NCBI GenBank assembly: GCA_028818855.1
Contig: JAPPMY010000149.1
Span: forward strand, 1 to 64,000
DNA length: 64,000 bases
From: Rhodospirillales bacterium
Lineage (GTDB): Bacteria > Pseudomonadota > Alphaproteobacteria > UBA828
Reading direction: 5' to 3'
Shown one piece after another: positions 1-64,000 of this stretch; the stretch's first letter is position 1, and each line of letters opens with the position of its first letter. The position numbers were made by a program, and so were the translations under genes. The notes under the pieces are model-generated. The model was not told the DNA's origin and did no database searches. It saw only the letters and a list, made by a program, of their open reading frames with translations.

Positions 1-1869
1 GATCCAGATCCAGGGCACGAGCGGGTTGTGATGGATGCGGATCGCCGTGCCGCCGGCCGGCGCATCCTCGCCGACGACGACGTAGAGATCGGAGAGCCAG
101 GTCGTGTGGATCGCGGCCTCGGTGGTCCAGGTGTCCTGCACCGGGTAGTGGCGGCGTTCGGGCAGGAGGAGCGCGACCTCGTCCCCGCCCCGGGTCACGC
201 GCACTTCGCCCCGCCGGGCGAGGTAGTTGGGGCCGGGCACGTCGCCGACGCTTTCCAGGTGAAAGACGTAGCCGCCGAGGGCTGCCGTCTCCCCCGGCCG
301 CATCACCTGCTCCCGCTCGGTCTGCCAGTTGCCGGCGCCAACCGTGCCCGCCACCAGGACGGCCACACCGAGGTGGGCGATGCTCATCGCCCAGGCGGCG
401 CGCGGCAGGCCGGCGGCGCGGCGCATGCTCTCTGCCAGCGGCACGCGGAAGAGCCGCACGCGCTCCGCCAGCTCGTTCAACACGCCCGCCGCCACCCAGC
501 CGGCGAGCGCCATGCCGAGCACCGCGCCCCACGGGCCGCCGCCCGATGCCGCGACCGCCGCCGCCACCGCGACGGCGGCGACGAGGGAGACCGCGAGGCG
601 GGGCAGCAGGGCGCCGGGGCCTGCGCGCTTCCAGGCCATCAGCGGCCCCGCCGCCATCATCAGGAGGAGCGGGATCATGATGGGCACGAAGGTCGATTCG
701 AAGAAGGGCGGGCCGACGGAGACCTTCTGGTCGGCGATGGCGTCGAGGATCAGCGGGTAGAGCGTGCCGATGAAGACCGTGGCGCAGCCGACGGCAAGCA
801 GCAGGTTGTTGGCGAGCAGCGAGCCCTCACGCGAGACGGGGCGGAAGGAGCCGCCGGCCCGCATGCCCGGCGCGCGCCAGGCATAGAGGGTGAGCGAGCC
901 GCCGACGACGATCACCAGGAACACCAGGATGTAGACCCCGCGCGCAGGGTCGGAAGCGAAGCTGTGCACCGAGGTGAGCACGCCGGAGCGCACGAGGAAG
1001 GTGCCGAGCAGGCTGAGCGAGAAGCCGAGGATCGCGAGCAGCACGGTCCAGCTCTTCAGACTGTCGCGCTTCTCCGCCACGATGGAGGAATGCAGCAGCG
1101 CGGTCGCCATCAGCCAGGGCATGAAGGAGGCGTTCTCCACCGGGTCCCAGAACCAGTAGCCCCCCCAGCCAAGCTCGTAGTAGGCCCACCAGGAACCGAG
1201 CGCGATGCCCGCCGTGAGCGCGCACCAGGAGAGCAGCGTCCAGGGCCGCACCCAGCGCGCCCAGGCGGCGTTCACCCGCCCCTCGATCAGCGCCGCCACG
1301 GCGAAGGAGAAGGCGGTCGAGAGCCCGACGTAGCCGAGGTAGAGCAGCGGCGGGTGGAAGGCGAGGCCGGGGTCCTGCAGCAGGGGGTTGAGGTCGCGCC
1401 CGTCGAACGGCGCGGGATCGAGCCGGAGGAAGGGGTTGGAGGTGGCGAGGATGAAGACCAGGAAGCCCAGCCCGATGAGCGCCTGAACGGCGAGCACCCA
1501 GGCGCGGAACGCGGGCGGCAGGTTGCGCCCGAAGGCCGCCACGGCGGCGCCGTAGACCGCGAGGATCCAGACCCAGAGCAGCATCGAGCCCTCGTGATTG
1601 CCCCAGGTGCCGGTGAACTTGTAGAGGAGCGGCTTGGCCGAGTGCGAGTTGTCTGTGACCGTGACCACCGAGAAGTCGGAGACGACGAAGGCCTGCATCA
1701 GGCAGGCGAGCGCGGCCGAGATGAAGACGAACTGCGCCATAGCCGCCGGCCGCGCCAGCGCCATCAGCCCCGCGTCGCGGATCCGCGCGCCGAGCGGCGC
1801 TGCGCAGGCCTGCACCAGCGCCATCGCGAGCGCCAGGATCAGGGCGTAATGGCCGATCTCCGCGATCAT
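1..1869 (-). CDS. ccmF: Cytochrome c-type biogenesis protein CcmF (heme lyase subunit), C-terminus beyond window edge
   Basis: Minus-strand translation from ATG at 1869: [21 protein letters not shown]...[30 protein letters not shown]...; contains WWD motif [31 protein letters not shown] overlap with ccmE. Not in the supplied ORF track because it runs off the window. Confidence 0.95.
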
Positions 1870-2309
1870 TCGACGCCCTCGCCCTTCCAGTTGCCGGACT
1901 TCTTCAGCGCGTCCGCCACCTCGCGCGGCATGTAGTTCTCGTCGTGCTTGGCGAGCACCTCGTCGGCCTCGAAGACGCCCCCCTTCAGATAGCCCTCGGC
2001 CACCACGCCCTGCCCCTCGCGAAACAGGTCGGGCAGGATCCCGCGATAGGCGACGGGCACGGTGTGGGCAAGGTCGGTGATGGTGAAGCGCACCGTCAGC
2101 CCGTCGTCGGCCCTCACCACGCTGTCCTCCTCCACCAGGCCGCCGACGCGGAGCCGCTGTTCGGGAGAGAACTGCCGCTCCTTGATCGTGCTCGGGTCAT
2201 GGAAGAAGACGAGCGTGTCGTCGAGCGCGCTCAGCACCAGGCCCGCAGCGAGGCCGAGCGCGCCGAGCCCGCCGCCCAGGAAGACCAACCGCCAGTGCTT
2301 GCGCTTCAT
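1866..2309 (-). CDS. ccmE: Cytochrome c maturation heme chaperone CcmE
   Basis: [40 protein letters not shown]...FTITD...[23 protein letters not shown]...[19 protein letters not shown]; includes the HDENY heme-binding motif. Confidence 0.97.
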
Positions 2310-2515
2310 GCCGGGGCGTTCTGCTCCCCGTCGCGCTCGCCCTCGTCCCCGGCGCCGCGCCGCCGGCGGGCGGTCGCCTCCAAGGTTCTGAGCGCCGCCT
2401 CTCGCGCGCGCATGGTGCGGATGCTCAGCACGAGGAGCCCGATCATGATGACGGCGGCGGCGCCGAAGGCCGGCCACACATAGGCCGCATAGCCGCCCAT
2501 TTCGAAGAAGGACAT
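2306..2515 (-). CDS. ccmD: Heme exporter protein CcmD
   Basis: Small single-TM protein [42 protein letters not shown] directly upstream of ccmE. Confidence 0.9.
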
Positions 2516-2724
2516 TGCCCCGCGCTCACCCGCTGCCGGCGGCGCTGCGACGAGCGCCCCCAGCCTGTCACGTTAACCGGCAACGGTCATAGTGTGGGCG
2601 CATCGTGCGCCGATATCAAGACGTCGGCCCCTGCCGGCCGGCGCAAAGCCGCGAGACTCATGACCGCGGCAGGGCATTCGGGCTAGAATGCGGACCGGAT
2701 GAAGCGCGCCCTGGAGGGGATGGA

Positions 2725-3138
2725 ATGGCCTACTGGCTCCTGAAGTCGGAACCTGGAAGCTGGTCGTGGGACGACCAGGTGCGCGACGGCGTCGCGGAAT
2801 GGGACGGCGTGCGCAATCACCAGGCGAACAACAACATGAAGGCCATGAAGGTGGGCGACCGCTGCTTCTTCTACCACTCGGTCAATGCCAAGGAGATCGT
2901 GGGCGTCGTCGAGGTGGTGAAGGAGCACTACCCCGACCCGACCGATTCCTCCGGGCGCTTCGGCATGGTCGACGTCAAGGCCATCCTGCCGGTGAAGCAG
3001 CCGGTCACGCTGAAGCAGATCAAGGAGGACCCGGCGCTCGGCGACATGTGGCTGGTGCGCCAGTCGCGGCTTTCGGTGAGCCCCGTGACCGAGGCCGAGT
3101 GGCGGCGCATCTGCACGCTCGCCGGTATCGCGGCCTGA
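2725..3138 (+). CDS. EVE domain-containing protein (THYN1-like)
   Basis: MAYWLLKSEPGSWSWDDQVRDGVAEWDGVRNHQANNNMKAMKVGDRCFFYHS: classical EVE N-terminus. ORF extends to 2605, but the family start matches ATG 2725. Confidence 0.93.
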   Translation: MAYWLLKSEPGSWSWDDQVRDGVAEWDGVRNHQANNNMKAMKVGDRCFFYHSVNAKEIVGVVEVVKEHYPDPTDSSGRFGMVDVKAILPVKQPVTLKQIKEDPALGDMWLVRQSRLSVSPVTEAEWRRICTLAGIAA

Positions 3139-3193
3139 GGCGGTCACGGGCCACGCGCGGCCTGCGCTTATTGGCCAGGCTGCCTGCGGAGGG

Positions 3194-4048
3194 TCAGGGA
3201 CCTGGGTAGAGGCTGGCGAGTTCCCGCTTCACGAGGTTAGCGGCGTCGGACTGCTCAGCCGAGGCTTCCAGGAGTTGAACGCGGACCCGGTCCAGCGGCG
3301 GCAGGTCCTGCGCGCCGGGGACGACCCGCAACCCGTCGGGGAGCAGGCCCTCCGCCATGACGGTGATCGCCGTTCCCGACGAGACGGCGCTCAGTATGGC
3401 GCGCTCGTTGGCGCTGCAGAGCGCTTCCCGATAGGCGACGCCGTGCGCCTGAAGGGCGCCTCTGGCCGCGACCCCCAACAGATGCTCCGCCGGGTAGCAG
3501 GCGATCGGCAGCACATCCCAATCGCCGATCGCAAAGCCGTTCGACGCCACCCATCGCAAGCGGGGACGAGACAGTTGCGTCGCGGACGGCAGCGTGTCGA
3601 ACGCCATGACCACCGCAAGATCGAGCGCGTGCTCGCCGATCTTCCGTCGGAGCGACATGCTGTTCTCGCACAGCACGTCGAGCTCGAGCGCGGTGTAGAC
3701 GGGCAGCACCTTCTCGAGAAGCCTTGGAAGCAAATTGGCGGCGCAGCCTTCGTCGATGCCGAGCCGGACGCTGCCTTCGAGCACGCGCGCGCTGGCGCGG
3801 CGAAAGAGGCGGTCGTGCATGTCCACGAAGGCCTGCGCTTCCGCCAAGAGCTGGCTTCCCGCGAACGTCAGCCTGACATCCCTGTGCTTGCGCTCGAACA
3901 GGCGCACGCCCAACTGCTCTTCGAGCTGGCGAATGCGTATGGACATCGTCCCCTGCGAGCAGCCGAGAAGCTCGGCGGCGAAGGAGAAGCTGCGCTCCGT
4001 CGCGACGGCGATGAACGACCGGAGAAGCTTGGTCTCAACGTCAACCAC
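3194..4048 (-). CDS. LysR family transcriptional regulator
   Basis: N-terminal wHTH LLRSFIAVATERSFSFAAELLGCSQGTMSIRIRQLEEQLGVRLFERKHRDVRLT. Confidence 0.92.
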   Translation of the reverse strand: MVDVETKLLRSFIAVATERSFSFAAELLGCSQGTMSIRIRQLEEQLGVRLFERKHRDVRLTFAGSQLLAEAQAFVDMHDRLFRRASARVLEGSVRLGIDEGCAANLLPRLLEKVLPVYTALELDVLCENSMSLRRKIGEHALDLAVVMAFDTLPSATQLSRPRLRWVASNGFAIGDWDVLPIACYPAEHLLGVAARGALQAHGVAYREALCSANERAILSAVSSGTAITVMAEGLLPDGLRVVPGAQDLPPLDRVRVQLLEASAEQSDAANLVKRELASLYPGP

Positions 4049-4116
4049 ACAATATTGATATTCGCTATATGTTTATTTTGTCAATGTCACGGCATAGGGC
4101 GCCGACGGCGCGTCCC

Positions 4117-4986
4117 TCAGGCGACCTCCGCTCGCAGCCCCTGGCATGCGCGGACCAGTTCCCGCTTGACCACCTCCCAGGCCTCCGACTGCGAGCCCGG
4201 CCGCTCGAGAAGCTGCACGCAGGCCTTGCCGAGCGGCGGCAGGCCGGAGGACGGCGCCATCACGCTCAAGGACCCCGGCACGGTCCCCTCGGCCAGGATC
4301 GTGACGGCGGTTCCCGCTTCGACGGCGGCCCGGATGACGCGCGAATCGTCGCTGCTCAGCACTTCGCGGTAGGCGATGCCCGCTTCCTTGAGCGCGGCGA
4401 TGCCCGCCTCCCGCAGGAAGCAGTTCTCCCGATGCCAGGCGACGGGGACCGGCAGCAGCGAGTTAAGCGCGAACCCCGGAGCGGACACCCAGTGAAGCTG
4501 GGGCCGCTGCAGCTCCACGGCCGAGGGCGCTTCCTCCGGCAGCGTCACCACGGCGAGGTCCAGCGTGCGCGACTCGATCAGCTGCTGCAGGCGCCAGCTC
4601 GGCCGGCAGGTGATGTCCATTTCCGCGGCGGCGTAGCTCTTCTGCATGTACTTCAGGAGGCCCGGCAGCAGAGAGGCCTCGTAGCCCTCGGCAACGCCGA
4701 GCCTGACCTGGCCGACGAACCGGCTGGTCTGCAGGCGCTCGTACATCCGGTCCTGCATGTCCACGAGGTCCCGGATGTCGGGGAGCAGATCGCGCCCCTC
4801 GGGCGTCAGCTTCACTTCGTGAGGCCCGCGGTCGAACAGGCGCACGCCGAGCGCCTCCTCCAGCTTCTGGATGCGAACCGACATCGTGGCCTGGGAGCAC
4901 CCGAGCTGCCGGGCCGCCTTGGAGAAGCTCCTCTCCACGGCAAGACAAAGAAACGAACGAAGCTGCCGGGTATCCAGATCGACCAT
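4117..4986 (-). CDS. LysR family transcriptional regulator (paralogue of 3194-4048)
   Basis: QLRSFLCLAVERSFSKAARQLGCSQATMSVRIQKLEEALGVRLFDRGPHEVKLTPEGR. Confidence 0.93.
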   Translation of the reverse strand: MVDLDTRQLRSFLCLAVERSFSKAARQLGCSQATMSVRIQKLEEALGVRLFDRGPHEVKLTPEGRDLLPDIRDLVDMQDRMYERLQTSRFVGQVRLGVAEGYEASLLPGLLKYMQKSYAAAEMDITCRPSWRLQQLIESRTLDLAVVTLPEEAPSAVELQRPQLHWVSAPGFALNSLLPVPVAWHRENCFLREAGIAALKEAGIAYREVLSSDDSRVIRAAVEAGTAVTILAEGTVPGSLSVMAPSSGLPPLGKACVQLLERPGSQSEAWEVVKRELVRACQGLRAEVA

Positions 4987-5001
4987 TTGTATAGACTAAA
5001 G

Positions 5002-5027
5002 CAATATTACGTATAACTCAATATTAC
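5002..5027. promoter_or_regulatory. Candidate LTTR box: AATATT-N11-AATATT inverted repeat (also a CAATATTAC direct repeat)
   Basis: Sequence gCAATATTACgtataactCAATATTAC; T5008-N11-A5020 fits the T-N11-A LysR consensus; lies 15-40 bp upstream of the LysR start at 4986. Confidence 0.5.
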
Positions 5028-5198
5028 ATTATGGTTATGAGAATGAGTATTTGGGTATAGCTTGGGAGTCCCTGATCCCGGCGCAGGACAGACACTCATT
5101 GCGGCGGCGAGCCCCTGTGCGCTCGCTTGACAGGTGCCGGGCCGCGTGGTCAGTAGCGGCCCGCGCGAACGGCCCAAGGAAGCGCGAGAGTCTCCCGC

Positions 5199-6143
5199 AT
5201 GACGACGGCCATCATCTTCCCCGGACAAGGCTCGCAGACCGTCGGCATGGGCCGCGACCTGCACGATGCGTTTCCGGCGGCGCGCGCCGTGTTCGAGGAG
5301 GTGGACGAGGCGCTCGGCGAGAGCCTCTCCGGCCTCATGTTCGAGGGCGACGAAGACGAACTGACGCTGACGCGGAACGCGCAGCCGGCGCTCATGGCGG
5401 TCTCGCTCGCCGCGATCCGCGCGCTCGAGGCCGGGGGTGCCTGGACGCTGCAAGAGCGCGCAGCCTTCGTCGCGGGCCACTCGCTCGGCGAATACACGGC
5501 GCTGGCCGCGGCAGGGTGCCTCGCGCTGGCCGACGCGGCGCGCCTGCTTCGCCTCAGGGGCGAGGCCATGCAGGCGGCCGTGCCCGTGGGCGCGGGCGCG
5601 ATGGCCGCGCTCATCGGCGCCGATCTGGCCCAGGTCGAGGAGATCGCGAAGTTGGCCGCAGGCGGCGAGGTCTGCGTGGTCGGCAACGACAATGCGCCGG
5701 GCCAGGTGGTTGTCAGCGGCGCTCGGTCCGCGGTGGAACGCGCGGTGGCGCAGGCGCCGGAGCACGGCATCAGGCGCGCCGTCATGCTGCCGGTGAGCGC
5801 GCCCTTCCACTCGCCGTTGCTCAAGCCCGCGGCGGAGACGATGGCGGCGGCCTTCGAGGACGTGACGTTCGCGCCGCTGGCCGTTCCCGTCGTCGCCAAC
5901 GTGACGGCCCGCCCGGTGCACGAGGCGTCGGCGGTGCCGGCGCTGCTCGTCCGCCAGGTGACGGCGATGGTGCGCTGGCGGGAGAGCGTGCTTCACATGG
6001 CGGCCGAGGGCGTGGACACGCTGATCGAGGTCGGCGCCGGCAAGGTGCTCACCGGGCTCGCGCGGCGCATCGACCGCTCGCTTTCCGCCTCTTCCGTCGG
6101 CACGGCCGCAGACGTCGAGGGCCTGCTGGCGGAGGCGGGCTAG
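5199..6143 (+). CDS. fabD: Malonyl-CoA:ACP transacylase FabD
   Basis: MTTAIIFPGQGSQTVGMGRDL; GHSLGEY nucleophile motif. Confidence 0.97.
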   Translation: MTTAIIFPGQGSQTVGMGRDLHDAFPAARAVFEEVDEALGESLSGLMFEGDEDELTLTRNAQPALMAVSLAAIRALEAGGAWTLQERAAFVAGHSLGEYTALAAAGCLALADAARLLRLRGEAMQAAVPVGAGAMAALIGADLAQVEEIAKLAAGGEVCVVGNDNAPGQVVVSGARSAVERAVAQAPEHGIRRAVMLPVSAPFHSPLLKPAAETMAAAFEDVTFAPLAVPVVANVTARPVHEASAVPALLVRQVTAMVRWRESVLHMAAEGVDTLIEVGAGKVLTGLARRIDRSLSASSVGTAADVEGLLAEAG

Positions 6144-6175
6144 AGGCGGCGGGCGAAAACAGGGAGCGGCGAAGG

Positions 6176-6913
6176 ATGTTCGATCTGTCGGGAAAGGTGG
6201 CGCTGGTGACGGGTGCCACGGGCGGCATCGGCGGCGCCATCGCTGAGGCCCTTCACGCCCAGGGGGCGGTGGTGGTGCTTTCCGGCCGGCGCGCGGATGC
6301 GCTGGCGGCGCTCGCCGCGCGCCTGGGGGACGGCGCCCACGCGGCGCCCTGCGATCTGGCCGACCGCGACGCCCTTGCAGGCCTGCCCGGGCGGGCGGCG
6401 GAGGCGGCGGGCGCGCCCGCCATCCTCGTCCACTGCGGCGGCATCACCCGCGACGGGCTCGCGCTCCGCATGAAGGACGAGGACTGGCAGGAGGTCCTGG
6501 AGGTCAATCTCAGCGCGGGCTTCGTGCTGGCCCGCGCCTGCCTGCGCGGCATGATCCGCCAGCGCTGGGGCCGGCTCATCTTCATCACCTCGGTGGTGGG
6601 CACGACCGGCAACGCGGGTCAGGCCAACTACGCCGCCTCCAAGGCCGGACTCGCAGGGATGGTGAAGGCGCTCGCCGCCGAGGCGGCGGCGCGGGGCGTC
6701 ACTGCCAACTGCGTCGCCCCCGGCTTCATCGAGACGCCGATGACCGACGCGCTGGCGGACGCGCAGAGGGAGGCGCTGCTCGGCACGATCCCGGCCGGGC
6801 GCTTCGGCGAGGGAAGCGACGTCGCCGCCGCCTGCGTCTACCTGGCGAGCGAGGAGGCCCGCTACGTCACCGGGCAGACGCTCCACGTCAACGGCGGCAT
6901 GGCGATGATCTGA
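6176..6913 (+). CDS. fabG: 3-oxoacyl-ACP reductase FabG
   Basis: SDR: GKVALVTGATGGIGGAIAEAL, YAASKAGLAGMVKALA, downstream of fabD. Confidence 0.95.
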   Translation: MFDLSGKVALVTGATGGIGGAIAEALHAQGAVVVLSGRRADALAALAARLGDGAHAAPCDLADRDALAGLPGRAAEAAGAPAILVHCGGITRDGLALRMKDEDWQEVLEVNLSAGFVLARACLRGMIRQRWGRLIFITSVVGTTGNAGQANYAASKAGLAGMVKALAAEAAARGVTANCVAPGFIETPMTDALADAQREALLGTIPAGRFGEGSDVAAACVYLASEEARYVTGQTLHVNGGMAMI

Positions 6914-6947
6914 GCCGGCCGGCGCCCGCCGGTCGCCGGTTGACGCC

Positions 6948-7850
6948 CTACGGCACCTGCGCGCGGCCGGGCCTGCCGGCGCGTATCGCGACCACGCCGG
7001 CTGCGACGATCAGCACCGCGCCGCCCGCCATGAGCCAATCCAGGCCTTCCTCCCAGAAGAGCCAGCCGAAGAGCGTGGCGAAGAGCACCGACGTGTAGAT
7101 GAAGGTGCCCGCCCTGTCCGTCGGCGCGACGAGGCAGCCCTTCGCGAAGAGGACGTGGGCGGCGGTCGAGAAGACGCCCAGGATGATCAGCCCCGGCCAG
7201 GCCTCGGCCGGCGGCAGGGTCGGGTTCATCAGCACGGGCGTCAGCGTCACGAGGATGCCGAGCAGGGCGAAGTAGACGGCGATGCGGATCGCGTTCTCCT
7301 CGGTCGGCATCTTCCAGATGGCGACGGCGGAGAGCCCGCCGAGCAGGCCCGAGACCGCGCCGATCAGGGCTGCGGGCTGGAAGAACTCCGTTCCCGGCTT
7401 GAGGACCAGGGCGACGCCCGCGAAGCCGATCAGCACCGCCGCCAGCACCCTGCCGTCAAGCGCGAAGCGGAACAGCAGAAAGCCCAGGACGGGCACGAAG
7501 ATGGGCGAGCTGAAGTTGAGCAGCACCGCCTCGGCAAGCGGCAGCACGCTCACCGCGTGGTAGTAGCAGAGCAGAGCCGCCACCAGCGCCACGGCCCTGA
7601 GCGCCATGAGGCCGCGATGAGCCGGACGCAGCGAGCCGGGCCAGCGCCAGACGACCCAGGGCGCGAGAATCGCGAGGCTCAGCACGTTGCGCCAGAAGAG
7701 CACCTCGAAGCTGGAGAGGCTCTCCTCCGCCATCTTGATGCCCATGCCGGCGAGCGCGAACATGAGGCCGGAGGCCGCGACGAGGGCCGCGCCCAGTATC
7801 ACCCGCCGGCGGCCGGGGGCTGGGGCGGAGTCGCTCCGATTTCCGCTCAT
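6948..7850 (-). CDS. EamA/DMT-family transporter
   Basis: Ten-TM-like hydrophobic protein, [41 protein letters not shown]...; EamA repeat pattern. Confidence 0.88.
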
Positions 7851-8097
7851 GATCGGGCGCCTGACGGCGGTTCCGGTGTCTCTCTCATGGCTCGCAGGCG
7901 GCCTTCGGTCCCGAATCGACGGGCACGCTGGCGCAGTCATCCGAGTGTATGGAGTATCGCCGGAAAATGTGTTACCTAGCGCCGCGTCCGTCCGTCCGCG
8001 CGGCACGGCCCGAATGGGGTGCGCGAGCCGCACGGGGCCGCTGTCCGCCGGTCGAGACCGGCGAAGCCGTTCACGCAGTCCGACGAGGGAAGGTTAC

Positions 8098-8337
8098 ATG
8101 AGCGATAACGATATCGCCGCGCGCGTCAAGAAGATCGTCGTCGATCACCTTGGCATCGAAGAGGAAAAGGTGACCGAGAATGCGAGCTTCATCGACGATC
8201 TCGGTGCGGACAGTCTCGATACGGTCGAGCTCGTGATGGCCTTCGAGGAGGAGTTCGGCTGCGAGATTCCCGATGATGCCGCCGAGAAGATCCTCACGGT
8301 GAAGGACGCCATCGACCACATCGAGCAGATCACCTGA
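8098..8337 (+). CDS. acpP: Acyl carrier protein
   Basis: [63 protein letters not shown] phosphopantetheine site. Confidence 0.98.
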
Positions 8338-8406
8338 CGGGGCGGCCAGAGAGGCCGATGGCGCGGACGACGCCTGCGCGGGACCTCGACAGCCGGAGAG
8401 CAGGGA

Positions 8407-9690
8407 ATGCGCACCGCTGACCGGGCGCGCAGGGTGGTGGTCACCGGCGTCGGCATGGTGTCGCCGCTGGCGAATGGCGTCCGTCCGAGCTGGGAACGGC
8501 TGCTCGCCGGGAAATCGGGCATCGCGCATATCCAGGCATTCGACCCTTCCGACCTGCCGGTCAAGATCGCGGGCGAGATTCCGAACGGCGACGGCGACGA
8601 CGAAGCCGCCTTCCGCCCCGCCGACATCGTGCCGACCAAGGACCTGCGCAAGATGGACGACTTCATCGTCTATGCGCTCTGCGCCGCGGTCGAGGCGGTC
8701 GAGGATTCAGGCTGGAAGCCCGAGGACGACGAGAGCCTGGAGCGGACCGGCGTGATGATCGGCTCCGGCATCGGCGGGCTCAAGACCATCGAGGCGGCGA
8801 CCGTCCTCGTGGCCGAGAAGGGGCCGAGGCGGCTCAGCCCGTTCTTCATCCCGTCGAGCCTGATCAACCTGGCCTCGGGCCACGTCTCCATCCGCTACGG
8901 CTTTCGCGGGCCCAATCACTCGGTGGTGACCGCGTGCTCGACCGGGGCGCACGCCATCGGCGACGCCTCGCACCTGATCCTGCGGGGCGATGCGGACGTC
9001 ATGGTGGCGGGCGGCGCCGAGGCGGGCGTCTGCCACATCGGCGTCGCGGGCTTCGCCGCGGCCCGCGCGCTCTCCACCAACTTCAACGACGAGCCGGAGC
9101 GCGCGTCCCGCCCGTGGGACGAGGCGCGCGACGGGTTCGTGATGGGGGAAGGTGCGGGCGTGGTCGTGCTGGAGGAGTACGAGCACGCGAAGAAGCGGGG
9201 CGCCAACGTCTACGCCGAGATCATCGGCTACGGCATGAGCGGCGATGCCCACCACGTGACCGCACCGGCGCCGGACGGCTCGGGCGGCTACCGCTCCATG
9301 ACGCACGCGCTCCGGACCGCGGAACTCAACACCGACGAGATCGACTACATCAACGCGCACGGCACGTCGACGCCGCTCGGCGACGAGATCGAGCTGGGCG
9401 CGGTCAAGCGCCTCTTCGGTGCCGATGCCGGGCGGCTCTCGATGTCGTCGACCAAGTCCTCCATCGGCCACCTGCTGGGCGCCGCCGGCAGCGTCGAGCT
9501 GATCTTTTCCATCCTCGCCATCAATCACGGCGTGGTCCCGCCGACGCTCAACCTCGACAATCCCTCGCCGGGCTGCGATCTCGATCTCGTGCCCCACGAG
9601 GCAAGGGAGCGCAAGGTGGAGCGGGCGCTCTCCAACTCCTTCGGGTTCGGCGGCACCAACGCCACGGTCATCGTAGGCAGGCCCTCCTAA
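8407..9690 (+). CDS. fabF: Beta-ketoacyl-ACP synthase II FabF
   Basis: RVVVTGVGMVSPLANGV; TACSTGAHAIGDA; NAHGTSTPLGD; NSFGFGGTNA. Confidence 0.98.
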   Translation: MRTADRARRVVVTGVGMVSPLANGVRPSWERLLAGKSGIAHIQAFDPSDLPVKIAGEIPNGDGDDEAAFRPADIVPTKDLRKMDDFIVYALCAAVEAVEDSGWKPEDDESLERTGVMIGSGIGGLKTIEAATVLVAEKGPRRLSPFFIPSSLINLASGHVSIRYGFRGPNHSVVTACSTGAHAIGDASHLILRGDADVMVAGGAEAGVCHIGVAGFAAARALSTNFNDEPERASRPWDEARDGFVMGEGAGVVVLEEYEHAKKRGANVYAEIIGYGMSGDAHHVTAPAPDGSGGYRSMTHALRTAELNTDEIDYINAHGTSTPLGDEIELGAVKRLFGADAGRLSMSSTKSSIGHLLGAAGSVELIFSILAINHGVVPPTLNLDNPSPGCDLDLVPHEARERKVERALSNSFGFGGTNATVIVGRPS

Positions 9691-9700
9691 GGAGGTGGCG

Positions 9701-10696
9701 ATGAGGCGCGCCGTCCTGTGGCCGCTGACGGGGTTGGCGGTCCTGGTCGGCCTCGTCGTCGTCCTGGTGATCGCGGGCTGGCTCTACGTCCACGGCAGGC
9801 TCGACTCGCCGGGCCCTCTGCGCCTGGAGCACACCGTGGTCATGCCCCAGGGAGCGAGCGCCTTCGACATCGCCGACCTGCTCGAGGAGGCGGGCGTCAT
9901 CGACGATCCGCTGCTCTTCGTGGCCGGCCTCTGGATCGAGGACAAGCAGCATTCGCTCAAGGCCGGCGAGTACATGTTCGAGGCGCTGGTCACGCCGCGC
10001 GGCGTGATGGAGAAGCTGGTCGCGGGCGAGACCGTCCTGCACCGCTTCACCGTCAAGGAGGGCATGACCAGCGCCGAGGTCGTGGCCCTGCTCAACGAGG
10101 CGCCGTGGCTGGTCGGCGAGATCGCGGCGGTGCCGGCGGAAGGCTCGCTCCTGCCCGAGACTTACCACTACGATCTCGGCGACACGCGGGCCAGGCTGAT
10201 CGAGCGCATGGAGCACGCCATGACGCGCCTGCTCGACGAGCTGTGGCAGGCACGCGACCCGACGGTGGGGCTGGAGGATGCCGGTGAGGCGCTGGTGCTC
10301 GCCTCCATCGTCGAGAAGGAGACCGCCGTCGCCGAGGAGCGCCCGCTCATCGCCGGCGTCTTCCTCAACCGGCTGCGCGAGAACATGCGGCTTCAGGCCG
10401 ACGTCACCGTGATCTACGCGGTGACGGGCGGCAAGCATCCCCTGGGGCGGGCGCTCTCGCGGGCTGACCTCCGGGTCGAGAGCCCCTACAACACCTATCG
10501 CAACGGCGGCCTGCCGCCGGGGCCCATCGCCAACCCGGGGCGGGCCTCGCTTGCCGCGGTCATGAACCCGGCGGAGACCGACGCGCTCTATTTCGTGGCC
10601 GACGGCTCCGGCGGGCACGTCTTCGCGGCGACGCTGGACGAGCACAACCGCAACGTCGCGCGCTGGCGCGCCAAGCGGGCCGGCGCGAAGAACTAG
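9701..10696 (+). CDS. mltG: Endolytic murein transglycosylase MltG
   Basis: Single TM then YceG-like domain: LASIVEKETAVAEERPLIAGVFLNRLRENMRLQADVTVIYAV...SPYNTYRNGGLPPGPIANPG. SD ggagg just after fabF stop. Confidence 0.95.
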   Translation: MRRAVLWPLTGLAVLVGLVVVLVIAGWLYVHGRLDSPGPLRLEHTVVMPQGASAFDIADLLEEAGVIDDPLLFVAGLWIEDKQHSLKAGEYMFEALVTPRGVMEKLVAGETVLHRFTVKEGMTSAEVVALLNEAPWLVGEIAAVPAEGSLLPETYHYDLGDTRARLIERMEHAMTRLLDELWQARDPTVGLEDAGEALVLASIVEKETAVAEERPLIAGVFLNRLRENMRLQADVTVIYAVTGGKHPLGRALSRADLRVESPYNTYRNGGLPPGPIANPGRASLAAVMNPAETDALYFVADGSGGHVFAATLDEHNRNVARWRAKRAGAKN

Positions 10697-10714
10697 CCAA
10701 GACGGGGCGCCAAG

Positions 10715-11614
10715 ATGAGCGACACGATCCGCATTTCCAGCATGACCGGGTTCGCCCGTGCGAGCGGCAGCAGCGCCGCAGCCGGCTGGAGCTGGGAGAT
10801 CAAGAGCGTGAACGGGCGGTCGCTGGACATCCGCTGCCGCCTGCCGCAGGGGCTGGAGCGGCTCGACCCGGCGGTGCGCGGTGCCGTCTCCGCCCGGCTC
10901 AAGCGCGGCAACGTCACGGTGGGGCTCAGGCTCTCCCAAGCGTTGGAGGCCGCCGCCATGCGCGTCAACAGGGCCTGGCTCGACGAGCTGATCGAGCTTG
11001 CCGCGGCCTACCGCGCGAACGACGCTATCGCGCCGCCGCGCCTGGACGGCATGCTGGCGTTGCGCGGCGTGATCGAGGCCGCCGAGCGGCCGGAGGACGA
11101 CGCGGCGTCCGCCCAGGACGACGCCGCCATGCTGGAGACGCTCGATACGGCGCTGGCGGAACTGGTGCGCGAGCGGCTGGCCGAAGGGGTCGAGATCGCG
11201 GCGGCGCTCGACAAGCGGATCGCGGAGATCGACGCCCTGACGCATCGGGCCGAGGCGCTCGCGCCCTCGCGGCAGGAGGCGCTCGGCGCCCGGCTGCGCG
11301 AGCAGGTGGCGGCGCTGGTGGACGCGGGCGCGCCGGTGGCCGAAGAGCGGCTCGCGGCGGAGCTCGCCATGCTCGCCGTCAAGATCGACGTGACCGAGGA
11401 GATCGACCGGCTGAAGTCCCACTGCCGGGCGGCGGCGCGCCACCTGCAGGAGGACGGCGCCGTCGGCCGCAAGCTCGATTTTCTCGCCCAGGAGTTCAAC
11501 CGGGAGGCCAACACGCTCTGCTCCAAGGCCTCCCACGCCGCGCTCACGGACATCGGCCTCGCGCTCAAGGCCGCCATCGACCAGTTCCGCGAGCAGGTGC
11601 AGAACGTGGAGTAG
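10715..11614 (+). CDS. YicC family protein (UPF0701, endoribonuclease YicC-like)
   Basis: ISSMTGFARASG...WSWEIKSVNGRSLDIRCRLPQGLERLDPAVR; C-terminal LDFLAQEFNREANTLCSKA. Confidence 0.95.
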   Translation: MSDTIRISSMTGFARASGSSAAAGWSWEIKSVNGRSLDIRCRLPQGLERLDPAVRGAVSARLKRGNVTVGLRLSQALEAAAMRVNRAWLDELIELAAAYRANDAIAPPRLDGMLALRGVIEAAERPEDDAASAQDDAAMLETLDTALAELVRERLAEGVEIAAALDKRIAEIDALTHRAEALAPSRQEALGARLREQVAALVDAGAPVAEERLAAELAMLAVKIDVTEEIDRLKSHCRAAARHLQEDGAVGRKLDFLAQEFNREANTLCSKASHAALTDIGLALKAAIDQFREQVQNVE

Positions 11615-11617
11615 AGG

Positions 11618-12286
11618 GTGAGCGCGTCTGACACCTCACCCACCCTGGAGCGCCGCGGCCTCCTGCTCGTGCTGTCGTCCCCCTCGGGCGCCGGCAAGAC
11701 GACGATCACGCGGCGCCTGGTCGAGCTTGAAGGCGGCGGCGTCGAAATTTCGATCTCCCACACCACGCGGCCGAAGCGGCCGGACGAGATGGACGGCCGG
11801 GACTATCACTTTGTCGACCAGGCCGCCTTCGCCCGCCTGCGCGAGCGCGGGGAGTTCCTCGAGAGCGCTGAGGTGTTCGGCCACTGGTACGGCACCACCC
11901 GCGACCCGGTGGAACGCGCGCGGGGCGCCGGGCGCGACGTCGTCTTCGACATCGACTGGCAGGGCAGCCAGCAGCTTGCCGAGGCGGTGCGGGGCGACCT
12001 GGTCCGCGTCTTCATCCTACCGCCGTCGCTCCAGGCGCTGGAGCAGCGGCTCAACCGCCGCGCCCAGGACAGCCCTGCCGTGGTGGCTGAGCGGATGAGC
12101 CGTGCCGCCGACGAGATGAGCCACCACGGCGAGTACGACTACGTGGTGGTCAACACGGCGCTGGAGACGGCCGTGGACGACGTGCGCGCGATCCTCCGCG
12201 CCGAGCGGCTGCGCCGGCAGCGGCTGAAGGGGCTCGACGGCTTCGTGAGCCGGCTTACGGCGGGCTCTCGCCCGGCTCGGGGCTGA
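11618..12286 (+). CDS. gmk: Guanylate kinase
   Basis: GLLLVLSSPSGAGKTTITRRLVE; SISHTTRPKRPDEMDGRDYHFVD. GTG start. Confidence 0.97.
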   Translation: MSASDTSPTLERRGLLLVLSSPSGAGKTTITRRLVELEGGGVEISISHTTRPKRPDEMDGRDYHFVDQAAFARLRERGEFLESAEVFGHWYGTTRDPVERARGAGRDVVFDIDWQGSQQLAEAVRGDLVRVFILPPSLQALEQRLNRRAQDSPAVVAERMSRAADEMSHHGEYDYVVVNTALETAVDDVRAILRAERLRRQRLKGLDGFVSRLTAGSRPARG

Positions 12287-12791
12287 AACGCGCGATCGCG
12301 CCGCCCGCGCCATCGAGGGCGCCGGGGACGAGTTCACGCGCGAACAGCTTGCGCGGGTCGTCGAGGCCGGGGAGCGTGATCCCGAACCCCTCCGCGCCGG
12401 CGAAGCCGAAGCGACAGAGAAACGCGGGCGAGCCGACGAGGAAGGACGGCGTGCCCACCGCCACGACGACCTGGTGCCCGACCGCAGCAGCCTGATAGAG
12501 ACCGGCCCGCATCAGCCGCCGGCCGATCCCCTGCCGCTCGCGCACGGGATCGACCGCGATGGGCCCGAGCAGCAGCGCGCTTCCCGTGGCACCGAGGCGG
12601 ACGGGCCAGTGACGGATCGTGCCGACGATGCGGCCCTCGGCTTCGGCGACGAAGCAGAGGGTGCGCACGGGCTCGACGCCCTCGCGCAGGCGGTAGGAGG
12701 GGCGGGCGTGGCGCTCCGGGCCGAACGCCCTGTCCAGCAGGTCTTCGATTTGCGGGCCGTCCTGCGGCCGCTCGAAACGTATGGGAGTCAT
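12255..12791 (-). CDS. GNAT family N-acetyltransferase
   Basis: IRFERPQDGPQIEDLLDRAFGPERHARPSYRLREG...LLGPIAVDPVRERQGIGRRLMRAGL; acetyl-CoA binding motif. Confidence 0.9.
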   Translation of the reverse strand: MTPIRFERPQDGPQIEDLLDRAFGPERHARPSYRLREGVEPVRTLCFVAEAEGRIVGTIRHWPVRLGATGSALLLGPIAVDPVRERQGIGRRLMRAGLYQAAAVGHQVVVAVGTPSFLVGSPAFLCRFGFAGAEGFGITLPGLDDPRKLFARELVPGALDGAGGAIARFSPEPGESPP

Positions 12792-12954
12792 GGTTGCTCG
12801 CTCTCGACGACGGACGGGCACTGAGGGTGCAGCCGCCGCGCCGATGGCGCGGCGGAGTCAGGTGTCTCGTCGTCGCTGGCGAGCGTTCCCGGTCATGACG
12901 GCAGGATGACTAAAGGGCGCCGGCCCCGATGGCAAGCGGAATTGTCGCGCGGAA

Positions 12955-13836
12955 TTATCGTGCTTCGGCGCCCCGCATGGCGGACCACGCCCGCGCCAGC
13001 GCGCAGAACTCGGCGACCGAGAGCGTCTCGGCCCGCGCCTCCGGTGATATGCCGGCGCTCCGGAGCAGGGCCTGCGGCTCCGGCGTGAGGCTGCGAAGGG
13101 CCCGGCGCAGCATCTTCCTGCGCTGGCCGAACGCGGCACGGGTCACGGCGTCGAGAGCGGCGGGGTCCGCCGGCGCGAGCGGTGCGGCCCGCGGCACCAG
13201 GCGGACCACCGACGAGACGACGGCGGGCGGCGGCACGAAGGCGCGGGGGCTCACGTCGAAGAGCCGCTCGCAGGCGCAGAGCCACTGTGCGCGCACCGAG
13301 AGGCCGCCGTAGTCGCGCCCCCCCGACGCAGTGATTCGCGCCGCGACCTCCTTCTGGAACATGAGGGTCATGCTCTCGATCCGCTCGACCCGCTCCAGCC
13401 AGCGCAGCAGGAGCCGCGTGCCGACGTTGTAGGGGAGGTTCGCCACGATCCCGATGCGGGCGGGGCCGAGGCGCGCGATGTCGAAGGCGAGCGCGTCGCC
13501 CTCGACGACCTCGAGGCGGCCGGGATAGCGCGCTGCCAGCTCGCCGAGCGCGGCCACGCAGCGGCGGTCCTTCTCCACGGCGACGACGCGGGCCGCGCCG
13601 GCTGCGAGCAACGCCCGGGTCAACCCGCCCGGACCGGGCCCCACCTCCAGGATAACGGCCGGCGCGCGGGCGCGGGCCGCCTGCGCAATCTTTCCGCAGA
13701 GCCCCGGATCGAGGAGGAAGTGCTGCCCGAGGGCGCGCCTCGGGCTCAGGTCGTGCCGGGCGATGACGGCGGAGAGCGGCGGGAGAGGAGCGTCCTGCCC
13801 GCCGCCCGCCGCATCGGGGGCGCCGGCTGCGGTCAA
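12955..13836 (-). CDS. rsmA: 16S rRNA (adenine(1518)-N(6)/adenine(1519)-N(6))-dimethyltransferase RsmA/KsgA
   Basis: LGQHFLLDPGLCGKIAQAA...ILEVGPGPGGLTRALL...IVANLPYNVGTRLLLRWL. No in-frame ATG near the family start; TTG at 13836 overlapping the surA stop is the likely start. Confidence 0.93.
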   Translation of the reverse strand: MTAAGAPDAAGGGQDAPLPPLSAVIARHDLSPRRALGQHFLLDPGLCGKIAQAARARAPAVILEVGPGPGGLTRALLAAGAARVVAVEKDRRCVAALGELAARYPGRLEVVEGDALAFDIARLGPARIGIVANLPYNVGTRLLLRWLERVERIESMTLMFQKEVAARITASGGRDYGGLSVRAQWLCACERLFDVSPRAFVPPPAVVSSVVRLVPRAAPLAPADPAALDAVTRAAFGQRRKMLRRALRSLTPEPQALLRSAGISPEARAETLSVAEFCALARAWSAMRGAEAR

Positions 13837-14801
13837 ATGCGCACGTTGATGAATGCCGAACGGTGCAGGTCGCGCAGGTAGCGCCGCGCGAGCATTTCGA
13901 GCCTGCGCTGGCCGATCCCCCGCCGGACCACCTCCCGATCGGGGCCTGCGGCGGGCGCATCGGAGAGCACGGTGCGGCGGTCGATCAGCGCGACGATGGT
14001 GTAGCCGTCGAACGTGCGCACCGGCGGGGCGATCGACCCCGGTTCCATCCGCGCGAGCACGGCCTCGATCTCGCCCGGCAGCTCCCCTTCGAGAACCCAG
14101 CCGATGTCGCCGCCGACCGCGGCAGTGGCGCTCTGCGAGAACTGGCTCGCAATCTGGTCGAAGTTGGCGCCTCGGATGAGCTGCTCGTAGAGGCTCTCGG
14201 CGGCGGCGCGGACCGCGCTCTCCTGCTCGCTCGATTCGACCGCCAGGAAGATCTCGGCCGCGCGATACTCCGGGCGGCCCCGATTGGCTTCGAGCTGGGC
14301 GAGCGCCTCGTCGATCTCGCCCTCGCCCACCGAGACCGCAGCGCCCAGGCGGCCGCGCACCAGCTTGGACCACAGAATCTCCGCCCGAAGCTGATCGTCT
14401 ACGGTCCCGACACTCAGCCCCTGGCCCTGCAGGAAGGCATCCAGTCCGCCGGGAGCGATCCCGTTGCGCTGCTCGACGTTTCGCCGCGCGTTCGCCATCT
14501 CGGCTTGGCTCACCGTCACGCCGAGCCGCTCGGCTTCCTGCACCTTCAGCCGTTCGTCGATGAGCGCGCGCAGCACCTGCGGCGCGAGCTGCCGGCGCAG
14601 GTCCTCGCTGGCCTGCAGACGGGACGCCACGATGGCGACGTCGATACGCGCCACCAGATCGGGGATCGAAATCGCCTCGTTGTTGACCACGGCGGCGATC
14701 CCGATGGCCTCCTGGCCGCTCGCCCGGCCCGCGGGCGCAAGGACGACCGGCAGCAACGCGAGCACCAGCAGGGCCGCCTTTGCAAACTGCAAAACCTTCA
14801 T
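13833..14801 (-). CDS. surA: Periplasmic peptidyl-prolyl isomerase SurA-like
   Basis: Signal peptide; IAAVVNNEAISIPDLVARIDVAIVASRLQ...; PpiC-type parvulin domain FDQIASQFSQSATAAVGGDIGWVLEGELP. Confidence 0.92.
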   Translation of the reverse strand: MKVLQFAKAALLVLALLPVVLAPAGRASGQEAIGIAAVVNNEAISIPDLVARIDVAIVASRLQASEDLRRQLAPQVLRALIDERLKVQEAERLGVTVSQAEMANARRNVEQRNGIAPGGLDAFLQGQGLSVGTVDDQLRAEILWSKLVRGRLGAAVSVGEGEIDEALAQLEANRGRPEYRAAEIFLAVESSEQESAVRAAAESLYEQLIRGANFDQIASQFSQSATAAVGGDIGWVLEGELPGEIEAVLARMEPGSIAPPVRTFDGYTIVALIDRRTVLSDAPAAGPDREVVRRGIGQRRLEMLARRYLRDLHRSAFINVRI

Positions 14802-14808
14802 CGCTGCC

Positions 14809-16968
14809 TCAGCCTGTCTGCTTCAGAACGACGGTCAGGAGCCATACCGTATCCGGCTCGATGTCACGGTCACGGGTGAAGGAGCGCGACACGCCCGTGC
14901 CGATCAGAACACACTCGTCTTCATAGGTAAGACCGATCCTCCAGTTAATGGAAGTGTCGTCCTCGATGTCGCGGCGGATGCGGGACGAGAAGGTCCAGTT
15001 GTCGAAGGGCTTGGCCGTGAAGCCGAAAAGCGCCTGCCTGCCGCCGAGCCTGTCTCCCGTCTGGCTCTCCGGCTGATGATCGAGGTCGACGAAGCCGATC
15101 CTGCCCCTGAGCCAGCTCGGCCCGGCCGCGAGGTCGATCTCGTTGCGCCTGATGCTGGCGTGGCGATGGTCGAGCCGGAACCGGAGCGAGAGATCGACCC
15201 ACGGCGACGGCTCGATGTAGATGTTGCCGACGAAATCCGACAACCGATGCTCGAGGCCGCTGCCGGTCTCGAACAGCGCGTTTTCCTCCTGCCGGATGCT
15301 CTGCCCGAACAATGCGGTCGCGCGGCCGCCCTCCGGCCCGTAGAAGCCGAGGCGCACGCCATAGTTGATGCGCCGGCCGGTCTCGACACGGTCGAGGCCG
15401 GTGAACCGGTTGGTGCTGAACAGATTGGTGTGATCGAACTCGAGGTCCAGGCTGTCCTCGTTGGGAATCTCGGCGGGATTGCCGCCGTCCGGGCTGACGA
15501 TGCCCTGCACGATGGGCTCGATGAGCTGGCGGATCGAACCGAGGCGCGAAATGAGCGGATAGCGCCACTCGGCAGCCAGCTGCGGCACGAGGCGCGTGGC
15601 CGTGCCGCTCTCCATGCGCCCGGAAGGCAGCAATGGATCGGCCGGCGTGTAGAAGTGGTAAAAGTCGCCCCGCAGGCTCGCCTCGATGCGAATGAGGTGC
15701 CCGCCTGAGAGGATCATCGGACGGTGCCAGCCACCGGTGACGGAAATCCGCCGGCTGTCGGTTCCGTCGAAGCGCTCCAGGATCATGAGGTTGCCGTCGA
15801 GCGTGGCGTAGCCGCCGAAATGGTCGGGGGCCGTCACCAGGTTCGCGTCGAGCAGGGGCAGAACGATGGGGCTCCGGTCGCTCTCTTCTCCCGCCCGGAG
15901 GCTCTGGAACCAGTAGCTGCTGCCCGACATGAAGCTGCGGTGGCGGTACTGCTCCGCAAAGAGGCGCGTGACCAGCTCGTCCTCGGACGAGATGTCGTAG
16001 CGCTTCAGGTAGGTGTCGTCGAGAGCACGCTCCACGTCGAAGCCCCAGCGCCAGCTCTCGTCGATATCGAAGAGGCCGCGGCCGAAGACGTGCCCGCGCA
16101 CCCGGCCGCCGTCCTCGGCCGGGGTGCTGGCCTGGGTGATGCTGGCGTCGAAGGCGTACTGGCCGTCTCGCGTGCGCTCACGGTACTCGCCGGCCAGCAC
16201 GACCGCCTCGTCGGAGGTGAAGCGCGGCGAGAAGGTGAGGTCGCTATGGGGCGAGAACGACCAGTGGTAGGGGATCGTCACGTCCGCGCCGAGGGCCCTG
16301 GAGCTGCGGTAGATCGGGGACAGGAAGCCGCTCCGCCGCGTCACGCTGGGATCGGGATGGCGGAAGTAGGGCGTGTAGAGGACGGGCACGCCGAAGAACT
16401 CGAGCGAGGCATCGTAGTAGGTGAGGTCGCGGTCGGTCTGATCGTGGACCACGGTCCCGGCCTTGATCTGCCAGAGCGGCGGCCGGGCGGGCTCGTCGGG
16501 GCACAGCTCGCAGGGAGAGAACACCGCCTTGCGCATCACCGTGCGGTTGCCGTCGACGCGCCTCGCGCCGCCGGCGACAATCCGCGCGTTGTCGGCCATG
16601 AGGATGCCCAGGCGGTGGATGACGCCGTTTCTCAGGTCGCCAGTAAGCTCGACGGAATCGGCGAACAGCACCTCGCCCCCCGGCTCCCGCAGCGCGACGT
16701 CGCCGGAGGCGGTCACCACCCCGTCGCCCTGCCTGTAGTGGATGCGCGCAGCCCGCAGCACGCGCTCGCCCTGGGCGACCTCGACGTTGCCGGACGCGAT
16801 GACCGTATCGGTGGCCTCGTCGTAGGTCAGCTGGTCGGCGGTCATCAGCAGATCGCCGGCGGGCAGCTTGCCAGCGGGCGGCAGGGGCACGGCCTCCTGC
16901 GCATGCACCTCGAACGCGGGAAACGCCAGCAGACATGCGAGGACGAGCGGCGCGAGGGCTCTGATCAT
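14809..16968 (-). CDS. lptD: LPS-assembly protein LptD
   Basis: Signal peptide, OstA-like domain (LLMTADQLTYDEATDTVIASGNVEVAQGERVLRAARIHYRQ), conserved LptD barrel; FSPCELC cysteine pair; operon context. Confidence 0.96.
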   Translation of the reverse strand: MIRALAPLVLACLLAFPAFEVHAQEAVPLPPAGKLPAGDLLMTADQLTYDEATDTVIASGNVEVAQGERVLRAARIHYRQGDGVVTASGDVALREPGGEVLFADSVELTGDLRNGVIHRLGILMADNARIVAGGARRVDGNRTVMRKAVFSPCELCPDEPARPPLWQIKAGTVVHDQTDRDLTYYDASLEFFGVPVLYTPYFRHPDPSVTRRSGFLSPIYRSSRALGADVTIPYHWSFSPHSDLTFSPRFTSDEAVVLAGEYRERTRDGQYAFDASITQASTPAEDGGRVRGHVFGRGLFDIDESWRWGFDVERALDDTYLKRYDISSEDELVTRLFAEQYRHRSFMSGSSYWFQSLRAGEESDRSPIVLPLLDANLVTAPDHFGGYATLDGNLMILERFDGTDSRRISVTGGWHRPMILSGGHLIRIEASLRGDFYHFYTPADPLLPSGRMESGTATRLVPQLAAEWRYPLISRLGSIRQLIEPIVQGIVSPDGGNPAEIPNEDSLDLEFDHTNLFSTNRFTGLDRVETGRRINYGVRLGFYGPEGGRATALFGQSIRQEENALFETGSGLEHRLSDFVGNIYIEPSPWVDLSLRFRLDHRHASIRRNEIDLAAGPSWLRGRIGFVDLDHQPESQTGDRLGGRQALFGFTAKPFDNWTFSSRIRRDIEDDTSINWRIGLTYEDECVLIGTGVSRSFTRDRDIEPDTVWLLTVVLKQTG

Positions 16969-16975
16969 GCAGACG

Positions 16976-18070
16976 CTATCCGTCCTCGAGGTGGAACAGG
17001 CCGGCGACGCCGAGCAAGGTGAATATCGCCGCCGGAGTCCAGGCCGCCAGCACCGGCGGCAGCTTGCCGGAAAGGCCGAGAGCGAGGACGAGGTCCGAGA
17101 CGAAGTAGAGAAGGAAGCCCGTGAGCAGCCCGGCCAGCACCAGCACCCAGGTGCCGCGCCGCGTGAAGCGGAGCGAGAAGGTCGCCGCGATCAGGACCAT
17201 CGCGCAGAGGAGGAGGGGCACGGCGAGAAGCGAGTGCCAGTAGAGCCGGTGCTTCACCGAAGAGAAGCCGGACTCCTCCAGCACCTCGATGAAGCTCGGC
17301 AGAGCCCAGAAGGAGAGCGTCTCCGGCGGGGAGAAGCTGTTCTGGATGCGCTCCAGGGTGAGGTCGGTTGGCACGCGGGCGCTCGCGCGGTGCCGGGCCG
17401 GCGCGCCCGGCTCGCTGAAGAGGGCGTCGGTCAGCGCCCAGTGACCGTCCTCGAGCCGGGCCTCTGCGGCGTCGATGCGGCCCACGAACTGATCCTCCTT
17501 CTCGTAGAGGAAGATGATCGTGTCGTGGAGCGTCATCGTCTCCTGATCGAGACTATCGGCGTGGATCACGGACTGGCCTTCCGCATCGCCCTGTCTCAGC
17601 CAGATCCCGGACTGCGAAAGCGCGAGCAGGCTGGACTGGCCGCGCAGGTGGGTCGCGTCGAGCTGCTCGAAGCGCGCGGTGGTGGCCGAAGCGAGCGGGT
17701 TCACAACCGTCATGAAGAGGCCGCCCAGCAGCGCGGCGATGACGAGCGCAGGCAGCAGGAACTGCCAGACCGAGACGCCCGCCGCCCGCGCGATCACCAG
17801 CTCGCGGCTCCGCGTCAGCTTCGCGAACGTCACGATGCCGCCGACGAGGACGACGAACGGCAACGCCTTCTGGGCCATGAAGGGAATGTGGAGCGATGCC
17901 ATCTGGAGAACGGTCTCGAAGGTGGCCGTCTTGTTGGGCCCGGACGCGCGGCGCAGCAGCTCGATCGTATCGGCGATGAGAATGGTGAGGATGACGACCA
18001 GGAACACGAGCGCGACGCTCTGCAGGTACTGCCTGCCCATGTAGAGCGAGAGCGTGGACGAGAGGCGCAT
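16976..18070 (-). CDS. lptG: LPS export permease LptG
   Basis: YjgP/YjgQ family: TLSLYMGRQYLQSVALVFLVVILTILIADTIELLRR; downstream of lptF. Confidence 0.95.
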   Translation of the reverse strand: MRLSSTLSLYMGRQYLQSVALVFLVVILTILIADTIELLRRASGPNKTATFETVLQMASLHIPFMAQKALPFVVLVGGIVTFAKLTRSRELVIARAAGVSVWQFLLPALVIAALLGGLFMTVVNPLASATTARFEQLDATHLRGQSSLLALSQSGIWLRQGDAEGQSVIHADSLDQETMTLHDTIIFLYEKEDQFVGRIDAAEARLEDGHWALTDALFSEPGAPARHRASARVPTDLTLERIQNSFSPPETLSFWALPSFIEVLEESGFSSVKHRLYWHSLLAVPLLLCAMVLIAATFSLRFTRRGTWVLVLAGLLTGFLLYFVSDLVLALGLSGKLPPVLAAWTPAAIFTLLGVAGLFHLEDG

Positions 18071-18074
18071 CGGC

Positions 18075-19208
18075 TCAGGCCCCCTGCCCCGGCACGCCGG
18101 GCTCCGGCGCCCTGCCGCGGCCCCCGAGCAGGCGCGGCAGCCGGCCGCGCAGCAGGGCGATGGCCGCGGCCGTCACCAGCACCGGGTTGAGGTACATGAG
18201 CGGGATGAGACTGCTGTTCTTGGCGGTCGCGTTGACCAGGAAGAGCGCTACGGCCTCGAACACGACCGCGGCCGCGATCGCGACGAGCATCCGGCGCCAC
18301 TGCCCGCGCCGGTCGACGTTGCCGAGCAGCAGCGCCGCCAGGCCGATGGCGAGGAGGGTGTAGGCAAACAGCGGCGAGACGATGCGGTTGTGCGCCTCGG
18401 ACAGGAACTTGCCGCGGAGCCGATCCGCACCCTCGCTCTCGGGGTCGAGAAGCTCGTCGAGGAAGCGCTCGCGCGGCTCGCGCCAGCGGTTGCCGCCGCG
18501 CTGGGCGAATTCGCCGAGGTCCATTGTGTAGCGTTCGAAATTGAGGAGCGAGAGCTGCGCCGAATCGCGATCGATCCGCTGCCGGTGGCCGTTGAAGAGG
18601 ATGAAGCGGGGCCCCTCGGCGGTCTGAACCAGGCGGCCGCGCTCCGCCATCATCGTCACCGGCCTTTCCCTCTCGCGGGCGTCGTGCACGAGGATGCCGT
18701 TGAGGGTTCCGCCCTCGCGCCCGCGGATGTAGACCGTGACACCCTCGGTCAGGGAGTTGAACGAGCCTTCCTCCAGCAGCAGCGCCGAGTGATCGCTGCG
18801 GAGCACGAACTGCCGTTCCTTGAACTCCCGGTGGCTGATCGGCATGACGTACATCACGATCGCGTAGGACGCGACGACGATGATCGTGGCCATCACCAGC
18901 GCGGGCTTCGCAAGCGACCACTGGCTGATGCCGGCTGCCCGCAGGCACACCAGCTCGCTGTCGATGGTGAGCCGGTTGTAGACGAAGAGCAGCGAGCAGA
19001 AGAAGGCGATCGGCAGGATCGCGCCGAGGAAGGTCGGCAGCACCAGCATGCTCATCAGCAGGAAGGTGCTGAACGAGAGCCCCTTGTTGACGATCAGGTC
19101 GATGATGCGCAGCGACTGCGACAGCCAGACGACCGCCGTGAGGCCCAGAGCGACGAGCAGGAACGGACCGATGAGCTGGCGGAAGAGATAACGCTGGTAA
19201 CGCGGCAT
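18075..19208 (-). CDS. lptF: LPS export permease LptF
   Basis: YjgP/YjgQ family: YQRYLFRQLIGPFLLVALGLTAVVWLSQSLRIIDLIVNKGLSFSTFL. Confidence 0.95.
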   Translation of the reverse strand: MPRYQRYLFRQLIGPFLLVALGLTAVVWLSQSLRIIDLIVNKGLSFSTFLLMSMLVLPTFLGAILPIAFFCSLLFVYNRLTIDSELVCLRAAGISQWSLAKPALVMATIIVVASYAIVMYVMPISHREFKERQFVLRSDHSALLLEEGSFNSLTEGVTVYIRGREGGTLNGILVHDARERERPVTMMAERGRLVQTAEGPRFILFNGHRQRIDRDSAQLSLLNFERYTMDLGEFAQRGGNRWREPRERFLDELLDPESEGADRLRGKFLSEAHNRIVSPLFAYTLLAIGLAALLLGNVDRRGQWRRMLVAIAAAVVFEAVALFLVNATAKNSSLIPLMYLNPVLVTAAAIALLRGRLPRLLGGRGRAPEPGVPGQGA

Positions 19209-19283
19209 GCCCCATTATAGCGGCTCGCGCCTGAGCGGGGAGCGCGCCGCCTCTCCGCCGTGACGCTTTTCTACAGAACGAAC

Positions 19284-20708
19284 CTAGAGCGAGGGGCGAT
19301 GGCGGCTCCAGCTGGTGGCCGCCTCGAAGGCCACCGCCGCGCGGAACACGCGCGTGTCGTCATAGGTGCGGCCGACGATCTGCAGGCCGGTGGGAACGCC
19401 GCTCTTGGCGAAGCCGGTCGGCACGCTCGCGACCGGGCACTGGTTCATCATGTTGAAGGGGTAGGTGAGAAGCCAGCCCAGGTGCGGCTCCACGGGCTTG
19501 CCGTTGATGGTGAAGCTCTGGTCCATGTTGGTGTGGTCCGCCTTGACCGCCGGCACGGCCAGCGTCGGGCAGATCATGACGTCGTAGCTCTCGAGGATCG
19601 GCGCGAGCTTCTGGTACATCGCGCCCCGCGTGCGGTTGACCCGCTCGAACTCGACCGCGCTGACCCGGCTCCCCCTCTCCACCAGCTCGACCACTCTCGG
19701 GTCCATCTCGTAGCGCCACTCGGGCAGATACTCCTGCAAACCGCTCGCGAAGAAGACCTCGAAGAGGCGCAGGTACTGGTTGAGAACGCCGGAGGTCCAG
19801 CCGAGGTCGACTTCTTCCACCTCGCAGCCGAGATCGCGGAAGACCTGCACGGCCTTCTCCGTGTTCTCCCGCACCTCCGGATCCACCTGGACGTAGCCGA
19901 GATCCGGCGTGTACGCGATGCGCCAGCCCGCGATGCCCTCGTAGGAGAGCGGCAGGCGGATGCGGGTCCTCAGCGATTCGATGTCCGCCCTGTGGGGGCC
20001 GGAGACGACGTTCTGCAGCAGGGCCGATTCCGCCACCGTGCGGGTCAGCACGCCGATCTGGACCAGGAACATGTGGGGGGCGTCGGTGTCGTTGGGGTTG
20101 CGCCCGTAGGGCGGCTTGAAGCCGAAGAGGCCGTTGACCGAGGCGGGAATGCGGATCGACCCGCCGCCGTCGCCGCCGTCGGCGATCGTCGTCATGCCGG
20201 CGGCGACGGCGCCACCGCTGCCGCCTGACGACCCGCCCGGCGTGTAGGCGGCGTTCCAGGGATTGCGGCTCACGCCCCAGAGCGGGCTGTGTGTGGTCCC
20301 GGCGTAGCCGAACTCCGGCGTCGTGGTGCGGATATGCAGGATCGCGCCGGCCCGCATCAGGCGCTCGGTGACCGGGTAGGTGTGATCGGGGCGATTGTGC
20401 TCCATGATCCTGGAGCCGATCGTGGTGATCTCGCCCTTGATGGAGTGGTAGTCCTTGCTCGCGAGCGGCAGCCCTTCCAGCGCCCTGAGCCGGCCGTCGG
20501 TCTTGGCGTAGCGGGTCTCCGCCGCCTTCGCCTGCTCCAGCGCGCGGTCGAAATAGCTGTAGGTCACGAGGTTGAGCGCCGGGTTGACCGCCTCGCAGCG
20601 GGCGATCACCGCCTTCATCAGTTCGACGGGCGAGAGCGTCCGCGCCTTGAACGCGGCGAGCGCCTCGATCGCGCTCATGTAGCAGAGGTCGAGGTCCTGG
20701 GCCGCCAT
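19284..20708 (-). CDS. Amidase (amidase-signature family)
   Basis: SPVELMKAVIARCEAVNPALN; PLASKDYHSIKGE; TPGGSSGGSGGAVAAGMTTIADGGDGGGSIRIPAS signature. Confidence 0.93.
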   Translation of the reverse strand: MAAQDLDLCYMSAIEALAAFKARTLSPVELMKAVIARCEAVNPALNLVTYSYFDRALEQAKAAETRYAKTDGRLRALEGLPLASKDYHSIKGEITTIGSRIMEHNRPDHTYPVTERLMRAGAILHIRTTTPEFGYAGTTHSPLWGVSRNPWNAAYTPGGSSGGSGGAVAAGMTTIADGGDGGGSIRIPASVNGLFGFKPPYGRNPNDTDAPHMFLVQIGVLTRTVAESALLQNVVSGPHRADIESLRTRIRLPLSYEGIAGWRIAYTPDLGYVQVDPEVRENTEKAVQVFRDLGCEVEEVDLGWTSGVLNQYLRLFEVFFASGLQEYLPEWRYEMDPRVVELVERGSRVSAVEFERVNRTRGAMYQKLAPILESYDVMICPTLAVPAVKADHTNMDQSFTINGKPVEPHLGWLLTYPFNMMNQCPVASVPTGFAKSGVPTGLQIVGRTYDDTRVFRAAVAFEAATSWSRHRPSL

Positions 20709-20719
20709 GTCGGGCGCTC

Positions 20720-21430
20720 CTATTCGTTGCTGAAGGCTTCCAGGTCGCCCAGATAGCCGAGGACGCGCTCCACCGGCTCGACATCGCCGAACTTGGCGTC
20801 GATGTCGAACAGGTTCCATTCGACGACGCCCGGCACCCGGTCGCCCACGCCCTCGCGGACGACGATGGGGCGGAAGCCCTCGGCGATCGCGTCCTCGGCG
20901 GAGTGGCGGACGCAGCCGGCCATGGTCACGCCGGTGATGATCACCGTGTCCACCCGCTGGGCGCGGAGATAGCCCGCGAGATAGGTGCCGTGGAACGCGC
21001 TCGCGCGCTTCTTCACGATCACCTGCTCGCCGCGATCGGGCATCGGCGCGATGCGCTCGTCGATCGCCGCCTCGGGCGAGCCCTCGCGGAGCGTCTCGAC
21101 CGGGATCTTCATGTGCCAGAGCCCGGTGTCGGCGCGCGGCCCGGTCGGGTCCTGGTAGGCCGTCGTGGTGTAGATCACGGGGATGTTCTTCTCCCGCGCA
21201 GCAGCCAGAAGCTGCTGATTCGCGGGGATGATCACCTCCATGTTGTCGCAGGTGAAGTTGTGGCCCGGCCTGGTCCACGCGTTGGCAAGGTCGATGATCA
21301 GCAGCGCCGGCCTGGTTCCGAAGCCGATGCGGCGCTGGAAGCCCCGCGTCTGGTAAATCTCGGAATCGGCGGCGAAGATGGTCTCGAGCGCCCGCCTGAT
21401 TTCCTCGTCGCGTGAAAGCTCCGCCGTCAT
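20720..21430 (-). CDS. Isochorismatase-fold cysteine hydrolase (N-carbamoylsarcosine amidase-like)
   Basis: RPALLIIDLANAWTRPGHNFTCDNMEVIIPANQQLL; catalytic region VIITGVTMAGCVRHSAEDAIAEGFRPIVV. Confidence 0.88.
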   Translation of the reverse strand: MTAELSRDEEIRRALETIFAADSEIYQTRGFQRRIGFGTRPALLIIDLANAWTRPGHNFTCDNMEVIIPANQQLLAAAREKNIPVIYTTTAYQDPTGPRADTGLWHMKIPVETLREGSPEAAIDERIAPMPDRGEQVIVKKRASAFHGTYLAGYLRAQRVDTVIITGVTMAGCVRHSAEDAIAEGFRPIVVREGVGDRVPGVVEWNLFDIDAKFGDVEPVERVLGYLGDLEAFSNE

Positions 21431-21585
21431 CCTCGATCCTCCTGCGCTGGATGGCCGCCGAGTGTAGCCGCGGGCCCGGCCGACTGCCAGCGGTGCGCCC
21501 CGCCGCGCGCGAGCGGAATCAAGACGGTTGACCCTGCCGCCGGCCGACGCCTAATTGAGTTGCGGACGCTGGTACGCGCGCCTGG

Positions 21586-21659
21586 GGCCGGGTGGCAGAG
21601 TGGCTATGCAGCGGACTGCAAATCCGTGTACGCCGGTTCGATTCCGGCCTCGGCCTCCA
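21586..21659 (+). tRNA. tRNA-Cys (anticodon GCA)
   Basis: ggccgggtggcagagtggctatgcagcggactGCAaatccgtgtacgccggttcgattccggcctcggccTCCA: cloverleaf arms pair, U73, encoded CCA. Confidence 0.95.
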
Positions 21660-21775
21660 ACACCTTCCCTCCGCTGGGAAAGTCTGCTTGCGGCGCCCGT
21701 CCCGTTTGTGCTGCGGCACGCGCGCGCCTCGTGGTAAGAAGGGCGCGTATGCACGGTCAAGAGGGGGCAGCCGGA

Positions 21776-22303
21776 ATGAGGCGCTCGCACATCGTCAAGG
21801 GGATGCTCGCCTGCGTCCTCCTCCTGGCTCTGGCGGGAGCCGGCTGTGAGAACGCGGGACCGACGGCGCCGCCGCCGGACACCTACGATCCCCGCTGGCG
21901 CGGCGCGCAGCAGGAAGGAAACAGCATCTTCGGCTCCGGCGTCTCGCTGTTCGGCGACGAGGAAGGCGGGCCGGCCGTCGGAATCGGGGTCAACGCCTTC
22001 CTCTGGCGGGCGACGCTGGACACGATCTCGTTCATGCCGCTGCTCTCGGCCGATCCCTTCGGCGGCGTGATCATCACCGACTGGTACACGCCGCCCGAGA
22101 CCCCCGACGAGCGCTTCAAGATGACCGTCTACATCCTGACGAGGGCGCTGCGCTCGGACGGCGTGCAGGTCACCGTCTTCCGCCAGGAACGCGGCGACGA
22201 CGGCGTGTGGCAGGACCGCGCGACCAACCCGGCCACCGCCGTCAGCCTGGAAGACAAGATTCTCGACCGCGCCCGGCAGATACGCACCGCCTCGCTCCAG
22301 TAG
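21776..22303 (+). CDS. DUF3576 domain-containing lipoprotein
   Basis: Lipobox ALAGAGCENAG; GSGVSLFGDEEGGPAVGIGVNAFLWRATLDTISFMPLLSADPFGGVIITDWY; upstream of leuS as in many Alphaproteobacteria. Confidence 0.88.
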   Translation: MRRSHIVKGMLACVLLLALAGAGCENAGPTAPPPDTYDPRWRGAQQEGNSIFGSGVSLFGDEEGGPAVGIGVNAFLWRATLDTISFMPLLSADPFGGVIITDWYTPPETPDERFKMTVYILTRALRSDGVQVTVFRQERGDDGVWQDRATNPATAVSLEDKILDRARQIRTASLQ

Positions 22304-22418
22304 CCGGAGATCCAGCGCCCGGCGGCCGTCCGCGCCGCGCGGCTGCGCTGCCCGGCCCGTCATGCTATAGGGACGCCGCTCTCCGGCAACGACCGGAACG
22401 ACGGAGCGGGCGCAGCTT

Positions 22419-24986
22419 ATGAGTGAGCGTTACGACGCGCAGGCGGTCGAGGCCAAGTGGCAGGCCGCCTGGGAGGACGCGGGTCTCTTCCGGGCGGAGC
22501 TGAGCGACGGGCGGCTGAGCTACTACGTGCTCGAGATGTTTCCCTACCCGTCCGGCCGCATCCACATGGGCCACGTGCGCAACTACACGATGGGCGACGT
22601 CGTGGCGCGCTACAAGCGGGCGCGGGGCTTCGACGTGCTGCACCCCATGGGCTGGGACGCCTTCGGCCTGCCGGCGGAGAACGCGGCCTTCGAGCGCGGC
22701 GTCCACCCCGCCGAGTGGACGTACGCGAACATCGCGACCATGCGCGGGCAGCTCCAGCTCATGGGGCTCTCGATCGACTGGGAGCGCGAGTTCGCCACCT
22801 GCCACCCGGGCTACTACGAGCACCAGCAGGCGCTCTTCCTCGACTTTCACGAGGCCGGGCTGGTCGAGAAGAAGGAGGCCTGGGTCAACTGGGACCCCGT
22901 CGACCGCACGGTGCTCGCCAACGAGCAGGTGGTGGACGGGCGCGGCTGGCGCTCGGGCGCGCTGATCGAGAAGCGCAGGCTTGCGCAGTGGTTCTTCCGC
23001 ATCACCCGCTTCGCCGATGAGCTGCTGGAGGCGCTGGAGGCGCTGCCGCGCTGGCCGGACAAGGTGCGGCTCATGCAGCGCAACTGGATCGGGCGCTCCG
23101 AAGGGGCGCGCATCCTCTTCCCCATCGAGGGACGCGACGGGGCGCTGGAGGTGTTCACCACGCGCCCGGACACGCTGTTCGGCGCGTCGTTCTGCGCGCT
23201 CTCGCCCAACCACCCGCTGGCGACGGCGCTGGCCGAATCCGATCCGGCGCTCGGCGAGTTCATCGCCGAGTGCAACCTCGCCGGCGTCGGCGAGCGCGAC
23301 ATCGAGGCCGCGGGCAAGCGCGGCTACGACACGGGGGTCCGGGTCCGGCATCCCTTCGACACGGAGCGCACGCTGCCGCTCTTTGTCGCGAACTTCGTGT
23401 TGATGGACTACGGCACCGGCGCGATCTTCGGCTGCCCCGCCCACGACCAGCGCGACCTCGATTTCGCCCGAAGCCAGGGCCTGCCCGTCATCCCCGTGGT
23501 GTGCCCGCCGGGCGCGGATGCGGCGTCGGTCGAGATCGGCGACGAGGCCTACGTCGGCGACGGGACGGCGATCAACTCCGACTTCCTCGACGGGCTCCCG
23601 GTGGCGGACGCCAAGGCGCGCGCCGTGGAGGCGCTGGCCGAACGTGGCGCCGGCGGCGCTGCGGTCAGCTACCGCCTGCGCGACTGGCTGATCTCGCGCC
23701 AGCGCTACTGGGGCTGCCCCATCCCGATGGTCCACTGCCCGTCCTGCGGCGTGGTGCCGGTGCCGCGGGACGAGTTGCCCGTGCGCCTGCCGGAGGACGT
23801 GACCTTCGATACGCCGGGCAACCCGCTCGACCGCCACCCTGCGTGGAAGAACACCACATGCCCGCGCTGCGGCGGCCCCGCCGAGCGGGACACCGACACG
23901 ATGGATACCTTCGTCGATTCCTCGTGGTACTTCGCGCGCTTCTGCGCGGCCCGCGCCGACGAGCCGCTACCGGCAGGCGACGTGGCGCCGTGGCTGCCGG
24001 TGGACCAGTACATCGGCGGCATCGAGCACGCGGTGCTGCACCTGCTCTACTCCCGCTTCTTCACCAAGGCGCTCAAGCTCTGCGGCCACCTCGACATCGA
24101 GGAGCCCTTCGCCGGCCTCTTCACCCAGGGCATGGTCTGCCACGAGACCTACCGCGACGACGACGGGCGCTGGTACTACCCCGACGAGGTGGAGACCCGC
24201 GCAGGCAGGCTCGTGGCGCGCGAGGACGGGCGCCCCGTCGCCGCCGGGCGCTCCGAGGCGATGAGCAAGTCCAAGCGCAACACGGTCGACCCCGAGGCGA
24301 TCATCGAGGCCTACGGCGCCGACACGGCCCGGCTCTTCATGCTCTCCGACAGCCCGCCGGAGCGCGACCTGGAGTGGACGGACACCGGCGTCAAGGGCGC
24401 GTGGCGCTACGTCGCCCAGCTCTGGCGCCTGGTCACCGCGCCCCCGGTCGCGCTGCCGCCGGCCGGCGGGACGGCCCCGGCCCGGGGCGCGCTGGCCCCC
24501 CCGCTGCGCGGGCTGCGCCGGACCATCCACAAGACCGTCGCCGGCGTGACAGACGACCTGGAGCGCTTTCGCTTCAACCGCGCGGTCGCGCGCGTGCGCG
24601 AGCTGACGAACGCGCTCGCGGCCATCGACGATGCGCCCGGCGCCGGCCACGTGATGCGGGAGGGGCTGGAGACGGCCATCCGCCTGCTGGGCCCGGTCGT
24701 GCCGCATCTCGCCGAAGAAGCCTGGCGCCATCTCGGCCATGACGGCTGGCTGGCCCGCGAGCCCTGGCCGGAAGCCGACCCGGCGCTGCTCGCCGACGAC
24801 GTCGTGGTCATCGCGGTGCAGGTGGACGGCAAGAAGCGGGCGACGATCTCGCTCCCGGCCGATCACGACAAGGCGGCGGCGGAGAGCGCCGCGATGGCGG
24901 ACGGCGGCGTGCGCCGGGCCCTTGCCGGCAAGGACGTGCGCAAGGTGATCGTCGTGCCCGGGCGGATCGTGAATGTGGTCACCTGA
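22419..24986 (+). CDS. leuS: Leucyl-tRNA synthetase
   Basis: [39 protein letters not shown] (KMSKS-like). Confidence 0.98.
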
Positions 24987-25512
24987 CCGGCCGCGATCCC
25001 GCCTCGCGGCGCGCCCGTGGCGCCGGCCGACAGCCGCTCTCGCCCTCGCCCTCGCTCTCGTCCTTCTCGCCGCCTGCGCCGTCGAGCCGCTCTATGGCTC
25101 CCGCGCCGGCAAGGCGCGGGGCGGTGGGGCGGCGGCGATCGAGATCGCGCCGGTCAGGGACCGTGTCGGCCATATCGTGCGCAACTATCTGATCGACAGC
25201 CTCACGCCGAGAGGACAACCCGCGCAGCCCGACTACCGGCTCACGCTCTCGGTCGAGCAGAGCAAGAGGGCGCTGCTGATCCAGCACGACGACAGGGTGA
25301 CCCGGTACAACCTGACGCTCCGCGCCACGTTCTCGCTCCGGGATCGTGACGGCCGTGAGGTCTACAGGGATCGCGCGCGAGCGACCGGAAGCTTCAACGT
25401 GGTGGAGTCCGGCTTCGCCACCGCGACCGCCGAGCAGGACGCCGCCGAGGAGGCCGCACGGGTGCTGAGCGAGGACATCCTCACGCTGATACTCCTGCAC
25501 CTCCGCCAATGA
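24973..25512 (+). CDS. lptE: LPS assembly lipoprotein LptE
   Basis: Lipobox [12 protein letters not shown], immediately between leuS and holA; LptE-like sequence. Confidence 0.9.
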
Positions 25513-25549
25513 GGCGCCCGCGACCCTCCAGCCCGCCCGCTGGCAGGCC

Positions 25550-26611
25550 GTGAAGATTGCGCCGGCCCGCGCCGAGCGGTTCTGCGCCGCGCCGGACGCG
25601 GGCATCCGGCTGGTGCTGATCTACGGGCCCAACGAAGGGCTGGTGCGGGCCCGGGCCGAAGCGTGCGTGCGCGCGGTGGCGGAGGATGCGGACGACCCCT
25701 TCCGCGTCACCAGCCTCGATCCGGCGCTGCTCCGGGACGAGCCGGGCAGGCTCGCCGACGAGGCGGCGGCGATGGCCCTCACCGGCGGCCGCCGCGCCGT
25801 GCGCCTGCGCGGCGTCACCGAGGCGGTGGTACCGGCGGTCCGCTCGTGCCTTGCCCTGCCCGACGTGGAGAGCCTGGTGGTGGCCGAAGCCGGCCCGCTC
25901 ACGCCGCGCTCCGGGCTCAGGAAGCTGTGCGAGCAGGAGCAGAGCCTCGCCGCCATCCCCTGCTACGACGAGAGCGCCGAGGGCGCCCGGGCGCTGATCG
26001 AGGGCTTCTGTGCCGAGTGGCGGATCGCGGCGGCGCCCGAGACCGTCGCCTGGCTCGCCGAGCGCCTCGGCAGCGACCGCCGCCAGATCGAGAACGGGGT
26101 CGAGACGCTCGCGGTCTTTCTCGGCGAACCGGGGCCCGAAGGCAGTACGCTCACGATGGAGGTCGCGGAGGCTTGCGTCGGCGATGCGGCCGAGGCGTCG
26201 GCGGATGCGGTCGCGCGCTTCGCCGTCGCGGGCGACCTCGAGGGGCTCGACCGCGCCATGTCGCGCGCGCTCTATGGCGGCGTGCAGCCGATCACCATCC
26301 TGCGCGCTGCGGCCCGGCGGCTCGCGCGCCTTCATCGCGTGGGCGGCGCGGTGGAGAGCGGCGCCAGCCGGGCGGACGCGATGGCTGCTCTCAGGCCGCC
26401 GGTCTTCCCGCGAGAGCGCGCCGCCTTCGCGCAGGAGCTGGCGCGCTGGCCGAGCGCGCGCGCGGCCGGCGGCCTCGGCCTGCTGACCCGCGCCGAGCGC
26501 GACTGCAAGGTCTCCGGCGGTGCGCCGGCGGCAATCTGCTCCGACGCCCTCCTCCGTATCGCGCGCGCGGCCCGCAGGGGGCAGCGCCGAAACGGCAACG
26601 AAACGGAGTGA
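25550..26611 (+). CDS. holA: DNA polymerase III subunit delta
   Basis: RLVLIYGPNEGLVRARAEACVRAV...ETVAWLAERLGSDRRQIENGVETLAVF. GTG start. Confidence 0.94.
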   Translation: MKIAPARAERFCAAPDAGIRLVLIYGPNEGLVRARAEACVRAVAEDADDPFRVTSLDPALLRDEPGRLADEAAAMALTGGRRAVRLRGVTEAVVPAVRSCLALPDVESLVVAEAGPLTPRSGLRKLCEQEQSLAAIPCYDESAEGARALIEGFCAEWRIAAAPETVAWLAERLGSDRRQIENGVETLAVFLGEPGPEGSTLTMEVAEACVGDAAEASADAVARFAVAGDLEGLDRAMSRALYGGVQPITILRAAARRLARLHRVGGAVESGASRADAMAALRPPVFPRERAAFAQELARWPSARAAGGLGLLTRAERDCKVSGGAPAAICSDALLRIARAARRGQRRNGNETE

Positions 26612-27010
26612 TACGTGCCGAGACGGACACCCTGACCTCTTCCGATCCGGTGCGGCATCGGCTGAACGGATTCCGGGGAGCCGGCGACTTCAGGGATGAT
26701 GTTCTGATCGCCCGACCCGATGACCGGGTCCGCACCCTTGCGCTCACCACGCCTGGATTGTAGATCACCAAGGCATCGAGAAGTCGAACAAATGCTTCAT
26801 CAAAGTTGAGAACCGCGGAGCAGCTTTACGGATTGGAAGCGCCTCCAGGGGTCAACTTGAGGGAACGATGTGCTTGTCCGGGTCCGACCAAGGATATCGC
26901 GCGAAACTGGCAGCTTTGGATGGGGCGACCGCAGGACGCTCGTCCGGTACTGAGCAGAAAGTGGCGGATTCCAAGGCTTTCGCGGCGCGCCGACCACGCC
27001 TGACGAAGCC

Positions 27011-28051
27011 ATGAACTCGGGAAGCCTGAACCTCTCCCGGTCCATGCGGAGGGCCTACCGGGACTGGAACGTCAACAGCCGCGTGGCGCGCCTGAACAAT
27101 TGGGTGGACAGGAGTCGAGAGGGCCAACCCGGCAGCCGTTCGTATGACCACACCGAGACGGTGAACGATTACTATGATTTGTGTAACGAACTCATGCAAT
27201 TCGGGTGGAACGAGTCCCTGCATTTTGCGCCATTGACGCCGGAAGAGACGCTCGAAGAGGCGATCGTCAGGCACCAGCGCCTGATGATCGAACGGTTGAG
27301 ACTGCAAGAGGGGATGAGGATCGTTGACATCGGCTGTGGCGTGGGCGGTCCCATGCGACGGGTCGCCAGAGAGTCCGGCGCGAACGTTGTCTGCCTCAAC
27401 AACAACAGACAGCAGCTCGACGAGGCCAGGCGGAGGAATCTCGAGGCGGGGCTCGACCACAAGGCGGAGTACATTCGATGCAGCTTCATGGATATGAGCG
27501 CCATCGAAGCCGACTCGTTCGATGCGGGTTATGCGATCGAGTCCACCTGCCACGCGCCTGACAAGGAACGCGCCTTTGCAGAGATCTTTCGCGTGCTGAA
27601 GCCGGGAGCGCTGTTCTGGGGCCAGGAGATGTGCATGACGGAAACGTTCGACCCGGACGACAGCCGTCACCGCGCAATCAAGGACGCGTTGATGCTGGGA
27701 ATAGCGCTGAACGACATCGCAACGTTCTCGGAGGTGAATCGGGCGCTCGAGTCCGTCGGATTCGACGTCATCGAAGCGATGAACAGGGACGTCAAGGACG
27801 GTCCGAGTACGCCTTGGTACCAGCCCATGGAAGGACAGAGCGGCACGTTGCGCAATGCGTTTCGCAGGACACCATTGGGTCGCAAGGCGATAATGGCAGG
27901 CCTGCGCCTGGCCGAGACTGTCAAACTCTTTCCCCAGGGTTCGGCAGCCGTTGTCCGCTTCATGGATAGAACGGCCGAGGCATATGTCGCGGGGGGAAAG
28001 ACGGGAATATTTTCACCGCTTTACTGCTTCCTGGCCCGCAAGCCCGGTTGA
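27011..28051 (+). CDS. Sterol C-24 methyltransferase (Erg6/SMT)-like SAM-dependent methyltransferase with C-terminal SMT domain
   Basis: HTETVNDYYDLCNELMQFGWNESLHFAP...MRIVDIGCGVGGPMRRVARESGANVVCLNNNRQQLDEARRRNLEAGL...YAIESTCHAPDKERAFAEIFRVLKPG...HRAIKDALMLGIALND...PWYQPMEG...RRTPLGRKAIMAGLRLAETVKLFPQGSAAVVRFMDRTAEAYVAGGKTGIFSPLYCFLARKP; recalls yeast Erg6 across the full length. Confidence 0.9.
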   Translation: MNSGSLNLSRSMRRAYRDWNVNSRVARLNNWVDRSREGQPGSRSYDHTETVNDYYDLCNELMQFGWNESLHFAPLTPEETLEEAIVRHQRLMIERLRLQEGMRIVDIGCGVGGPMRRVARESGANVVCLNNNRQQLDEARRRNLEAGLDHKAEYIRCSFMDMSAIEADSFDAGYAIESTCHAPDKERAFAEIFRVLKPGALFWGQEMCMTETFDPDDSRHRAIKDALMLGIALNDIATFSEVNRALESVGFDVIEAMNRDVKDGPSTPWYQPMEGQSGTLRNAFRRTPLGRKAIMAGLRLAETVKLFPQGSAAVVRFMDRTAEAYVAGGKTGIFSPLYCFLARKPG

Positions 28052-28767
28052 GCCGGGGAACTGCACGGTCAATCCGAATATCGGGTGCGGAAAAGAGACC
28101 CCACTGTGCAGCGCGTTGTTTATGAACGCGTATATGAAACTTGCTTGAACTTGTTTGTCGTTGCGAGAGGGTCCTTGGCCGCAACGCACAGTGGCCGACA
28201 AGCGGCGTGAGCCGGATTGCGTCCCGGGCACACACGCATATCGGGACGACAGGCGCTTCGTCGGCTCGGGCAGCGAGGCCGAATTCACGATCGCGCCGGG
28301 GAGTCGGCGCCCTGGTCTTGGCCAAGGGGGGAGCCCATCGCCCGGAGGCATGAGAATGTCGGTCGCACCAAGCGCCGGAGTCGTGATTGCCGACGTCACG
28401 TGCCGATGGCTCGCTCGAGCACGCCGATCTCGGCCGACACCGCCTTGTTGCCCAGCCCGTGGGCGAAGCGTAGACTCATGCTGCAGAGATCGGACTTGGA
28501 GCGCGCCGCACGGTGAGGATCGACCAGACCCTCCGTAAACGACCGTTGCTAATCCCCTGAAACCACGGTTGCCAGCGGACAGCCAGTACCGCGTGCCGTC
28601 GAAAAGTCCTTCAAAGTCCGACTCGGAGGACTACATTACAATGAACCTTGCTTCAGCGACGGATAACGGCTTGCCGCGCGTGTCTGCCCGTCGGCAAACC
28701 CTCATTCGACGCCGATGCCGCAGGATGACCGTTCGGACGTGCCGGGTGACCTGGGCGCAAGGAGGCC

Positions 28768-30777
28768 ATGGTTGACATGACTGTGACGGCCGCGCAGCTG
28801 TCGTTGCCCGAAGAGCTTGTCCTCATGCTCCTCAACGAGGAAACCGGGTACTTTCATCAGGTCCAGGGCTGGGAGCTGAACTGCGCCTTCGTCGGCGCAG
28901 TGCTTGCGGAGCTCTCTCTCCTCGAGCGCATCGACACGGACATGGACTCGCTGCTCGTTGTGGACCGGACGGAAACGGGCAACCCCATTCTCGATCCCAT
29001 CTTGACGCAAATCGCGGACGAACCGGAGCAGCGAAACGCGCAATTCTGGATTGAACGGCTCGCCGGACAGGCGGAGTCCGTCATCGATTCGACTCTGGAT
29101 CACCTGGTCCATCTGAAAATCCTGAGGCACCACGACGGTGACTTCTGGACGCTGGCTCCTGTTCAATACGACGGCTCCACGGAGGAGACTCCGCATGAGT
29201 TCATCAAAGCACGTATCAGCAAGTTCATCTATTCCAGCGTAATTCCTGATCCGCGGGACATGATCATCATTTGCCTCGTCAACACGTGCGACGTCTGGCG
29301 CTTCATATTCGAGCTGGATGACGAGGCCGAAGAACGCATCAAGTTTATCTGCAAAATGGACTTGATAGGACGTTCGATAGCTGCAGCGGTCGAGCACACC
29401 GTCGCCAGCCCATTGCTTCGGCGATCCTCCTTGAACAAACAGATACCGACGGTCTCGCTAGGTCGGCTGCTGCTCAATCCACACTTGCGCAAGGGCAACA
29501 TTCCGGCGGTCTTTGCGGACCTGGCAAAGCAATATGGTCCGGTGTTCCAGATCTGCCCGCCGTTCAAGAGACCCATGATCTTCCTCGCCAGCTCACAGAC
29601 GAACCACTGGGTGCAGAGGCACGGGCGGCTGCACCTGAGAGCCAGTGACTATTTTTCCGGCTTCGAAAAAATCTATGGTGCCCATGGCGTACTGCCTTCC
29701 CTGGACGGCGGCGACCATTTCCGGCTACGGAAGGCCATGTCTCCAGCGTTTTCTCGCGACAGGCTGGAAGGGCAGATGGACCAAGTCTACCACCAGGTCC
29801 GAAAGAATCTGTCGAGTTGGAAGGTTGAGGATTCCTATTCTGCAAGGCGATTGTGCCGGCTCATGGTCAATGCGCAACTTTCGTCGCTGTTCTTGGGCGT
29901 TGATTCGCAAGATATCATAGACGATCTCATCGCCTTCAAGGAACGAGCGCTCATCACGCACATTATGGAGGCCCTGCCCAAGTTCATGCTGAATACCCCG
30001 GGCATGAAGCGGCGGTCAAAAGTCGTCGATACATTGTTGCAACGGGTGCAGAGTTCCCACACGCCTGCCCAGCGGGCCGGTTGCCCGCGGGACCTGGCCG
30101 ATGACTGGTTGAGCCTGCACGCAAGCGATCCACAGTTGGTGCCGGAGGCGAACCTGCGTTTTGCTCTGTCTGCGGCGCTGGTGGCCAGTGTATACCTCGG
30201 CGATGCGCTGAACTTCGCGATTTACGCCATGGCCTCGCAGCCCTCGCTCTACGAGAAACTTAGGAGTGAGGCCGATGCCCTCTTCGACAACGGCGATCCC
30301 CTTGGTGCCGACTTCACCCCGGACGCGATCGACGTCACGCATCGCTTCCTGATGGAGTGCCTGCGCCTGTACCCGATCGTCCCGATGTCCATGCGGGACG
30401 TGATGAACACGTGCGTGGTCGAGGGCCACGAACTGCCGGTCGGGTCGCGGCTCCACATTGCCCAGACGGCCGCGCATTACATGGAGGAAGACTTCCCCGA
30501 TCCCTACACGTTCGATATCGACCGCTATCTGCCTCCCCGTAACGAGCACCGCAGTCATGGCTACGCGCCGTACGGGTTGGGCACGCACAGGTGCCTCGGT
30601 TCCAACTGGTTGAATCTGCAGTTGGCCGTCAACATACTGATGATCGCGCACCACTTCACGATCGAGGTGCATCCCACCAATTATAAGTTACGGTTCAGCC
30701 CGCTTCCGTCGATGAAGCCGAGCAAGAAGCTGAAGTACCGCATCGCCGAGCAGAGACACGAACTGCCCGTCCACTAG
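28768..30777 (+). CDS. GPP34 (GOLPH3/Vps74-like) domain - cytochrome P450 fusion protein
   Basis: N-terminus LSLPEELVLMLLNEETGYFHQ...AFVGAVLAELSLLERIDTDMDSLLVVDRTETGNPILDPILTQIADE...WIERLAGQ...LVHLKILRHHDGDF (GPP34); C-terminus P450 with ExxR (MECLRLYP), heme loop YAPYGLGTHRCLGSNW. Confidence 0.9.
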   Translation: MVDMTVTAAQLSLPEELVLMLLNEETGYFHQVQGWELNCAFVGAVLAELSLLERIDTDMDSLLVVDRTETGNPILDPILTQIADEPEQRNAQFWIERLAGQAESVIDSTLDHLVHLKILRHHDGDFWTLAPVQYDGSTEETPHEFIKARISKFIYSSVIPDPRDMIIICLVNTCDVWRFIFELDDEAEERIKFICKMDLIGRSIAAAVEHTVASPLLRRSSLNKQIPTVSLGRLLLNPHLRKGNIPAVFADLAKQYGPVFQICPPFKRPMIFLASSQTNHWVQRHGRLHLRASDYFSGFEKIYGAHGVLPSLDGGDHFRLRKAMSPAFSRDRLEGQMDQVYHQVRKNLSSWKVEDSYSARRLCRLMVNAQLSSLFLGVDSQDIIDDLIAFKERALITHIMEALPKFMLNTPGMKRRSKVVDTLLQRVQSSHTPAQRAGCPRDLADDWLSLHASDPQLVPEANLRFALSAALVASVYLGDALNFAIYAMASQPSLYEKLRSEADALFDNGDPLGADFTPDAIDVTHRFLMECLRLYPIVPMSMRDVMNTCVVEGHELPVGSRLHIAQTAAHYMEEDFPDPYTFDIDRYLPPRNEHRSHGYAPYGLGTHRCLGSNWLNLQLAVNILMIAHHFTIEVHPTNYKLRFSPLPSMKPSKKLKYRIAEQRHELPVH

Positions 30778-30892
30778 GCTAGGGGCTCCTGATCCGCGTC
30801 GCGGTATCGTGGAGAGTATCGTCGCTCTCTGGCCGGGCTGCCCCAGGCACGTGGCCGGGCCGCCCGATCGCAGGAAGCCCCAGGCGCTGCCG

Positions 30893-31708
30893 CTATCGCG
30901 TGCGTTTCAGCGCCGTCTTGGTGAAGTCGCCCTCGTCGAGGTCGGTTCCGAACTCGTAGTCCGTCCAGTTCAGCACGGTGCTCTTTCCCGTGAGATGGTT
31001 CGTCATCTCCACCGTGCCTGCCCGCCAGAAGCGGTCGAGATATTGCGCGAACTCGTCGACCACCATCGTCTTGAGATGCTCGTCCCTGCGGTCGAAGTAC
31101 TGGACCTGAATGGTGCGAAGCTCCTCCTGGTCGAGCCAGACCAGCTGTCGCGAGTACCCTGAATCCTCGCTGAGGGGCACGCGTTCCAGAACCGTGCACT
31201 GGAAATCGCCGCAGGCCTCGTCGCGCAGGTAGCGGTGCGTGTATTTCTCGACTTCGACGGCGCTCAGGTCCTCGTACGAGAACTCGCTGCCCATGAAGGA
31301 CCCGGACTGCTTCGACGAGCTGATGCGCTTGACCCGCTTCAGGGCGGGCAGGTAGAGCCACTGGTCGTCCGGCTCGTTCTTGTGGGCGTGGACGAGAAAG
31401 GCGGTGCCCTTGACGTCGCGCGGGCGGTCGAACACGAACATGGTGCGATCGCCGTCTCCCTCGACTTCGATGACCTTGAGGCGGACTTCGCGCGTGCTCT
31501 CCTGCCCCCGCTTGTTGCGCAGGGTCATCTTGAGGTTTGCGGTGAGGTTGCCGTAGCCCTTCTGGCGTTCGCGGGCGTCCGTCGCGATCCTGAGCCCGGC
31601 CTCCTCGGCGCTCTCCGCGAGGACGGCCGACGGCCCGCCGGCCCAGACGAGAGCGGCAAGAACGATCGCGGACACTGCAAGCATTGGGTGGGGGAGAGCG
31701 ACGCGCAT
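30893..31708 (-). CDS. Outer membrane lipoprotein-sorting protein (LolA-like)
   Basis: Signal peptide; YGNLTANLKMTLRNKRGQESTREVRLKVIEVEGDGDRTMFVFDRPRDVKGTAFLVHAHKNEPDDQWLYLPALKRVKRISSSKQSGSFMGSEFSYEDLS: typical of this family. Confidence 0.9.
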   Translation of the reverse strand: MRVALPHPMLAVSAIVLAALVWAGGPSAVLAESAEEAGLRIATDARERQKGYGNLTANLKMTLRNKRGQESTREVRLKVIEVEGDGDRTMFVFDRPRDVKGTAFLVHAHKNEPDDQWLYLPALKRVKRISSSKQSGSFMGSEFSYEDLSAVEVEKYTHRYLRDEACGDFQCTVLERVPLSEDSGYSRQLVWLDQEELRTIQVQYFDRRDEHLKTMVVDEFAQYLDRFWRAGTVEMTNHLTGKSTVLNWTDYEFGTDLDEGDFTKTALKRTR

Positions 31709-31762
31709 CAGCGTTTCCTCCTGTCGGCGGCCGATCTGCGGGCAATCATCCGCTGGCCCGCT

Positions 31763-33052
31763 TCAGAAGTTGTAGTCCAGGTTCACCCCGATGAAACTGT
31801 CGCGCCGCACATCATACATGGCATCGTCCTCATCGATCCCGACATAGGCGTAGCTCTGCACATGCAGGGACCAGCTATCCGAAAGGCGGCGCTTGAATTC
31901 GGCGTTCAGCACGCGGCTGCTGTAGTCCAGGGATTCCAGAACGCTGAGCGTGAATTCGGTGCTCTGTTCGTCGTTCAGCCCCAGACGCGCGGCAAGCAGC
32001 ACGTCGTTCTCGAACGCGTTGGTCGCCCATCGGCCGCGCCCGTCGCGGGCCCATTCGCCGATCAGGCTGAGATCGGCGTCCGAATCCCACACGGCGTAGA
32101 TTGTGTATTCGGCGCCTGCGACGAAGGCCGCGTAGTCTTCCTCTTCGTACTGCAGGAACCGGTCGAGCCGGCGGTTCTGCGCGCCGGCGCGGTGAATGGC
32201 TTCCAGCTTGAGAAGCCAAGGGCCCGTGGTGAGCTGGGTATCCAGGCCGAGCTGGGTGATCTGCTCGTAGTAGGGCGCCAGAACGAGTTCGGTGCCGGCC
32301 AGGGTCGGCAGAAGGGTGGGCTCGCGGCTCGTGCCGTCGAACACGCTGAGCCCGATGTCGACCGGCCCGAAGCTGCCGGTGTAACGGGCGGCAAGATCGA
32401 GATGCCACTCTCCCGCCGAGGACTCGTACGAGGTCAGGTCGCGGTCCACGACAGGCCCGGGACGCAGGCGGCCGTGGCGGCCCGGAAAGGTGCGCTCCCG
32501 GTGCCCGGTCAGCCCGAACAGCTCAAGCGCCCCCCAGTCCCCCGACCACGTGAGGTGGACCATCGGCTGGCCCATCTTGGTCTTCTCGTCCGGGTCTTCC
32601 ACGAGGTCCGTCTGGTTGACGATATCGACCAGGGGGCGCGATTCGACGACCCCCCAGAACACGCGATCGACGCCCAGGCGCAGCTCCCATTCGTCGTCGC
32701 CGATATCGCCGTAGAGGAGAAGGAAAGCCTCACGGAGGTCGGCGTGGGTGCGGTCCGGATCCCCGGCGTCGTATCGGAGGAAGGGCGTTATCGTGATGCT
32801 CCTGCCCTCATTGTCCTCCATGTAGACCGTCGCCTCCGCAGCGAAGCCGCTCGCGTGGGAGCGCTGGTCGGGATGCGCGGCCGTCTCGGGATAGACCCGC
32901 GTTTCGGAGGAAAGACGGCCAGTAACCTCCACGAATTCCACGAACCCGTCGTCGGCACGCGCGCCGGTCGCCATCGGTACCGAAATCAGCAGAGACAAGA
33001 GCGCCGCGAGAAGGGTGAGACGCGCCGCACCGATTTGCCCGAGGAGCTTCAC
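31763..33052 (-). CDS. Predicted outer-membrane beta-barrel protein (porin-like)
   Basis: Signal peptide (LTLLAALLSLLISVPMATGARA), alternating amphipathic strands, C-terminal ...GVNLDYNF ending in aromatic F. Start uncertain (GTG 33052 or TTG 33094). Confidence 0.75.
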   Translation of the reverse strand: MKLLGQIGAARLTLLAALLSLLISVPMATGARADDGFVEFVEVTGRLSSETRVYPETAAHPDQRSHASGFAAEATVYMEDNEGRSITITPFLRYDAGDPDRTHADLREAFLLLYGDIGDDEWELRLGVDRVFWGVVESRPLVDIVNQTDLVEDPDEKTKMGQPMVHLTWSGDWGALELFGLTGHRERTFPGRHGRLRPGPVVDRDLTSYESSAGEWHLDLAARYTGSFGPVDIGLSVFDGTSREPTLLPTLAGTELVLAPYYEQITQLGLDTQLTTGPWLLKLEAIHRAGAQNRRLDRFLQYEEEDYAAFVAGAEYTIYAVWDSDADLSLIGEWARDGRGRWATNAFENDVLLAARLGLNDEQSTEFTLSVLESLDYSSRVLNAEFKRRLSDSWSLHVQSYAYVGIDEDDAMYDVRRDSFIGVNLDYNF

Positions 33053-33090
33053 GAGACCTGGCTCAGGGGAGTGGCCCGGCCCGGACGCCT

Positions 33091-35418
33091 TCAAGTCGCC
33101 TCCCCGCCCCGTCTCCTGAGCCGCTCGATACTGAACCGCTCGAGCACCATGAGCAGCGGCGGCAGGAACAGGAAATCCGCCAGCAGGGCGATGATGACCG
33201 TAATGCCCACGAGCAGCCCGAGCGCCTGGTTGGTCGCCATCCCCGACGCCCCGAACACCAGGAAGCCCAGCGCGAACACCGCGGTCGTCGCCAGCAGCGC
33301 CTTGCCCACGGTGCGGAACGCGGTCTGAACGGAGTCCGCCGCCGACTGCCCGCTCTTTCGGGCCCTGATGTACTTGGTCATGAAGTGGATCGTGTCGTCC
33401 ACGACGATGCCGAAGGCGATGGCGGTGACCACGGCCGCGGCGTTTCCGACCGCTCCCACGGCATAGCCCCACAGGCCCAGCGCCATGGCGGCCGGGATGA
33501 AGTTGGGAATCAGGCTGATGAGCCCGAGACGCAGGCTCCTGAAGATGAACACCAGCAGCAGGGAGACGATGCCCATCGCCGTGATGGTGCCGATCAGCAT
33601 GTTCTTGATGTTCTTCTGAATCGAATGGGCGCCGACGATCGAGACGCCGGCGGCCGCGGTTTCGAGACCCGGGGCATTCTGGCGCAGCCAGGCCTGCGCG
33701 CGGTCGTCGAGCGCGATCTTCTCGTTGGTGGACAGGCTCGACAGCACGACCGTCATGCGCGTGGACGAGCGTTCCACGTCGATGAGATTGTTCAGGTCGA
33801 GCCCAACCGGCAAAGAGAACTCGTAGAGCAGCAGATACTGCGCCGCCAGATCGGAGTTGTCGGGGATACTGTAGAACGCCGGATCGTCGCCGTTCAGGTT
33901 CTTGTTCAGGCGCTTCATGATGTCGGAGATGGCGAAGACGTGAGCGACCTCCGGCTGCGCCCGATACCACTCCGCGAACGCGTCCACCCGGCTCAGGTAC
34001 TCGACATCGGTGACGCCGCCCTCCTGCCCCGCGTCGAGAGAGTACTCGAAGGCTTCGACGCCGGTGAAGTTCTCGCTGATGAAATCCGTCGATTGCCGGA
34101 ACTGGTAGCTCTCGCCGAGAAGCTCGAGCCAGTTTTCCTTGAGCTCGATCCGCGCAATGCCGGCCATGAGCGCGACGGTCAGAACGCCGAAGGAGCACAG
34201 AAGGAGCATGCGGCGGGAGACGACGAACCGCCCGAGACGGTCGAAATAATCCACCTTCCCTTCGCGCGCAGGCCGGACGCGCATGGGCAGGTAGGAGAGG
34301 ACCGCCGGCAGGAACGTTACCGCGAAGAAGAACGCGAACAGCGAGCCGAAGGCCACCATGTTGCCCATGACCTGGAACGGCGGCATCTCCGAGAAGTTCA
34401 GGCTGAGGAACCCGATTGCCGTCGTGATCGACGTGAGGAAAACAGGCCATATGTTCAGCTCCAGGGAATGAATCGCCGCCTGTTTGCGGTCCATTCCCTC
34501 GCGCAAGCCCGCCAGCATCGCTTCTATGATGTGGACGGAATGCGCGACAGCGATCGCCATCAAGACGAATATGGCGGCAGCGCTCTCGCCGAACAGCGTC
34601 ATGCCGGTCCAGCCCACGAAGCCGGCCGAAGCGATGATGACACCAACGATCATCAGGACGATCGCAACGGTTCCCCAGATGGAGCGCAGCATCAGCACGG
34701 CAACCAGCAGCATGACCCCGAGCGCGATGGGTCCGAGGAGTTCGAACTCCTCGTTCATTGCGTCGCCCATGGCACGATCCAGGGGAAGCTCGCCGGTTAT
34801 GTGGTAGTCGATGGTCGAATACTTCTCCCCCGCCTCGGCTGCGGTGCCGTAGAGGTAGTCGACGACCTCCATCTTGGCCGCCTGTCGGACGTCCCGGCCC
34901 TCGGGAAGCGCGATGCTGACCACCAGCCCGGCCACGCGGCCATCCCGGGAAACGAAGCGCCCGTCAACCTCTTCCGTCGCGTGCGCGATCGTCTCGATGC
35001 GTGCGATGTCGTCGTCGGAGAGAGAGGCGGCGTCGTCGATGAGCGGCTCGACGATCAGCTCGTCCTCGAAGGCCTCGCTGTGCGAGTAATTCGCGATGGA
35101 ATCGACGCGGGTAACGTAGGGCGTCAGCCAGAGCTGCTCGGTCAACTCCTCGATGGCAATGAGCGCTTCCTGCGTGAAGATGGTGCCGCTCTGGGGTGCC
35201 ACCGCAATAAGCGCGGTGTCGGAGATCGCGTAGGTCTCTTCCAGGTGGTCGAGCGCGACAATGCGCGGATCATCCTTCTCGAAGTGATTACGAACATCGA
35301 CGTCAACAGATACCAGGTTCTGGGCGCCCGCGGCGAGGGCCAGCATGACAAGCAGAGAGAGCAAAATCGTCAGCCATCGGCGCCTCATGATGTGGGCGAT
35401 GCAGGTTTCTAAATTCAT
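33091..35418 (-). CDS. RND superfamily exporter (MMPL/HpnN-like, COG1033-type)
   Basis: ~776 aa, duplicated 6-TM architecture with large periplasmic loops; AFGIVVDDTIHFMTKYIRARKSG and LMAIAVAHSVHIIEAMLAGLREG motifs. Confidence 0.92.
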   Translation of the reverse strand: MNLETCIAHIMRRRWLTILLSLLVMLALAAGAQNLVSVDVDVRNHFEKDDPRIVALDHLEETYAISDTALIAVAPQSGTIFTQEALIAIEELTEQLWLTPYVTRVDSIANYSHSEAFEDELIVEPLIDDAASLSDDDIARIETIAHATEEVDGRFVSRDGRVAGLVVSIALPEGRDVRQAAKMEVVDYLYGTAAEAGEKYSTIDYHITGELPLDRAMGDAMNEEFELLGPIALGVMLLVAVLMLRSIWGTVAIVLMIVGVIIASAGFVGWTGMTLFGESAAAIFVLMAIAVAHSVHIIEAMLAGLREGMDRKQAAIHSLELNIWPVFLTSITTAIGFLSLNFSEMPPFQVMGNMVAFGSLFAFFFAVTFLPAVLSYLPMRVRPAREGKVDYFDRLGRFVVSRRMLLLCSFGVLTVALMAGIARIELKENWLELLGESYQFRQSTDFISENFTGVEAFEYSLDAGQEGGVTDVEYLSRVDAFAEWYRAQPEVAHVFAISDIMKRLNKNLNGDDPAFYSIPDNSDLAAQYLLLYEFSLPVGLDLNNLIDVERSSTRMTVVLSSLSTNEKIALDDRAQAWLRQNAPGLETAAAGVSIVGAHSIQKNIKNMLIGTITAMGIVSLLLVFIFRSLRLGLISLIPNFIPAAMALGLWGYAVGAVGNAAAVVTAIAFGIVVDDTIHFMTKYIRARKSGQSAADSVQTAFRTVGKALLATTAVFALGFLVFGASGMATNQALGLLVGITVIIALLADFLFLPPLLMVLERFSIERLRRRGGEAT

Positions 35419-35604
35419 GGCGGCACGCCGTCTCGTGAATAGACTTCGGGCGACGAAGTCCGGTTTCGGGAGCGACTCGCCATTTAAGTATCCCAATCCG
35501 CCTCCCACTCGTCCATCACTCTTTGGGCCGTGTACGCAAGGGTTGCTGCATGGCCAGGGCAAGTGCCAGGTGGCGCTGACACGGAGCGACGAAGAGAGTC
35601 CTCC

Positions 35605-35943
35605 ATGCGCTACAGCTTATGCGGCTCGCAGCCGGAGGGGGTGGGCTATTTCGAGAAGGGCGGCTGCTACGCGAAGGACGACGGGGCGCACGACAAGGCG
35701 GTGAGCGCGACCCTCGGCTGGATCAAGGCCAACGCCATTTTAGAGACCCGGACGCGCGATCCCGCGACCGGGGCGATGGTCCGCGCCGGTGACCAGAAAA
35801 TGATCGCCGCAATCTTCCGCCACGACACCTCCCGCAATCTCGACCCTCAGCTCCACGCTCACGCCGTGGTCGCGAACATGGTCCAGGGCTGTCGGCCGGA
35901 GAGCGCCGCGCAGACCATGACCCTAGTGAGAAGTGCGGGCTGA
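35605..35943 (+). pseudogene. Truncated/internally deleted TrwC/TraA-type conjugative relaxase fragment
   Basis: GYFEKGGCYAKDDGAHDKA (N-terminal relaxase) fused directly to VSATLGWIKANAILETRTRDPATGAMVRAGDQKMIAAIFRHDTSRNLDPQLHAHAVVANMVQG (HxH relaxase core), then stops. Confidence 0.85.
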
Positions 35944-37314
35944 GTCCTTGAGGCAGGGCGCGCGGCGGAGGTGCCAGTCCGTCGCCTGCTGATAGGCGTG
36001 GCCCACCCTGAGGAGCAGCGGCTCGGCGCCCCAGGCGGCCTCCAGCATCATGCCGATGGGCATGCCGTCCGAAGAGAAGCCGCAGGGAACCGAGAGACCC
36101 GGTATCGACGCCAGCGCGCCGCCATAGGTGAAGCGCGTCGCGTCCTGGGTGGCGCGGTGGAGGCTGCGATCGTCGGCGATGGGCGGCGCCGGCCGGGGCG
36201 TGGTCGGCGCGAGCAGGACGTCCACTGTCTCGAACACCTGCGCCAGCGCGCGGCGCCAGGCCTCGCGCCCGCGCATGGCCTCGGCATAGTCCACCGCGCT
36301 GAACTCGCGGCCCATCATCATGCGCTCGTAGACCGGCCGGGAGAGCGCGCCAGGCCCCGCGTCGAGCCGCTCCCTGTGGTAGGCGCAGGCGTCGGCGTAG
36401 GCCATGATCGTGGTCCAGCGCTGGGCGGTCTCGGCACCGGGCAGCGTGACATCGACCAGCCGCGCCCCGAGCGATTCCAGGGTGCCGGCAGCAGCCTGCA
36501 CCGCGGCCTCGACGTCCGCGTCCAGTCCTTCGAAGAAGAAGTTGCGCGCGAGGCCTATGCGCACGCCCTCGATTCCGTCATCCAGCCGGGGCAGGAAGTT
36601 TTCCAGCGGCAGGTCGCGCGAGACGGGGTCGAGCGGGTCGTAGGCGGCGAGCACGGCGAAGAGGCGCGCGACATCCGCCACGGTGCGCGCCATGGGCCCC
36701 ACGGTGTCGTGCGCGACGCTGACGGGCGTGATGCCGCGGATCGAGATGCGCCCGTGCGTAGGCCGCAGGCCCGCGATGCCGGTCATCGAGGCCGGAATGC
36801 GGACCGAGCCGCCGGTGTCGGTGCCGAGCGCGGCGGCGGCCATCTCCGCCGCCACCACGGCGCCGGAGCCGCCGCTGGAGCCCCCCGGAATGCGCTCCGG
36901 GTTCCACGGGTTCCGGCACTGGCCCGCCACCGGGTTGGTCGAGACCACGCCCCACGCCAGCTCCTGCATGTTGGCCTTGCCGATCAGCACGGCGCCTTGC
37001 GCCTTCAGCCGGCCCACCACGGGCGCATCGCTGTTGGGGATGTGGTCGGCGAGGTAGGCGGCGCCGCTGGTGGTGCGCACGCCCGCCGTCTCGATGTTGT
37101 CCTTCAGCGCCACGGGCATGCCGTGCAGGAGGCCGAGCCAGCGGCCCTCGGCGGCGGCCGCATCGCAGGCATCGGCCTCTTCGCGCGCCCGCTCCGCCGT
37201 GGTCGTCACCATGGCGTTGTACGTGGGATCGAGCTGCTCGATCCGCGCGAGGCAGCGCTCCACCGCCGCCCGCGCGGCACCGGGCCGCGGCAGCCCGGAT
37301 GCCCCTCCGCTCAT
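35923..37314 (-). CDS. Amidase (amidase-signature family)
   Basis: GMPVALKDNIETAGVRTTSGAAYL; IPGGSSGGSGAVVAAEMAAAALGTDTGGSVRIPAS. Confidence 0.94.
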   Translation of the reverse strand: MSGGASGLPRPGAARAAVERCLARIEQLDPTYNAMVTTTAERAREEADACDAAAAEGRWLGLLHGMPVALKDNIETAGVRTTSGAAYLADHIPNSDAPVVGRLKAQGAVLIGKANMQELAWGVVSTNPVAGQCRNPWNPERIPGGSSGGSGAVVAAEMAAAALGTDTGGSVRIPASMTGIAGLRPTHGRISIRGITPVSVAHDTVGPMARTVADVARLFAVLAAYDPLDPVSRDLPLENFLPRLDDGIEGVRIGLARNFFFEGLDADVEAAVQAAAGTLESLGARLVDVTLPGAETAQRWTTIMAYADACAYHRERLDAGPGALSRPVYERMMMGREFSAVDYAEAMRGREAWRRALAQVFETVDVLLAPTTPRPAPPIADDRSLHRATQDATRFTYGGALASIPGLSVPCGFSSDGMPIGMMLEAAWGAEPLLLRVGHAYQQATDWHLRRAPCLKDSARTSH

Positions 37315-37353
37315 GCCCCTGGGGTGCCTTCCGCCCGGACGCACCGGCGCGCA

Positions 37354-38361
37354 CTACTGCTCGCCATAGACCGCGACGCTGCGGATGGCATAGTCGCCGC
37401 CGCCGTTGACGAGGGAGAGGCCGTCGAAGGGATCCTCCAGCGCGCTGCTCTTCGCCCGGATGAGCTCGGTGCCATCGACCGTCGCCGTCATCGTCCCGTC
37501 ACCCTCGCGCACGAGGGCGAGTGTGTGGCTCTGGCCGTCCTCGAGAGCGAGCGCGTCGTCGTGCTCGCCGATCACCTCCGCGCCGCGCCGGCCGAAGCGC
37601 GAGAGGGAGAGGGCGGGATCGTCGCCCGCCATGTAGGAGAGGCGATAGCCGGACGCCCCGCCCCGGCCCTGGAACAGGTCGATCTCGAACTGCGCGTCCC
37701 TGTGCGCGACGCCCGACATCATCTCCACTTCGAGGGCGAAGGCGTTGGGGATGTCCGCCTCGAGCACGATCATCGCAGGCTCGGGCCCGGCAGGCCCGGT
37801 GTCCTCCGTCGCCTCCTCGTCGTCGTCGCCGCCCAGGAGGTCGCCGAAGGTCTTCTCGCCGCTCAAGAGGTCGGTGACCGTGTCCTTCCCCTTGTCGAGC
37901 AGCGCCTCGCCCTTGTCGAGCAGCTCGTCCTTCGTCTCCATGATCGTGTCGAGGGATATTCTCATCGTCTCCGTGTCGGCGCCACTCAGCGGGATCGTGG
38001 TGCGCAAGCCCAGCCTGCTCTCGACCGAGAATTCGCCGCTCACCACCTCCCAGCCGGGATCGTCCGTGTAGTCGCCGTCCGAGAAATCGTCGCGGATCAG
38101 GGCTTCGCGCGGCTCGGCCTCGGCGACATGGGCTGCGATCATGTCGCGCAGATCCTGGAGGAAGCGCGGATCCGCCGCCCGCGCCTTCTCGGCGTCGTCG
38201 ATCAAAGCCTCAAGCTCGCGCGCCAGCGCATCGAGCGCTTCCCCGCCCTCGGCCTCTGCGCCGTCCTGGCGCCATTCGGAGTAGCGCGATTCCTCCTCGG
38301 CGGCGGCCGGCACGGCCAGCGCACTGGCGAGAAGGGCGGGAACGAGGAGCCTCTGCAGCAT
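37354..38361 (-). CDS. Hypothetical secreted protein with predicted concanavalin/LamG-like C-terminal region
   Basis: Signal peptide LLVPALLASALAVPAAAEEE; ...DDFSDGDYTDDPGWEVVSGEFSVE...; acidic linker; YRLSYMAGDDPALSLSRFG...HTLALVREGDGTMTATVDGTELIRA. Fold assignment is a guess. Confidence 0.6.
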   Translation of the reverse strand: MLQRLLVPALLASALAVPAAAEEESRYSEWRQDGAEAEGGEALDALARELEALIDDAEKARAADPRFLQDLRDMIAAHVAEAEPREALIRDDFSDGDYTDDPGWEVVSGEFSVESRLGLRTTIPLSGADTETMRISLDTIMETKDELLDKGEALLDKGKDTVTDLLSGEKTFGDLLGGDDDEEATEDTGPAGPEPAMIVLEADIPNAFALEVEMMSGVAHRDAQFEIDLFQGRGGASGYRLSYMAGDDPALSLSRFGRRGAEVIGEHDDALALEDGQSHTLALVREGDGTMTATVDGTELIRAKSSALEDPFDGLSLVNGGGDYAIRSVAVYGEQ

Positions 38362-38538
38362 GGCGCGCCTCCGGTCTGGTTGCGTTGCTGTGGTCGCCCG
38401 TGATCTAGGCGGAAAAGCGGAAGTTGTCGAGCGGTGGCGATCCCGTCCGCCTCAAAATGCCCAAATTCGTCCTTCATCGTGCTTTATGCGGTACGGTGGA
38501 TCGCGCTATAGTCAAAGTGACAGCACGGGAGGCAGCGA

Positions 38539-39435
38539 ATGAAAATGTTCAAGGGAACCAAGGTCTCATCGACCGGGCTTCGCCTCGCCGCGGTCGCAGG
38601 CATCGCGGCAATGCTCGGGGCGTGCGCCGGTCTCGAGCTCGAAGGCGTTCAGGGCCTCGATCCTCAGGGATCGGAATTCAACCAGCAGCTCTACGCGGGC
38701 TACATCGAGCTCTCGTCGAACGAGCTGGCGGAGAACGACTATCGGGATTCCGACTACTTCGCGCTGAAGGCTGCGGTCGCAGCCAGGGGCGACGACGTGC
38801 GGCCGACCGCGCTCGAGGAGCGCCGGATTCCGGCCGACAAGGTGGAAGAGCTCGCGAAGGCGAGAAACAGGCTCATGGCGATGCTGGTGGGGAGCGGCAA
38901 GGGCAAGGCGCCCATCGTCGCCGCCCGCGCGCAGTTGAGCTTCGACTGCTGGATGCAGGAGCAGGAGGAGGGCCACCAGCCGAGCAACATTGCCGAATGC
39001 CGCAACGCATTCTACGGCTCCGTGGTCGCCGCCGAGGTGGCGATGCGGCCTCCGCCGCCCGAGCCGGAGCCCGAGCCGGAGCCCGAGCCCAGCTACGTGA
39101 CCTACTACGTGGTGTTCTTCGAGTTCGACAGCTCCGATCTCTCGGGCGCCGCGATGCAGACGCTGGACGAGGCAGCGGCTACCGCGACGGAGATGAGGCC
39201 CTACAAGATCCTCATCCGCGGCCATACCGACCGCGCGGGTCCGGATGCGTACAATCTCAAGCTCTCCGAGCAGCGTGCGCTTTCGGTGGCGAGCTACCTC
39301 ATCGAGAACGGGGCCGGCCGCTTCGTGATCCACGCGGAGGGTCTCGGCGAATCCGAGCCGATCGCCAAGACCAGCGACAACGTGGCCGACGGCCGCAACC
39401 GGCGGGCGGAGATCTCGTTGATCGACGCCGAGTAG
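38539..39435 (+). CDS. OmpA family lipoprotein (peptidoglycan-associated)
   Basis: Lipobox-like GACAGLEL; PEPEPEPEPEPS linker; FEFDSSDLSGAAMQTLDEAA...ILIRGHTDRAGPDAYNLKLSEQRALSVASYLIENG...GRNRRAEISL. Confidence 0.93.
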   Translation: MKMFKGTKVSSTGLRLAAVAGIAAMLGACAGLELEGVQGLDPQGSEFNQQLYAGYIELSSNELAENDYRDSDYFALKAAVAARGDDVRPTALEERRIPADKVEELAKARNRLMAMLVGSGKGKAPIVAARAQLSFDCWMQEQEEGHQPSNIAECRNAFYGSVVAAEVAMRPPPPEPEPEPEPEPSYVTYYVVFFEFDSSDLSGAAMQTLDEAAATATEMRPYKILIRGHTDRAGPDAYNLKLSEQRALSVASYLIENGAGRFVIHAEGLGESEPIAKTSDNVADGRNRRAEISLIDAE

Positions 39436-39450
39436 GGAGCGGCTGACTCC

Positions 39451-40473
39451 CTATTCGTCGTAGTGGTAGGTGCGGGCGACCATTCTCTCCGAGTGGTCGC
39501 CCGCCTTTATTGATTCATAGCGCCAGGGGTTGCCCGGACCGACGCAGCCGGGGATCGCCTCGACCTCCACGTCGTAGTCGACACCGAAGAACTGCACGAG
39601 CGAGTAGCGCTTGTGGCCCGAGGTGTTGATGACCCGGTGCATGGTCGAGACGAACAGGTCGTTCGTCCACTGCTGCATGAGGTCGCCGAGGTTGACGGCG
39701 AAGCTGCCGTCCACCGGCGGCAGGATGAGCCACTCACCGTCACGGCTCAGCATCTGCAGCCCTTCCCGGTCCTGCCAGACGGTGGTGAAGCACTCGTAGT
39801 CGGTGTGCGCGCCGAGCCCGATGTGGGCGATGTCGAGAGGCTCCGGCTGTGGCTCGTAGTAGCAGACGCGCAGGCGGGCCAGCGGTTTCGTGTACTTGGC
39901 GGTGAAGTACCCCTCCTCCAGATCGAGGGCATACTCGAAGGCGCGGAAGATCTGGCGCCCCAGCTCGAGCTGGCAATCGAAGTAGGTTCCGAGCGCCCAG
40001 CGAAAGTCGGCGGGCTCCTCGGGCCAGTTGTTGGGGCCGTAGAAGCGGACGCCACGCACGTGGTCGGGATCGTCCGCCGGCAGATCGTGCGCCATCTCGA
40101 TGGCTTCCGAGATGTCGCTGGAGCCTTCCAGGCTGTGGTCGGCCGTGATCCCGCCCGACGGCACGTAGCCCCGGTGATTGGGCCAGTCGAGATAGTGGTT
40201 GCGCATCTTCTGGGCGACGGGGAGGGCGAAGAACCGCTGCATGGCGGCTTGCGAGCGCGCGATCACCGCCTGCGGGAACTGATGGTTGACGATGTAGAAG
40301 AAACCGGGTCCTGCGCAGGCCGCGCGGATCGCCCGTGCCACGGCCTTGCGCTCCGCCAGGCTCGGCGAATAGAGCGCGCCGAAGTCGACGGTCGGCACCT
40401 CGGCGGGCGTCACGCGGCGGACCGCCGGCGCGTGCATGCCTTCTCTCACTTGAAACGGTGTTCCTGTCGCCAT
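39451..40473 (-). CDS. Isopenicillin N synthase-like 2OG-Fe(II) dioxygenase
   Basis: VPTVDFGALYSPSLAERKAVARAIRAACAGPGFFYIVNHQ; HTDYECFTTVWQD...LGDLMQQWTNDLFVSTMHRVINTSGHKRYSLVQFF: HxD...H...RxS motif. Confidence 0.93.
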   Translation of the reverse strand: MATGTPFQVREGMHAPAVRRVTPAEVPTVDFGALYSPSLAERKAVARAIRAACAGPGFFYIVNHQFPQAVIARSQAAMQRFFALPVAQKMRNHYLDWPNHRGYVPSGGITADHSLEGSSDISEAIEMAHDLPADDPDHVRGVRFYGPNNWPEEPADFRWALGTYFDCQLELGRQIFRAFEYALDLEEGYFTAKYTKPLARLRVCYYEPQPEPLDIAHIGLGAHTDYECFTTVWQDREGLQMLSRDGEWLILPPVDGSFAVNLGDLMQQWTNDLFVSTMHRVINTSGHKRYSLVQFFGVDYDVEVEAIPGCVGPGNPWRYESIKAGDHSERMVARTYHYDE

Positions 40474-40628
40474 CGCGGCTCCCCCGTCGGCTCTCATCCC
40501 TGGCATCATTCCGCGAAGCGGATCATCATGACCGCGAACCGATAGCGCAACTCGCCTGTTCGTTCCCCGTTCAGCGGCGAGCCGGCCCACCGGCCGGAGC
40601 CCACGTGCAGCATCGCAGGGAGACCGGA

Positions 40629-41450
40629 ATGGAGACGTCTCTTCAGGGCCGCCGCGCCCTGGTTACCGGAGCGGCAAGCGGCATCGGCGCCGCCATCGCC
40701 GAGGCCTTCGCGCGCGAGGGCGCGCATGTCGCCGTTCACGCGCGGAGCGACGAGCGTGCCGGCCCGACCGTGGCTGCGATCGAGGCGGCGGGCGGGCGGG
40801 CCTTCGCCGCCGCCGCCGACCTCCGCGATCGCGCCGCCATCGGGGCGATGTGCGCCGCCGCCATCGAACGCCTCGGCGGCCTCGACATCCTGGTCAACAA
40901 CGCCGGGACCTTCATCCGCAAGCCGGTGGCCGAGATGGACCTCGCCGACTGGGACAGCATGGTCGAGACCAACCTCACCGCCGCCTTCCTCGCGACCCGG
41001 GCATCGCTACCGGCGATCCGCGCCTCGGGCGGCGGCGCCTCCGTCATTTTCGTCTCCTCGATCGCAGCCGGCGCCTACTCGGCCGGCTGGGGCACCTACG
41101 CGATGACCAAGAACGGCCTCAACGCCTTCATGCACTGCCTGGCCGACGAACTCGGCGGCTCGGGTGTGCGCGTCAACGCCATCTGCCCCGGCTGGGTCGA
41201 GACCAAGATGGCGCAGGACGCCCACCGGGGGCTGGCGGCCGATCTCGGCCTCGACTACAAAACCCACTACGCGCAGAACATGCGCGCCAACATGCTGGGC
41301 GCGCTGGTCACCACCGATTCGGTCGCCGACATCGCGGTGTTCCTGGCGAGCGAGCGCGGGCGCCACATCACGGCACAGGAGCTCACCGTCTGCGGCGGCT
41401 GTCTGCCCGGCGCCAGCGCCCAGCCGGAGGAGGCCGCGGAGGCCCCGTAG
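40629..41450 (+). CDS. Short-chain dehydrogenase/reductase
   Basis: GRRALVTGAASGIGAAIAEAFAREGAHV; ILVNNAGTF; YAMTKNGLNAFMHCLADEL. Confidence 0.93.
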   Translation: METSLQGRRALVTGAASGIGAAIAEAFAREGAHVAVHARSDERAGPTVAAIEAAGGRAFAAAADLRDRAAIGAMCAAAIERLGGLDILVNNAGTFIRKPVAEMDLADWDSMVETNLTAAFLATRASLPAIRASGGGASVIFVSSIAAGAYSAGWGTYAMTKNGLNAFMHCLADELGGSGVRVNAICPGWVETKMAQDAHRGLAADLGLDYKTHYAQNMRANMLGALVTTDSVADIAVFLASERGRHITAQELTVCGGCLPGASAQPEEAAEAP

Positions 41451-41489
41451 GGCGCATCCGCCCTCGCCGAGTCGGGCGCCGCCGCGCGG

Positions 41490-42260
41490 TCAGGCGGCGA
41501 ACGGGTAGCGCCGCCTGAGCAGGAAGGGGGCGTCGCGCGCCGCCTGCTCGAACAATGCGATACCGCCGATCTCGAGTTGCCGGGTGCAGAGGGGCGCCGT
41601 GAGCGGCCCGAGCGCCGTCTGCAATGCCTGCAGCTCGGGCGCATCGAGTTCGCACGAGAGCGTCATGTGGAAGCGGAACTCGTCCAGCACGTACGGATAG
41701 CCCCACGCACGGAACAGCACCTCTTGGCGCGGCGTGAGCCCCTCGTCCTCGCGCCTTGCAAGCTCGGCGGCGGTCGGCGGCGCGCGGAACCGCTCGAAGG
41801 TGCGGATCGTATCGTCTTCCAGCGCCTGCATGGCGTCGCTCCCGGTCGAGAGCATCAGGGCGAGGAACCCCATCATGTGCGTGAGCTGGAGCGGCGGCGC
41901 CATGAACGGCGCGCGCCCGGCGGCGAACGCGGCGAGGGCGTCGTCGAGCATGCCTAGCGAGCAGCCCTCGGCGAGCCGCATGGGCGGTGCCAGCGTCGCG
42001 TGAAAGCCGTAGCCGCGCGGCGTCTCGGTAATCTGCTCCAGGCGTTCCGCGCTGAAGCCCGCGAGCGCGGGCCGCGCCACACGCGCGCCCGTCTCGGCAT
42101 CGCGCCCGAGCCAGGCGGCGCCGAATCGGGCGAGGGGCGAGCCCGAATCGGGCGCGACATAGATGGCGTAGCGCGCGGTCAAGGCGGCAGGCAGGGCTCT
42201 CGCACGCTCATCGGTCTGCGCCGTCCGGAAGGCGGCTATTTGTCGATGTCGCCCATGCAC
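41490..42260 (-). CDS. DUF1045 family protein (2H phosphoesterase-like)
   Basis: RYAIYVAPDSGSPLARFGAAWLGRDAETG...YGFHATLAPPMRLAEG...EFRFHMTLSCEL: two HxT motifs. Confidence 0.87.
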   Translation of the reverse strand: MHGRHRQIAAFRTAQTDERARALPAALTARYAIYVAPDSGSPLARFGAAWLGRDAETGARVARPALAGFSAERLEQITETPRGYGFHATLAPPMRLAEGCSLGMLDDALAAFAAGRAPFMAPPLQLTHMMGFLALMLSTGSDAMQALEDDTIRTFERFRAPPTAAELARREDEGLTPRQEVLFRAWGYPYVLDEFRFHMTLSCELDAPELQALQTALGPLTAPLCTRQLEIGGIALFEQAARDAPFLLRRRYPFAA

Positions 42261-43726
42261 ATGTACTTGACCTCGAGGAACTCATCGAGGCCGTAGTGTG
42301 AGCCCTCGCGGCCGATGCCGGATTCCTTCATGCCGCCGAAGGGCGCCACCTCGGTCGAGATGATGCCGGTGTTGATGCCGACGATGCCGTATTCGAGCTG
42401 CTCCGCCACCCGCCAGATGCGCCCGATGTCGCGGCTGTAGAAGTAGGCCGCCAGCCCGAACTCGGTGTCGTTGGCGAGCTGCACCGCCTCGTCGTCTGTC
42501 TCGAAGCGGAAGATCGGCGCGAGCGGGCCGAAGGTCTCCTCGCGGGCGACCTTCATCTGGGTGTTCACGTTGGCGATCACGGTGGGCTCGAAGAAGTTGC
42601 CGCCGAGCGGATGGCGCTTGCCGCCCTGGATCACCTCGGCCCCCTTGTCGACCGCGTCCTGGATGTGCTCCTCGACCTTGGCGACGGCGTCGGCGTCGAT
42701 CAGCGGCCCCTGCTGGGTCTCGCCTTCGAGGCCGGGGCCGACGACGAGCTTGGAGGACGCCTCGGCCAGCCGCTCGGCGAAGGTGTCGTAGACGCCGCCC
42801 TGCACCAGGAAGCGGTTGGCGCAGACGCAGGTCTGGCCCGTGTTGCGATACTTCGACTGGATCGCCCCGCTCACGGCGGAATCCATGTCGGCGTCGTCGA
42901 AGACGATGAAGGGCGCGTTGCCGCCGAGCTCCATGGAGACCTTCTTCACCGTGTGCGCGCACTGCTCCAGCAGGATTTTCCCCACCTCGGTTGACCCGGT
43001 GAAGGAGAGCTTGCGCACGATGGGGTTCGCGGTCATCTCGCCGCCGACATCGCCCGACGGGCCGGTGATCACGTTGAAGACGCCGGGCGGGATGCCGGCC
43101 CGCTCGCCCAGCTCGCAGAGCGCCAGCGCGGAGAACGGCGTCGCCGTCGCCGGCCGCGAGACCACGGTGCAGCCGGCGGCGAGCGCGGGCCCGGCCTTGC
43201 GCGTGATCATGGCGTTGGGGAAGTTCCACGGCGTGATCATGCCGACGACGCCGACCGGCTCCTTGGTCACCACGATCCGGCGGTCGTTGAGGTGCTGCGG
43301 GATCACGTCGCCGTAGGCGCGCTTGCCCTCCTCGGCGAACCACTCGATGAAGGAGCCGCCGTAGCCGATCTCGCCCCGCGATTCCGCCATCGGCTTGCCC
43401 TGCTCGGCGGTCATGATGATGGCGAGGTCCTCCTGGTTCGCCATCATCAGGTCGTACCACTTGCGCAGGATTGCCGCGCGCTCCTTGGCGGTCTTGGCGC
43501 GCCACGCGGGGAAGGCCCGGTTGGCGGCCTCGATGGCGGCGCGCGTCTCGCTGGCGGAGAACGCCGGCACGGTGCCGATCACGTTGCCGTCCGCCGGGTT
43601 CACCACGTCGGTGGTCCGCCCCGACTTGGCATCGAGCCACTTGCCGTCCACGTAGCATTGCTGGCGGAACAGCGACTCGTCCTGGAGGAAGACGCCCTTC
43701 ACGATCTCGGCGGCGGCAGTGCTCAT
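42236..43726 (-). CDS. gabD: NAD(P)-dependent succinate-semialdehyde dehydrogenase
   Basis: VVNPADGNVIGTVPAFSASETRAAIEAAN; VSMELGGNAPFIVFDDADMDSAVSGAIQSKYRNTGQTCVCANRFLVQ. Confidence 0.93.
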   Translation of the reverse strand: MSTAAAEIVKGVFLQDESLFRQQCYVDGKWLDAKSGRTTDVVNPADGNVIGTVPAFSASETRAAIEAANRAFPAWRAKTAKERAAILRKWYDLMMANQEDLAIIMTAEQGKPMAESRGEIGYGGSFIEWFAEEGKRAYGDVIPQHLNDRRIVVTKEPVGVVGMITPWNFPNAMITRKAGPALAAGCTVVSRPATATPFSALALCELGERAGIPPGVFNVITGPSGDVGGEMTANPIVRKLSFTGSTEVGKILLEQCAHTVKKVSMELGGNAPFIVFDDADMDSAVSGAIQSKYRNTGQTCVCANRFLVQGGVYDTFAERLAEASSKLVVGPGLEGETQQGPLIDADAVAKVEEHIQDAVDKGAEVIQGGKRHPLGGNFFEPTVIANVNTQMKVAREETFGPLAPIFRFETDDEAVQLANDTEFGLAAYFYSRDIGRIWRVAEQLEYGIVGINTGIISTEVAPFGGMKESGIGREGSHYGLDEFLEVKYMCMGDIDK

Positions 43727-43855
43727 GGTGCGGTGTCCCTTCGGTCGGCGGATTGGGGGTGCTGAGGAAGGCCGGCAGTATCGCCGATGCGGCGCCGGGC
43801 CGGCAAGGCACGGCCTGCTTTGCGCTCAAGGGTCGACGCCGTGCTAGGCTGCGCC

Positions 43856-44575
43856 ATGCGCGACCGGGGAGGGGCGCGGGGCAGGCGCCTCGCCCGCCGA
43901 GACTTCTGCGTGAGTGGAGCAGCGGCCCTTGTCGGCCTTGCGGCCTCGCCCGGCATGGCGGGCGCTCGGTCCTTCCTGGAAGACACCGAGCGCCGGGTGC
44001 CGATCCGCAACCTGTGGACCGGCGAGCGGCGCGATCTCGTCTACTGGCGCGAGGGCGATTACGACCGGCACGCGCTGGACGCCTACAGCTACCTGTTCCG
44101 CGACCGGCGCAACGGCGAGGTCGAGCCGATCTTCTACGGCGTGCTCGACCAGCTCTTCTTCCTGTGGAAGGCGCTGGAGCGGCCGGCGCGGATCGACCTC
44201 GTCTCGGGCTACCGCTCGGCCCGGACCAACGCGTGGCTCCGCGCCTCCGGACGAGGCGTCGCCCGCAACTCGCTGCACACCGTCGGCATGGCGGCCGACA
44301 TCAGGGTGCCCGGCATCGCCTCCGAGGCGGTCTGGCGCCAGGCGGTCGACCTGCGGCGGGGCGGCGTCGGCCTCTATCGCGCGTCCGACTTCGTCCACAT
44401 TGACGTGGGGCCCGTGCGAAGCTGGGGGTTCGGGGAACGAGCGTCGTCGCCCTCCCGGCAGACGGCTTCGGCAGACGTGGCGCTGCCGCCCGAGCGTCCC
44501 GGCCGCCCGCCGGCCTCAGGCGAGGTCCTGCTTCCGCCTGAGCGTCCCGATCATCTCCGCCGTCATGGCGGCTAG
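43856..44575 (+). CDS. DUF882 / YcbK-like M15-type peptidase, Tat-exported
   Basis: Twin-Arg-like RRLARRDFCVSGAAALVG; YWREGDYDRHALDAYSYLFRDRRNGEVEPIFYGVLDQLFFLW; SLHTVGMAADIR...DFVHIDVGPVRSW. Confidence 0.88.
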   Translation: MRDRGGARGRRLARRDFCVSGAAALVGLAASPGMAGARSFLEDTERRVPIRNLWTGERRDLVYWREGDYDRHALDAYSYLFRDRRNGEVEPIFYGVLDQLFFLWKALERPARIDLVSGYRSARTNAWLRASGRGVARNSLHTVGMAADIRVPGIASEAVWRQAVDLRRGGVGLYRASDFVHIDVGPVRSWGFGERASSPSRQTASADVALPPERPGRPPASGEVLLPPERPDHLRRHGG

Positions 44576-45472
44576 GTCGTAGCGGGGCTGCCAGCCCCAC
44601 TCGGCGCGGGCGGCGCTGTCGTCCATCCAGTCCGGCCACGAATCGGCGATGGCCTGCTTCAGCGGGTCGACCTCGTAGTCGATCTCGAAGCCGGGGACGT
44701 GCTTGCGGATCTCGGCGGCAAGCTCGTCCGGCGTGAAGCTCATGGCCGACACGTTGAAGGCGTTGCGGTGTTCGAGGCGCGCGGGGTCGGCGTCCATCAG
44801 GTCGAGGATCGCGGCCACGGCGTCGGGCATGTACATCATGTCGAGGCGGGAATCCGGGCGCAGGAAGCAGGTGTAGCGCCCCTCCTTTAGCGCCTCGTAG
44901 AAGATGTGGACGGCGTAGTCGGTGGTGCCGCCCCCCGGCAGCGCCACGTGCGAGATCAGGCCGGGCAGCCGGAGCCCCCGCGTGTCGAGCCCGAAGCGCG
45001 CGTGGTAGTAATCGCCCAACAGCTCGCCCGCGACCTTGGAGACGCCGTAGATGGTGTTGGGCCGCTGGATCGTGTCCTGCGGCGTGTTCTGCAGCGGCGT
45101 GCCCGGCCCGAAGGCGCCGATGGAGCTCGGGAAGAACACCGCGCATTCGTGCCGCCGCGCCACCTCCAGCGCGTTGGCGTAGCCGCCGAGATTGAGCGCC
45201 CAGGCTTCCTCCGGCTTCTCCTCGCCCAGCACCGAGAGGAACGCCGGCATGTGGTAGATGGTGCCGATCCCGTGTTTCTCGACGACTGCGGCGATGTCCC
45301 CCGGCCTGGTGCAGTCGACGATCTCGAACGGCCCGCCATCGACAACCGTTCCCACATCCCGCCGCCGCCAGCCGGACGCGATGACGTTGTCGGCGCCGTG
45401 TCGCCGTCGCAGCTCCGGCACCAGCTCGGCGCCGATCTGCCCGAGCGCGCCGGTGACGAGGATCTTCCGCAT
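44516..45472 (-). CDS. NAD-dependent epimerase/dehydratase, L-threonine 3-dehydrogenase-like (SDR type)
   Basis: KILVTGALGQIGAELVPELRRRHGADNVIASGWRR; YGVSKVAGELLGDYYHARFGLDTRGLRLPGLISH; MMYMPDAVAAILDLM. Confidence 0.9.
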   Translation of the reverse strand: MRKILVTGALGQIGAELVPELRRRHGADNVIASGWRRRDVGTVVDGGPFEIVDCTRPGDIAAVVEKHGIGTIYHMPAFLSVLGEEKPEEAWALNLGGYANALEVARRHECAVFFPSSIGAFGPGTPLQNTPQDTIQRPNTIYGVSKVAGELLGDYYHARFGLDTRGLRLPGLISHVALPGGGTTDYAVHIFYEALKEGRYTCFLRPDSRLDMMYMPDAVAAILDLMDADPARLEHRNAFNVSAMSFTPDELAAEIRKHVPGFEIDYEVDPLKQAIADSWPDWMDDSAARAEWGWQPRYDLAAMTAEMIGTLRRKQDLA

Positions 45473-45516
45473 GGCGAGAAGCTAGCCCGGATTTCCCGCC
45501 GCTGTCACGGCCCCCG

Positions 45517-46506
45517 TCAGCCGCCCCGCAGGCGGAAGAGCAGGAGCAGCGTGCGCTGGAAGAAGTTGAAGTTGTCGTCGGACAGGATGTAGACGAGCGT
45601 CGCGCCGTCCTCGCCCTGCACCGTCGCCACGCCCTCGAAGTTGTCCACCGTGAGCGGATGCTGGAAGCGCGCCACGAGCGTGCCCTCCAGATCGGCGCCG
45701 GCCACGATCGCCCCGGCGTGGACCCGCTCCAGACGCGCCCTGGCGCCGCCGAGCATGGTGAAATGGCGGTTCAGCACGAGGACGTCGCCATTCGGCAGCG
45801 CCGCAGCATCGGTCGGCAGGAACTTGGGCGCGGTGCGGTAGCCAAGAGCCTCGCTCCCTCCGTCGCCCACGAGCCAGCCGGCGCGGGCGCCGCCCTCGTG
45901 CTTCAGGCCCTGCGCCAGCATCAGGATGCGCCCGTCGGGAAGCGGCGCGAGCGCCTCGACCCCGCCGTTGGCCGGCGCGCGCGCGATGCCCTCGGGCGCC
46001 TGGAAGGGGACGGCCCGGCCATGCAGGCCGCCGGTCTCCGCCGGGTAGCGCCAGACGCGGTGCGCGCGCTCGAAGCTCACCAGCCAGTCGCCGTCGGGCA
46101 GCCGCTCCAGCGCCTCGGCATCGCGCCACGCCTCCTCCACCGGCCGGCCCTGCTCGTCCCTGAGCGGCCCCATCTCGCCCTCGGCCAGGCCCACGAGGCG
46201 GCCGGCATCGTTTCGCACGATGCGGGCGGTGAACCAATGGCCGCGATCGCTGACGGCGGCAAGCTCTCCGGCGGCCGTGACGCTGAGGCCGGAGAGCCCG
46301 CCGAACGTCGGCGCATCGCTCCGCAGGGCCAGTCCCCCCAAAAACTCCAGGTCGCCGACATGCTGGCGGGAACGGTCTTCGGGATCGAGAGCGACCGGCC
46401 GCGCGGATAGCTGAATCGGATCGCCCAAGGCCGCGTCCGACGCGAGCGACGCCGCGCCCGCGACGAGGACGGCAACGGCCACGCGGGCCAGCGAGCCGCC
46501 GCGCAT
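45517..46506 (-). CDS. Esterase-like activity of phytase family protein
   Basis: GGLSGLSVTAAGELAAVSDRGHWFTARI...DAEALERLPDGDWLVSFERAHRVWRYP...FEGVATVQGEDGATLVYILSDDNFNFFQRTLLLLFRL. Confidence 0.88.
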   Translation of the reverse strand: MRGGSLARVAVAVLVAGAASLASDAALGDPIQLSARPVALDPEDRSRQHVGDLEFLGGLALRSDAPTFGGLSGLSVTAAGELAAVSDRGHWFTARIVRNDAGRLVGLAEGEMGPLRDEQGRPVEEAWRDAEALERLPDGDWLVSFERAHRVWRYPAETGGLHGRAVPFQAPEGIARAPANGGVEALAPLPDGRILMLAQGLKHEGGARAGWLVGDGGSEALGYRTAPKFLPTDAAALPNGDVLVLNRHFTMLGGARARLERVHAGAIVAGADLEGTLVARFQHPLTVDNFEGVATVQGEDGATLVYILSDDNFNFFQRTLLLLFRLRGG

Positions 46507-47720
46507 CACGCTGCAGCCGCCAGGCGCGCGAGGCGCGCATCGGCCCGCCACACGCCGGCCGCCACCGCCAGCCCGAGCGAGGACCAGACCAGCATCGTCC
46601 ACCACGCCGCCTCCCAGCCGCCCAGCGCCTCGGTCACGGCGGCGAGCAGCGGCGGGCCGAGCACCGCGCCGAGCGCCGCCCCCTGGGCCACGAAGCCGCC
46701 GGCCATGGCGACCTGCCCGGGGCTCGGCGCGTGCGCGACGCCCCCTTCGAAGCAGACGGCAGGCAGCGGCCCGCTGGCCAGCGCGAAGCAGAGGGCGAGC
46801 GGCAGCTTGGCGTCGTCGGGCGTAAACGGCGCGAACAGCGCCGCCGCGCTGACTCCCATCCCTGCGAAGGTGATCGCCAGCAGCGGCCAGCGGGCAACGC
46901 CCCGCTGCAGGAGCCTGGCGCAGGCAATCGAGACGGCGGCGGTGACGAGGACGAAGAGCGCTGTGAAGAGCGCGGCGCCCGTGAGCGCGCGCGCCTGCGT
47001 CTCGATCAGGAAGGTCGGCAGCCACGCCATCAGAGCCTGCCACTCGACGGCGAAGATCGCGAAGCTCAGGCCGAACAGCCAGGGCCCCGGCCGGGCGAGA
47101 ATCGCGCGCACGCCGGCAGCGTCGAACCCACCGCCGCTCACCGCCGGCGCGCGCCAGCGCTTACGGGCCGCGCCCCAAAGGAAGACCGCCACGAAGAGCA
47201 GGATGAGCCCCGCGTTCACGAGCCAGAGACCGCGCCAGCCGATCGCCTCCAGCGATGCCGTCGCGATCACGAGCGAGAGCGCGATGCCGATCGGCATGTA
47301 TGTGCCCCAGACGCCGAGCAGGAAGCGGCGCACGCCGGCATCCGCGGCGGTGACCAGCATCTTCGGCCCGGCAACCGTGAGTGTGACGAAGCCGAAGCCC
47401 TCGACGATGCGGGCGGCGAGCAGCGGCCCCCCGCTGTCGGCAAACCCGCCCGCAGCGCTCGCGAGCGCCATCGCGGCCCCGCCCACGACGACCATCCGCC
47501 TGATGCCGAGGCGGTCGACGAGCAGCCCGCCGGCGACGCCGAGGACGGCGCCGATGGCGTAGTAGGACGACGCGATCAGCCCGGCGACGACGCGGGAAAG
47601 CTCGAGCTCGGCCTGCAGCATGGGCAGCGCCGGCGGCACCTTGCCGACCTGCATACCGACCATGAAGCCGGCCGCAAACGCGATAGCGACGATGTCCCAG
47701 CGGGTGCGCACGGGCGCCAC
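46506..47720 (-). CDS. MFS transporter
   Basis: 12-TM-like protein with GLLVDRLGIRRMVVVGGAAMALAS loop motif; overlaps preceding start by 1 nt. Confidence 0.88.
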   Translation of the reverse strand: MAPVRTRWDIVAIAFAAGFMVGMQVGKVPPALPMLQAELELSRVVAGLIASSYYAIGAVLGVAGGLLVDRLGIRRMVVVGGAAMALASAAGGFADSGGPLLAARIVEGFGFVTLTVAGPKMLVTAADAGVRRFLLGVWGTYMPIGIALSLVIATASLEAIGWRGLWLVNAGLILLFVAVFLWGAARKRWRAPAVSGGGFDAAGVRAILARPGPWLFGLSFAIFAVEWQALMAWLPTFLIETQARALTGAALFTALFVLVTAAVSIACARLLQRGVARWPLLAITFAGMGVSAAALFAPFTPDDAKLPLALCFALASGPLPAVCFEGGVAHAPSPGQVAMAGGFVAQGAALGAVLGPPLLAAVTEALGGWEAAWWTMLVWSSLGLAVAAGVWRADARLARLAAAA

Positions 47721-47722
47721 GG

Positions 47723-49924
47723 TCAGCGCCGCCGCCGCGGCCTCCCGCGCCGCCGACCGTCGCGCTCCGCCGCTGCCCAGGCTTCCCCGTCCACGGCAAC
47801 GAGCGAGAAGGTGAGGCCGCCGGCGAGCGGGTCGGCCTCCTCCAGCGTCACCACGACCGGAGCGCCTAGCGAGAGCGTGCGGCCGCCTGCATCGAGGGTC
47901 TGGCGCCTGGCATCGAAGCGCGGCCTGCCCGCGCCGAAAGTCCGCGCTGGCACAAGCCCCTCGGCTCCGGTCTCGTCGAGCGAGACGAAGACGCCGAAGC
48001 GGGTCACGCCTGCGATCCGGCCCTCGAACGCGGCGCCGGTGCGATCGGCCAGGTAGGCAGCGCAGTAGCGGTCCAGCGCATCGCGCTCGGCCGCCTGCGC
48101 GCGCCGTTCGGTTGACGAAATATGCGTACCCACTTGCTCCAGCGCCGCCGCCTCAGCGCGGCCGGAGCCGCCCGGCCCGAGATCGTACGCGTCGATCAGG
48201 GCACGGTGCACCAGCAGGTCGGCGTAGCGGCGGATCGGCGAGGTGAAGTGGGCGTAGCGCACGAGGCCGAGGCCGAAGTGGCCGATGTTGCGGGGGCTGT
48301 ACTCGGCCTGCGCCTGGGCGCGCAGGATCATCAGGCTGGCGACGCCCACGTCTCGCGGGTCATCGAGCAGGGCGAGGAACCGGTTGAAGGTATCGGGGCG
48401 GACAGCGCCGCCGCGCGGGAGCGCGATCCCGCGGCTGCGCATGAACTCGCGCAAGCTGTCGAGCTTCGCCGTGTCGGGCCGGTCGTGGACGCGGTACATG
48501 CAGGGCATGCCCTTCGCTTCGAGCGCGCCGGCGGCGGCCACGTTCGCCGCGATCATCAGCTCCTCGATCAGGCGGTGGCTGTCGAAGCGGCGGGCGAAGC
48601 CGATATTCGCCACCGCGCCGTCGCCCGCGAGGGTAACGACGCGCTCCGGCAACTCCAGGTCGAGCGCGCCGCGCCGCTCCCGCGCCGCCCTGAGCGCGCC
48701 GTAGACGCCGTAGAGCGCGGGGATCGCGGCGCGCGCCGGCGCAGGCAGACCGTCGCCACCCCCATCGGCCGCCTCCTGCGCGGCCTCGTACGTGAGCCGC
48801 GCGGCCGAGCACATCAGCGCGCGCTCGAAGCGCCAGTCGAGCAGCGTGCCGTCCGCGTCGATCCTGAGGTGCGCGGCGAGGCAGGTGCGGTCCTCGCCGG
48901 GCTTCAGCGAGCAGAGGCCGGCCGACAGCGCCTCCGGCAGCATCGGCACCACGCGGTCGGGGAAGTAGGCGGAGTTGCCACGCTCCCGCGCCGCACTGTC
49001 GAGGGCGCTGCCCGGCCGCACGAAGTGCGCCACGTCGGCGATGGCGACGACGGCGCGCCAGCCGCCCGCATTGTCCGGCGCGGGATCGGCCTCGGCCCAG
49101 ACCGCGTCGTCGAAATCGCGGGCGTCCGCGCCGTCGATGGTCACGAGCGGGAGCGTGCGCAGGTCCGACCGCCCGTCGAGACCCGGCGCGGCCGATTGCG
49201 CCGCCTCCGCCAGCGCCTCGTCGGGGAAGGGGACCGGCAGGCCGTGGCTGTGGATCGCGGCCAGGCTGATCGCGCCGGGCGAACCCGCATCGCCCAGCCG
49301 CTCGACCACCCTGGCATCGGGCAGGCCAAGGCGCCCGCCCTCCGTGGTCTCGGCGACGACCATCTCGCCCGGCCGGGCGCCTGCAGTCTCCTCCGCGCTT
49401 ACCGCGACGTGGCGGCGCGCGCGCCGGTCGGCCGGCTCGATCGTCCCGCCGCCCTGCCCGTCGGCGCGAAAGACCCCGACCACCCGGCGGGGGCGGCCGT
49501 CGAGCACGCGCATGGGCCGCGCCAGGTAGCCGCCTTCGGGCGCGGGCCTCAGCCGGGCCAGCACGCGGTCGCCTTCCCCCGGCTCCCGCACGCCCCGGGG
49601 CGCAGCGTCGAGGGTGATCGGCGGCGGCGGGTCGGGCTCCTCCCACCGCGTGGGCCGGGCCGTGAGCGCGCCGTCCTCGTCGAGGCCGTCCACCTCCAGC
49701 ACGGTGACCGACGGCAACGCGCCTGCGGGGCGCCGCCGCCCGCGCCGGCCTTCGAGCGCGCCTTCCTCCTCCAGCGCGCGCAGAAGCTCCGTCAGCGCGG
49801 CGCGGTCGTTGCCGCTGATGCCGAAGGCGCGCGCGATTTCGCGCCGGCCGACCTTGCCCGGGCTCTCCCGGACAAAGCGCAGCACCTCGTCCTTGCTGGG
49901 AAAGGGAGCCGGCTTGCCCGCCAA
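47723..49924 (-). CDS. rnr: Ribonuclease R
   Basis: RNB domain LPLVTIDGADARDFDDAVWAE...AHFVRPGSALDSAARERGNSAYFPDRVVPMLPEALSAGLCSLKPGEDR; C-terminal S1. Confidence 0.96.
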   Translation of the reverse strand: MAGKPAPFPSKDEVLRFVRESPGKVGRREIARAFGISGNDRAALTELLRALEEEGALEGRRGRRRPAGALPSVTVLEVDGLDEDGALTARPTRWEEPDPPPPITLDAAPRGVREPGEGDRVLARLRPAPEGGYLARPMRVLDGRPRRVVGVFRADGQGGGTIEPADRRARRHVAVSAEETAGARPGEMVVAETTEGGRLGLPDARVVERLGDAGSPGAISLAAIHSHGLPVPFPDEALAEAAQSAAPGLDGRSDLRTLPLVTIDGADARDFDDAVWAEADPAPDNAGGWRAVVAIADVAHFVRPGSALDSAARERGNSAYFPDRVVPMLPEALSAGLCSLKPGEDRTCLAAHLRIDADGTLLDWRFERALMCSAARLTYEAAQEAADGGGDGLPAPARAAIPALYGVYGALRAARERRGALDLELPERVVTLAGDGAVANIGFARRFDSHRLIEELMIAANVAAAGALEAKGMPCMYRVHDRPDTAKLDSLREFMRSRGIALPRGGAVRPDTFNRFLALLDDPRDVGVASLMILRAQAQAEYSPRNIGHFGLGLVRYAHFTSPIRRYADLLVHRALIDAYDLGPGGSGRAEAAALEQVGTHISSTERRAQAAERDALDRYCAAYLADRTGAAFEGRIAGVTRFGVFVSLDETGAEGLVPARTFGAGRPRFDARRQTLDAGGRTLSLGAPVVVTLEEADPLAGGLTFSLVAVDGEAWAAAERDGRRRGRPRRRR

Positions 49925-49939
49925 GGCGCACGCGCGCCG

Positions 49940-52555
49940 CTAGGGCGCGCCGCCGGCAGGCGCGTCCGGCTGCCGGCTCGGAGCGCGCTTCGTCTTCCTC
50001 CGCGCCCCGCCGGCCTTCGCCGCCGCCGGCTTCCGCCGTCCTCCGGCGCTCTTCTTCGCGCCGTCCTTCTTCGCCTTGGCGGCCAGCAGCGTGACGGCCT
50101 GCTCGAGGGTCAACTCGTCGTCGGATGTGCCCTTGGGCAGCGACGCGCGCAGCCGGCGATGCTGGACATAAGGCCCGTAGCGGCCGGTGTGCAGCGTTAC
50201 CGCCTCGCCGCTCTCGGGATGCGCGCCCAGCTCCCGCAGGAGCTTCGTGCCCCCCTTCTTCTCGGCAATCAGCACAACGGCGCGGTTGAGGCCCACCGTC
50301 AGCACGTTGTCGCCGCGCGGCAGCGAGCGATAGGCGCCGTCGTGCTTGACGTAGGCGCCGAAGCGGCCGATCCCGGCGGTGATCGGCTTGCCGGTCTCGG
50401 GATGCGCCCCCACCTCCCGCGGCAGCCCGAGCAGGCCCACCGCCGTCTCCAGATCGACCATGTCCGGCGCCAGGTCCTGCGGGAGCGAGACCCGCTTGGG
50501 CTTCTCCTCGGCGCCTGCCGCGACGCCCCGCTCGACATAGAGGCCGTAGGGGCCGCGCTTCAACGCGACCGGCAGGCCGGTCTCCGGGTCGTTGCCGAGC
50601 GTGCGGGGCTCCGCCGCCTCGTCGCCGCCGTCGGCGAGCGGGCGGGTGAAGCGGCACTCCGGATAGTTGGAGCAGCCGACGAAGGGGCCGTAGCGCCCGA
50701 GCTTGAGCCCGAGCCTGCCGTCCGCGCACTTGGGGCAGCGGCGATCCTCGCCGCCCTCCTCGGCCGGGAACAGGTGGCGGCCCAGCGTCTCGTCGAGGGC
50801 GTCCAAAACCTGCTTCACTCGGAGCCCCTTGGTCTCCTCCACCGCGCCGGCGAAGTCCCGCCAGAAGTCGCTCAGCACCGCCCGCCAGTCGATCTCGCCG
50901 GCGGAGATGGTATCGAGCTGGCCTTCCAGCGAGGCCGTGAAGTCGTACTCGACGTAACGGCTGAAGAAGCTCTCCAGGAACACCGTGACGATGCGCCCCC
51001 GGTCCTCCGGCACGAAGCGGCGCTTCTCCAGGCGCACGTAGCTGCGGTCCTGCAGGACCGAGATGATCGAAGCGTAGGTGGAGGGCCGGCCGATGCCGAG
51101 CTCCTCGAGCCGGCGCACGAGGCTCGCCTCGGAGTAGCGGGGCGGCGGCTCGGTGAAGTGCTGGGCGGGCTTGACCTCCTCCACGGCCATCGGCTCGCCC
51201 TCTTTCACCGTCGGCAGCGTGCGCTCGTCGTCCGCGTCGTCGCCGTTGTCGCGCCGCGCGTCGTCCCGGCCCTCCTGATAGACGCGGAGGAAGCCGTCGA
51301 AGGCGATCGTGGCGCCGGTGGCGCGCAAGCCCACGCGCCCGTCGTCGGAGGCGATATCCACGCCCACCCGGTCGATCTCGGCGCTCGCCATCTGGCTCGC
51401 GAGCGCGCGCTTCCAGATCAGCTCGTAGAGCCGCGCCTGATCCTTGTTGAGCGCGCCTGCAAGCGAGCGCGGCTCGCGGCCGAGGTCGGTGGGGCGGATC
51501 GCCTCGTGCGCCTCCTGCGCGTTCTTCGCCCTGGTGCGGTAGCGGCGGGGCTTCTCTGGCACATAGTTCGCGCCGTAGCGCCGCCCGATCACGTCTCTCG
51601 CCTGACTGAGCGCCTGCTCTGCGATCTGCACGCCGTCGGTCCGCATGTAGGTGATGAGGCCCACCTGCTCGCCGCCTACGGCGATGCCCTCGTAGAGCTG
51701 CTGGGCCACCTGCATGGTGCGCCGCGCGGCGAACCCCAGCTTGCGCGAGGCCTCCTGCTGCAGCGTCGACGTGGTGAAAGGCGGCGCCGGATTGCGCTTG
51801 ACCCGCTTGGTCTCGACCGAGGCGACGTGGTAGCGGCCTTCCCGCACCAGCGCGGCAGCGCGCTCCGCCGCCGCCCGGTCGCCGAGCCCGTACTTGCCGA
51901 GCTTCTCGCCCTCCAGGCTCGCGAGGCGGGCGACCACGCGCTCGCCCCGGGGCGTGTCGAGATCGACCTCGATGGACCAGTACTCGCGCGGCTTGAAGGC
52001 CTCGATCTCGACCTCGCGCGCGCAGATCAGCCGGAGCGCGACCGATTGCACGCGGCCCGCCGAGCGCGAGCCGGGGAGCTTGCGCCAGAGCACCGGGGAG
52101 AGCGTGAAGCCCACCAGGTAGTCGAGCGCGCGACGCGCCTTGTAGGCGTCGATCAGGTTGTCGTCGAGCTCGCGGGGGTCGGCCATCGCGTCGAGCACGG
52201 CCGACTTGGTGACCTCGGAGAAGACCACGCGCTGCACGGCGACGCCGTCGAGCAGCCCGCGCCGGCCCAGCTCGTCCCGCACGTGCCAGGAGATCGCCTC
52301 GCCTTCCCGGTCCGGGTCGGTGGCGAGGTAGAGGGTCCGGGCGCCCCGGAGCGCCCTGCCGATGGCGCCGATGTGCTTCTCGGCGCCGTCGGAGACGGTC
52401 CAGTCCATGGCGAAGGCATCGTCCGGCCGCACCGAGCCGTCCTTGGGCAGGAGGTCGCGGACATGGCCGTAGGAGGCCACGACCGTGAAGTCCGGGCCCA
52501 GGTACCTGCCGATGGTTGACGCCTTGGTAGGCGATTCGACGACGACGACGTTCAT
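49940..52555 (-). CDS. topA: DNA topoisomerase I
   Basis: MNVVVVESPTKASTIGRYLGPDFTVVASYGHVRDLLPKDG; LITYMRTDGVQ active site; C4 zinc finger CPKC...CSNYPEC; C-terminal repeats and Lys/Ala-rich tail. Confidence 0.97.
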   Translation of the reverse strand: MNVVVVESPTKASTIGRYLGPDFTVVASYGHVRDLLPKDGSVRPDDAFAMDWTVSDGAEKHIGAIGRALRGARTLYLATDPDREGEAISWHVRDELGRRGLLDGVAVQRVVFSEVTKSAVLDAMADPRELDDNLIDAYKARRALDYLVGFTLSPVLWRKLPGSRSAGRVQSVALRLICAREVEIEAFKPREYWSIEVDLDTPRGERVVARLASLEGEKLGKYGLGDRAAAERAAALVREGRYHVASVETKRVKRNPAPPFTTSTLQQEASRKLGFAARRTMQVAQQLYEGIAVGGEQVGLITYMRTDGVQIAEQALSQARDVIGRRYGANYVPEKPRRYRTRAKNAQEAHEAIRPTDLGREPRSLAGALNKDQARLYELIWKRALASQMASAEIDRVGVDIASDDGRVGLRATGATIAFDGFLRVYQEGRDDARRDNGDDADDERTLPTVKEGEPMAVEEVKPAQHFTEPPPRYSEASLVRRLEELGIGRPSTYASIISVLQDRSYVRLEKRRFVPEDRGRIVTVFLESFFSRYVEYDFTASLEGQLDTISAGEIDWRAVLSDFWRDFAGAVEETKGLRVKQVLDALDETLGRHLFPAEEGGEDRRCPKCADGRLGLKLGRYGPFVGCSNYPECRFTRPLADGGDEAAEPRTLGNDPETGLPVALKRGPYGLYVERGVAAGAEEKPKRVSLPQDLAPDMVDLETAVGLLGLPREVGAHPETGKPITAGIGRFGAYVKHDGAYRSLPRGDNVLTVGLNRAVVLIAEKKGGTKLLRELGAHPESGEAVTLHTGRYGPYVQHRRLRASLPKGTSDDELTLEQAVTLLAAKAKKDGAKKSAGGRRKPAAAKAGGARRKTKRAPSRQPDAPAGGAP

Positions 52556-52591
52556 CCTGAAACGACTTGCTGGTAGCGCCTGTGGGCGGCG

Positions 52592-53740
52592 CTACGCCGC
52601 CGGCTGGGAGTGCGAAACGCGGTTGCCCGGATGCCGTTCCAGGCGTCCCGCCAACTCAAGCTCCAGCAAAATGGTCGCCACCATCGCGGGAGTCAACCGG
52701 CTCTGCCGCACCAGCAGGTCCACCGGCATCGGGCTGGGGCCCAGCAGTTGGGCCACGGATTCGCGCGCGTCGGCCGGCGCCTCGTCCTCCTCCGACGGGG
52801 TGTACGCATCGTCCGACGGCCAGCGCTGCCGGGGTTCGCCCAGCACAGGGCGGCCCCCTTCGGCCAGCGCATCGAGCACGTCGTTCGCGTTCTCCACCAG
52901 CGTCGCCCCCTGCCGGATCAGGCGGTTGGGGCCGCTCGCGCGGGGGTCGAGCGGCGAGCCGGGGACCGCCATCACCTCGCGCCCCTGCTCCAGCGCGAGC
53001 CTGGCCGTGATCAGCGAGCCCGAGCGGGCCGCGCCTTCCACCACCACGACGCCGCGGGAGAGCCCTGCGATGATCCGGTTGCGGCGCGGGAAGTGCCGCC
53101 CCATGGGCACGGTGCCGAGCGGAGCCTCCGCGATCACCGCGCCCTCCGCCAACAGCCGCTCGTGGAGCGAGCTGTTCTCCTTGGGATAGACCACGTCGAC
53201 ACCGCCGCCCATGACCGCGACCGTGCCGGTCTCGATGGCACCGGCGTGGGCGCGGGCGTCGATCCCCCGCGCCAGGCCCGAGACCACGGTGAGCCCGGCC
53301 GCGCCGAGCTCCGCCGCCAGCCGCTCGGCGAAGTGAAGCCCGTTGGCCGACGCGTTGCGCGCCCCCACTAGGGCGACGGAATCGGTCGGCAGCAGGTCCG
53401 CGCGCCCCCGCACGGCGAGCACCGGCGGCGGGTCGGCGATGGCGGCAAGCGGCTCGGGGTATGCGGGCTCCACCATCGCGATCAGGCGCCCGCCGAGCGC
53501 GGCCAGGCCCGCGATTTCGCGCTCGGCCGCGGCGCGCGAGCAGACCTTGATCGGGCGCCGCCGCCCGCCGCGCCGCGCGAGCGCCGGCAGCGCGTCGAGC
53601 ACGGCGGCGGGCGCGCCGAAGCGGTCCAGCAGGGCGAGGAAGGTGACGGGGCCCACGTTCTCGCAGCGGGCGAGGCGCAGCCAGTCGAGACGTTCTGCGT
53701 CCGAGAGCGTGCGGCGCTCGTTCAACCCGGCGGCGTTCAT
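52592..53740 (-). CDS. dprA: DNA processing protein DprA
   Basis: SVALVGARNASANGLHFAERLAAELGAAGLTVVSGLARGIDARAHAGAIETGTVAVMGGGVDVVYPKENSSLHERL. Confidence 0.96.
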   Translation of the reverse strand: MNAAGLNERRTLSDAERLDWLRLARCENVGPVTFLALLDRFGAPAAVLDALPALARRGGRRRPIKVCSRAAAEREIAGLAALGGRLIAMVEPAYPEPLAAIADPPPVLAVRGRADLLPTDSVALVGARNASANGLHFAERLAAELGAAGLTVVSGLARGIDARAHAGAIETGTVAVMGGGVDVVYPKENSSLHERLLAEGAVIAEAPLGTVPMGRHFPRRNRIIAGLSRGVVVVEGAARSGSLITARLALEQGREVMAVPGSPLDPRASGPNRLIRQGATLVENANDVLDALAEGGRPVLGEPRQRWPSDDAYTPSEEDEAPADARESVAQLLGPSPMPVDLLVRQSRLTPAMVATILLELELAGRLERHPGNRVSHSQPAA

Positions 53741-54387
53741 CGGCCCGCCGGGGGGTCCGCCTCGGGCGCGGCCGGGGTGCTCCGGCCGATGCGGGGCTCG
53801 CGACCGCGCGCAAGCCGCACGATGTTCCCGGCATGGCGCAGCGTCACGATGACGGCGAGGAAGCCCGCGAGCCACGCGATCTGCGGCATGTCGAAGAGGA
53901 TCGCGAACCCCGGCGATGCGCAGATCGCGACGAGCGCCGCGAGGGACGAATAGCGGAAGAGCCCGGCGACGGCGAGCCAGAGCCCGCAGGCGATCAGCCC
54001 CACCGGCCACGCGATGGCGAGCAGGACGCCGAGCGTCGTCGCCACGCCCTTGCCGCCCCTGAACAGCAGCCAGACCGGCGCGACGTGGCCGACGACGACC
54101 GCACCGGCGGCGATCACCGCCATGTCGGGGCCGAAGCGCTGGGCGATGACCACGGCCACGGCCCCCTTGCCGCCGTCGAGCAGCAGGGTGAGCGCCGCCG
54201 CCGCCTTGTTGCCGGTGCGCAGCACGTTGGTGGCGCCGATATTGCCCGAGCCGATCCGCCGCAGATCGCCGAGCCGGAAGACGCGCGCGACGATCAGGCC
54301 CATGGGCAGCGCGCCGATCAGGTAAGCGATGACCCCGCCCGCGTAGAACGGCCAGGTGAACGCAAAGTTTCCGAGCGGATCGGGCAC
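53737..54387 (-). CDS. plsY: Glycerol-3-phosphate acyltransferase PlsY
   Basis: VIAYLIGALPMGLIVARVFRLGDLRRIGSGNIGATNVLRTGNKAAAALTLLLDGGKGAVAV. Confidence 0.97.
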   Translation of the reverse strand: MPDPLGNFAFTWPFYAGGVIAYLIGALPMGLIVARVFRLGDLRRIGSGNIGATNVLRTGNKAAAALTLLLDGGKGAVAVVIAQRFGPDMAVIAAGAVVVGHVAPVWLLFRGGKGVATTLGVLLAIAWPVGLIACGLWLAVAGLFRYSSLAALVAICASPGFAILFDMPQIAWLAGFLAVIVTLRHAGNIVRLARGREPRIGRSTPAAPEADPPAGR

Positions 54388-54402
54388 CGCCGCCGGCCCC
54401 GC

Positions 54403-55434
54403 TCAGGGCCGCATGATCATGCGGCCGAAGAAGTTGCGGCTCTCCATCAGCTCGTGTGCCGCCGATGCCTCGCTGAGAGCGAAGGTCCGGTGAATCACCG
54501 GCTTGAGGTGGCCCTCGGCCATCAGGCGGAGCACCTGCTCGACATGGGTCTTGGTGGATCGCCCGCAGCCGTGCACCGCGATGTGCTTGCGGAAGAACTC
54601 GATGAAGTCGATCTCCACCCGCTCGCCGCCGTGCGCACCGATGGTGGCGAGCCGGGCTCCCGGCGCGAGCGCGTCGATGGCGCCCACCAGGATCGCGCCG
54701 CCGGTCATCTCCAGCGCGGCATCGACGCCACGGCCGTCGGTAAGCCGCCGGGCCGCGTCGCCCAGATCCTCGCGGGTGTAGTCGATGGCCGCGTCGGCGC
54801 CGAGGGCGAGGGCCTTCTCCAGCTTCTCCGCGGAGCCCGCAGCCGCGATCACCCGGGCGCCGGCGAGCTTCGCGATCTGCACCGCGGCCGAGCCCACACC
54901 GCCGCCCGCCGCCGTGATCAGCACCGTCTCACCGGTGCGCAGGACGATCTCCTCGATCAGCGCCTCCCAGGCCGTCGCGAAGGGAATCTGGCCCGCCACG
55001 GCATCCTCATAGGAGAGCGAGTCCGGAATGCGCACCACGTGGTCGGGGCGCACCTTCACGTATTCGGCGTAGCCACCCCAGTGAGTGACGCCCAGCACGC
55101 CGGCGTGCATGCAGAGGTTCTCCCGGCCGTCGCGGCAGTCGCCGCAGGCGCCGCAGCTCAGCATGAAGTGGGGCGCGACCCGGTCGCCCTCGCCGAACCC
55201 CGTCACGCCCGCGCCGACGTCGGCGACGGCGCCCGCCGCATCGACCCCCATGACGTGCGGCATCGGGCTCTCCACGCCGAAAAGGCCCTTGCGCAGGTCC
55301 GTATCGCAGTGGTTCACGCCGGAGGCATGAACCTCGACGAGCAGCTCGCCGGGGCCGGCCGCAGGCGTCTGCACGTCCTCGTAGACGATGGTGTCGAACG
55401 CCTCGCCGTAGCCGTGGATCACTGCAGCCTTCAT
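54403..55434 (-). CDS. Zinc-binding alcohol dehydrogenase / quinone oxidoreductase family protein
   Basis: [39 protein letters not shown] structural-Zn motif; [25 protein letters not shown]. Confidence 0.92.
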
Positions 55435-56387
55435 CGCCTTCCTCCCGCAACCCGGACCGCCACCCGCCCGGCCTCGGCAGCCGCCACCGCCGCCGCGGCG
55501 CGATGCACGCTCGTATGCCGGCGCGCCAAGCGGTCCAGATCGTCGGCGTAGCCGCCGCCCACGACGCAAGCACACGCCACGCCTGCCGCGCGGCAGGTCT
55601 CGATCACGTAGCGGTCGCGCCGGGCAAGCCCCTCGTCGCCGAGGGCGAGCCGGCCGAGCTTGTCCTCGGCGTGGGGGTCGACGCCGGCATTGTAGAACAC
55701 GATGTCCGGCCGGTGACGGGCAACGAGTCCCGGCAGGTGGGTCGCCAGCACGGAGTGATAGACCGCATCGCCGGTGCCAGGGGGCACGCCGATGTCCAGA
55801 TCGCTCGTCTCCTTGGCCGGCGGGTAGTTGGCCTCGCAGTGGAGCGAGAAGGTGAAGGTCTCCGGCTCGCCACGGAAGATCGCGGCCGTGCCGTCGCCCT
55901 GGTGGACGTCGAGATCGACAACCAGGGCCCGCTCGATCAGCCCCTCTCGGCGCAGCACGCGGATCGCGACGGCGACATCGTTGAAGAGACAGAAGCCCGC
56001 GCCGTGATCGGCGAAGGCGTGGTGGCTGCCACCCGCCGTGTTGCAGGCGAGCCCGTGCTCCAGCGCGAGGCGGCCGGTGAGCACGGTCCCGCCGACGGCG
56101 GCGCAGCCGCGGCGCACGAGCGCGCCGGAGAGCGGCAGGCCCAAGCGCCGCACCGCCCGGCGGTCGAGCGCGAGCGCCATCACCGCGTCCACGTACGCCT
56201 CGTGGTGGGCCAGCGTCAGCCACGCGCGGGACGCTGGCACAGGCCGAGCGAGGTCTGCCGGTGAAATTACGCCGTCCTCCAGCAGCACATCCTTGATCCG
56301 GCCGAACTTCCCGATCGGGAAGCGGTGGCCGGGCGGGAGCGGGACGGTGTAGTCCGGGTGGAAGACGACCGGCAGGGCCACGGGCAC
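55431..56387 (-). CDS. Histone deacetylase family protein (AcuC/HDAC-like)
   Basis: [76 protein letters not shown] zinc-site DxHxGDG. Confidence 0.92.
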
Positions 56388-56735
56388 CTAGAGGACCGAG
56401 AGCACGTTCTCGGGCGGGCGGCCGAGGGCCGCGCGGCTGCCGTTCACCACGATCGGCCGCTCGATCACGATGGGATTGGCGGCCATGAGGTCGATCAGCG
56501 CGTTGCGCGACAGGCTCTCGTCGCCCATGCCGGCCTCGCGGTAGGCGGCCTCCTTCGCGCGCATGACCGCGCGCGGCTCCAGGCCGAGCTTGGCGAGCAC
56601 CACGTCGATCTCGTCGGCAGAGGGCGGTGTCTTCAGATATTCCACGATCTCCGGCTCGATGCCGCGCTCCCGCAACAATTGCAATGCTTGACGGGACTTG
56701 GAGCAGCGCGGGTTGTGGTAAATAGTCACCGCCAT
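56388..56735 (-). CDS. ArsC-family thioredoxin-fold reductase
   Basis: TIYHNPRCSKSRQALQLLRERGIEPEIVEYLKTPPSADEIDVVLAKLGLEP...IVIERPIVVNGSRAALGRPPENV. Confidence 0.93.
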   Translation of the reverse strand: MAVTIYHNPRCSKSRQALQLLRERGIEPEIVEYLKTPPSADEIDVVLAKLGLEPRAVMRAKEAAYREAGMGDESLSRNALIDLMAANPIVIERPIVVNGSRAALGRPPENVLSVL

Positions 56736-59175
56736 GTCGTCCCTCCCGGTGCATCGCATGGCGGCGGCACTCTGGCACGCGTTTCGGCCGGGTGTCCAGA
56801 GGCCGCGCCTTGGCCCCTCGTGCGCGCGCTTCGCGAGGGTGGCGGCGCTGTTCCTGACGGCGCTCTGGCTCGCCGCGAGCGTGCCGGCGCTCGCGCAGGA
56901 GAGCGCGCCCGGCTCGGGCGCGGCCGACGCCCAGGCCCTCGAAAACCTGGTCGAGACCCTCGAATCGCCGGAGAACCGCGAGCGCTTCCTCGCCGACCTG
57001 AAGGCCGCGCTCGAGGCCCGGCAGGCGCAGGAGGAGAGCGAGGACGCCGAGGGCGCGTCCGCCATGCGCGCAATCTCCGACGGGGTCGCCGTGCTCGGCA
57101 GGCACATCGTCGAGCTCGCGCGCGAGATCGCCGGGATCCCGGATGCCATCGCCTGGCTCATCGAGCACTGGGGCGAGCCCGACGAGCGCGACGCCTGGCT
57201 GATCGCCTTCGGCAAGCTGGTCGCGGTCATCGCCGCAGGCATCGCGGGCGGGCTGATCGCCTTCTACGCGCTCACCAGGCTCAGGCGCCGGGTGGAGCGG
57301 CGGGAGGCCCCCTCTCCCTGGCTGCGGCCTCCACTGCTGCTCTACCACGCCGTGCTAAGGGCCGCGCCCAACCTCATCGCCGCCGGCGTCGCCTACGGCG
57401 TTCTCACCGTCATCTCGCCGGCCGAGGCCGCGCGGGTGATCGCGCTTGCGATCATCAACGCCCACCTGATCGTGAGCGTGGTCAAGGCAGCCGGCACGCT
57501 GGTGCTGGCGCCTTATGCCCCCCAGCTTCGCCTGGCGCCGATCACCGACGAGAACGCCGCCTATTGCTCGGTCTGGTGGCGCCGCCTGGTGAACATCGGC
57601 GCCTACGGCTACGTCTTCTGCCAGGCGGCCCTGCTGCTCGGCCTGCCGGAGAGCGGCTTCGAGGCACTGATCCGCCTGCTCGGCATCCTCTTGGTCGGCC
57701 TCCTCATCACCTTCATCCTGCAGAACCGCATAGCGTTCGCGCGCTGGCTGCACGAGACCGGGCAGGCGAGCGGCACACGGGCGCACCTGCGGGTCTTCGC
57801 CTTCCTAGGCAAGCTCGCGGACTTCTGGCACATCCCGGCGATCCTCTACGTCGTCGCCGGCGGCCTGCTGGCGGCGGCGGAGGGCCTGGACGGCTTCCTC
57901 TTCCTGATCAAGGGGAGCGCGGCCACGATCGCCATCGCCTGGGCCACGGGCTTCGGCTTCGCAGGGGTCAGGCGCGCGTTCGAGCGGGGCTTCCGCGTCC
58001 GGGCCGAGCTGCACGAGCGCTATCCGGGGCTTCAGGCGCGGGTCAACCGCTACCTGCCGGTCGCGCGCCGGGCGGCGCAGGCGGTGATCCTGCTGCTGGG
58101 GATCTGCCTGATCCTCGAAGCCTGGAACGCCGACATCTTCACCTGGCTCGCGAGCGAGACGGGCCGCGCCGTGATCGCGACGCTGGCCTCCATCGTCGCC
58201 ATCGCCCTCATCGCCACGATCGTGCTGGAGGTGGCGTCCACCCTCGTCGATCGCTACCTCACCCAGGCTGACGAGGCGGGCGAGCTGTTGGAGCGCAGCC
58301 AGCGCGCGCGGACGCTCCTGCCGCTCGCGCGCAATGCGCTCCGCGTCGTCGTCGGCATCATCGCGGCGCTGATGATCCTCTCCGAGATCGGCATCGACAT
58401 CGCGCCCGTGCTGGCGGGCGTCGGCGTCGCCGGCCTCGCCATCGGCTTCGGCGCACAGACCCTGGTGAAGGACATCATCACCGGGCTCTTCATCCTGCTG
58501 GAGGACAGCGTCGCCGTCGGCGACGTGGTGACCGCCGGCGGCCATACCGGCACGGTCGAGGCGATCACCATCCGCACGATCCGGATGCGGGACCTGCAGG
58601 GCCAGGTGCACACCGTTCCCTACAGCTCCGTCGACACGATCTCCAACATGACCAAGGAGTTCTCCTACTACCTCATCGACATGGGCGTGGCCTACCGCGA
58701 GGACTACGACGAGGTGGTGGCCGTCATGCGCGAGGTCGGCGCGGCGCTGCAACAGGACCCGGAATACGGCCCCAACATGCTGGAGCCGCTGGAGATCATG
58801 GGCCTCAACAGCTTCGGCGATTCGGCCGTCATCGTCCGCGCCCGCCTCAAGACCAAGCCGCTCACGCAGTGGGCGACCGGGCGAGAGTACAACCGCAGGT
58901 TGAAAGCCGCCTTCGACGACCGCGGCATCGAGATTCCCTTCCCCCACACGCAGATCTACTTCGGCGAGGACAAGCAGGGCCGCGTGCCCGCCGCCCGTGT
59001 GGTCATCGAGGACGCGCGGGCGGACGCGGACACCCCGGCTTCGCCGCCCGTCTCACCCGGCGCAGGCCAGGAGCGCGAGCAGCGAGCGCGGCAGCCCGCC
59101 CGCACGCCCCGCGAGCGGACTGCCGACGGGCCGGAAGACGCGGGCAGCAGCTCGGGCGACGACGCGCCGGGTTAG
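56734..59175 (+). CDS. MscS family mechanosensitive ion channel
   Basis: APVLAGVGVAGLAIGFGAQTLVKDIITGLFILLEDSVAVGDVV pore-helix/beta region; many TMs. True start may be GTG near 56839 giving a clean signal peptide. Confidence 0.93.
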   Translation: MSSLPVHRMAAALWHAFRPGVQRPRLGPSCARFARVAALFLTALWLAASVPALAQESAPGSGAADAQALENLVETLESPENRERFLADLKAALEARQAQEESEDAEGASAMRAISDGVAVLGRHIVELAREIAGIPDAIAWLIEHWGEPDERDAWLIAFGKLVAVIAAGIAGGLIAFYALTRLRRRVERREAPSPWLRPPLLLYHAVLRAAPNLIAAGVAYGVLTVISPAEAARVIALAIINAHLIVSVVKAAGTLVLAPYAPQLRLAPITDENAAYCSVWWRRLVNIGAYGYVFCQAALLLGLPESGFEALIRLLGILLVGLLITFILQNRIAFARWLHETGQASGTRAHLRVFAFLGKLADFWHIPAILYVVAGGLLAAAEGLDGFLFLIKGSAATIAIAWATGFGFAGVRRAFERGFRVRAELHERYPGLQARVNRYLPVARRAAQAVILLLGICLILEAWNADIFTWLASETGRAVIATLASIVAIALIATIVLEVASTLVDRYLTQADEAGELLERSQRARTLLPLARNALRVVVGIIAALMILSEIGIDIAPVLAGVGVAGLAIGFGAQTLVKDIITGLFILLEDSVAVGDVVTAGGHTGTVEAITIRTIRMRDLQGQVHTVPYSSVDTISNMTKEFSYYLIDMGVAYREDYDEVVAVMREVGAALQQDPEYGPNMLEPLEIMGLNSFGDSAVIVRARLKTKPLTQWATGREYNRRLKAAFDDRGIEIPFPHTQIYFGEDKQGRVPAARVVIEDARADADTPASPPVSPGAGQEREQRARQPARTPRERTADGPEDAGSSSGDDAPG

Positions 59176-59328
59176 GCTCCCGCCCTTCAGGCTGGGGCTC
59201 CGCACAACTATTCAACAGTTCAAACAGGGTCGTGATGTGCCCTCCGGGTGCGTTGACTTGAGCGGGCCTCAGCCCCATCGTGCGCCGCGCACTTAGGCGG
59301 GCGAGACCGCGCCCTGGAAGGAAGCTCC

Positions 59329-60996
59329 ATGAAAGCGTCCGATCTTCTGGTCAAGTGCCTCGAAACCGAGGGCGTGACCCACATCTTCGGCATTCCCGGC
59401 GAGGAGAACGCCGACGTGATGATGTCGCTGATGGAGAGCGACATCGACTTCGTCCTCTGCCGCCACGAGCAGGCAGCCGCCTTCATGGCCGACGTCTACG
59501 GCCGGCTCACGGGCAAGGCCGGCGTCTGCCTCGGCACACTGGGCCCGGGCGCCACCAACCTCGTGACCGGCGTCGCCGACGCCAACATGGACCGCGCGCC
59601 GCTGGTCTGCCTCATCGGCCAGGCCGGCACCCAGCGCCTCCACAAGGAGAGCCACCAGAACATGGACTCGGTCTCCATGTTCCGCCCCATCACCAAGTGG
59701 GCGCAAACCGTGCACCAGCCCGACAACATCCCCGAGATCGTGCGCAAGGCCTTCAAGGTGGCCGAGGCCGAGAAGCCGGGCGCGGTGCTGATCGAGCTGC
59801 CGGAGGACATCGCCGAGCACGAGGCCACGGGCACGCCCATCGCGCCCGTCAAGACCCGCCGTCCCGGCGCCGACTACAAGGCGATCGCCCGCGCCGTGGA
59901 TGCGATCGTGAGCGCGAAGAATCCGTTGATCCTCGCCGGCAACGGCGCCATCCGCAAGCGCGCCTCGACCCAGCTCCGCCGCCTCGCCCAGCTTACCGGC
60001 ATCGGCGTCGTCAACACCTTCATGGGCAAGGGCGCCGTGCCGAGGAGCGACGAGCACTGCCTCTACACCGTGGGCCTCCAGGGCAAGGACCACATCATCG
60101 CCGCGCTCCGCGAGGCCGACGTGATCGTCTCCGTGGGCTACGACCTTGTGGAGTACTCGCCGGCCTTCTGGAACCGCGGGGTGGAGAAGACCATCGTCCA
60201 CGTCGACTTCTGGCCGGCCGAGGTGGACGGCGACTACGACGTGGCGGTCGACGTCCAGGGCGACATCGCCGATGCGCTCTGGCAGATCAACGAGGAGATC
60301 GAACGGAGGAGCACCCAAGGCGGTGCCAGCCTGCCGCTCTTCGATATCGGCGAACGCCAGGCGCTCCGCCACACCATCCACGACGATCTCACCGCCGAGC
60401 GCGGCAGCAGCCACTTCCCCATGCGCCCGCAGAAGGTGCTCCACGACGTGCGCGCGTTCATGGGGCCGGGGGACGTCCTACTCTCCGACGTCGGCGCCCA
60501 CAAGATGTGGATTGCCCGCTACTACCAGTGCGACGAGCCGAACACCTGCCTCATCTCCAACGGCTTCTGCACCATGGGCTTCGCCTTCCCCGGCTCGCTC
60601 GGCGCCAAGATCGCCATGCCAGACCGCCGCGTCCTCTCGATCAACGGCGACGCCGGGTTCTTCATGAACGCGCAGGACATGGAGACCGCCGTCAGGCGCA
60701 AGCTCAACGTCGTCGCCATGATCTGGATGGACGGCGCCTACGGCCTCATCGAGTGGAAGCAGCGGAACGCCTTCGACGGCCGCCACTTCGACCTCTCGTT
60801 CACCAACCCGGACCTGGCGCTCTGGGCGCAATCCTACGGCGCCTGGGGGCGGACCATCGAGAAGGCGAGCGATCTCACGCCCACGCTGGAGGAGGCCTTC
60901 GCGCAACCGGGGCCTGCGGCGATCGGCGTGCCCATCGACTACGGCGAAAACATGAAGCTCTCGGCCCGCCTCGGCAAGATCGAATACCCGATCTGA
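59329..60996 (+). CDS. ThDP-dependent acetolactate synthase large-subunit-like enzyme
   Basis: MKASDLLVKCLETEGVTHIFGIPGEENADVMMSLMES; RHEQAAAFMADVYGRLTGKAGVCLGTLGPGATNLVTGVADANMDRAPLVCLIGQ; ThDP motif INGDAGFFMNAQDMETAVRRKLNVV. Confidence 0.94.
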   Translation: MKASDLLVKCLETEGVTHIFGIPGEENADVMMSLMESDIDFVLCRHEQAAAFMADVYGRLTGKAGVCLGTLGPGATNLVTGVADANMDRAPLVCLIGQAGTQRLHKESHQNMDSVSMFRPITKWAQTVHQPDNIPEIVRKAFKVAEAEKPGAVLIELPEDIAEHEATGTPIAPVKTRRPGADYKAIARAVDAIVSAKNPLILAGNGAIRKRASTQLRRLAQLTGIGVVNTFMGKGAVPRSDEHCLYTVGLQGKDHIIAALREADVIVSVGYDLVEYSPAFWNRGVEKTIVHVDFWPAEVDGDYDVAVDVQGDIADALWQINEEIERRSTQGGASLPLFDIGERQALRHTIHDDLTAERGSSHFPMRPQKVLHDVRAFMGPGDVLLSDVGAHKMWIARYYQCDEPNTCLISNGFCTMGFAFPGSLGAKIAMPDRRVLSINGDAGFFMNAQDMETAVRRKLNVVAMIWMDGAYGLIEWKQRNAFDGRHFDLSFTNPDLALWAQSYGAWGRTIEKASDLTPTLEEAFAQPGPAAIGVPIDYGENMKLSARLGKIEYPI

Positions 60997-61080
60997 TCGC
61001 GCGCCGAGCGCGCACTCGCGTTGACTTGGGGGGCCGGCGAACGGATAGTGCGCGCTTCCCAAATCCAAGGAGGCGCTGCC

Positions 61081-62250
61081 GTGTCCACCTCATTGATGGC
61101 CAACTATGGCCGCTTCGACCTGACCTTCGAGCGGGGCGAGGGCTCCTACCTCTACACGGCCGACGGCGAGCGCTACCTGGATTTCGGCTGCGGCATCGGC
61201 GTGACCAGCCTGGGGCACGCGCATCCGCACGTGGTCGCCGCGCTGGAAGGACAGGCCAAGCAGCTCTGGCACGTCTCGAACCTCTACCATATCCCGCCGC
61301 AGGCCCGCCTCGCCGAGCAGCTGACCGCGGCATCGTTTGCCGACCGCGTCCTCTTCTGCAATTCCGGCGCGGAGGCCGTGGAGGCCTCGCTCAAGCTCGC
61401 GCGCATCTACCAGACGAGCCGTGGCGCGGCCGGGCGTTACCGCGTGATCACCTTCCGCAACGCCTTCCACGGGCGGACGCTGGCGACCATCGCCGCAGGC
61501 GGCCAGGCCAAGCACCTCAAGGGTTTCGAGCCCGCCGTCGATGCCTTCGACCAGGTGGAGCTCGGCGATCTGGATGCGACCCGGGCCGCCATCGGCGACG
61601 AGACGGCGGCCATCATGGTCGAGCCGGTGCAGGGCGAGGGCGGCGTCTATCCGGCGAGCAACGCGTTCCTGCAGGGCCTGCGCGCGCTCTGTGACGAAGC
61701 CGGCCTCGTGCTCATCTTCGACGAGGTCCAGTGCGGCGTCGGGCGCACCGGCCGGCTTTTCGCCCACGAATGGGCGGACGTGGCGCCGGACGTCATGGCC
61801 GTCGCCAAGGCGCTGGGGAACGGCTTCCCCATCGGCGCCTGCCTCGCGCGGGAGGACGTCGCGGCCGCGATGGTCCCCGGCAGCCACGGCACCACGTTCG
61901 GCGGCAACCCGCTGGCGTGCGCGGTCGGCAACGCCGTGCTCGACGTAGTGCTGGGCGATGGCTTCCTCGACACGGTTCAGACGAACGGGGCGCTGCTCAG
62001 CGAGCGGCTGACCGCGCTCGCCGGCAACAAGAGCGTCTACACCGGCGTGCGCGGCCGCGGCCTGATGCTGGCGCTCGAGTGCGTGATCCCCAACATGGAG
62101 CTTCTCGGCGCGCTCCGCGAGAACAAGATGCTGGCGCTGCCGGCTGACGGCAACGTGCTGCGGATGCTGCCTCCGCTGACCATCGGCGAAGCAGAGATCG
62201 ACGAGGCCTGCGGTGCGCTGGAGCGGGCTCTGGGCCAGGTGGCTACGTGA
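61081..62250 (+). CDS. argD: Acetylornithine transaminase ArgD
   Basis: YLDFGCGIGVTSLGHAHPHVVAALEGQ; LIFDEVQCGVGRTGRLFAHE; ALGNGFPIGACLA. GTG start assumed; followed by argF. Confidence 0.93.
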   Translation: MSTSLMANYGRFDLTFERGEGSYLYTADGERYLDFGCGIGVTSLGHAHPHVVAALEGQAKQLWHVSNLYHIPPQARLAEQLTAASFADRVLFCNSGAEAVEASLKLARIYQTSRGAAGRYRVITFRNAFHGRTLATIAAGGQAKHLKGFEPAVDAFDQVELGDLDATRAAIGDETAAIMVEPVQGEGGVYPASNAFLQGLRALCDEAGLVLIFDEVQCGVGRTGRLFAHEWADVAPDVMAVAKALGNGFPIGACLAREDVAAAMVPGSHGTTFGGNPLACAVGNAVLDVVLGDGFLDTVQTNGALLSERLTALAGNKSVYTGVRGRGLMLALECVIPNMELLGALRENKMLALPADGNVLRMLPPLTIGEAEIDEACGALERALGQVAT

Positions 62251-63152
62251 CCGGGCCACGCCACTTCCTCGACTTCGACGCGATCGACGCGGCCACGCTG
62301 CGCCGGACGATCGATCGTGCGCGCACGCTGAAGGGGTGGAACGGCACAGCACCGCTCGCCGGCAAGACCCTTGCCGCGATCTTCGAGAGCCCGTCGACGC
62401 GCACGCGGGTCTCTTTCGAACTCGCCATGAACGAGCTCGGCGGCAAGACGATCACCATGACGGCGGCCGATATGCAGCTCGGCCGCGGCGAGACCATCGA
62501 GGACACCGCGCGGGTGCTCTCGCGCTACGTCGATGCGATCGCGCTGCGCACCCGCTCGCACGAGACTCTGATGGCGCTGGCGGACGGCGCGAGCGTGCCG
62601 GTCATCAATGCGCTCTCCGACCGCAGCCACCCCTGCCAGCTCGTGGCGGACCTGATGACCTTCGAGGAGCATCGCGGCCCGATCACCGGCCGCACGGTCG
62701 CCTGGCTCGGTGACGGCAACAACATGGCGGCGACCTGGGTGCAGACGGCGGCGCTCTGCGACTTCAGCCTGCGCCTCGCCTGCCCGGCAGCCTACCCGCC
62801 GGAGCCCGAGATCGTCGCCTGGGCCAGGGAGCGGGGCGCCGACATCGAGGTGGGCACCGATGTCGAGCCAGCCGTCTCGGGCGCGGACTGCGTGGTCACC
62901 GACAGCTGGGTATCGATGCACGACGAGCCTGCGCGCAAGGGCAATGTCGCGTTCGAGCCCTACCGGGTGGACGAGGCGGTGATGGCGATGGCGGCGCCCG
63001 ATGCCATCTTCATGCACTGCCTGCCGGCGAAGCGCGGCTGCGAGGTGACCGACGCGGTGCTCGACGGCCCGCAGTCCGTGGTGCTCGACGAGGCGGCCAA
63101 CCGCGTGCCCGCGCAGAAGGCGATCCTGCTCTGGTGCCTCGGCGACGGTTGA
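62247..63152 (+). CDS. argF: Ornithine carbamoyltransferase ArgF
   Basis: AIFESPSTRTRVSFELAMNELGG; HPCQLVADLMTFEEHRG; MHCLPAKRGCEVTDAV. GTG start overlapping argD stop. Confidence 0.95.
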   Translation: MTGPRHFLDFDAIDAATLRRTIDRARTLKGWNGTAPLAGKTLAAIFESPSTRTRVSFELAMNELGGKTITMTAADMQLGRGETIEDTARVLSRYVDAIALRTRSHETLMALADGASVPVINALSDRSHPCQLVADLMTFEEHRGPITGRTVAWLGDGNNMAATWVQTAALCDFSLRLACPAAYPPEPEIVAWARERGADIEVGTDVEPAVSGADCVVTDSWVSMHDEPARKGNVAFEPYRVDEAVMAMAAPDAIFMHCLPAKRGCEVTDAVLDGPQSVVLDEAANRVPAQKAILLWCLGDG

Positions 63153-63224
63153 GCCCTTCCGTCCTGCTGCTTCCGCCTATCGTCCAACGTCCCAATTGTC
63201 ATCAGGAGCGGCCAGGTCCCAAGC

Positions 63225-63272
63225 AATTGCATTGACACGTTGATACTATTGTTGCAATGTGTCAATGCAATT
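63225..63272. promoter_or_regulatory. Perfect 14-bp inverted repeat (aattgcattgacac-N20-gtgtcaatgcaatt), candidate operator
   Basis: Arms 63225-63238 and 63259-63272 are exact reverse complements; left arm contains TTGACA; 32 bp upstream of the CDS at 63305. Confidence 0.75.
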
Positions 63273-63304
63273 AAGTTGAGTTATCTCCAATAGGGAATGA
63301 AGCC

Positions 63305-63877
63305 GTGCCCACAATCCGAATTTCGGACGAATCCATGCAACGCCTCAAGGCGTGGGCGGAGCCGCTCGTGGACTCGGCGGACTCGGCCCTTGCAAAGGCC
63401 CTGGACGCCGCCGAACGCTATCGTGAGATGCAGATGCACACCACAACGGCCACGGGCTCCGCCCCACGAAGCGGCGATCATGCTCCGGGGCTACCGGAGG
63501 AGACCGTTAGAGAGCCCCTCATGGATGTCATCTATGAGCGAGGCGGCAGCGCGAGCGGGCGGGATGTCTACCCGGCCCTGAGAGAACGCATGAAGCACTA
63601 CATGACGCCCGGCGATTTCGACCGAATTAGCTCGGGCGACGATAGATGGAGAAGGACCGTGAAGTCGGCACGCGAAGACCTGGTTCAAGAGGGATATCTC
63701 CGCAACGATTCGCCACGCGGTGTCTGGGCGCTGTCCGACGCAGGCGTCGCGTTGGTCGAGAGCCGTCGTGTGTCGTCCGCAGGGAGCTTCGTCGACCACC
63801 TGCTCGCGTTTCCGGACGTAGGCGAAGATTCCGACTTCGATCAGCCGCGCTCGGGCCCGCGGCCGGTGGACCTGTGA
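63305..63877 (+). CDS. Candidate antitoxin: N-terminal RHH/VapB-like region plus Mrr_N-like winged helix
   Basis: MPTIRISDESMQRLKAWAEPLVDSADSALAKALDAAERY (RHH-like), then PLMDVIYERGGSASGRDVYPALRERMKHYMTPGDFDRISSGDDRWRRTVKSAREDLVQEGYLRNDSPRGVWALSDAG (Mrr_N-like). Overlaps a PIN-domain gene by 4 nt. Confidence 0.7.
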   Translation: MPTIRISDESMQRLKAWAEPLVDSADSALAKALDAAERYREMQMHTTTATGSAPRSGDHAPGLPEETVREPLMDVIYERGGSASGRDVYPALRERMKHYMTPGDFDRISSGDDRWRRTVKSAREDLVQEGYLRNDSPRGVWALSDAGVALVESRRVSSAGSFVDHLLAFPDVGEDSDFDQPRSGPRPVDL

Positions 63878-64000
63878 GCTATCTCCTCGACACCAATGTG
63901 GTGTCCGAACTGCGCAAGCGGGAGCGCGCCGATCAAGGCGTCGTGACCTGGTTCCGGGCACGCGAGCCCGAGGAGTTGTATCTCAGCGTGCTGGTGATCG
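63874..64000 (+). CDS. VapC-type PIN domain toxin, truncated by window end
   Basis: GTG start; VSYLLDTNVVSELRKRERADQGVVTWFRAREPEELYLSVLVI: canonical VapC N-terminus. Confidence 0.88.
   Translation, partial: MSYLLDTNVVSELRKRERADQGVVTWFRAREPEELYLSVLVI

Follow-up and report, generated by a model that had tools for sequence, protein, structure and literature searches.

The PI4P-binding residues of the Golgi protein GOLPH3 are R90, R171, N172 and R174 (PMC12494035), and its acidic face holds basic membrane-proximal tails (PMC8421267, PMC12494035). In bacteria, the stand-alone GOLPH3-like protein SCO4440 of Streptomyces has been tied to a peptidoglycan phenotype (PMC12402492). With respect to sterols, gene clusters of the type ERG24-CYP51-LSS have been described in symbionts of the sponge Ircinia (PMC9531527), and sterol methyltransferases (SMTs) of sponge symbionts make 24-isopropyl sterols (PMC10070321). 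Neither a GPP34 nor a Rieske gene appears in the main text of the first of these two sterol papers, nor a P450, Rieske or GPP34 gene in that of the second. Searches of the openly accessible journal literature on GPP34 together with P450, on bacterial GOLPH3 and on sponge sterol genes returned no published account of a GPP34-P450 fusion. Within this scope, the literature agrees with the original prediction that the architecture had not been described before.

Such a fusion is encoded in the 64,000-nucleotide stretch of DNA that we analysed (hereafter the window), which belongs to an alphaproteobacterial genome assembled into 294 contigs, 4.78 Mb in all, with 96.8% completeness and 6.9% contamination. 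This genome contains three other GPP34 genes, each of them stand-alone. The window contig looks chromosomal, since housekeeping genes (leuS and its neighbours) lie upstream. The fusion gene is found in an island of low G+C content at about 27.0-35.6 kb (genes at 0.58-0.65 versus a window mean of 0.694), and its GC3 is 0.76 versus 0.95 for leuS; this composition is compatible with horizontal gain. We propose, with a probability of roughly 0.6, that the fused GPP34-P450 belongs to a gene set with which host-associated marine bacteria remodel sterols. The features of the locus are as follows.

27011..28051, plus strand: sterol methyltransferase (Erg6-like, PF08498 C-terminal domain), 346 aa, a conserved neighbour
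28760..28765, plus strand: ribosome-binding site AGGAGG, directly 5' of the fusion ATG (sequence)
28768..30777, plus strand: GPP34-P450 fusion gene, 669 aa, in a single frame (Pfam; 86 full-length fusions)
28804..29397, plus strand: GPP34 (GOLPH3/Vps74-fold) domain, residues 13-210, acidic and without the conserved PI4P residues (Pfam, fold, alignment)
29482..30732, plus strand: cytochrome P450 domain, residues 239-655 (Pfam; fold match)
30184..30204, plus strand: altered I-helix, with the motif A-S-V-Y-L-G-D at residues 473-479 and one residue fewer than the unfused relatives have (alignment)
30355..30366, plus strand: ExxR motif, E530-R533 (alignment)
30571..30600, plus strand: heme-binding loop YGLGTHRCLG, residues 602-611, with Cys609 (alignment)
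30893..31708, minus strand: LolA-like periplasmic carrier (PF17131), a conserved neighbour in proteobacterial loci
31763..33040, minus strand: predicted outer-membrane protein, presumably of barrel type, no Pfam match, about 424 aa in relatives, start approximate (ORF clustering)
33091..35562, minus strand: MMPL/RND transporter (PF03176, 136 bits) with a match to the sterol-sensing domain (PF12349, 29.6 bits)

The two families that had been read from the sequence, GPP34 and P450, are both matched on this one frame well above their Pfam cut-offs, PF05719 at 107.2 bits (cut-off 29.1) and PF00067 at 112.1 bits (cut-off 22.8), and both folds were recovered by structure modelling. The boundaries first given for GPP34 (residues of about 8-215) were accurate, and the ExxR (MECLR, E530-R533) and heme-loop (Cys609) motifs are as first read. 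The full-length model (pLDDT 84.5, pTM 0.74) matches solved P450s at TM-scores by target of 0.75-0.81, the best named match being 7wzm (TM 0.81), and no transmembrane segment is predicted in the fusion protein. In total, 86 full-length fusion frames were read, which are 52-100% identical and of which 80 come from a separate, independent collection of genomes; with these intact frames, a pair of separate genes, a frameshift or an assembly artefact is ruled out. The linker between the two domains is short and has the same length across all 86 fusions. Mean identity is 67% for the GPP34 part and 68% for the P450 part, and this equal conservation argues that the GPP34 domain matters to the function.

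The residues C609, E530 and R533 and the heme-loop His are invariant in all 86 fusions. The I-helix, however, reads [AT]-[SA]-x-Y-x-G-D in every one of them, with a one-residue deletion and with Y476, G478 and D479 invariant, whereas the nearest unfused P450s (at 33% identity, including one encoded in the window genome; others at 26-27%) keep A-[AG]-L-D-T-V. The acid-alcohol pair, represented by D-T in these relatives, is absent from the fused P450s. In P450s, this I-helix pair for O2 activation is usual in monooxygenases though not universal. Its loss makes ordinary O2 activation doubtful, but active monooxygenases with I-helix variants exist (P450eryF, P450cin), so that an altered chemistry of the fused P450 is not certain. 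Judging from the alignments, the fused P450 probably binds heme but no longer has the usual proton relay. Among solved P450s, the best profile matches are CYP51s (E 2.5e-48), and CYP46A1 (cholesterol 24-hydroxylase) is also among the matches. The fused P450 differs from these sterol P450s in its low identity, its unusual I-helix and the GPP34 domain in front. Membership in CYP51 itself was ruled out by identities of roughly 20-25% in the alignments shown, compared with the customary family level of about 40%.

The N-terminal domain belongs to the same family as GOLPH3 and Vps74 by profile (3kn1, E 2.7e-22), and its AlphaFold model (pLDDT 89.6) matches human GOLPH3 (9qpq, TM 0.76, E 4e-8) and yeast Vps74; beyond the GOLPH3/Vps74 entries, no solved structure matched this model better than E 0.19. 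Like GOLPH3, the domain is acidic, with a net charge of -22 in the window protein and a range of -12 to -26 across the fusions. It differs in being bacterial, in being linked to a P450 and in the PI4P-binding residues, which are not retained: R90, R171, N172 and R174 of GOLPH3 align with V42, E103, S104 and I106 of the fusion, and none of the 86 fusions has a basic residue in column 103 or 106, while column 42 is V, I, A or T in at least 83. SCO4440 is likewise a bacterial GPP34 protein but stands alone, without a P450.

Several other GPP34 fusions came to light in relatives within the class. A locus from a different family of the class joins GPP34 to an MFS transporter (L034, 8334-10295), and three loci combine it with a C-terminal four-helix membrane domain (L048, 7579-8754; L049, 7993-9180; L050, 1129-2361), for which Pfam gives no more than a weak hit to DUF4079, in one locus of the three. 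Five further loci from several families (L043-L047) encode, C-terminal to GPP34, a domain of about 200 aa that has no Pfam match and contains the motifs WEWRAFW and DNIKxRxxGLxVK. Since GPP34 is also carried by integral membrane proteins, where docking would be redundant, it is not simply a membrane anchor.

These observations bear on the earlier idea that GPP34 acts as a lipid-docking module, according to which it would directly place an ordinary monooxygenase P450 on a membrane lipid. The GOLPH3 fold speaks for this idea, as do the kinship with sterol P450s of a P450 that yet has no transmembrane anchor, and a conserved aromatic loop (GYFHQVPGW) that could enter the bilayer. What did not hold up is the resemblance at the binding site, where the PI4P residues are swapped for V/E/S/I in a strongly acidic domain; the fusions to integral membrane proteins also argue against docking, and the missing acid-alcohol pair against an ordinary monooxygenase, which leaves this explanation rather doubtful. 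By analogy with the acidic face of GOLPH3, we favour with modest confidence an adaptor role in which the domain would bind the basic tails of putative partners in the membrane; this is at least as likely as lipid docking. Alternatively, the acidic GPP34 could be an intramolecular or redox-docking domain on the basic P450 (net charge +6 in the window protein), with no membrane role. The opposite charges of the two domains and the fixed linker fit such an arrangement, but the MFS and four-helix fusions suggest a more general surface-adaptor role, and we regard it as unlikely.

With regard to sterol remodelling, we surveyed the gene neighbourhood by ORF clustering around 81 non-redundant fusion loci, counting partners within 12 kb. 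At least one partner is found in 78 of the 81 loci, at least two in 67 and at least three in 56, and the partner genes recur across loci in shuffled order. The Rieske oxygenase, which matches both the KshA_C family (PF19298) and KshA structures, is present in 63 loci, followed by MMPL transporters with sterol-sensing-domain matches (50), the SMT (49), an FAD amine-oxidase-type protein (48), the LolA-like carrier (13) and an ERG4/ERG24 reductase (12). The window locus itself contains the SMT, LolA-like, barrel-type and MMPL genes, and orthologues of the Rieske and FAD proteins (59% and 82% identity, respectively) are encoded on other contigs of the window genome. Among 386 genomes of the class, the Sterol_MT_C domain occurs in 11, comprising 7/7 fusion genomes versus 4/379 others (Fisher p 1.4e-12; 2.9e-6 after collapsing to genera, the one step by which kinship was handled). 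Gene context thus supports the anticipated lipid-type substrate of the P450 and specifies it as a sterol; this neighbourhood evidence that the fusion works on sterols is circumstantial. In one genome (G075), the sterol gene set occurs without the fusion P450 and has an IS605-type OrfB/TnpB gene inside it (L158, 11821-13098).

The ERG24-CYP51-LSS clusters (PMC9531527) share with the fusion loci their occurrence in sponge symbiont communities, the involvement of many phyla, horizontal transfer and a nearby SMT. They differ in containing lanosterol synthase and CYP51, whereas most fusion carriers have no gene of the oxidosqualene cyclase (OSC) type. The SMTs that make 24-isopropyl sterols (PMC10070321) resemble the partner described here as bacterial SMTs from sponge metagenomes.

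The partner set in part fits steroid breakdown. If host steroids were degraded for carbon, the Rieske protein would be a KshA-type 9-alpha-hydroxylase, as its KshA_C and structure matches allow, and the P450 would attack the side chain. The methyltransferase does not fit this scheme, however: a sterol C-methyltransferase and an ERG24-type reductase are non-catabolic genes, and CYP125/142 types are not close to the P450 among its best solved matches, which makes catabolism quite improbable. We hold it equally improbable that the fused P450 is a heme or sterol sensor regulating the neighbouring enzymes with no catalysis of its own, since, although the O2-activating residues are gone and the heme ligand is retained, the P450 part is as conserved as the GPP34 part and the newly invariant Y, G and D suggest new chemistry over decay.

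Returning to sterol remodelling, we asked where the sterol could come from by searching 26 fusion genomes for cyclases. About 20 of the 26 have hopene-type matches or none and no OSC-type gene, although incompleteness of metagenome-assembled genomes (MAGs) could conceal cyclases; the single-chromosome genomes L064 and L094 carry the fusion, and an OSC-type gene was not found in them either. Aligned cyclase matches at about 600 bits are hopene-type, and for a few further matches at 570-595 bits the hopene/OSC class is not motif-based. The window genome has a single cyclase, which is hopene-type (motif DVDDTA); no oxidosqualene cyclase was found there, and hence no sign of de novo sterol synthesis. 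In contrast, long OSC-type frames of 1148-1607 aa (about 510 bits, assigned without a motif) are present in 6 of the 26 genomes, and de novo sterols may therefore feed some carriers; this is the size expected for squalene epoxidase-cyclase fusions (PMC7074536). For most of the carriers tested, de novo synthesis is ruled out as the general setting in which the fusion works, and the simplest reading is that the sterol would be imported from the host or from neighbours.

The fusion is scattered across bacteria. Relatives were found at 200 loci when genome contigs were scanned, and the best 80 of these are full-length fusions at 62-100% identity; a same-class sample has the fusion in 7 of 386 genomes, from three families. 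GPP34-containing frames of about 675-750 aa occur in 17 of the 178 genomes from the class to which L064 belongs, fusion status being assigned by length. Carriers are labelled Chloroflexota, Pseudomonadota, Gemmatimonadota, Nitrospirota, Actinomycetota, Verrucomicrobiota, Myxococcota and Latescibacterota (at least eight phyla), labels that come from MAGs and can be wrong, although two of the records, L064 and L094, are single chromosomes. The sole split relative is that of G358 (L041), frameshifted or cut at contig ends, and a 689-aa frame in L035 was rejected as a fusion, being an over-long ORF. No viral contig encoded a relative of the fusion and no plasmid locus covered 80% of the protein, the best ones matching the P450 part only; a phage or plasmid origin is ruled out by these searches.

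The fusion-carrying MAGs apparently come nearly all from sponge projects. Their bin prefixes are of sponge-project style, jk18x being confirmed as Ircinia, and some eight records cannot be traced to a source. The prefixes SB06, MP-bin and Plut presumably also belong to such projects, Plut to one on coral. The prefixes RHO, COS, IRC and APA appear to agree with the hosts of PMC8163846.

On the protein tree of the fusions, the phylum labels require 16 changes versus a minimum of 8, and well-supported branches force at least five changes each for Chloroflexota and Pseudomonadota. Given this excess of label changes, horizontal movement of the fusion between phyla is likely, as judged from the protein sequences. 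One relative (L060, 2010-4022) is 88% identical to the window protein in the GPP34 part and just 63% in the P450 part, which suggests recombination inside the fusion gene, and another locus (L133, 7744-11630) holds a tandem pair of copies, the second truncated by the contig end. A Chloroflexota bin includes a 9.8-kb contig (L054, JAPPJZ010000001.1, coverage 3.9) whose protein is 100% identical to that of the window; it is probably mis-binned.

In the pathway that we envisage, carriers would take up host sterols, moved by the transporter; the methyltransferase would alkylate the sterol side chain, and oxidation or rearrangement of the sterol would fall to the Rieske enzyme and the P450. From its I-helix, the P450 would operate without the ordinary proton-relay route to O2 and would more likely be peroxide-using, of isomerase or lyase type, or substrate-assisted. 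The least sure part concerns GPP34, which may stand in for the membrane anchor that eukaryotic sterol P450s have at their N terminus and might hold the enzyme at the membrane through basic tails of putative partners, in a GOLPH3-like rather than phosphoinositide-dependent manner. More tentatively, GPP34 and P450 may have been fused once in bacteria, the P450 losing ordinary O2 activation and gaining a Y-x-G-D centre for a new step on host sterols, with GPP34 tethering it to membrane partners and the gene being traded among sponge symbiont phyla; we view this fuller scenario as possible but short of probable.

The fusion provides a lead to what bacterial GPP34 proteins do, about which very little is known, and presents GPP34 as a fusion module outside the Golgi. 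Enzymology has a direct target in the P450, whose oxygen-activation site is conserved but non-standard. The gene set may let many sponge symbionts modify host sterols that they do not make themselves, a point relevant to the origin of unusual sponge sterols and of the sterane biomarkers derived from them.
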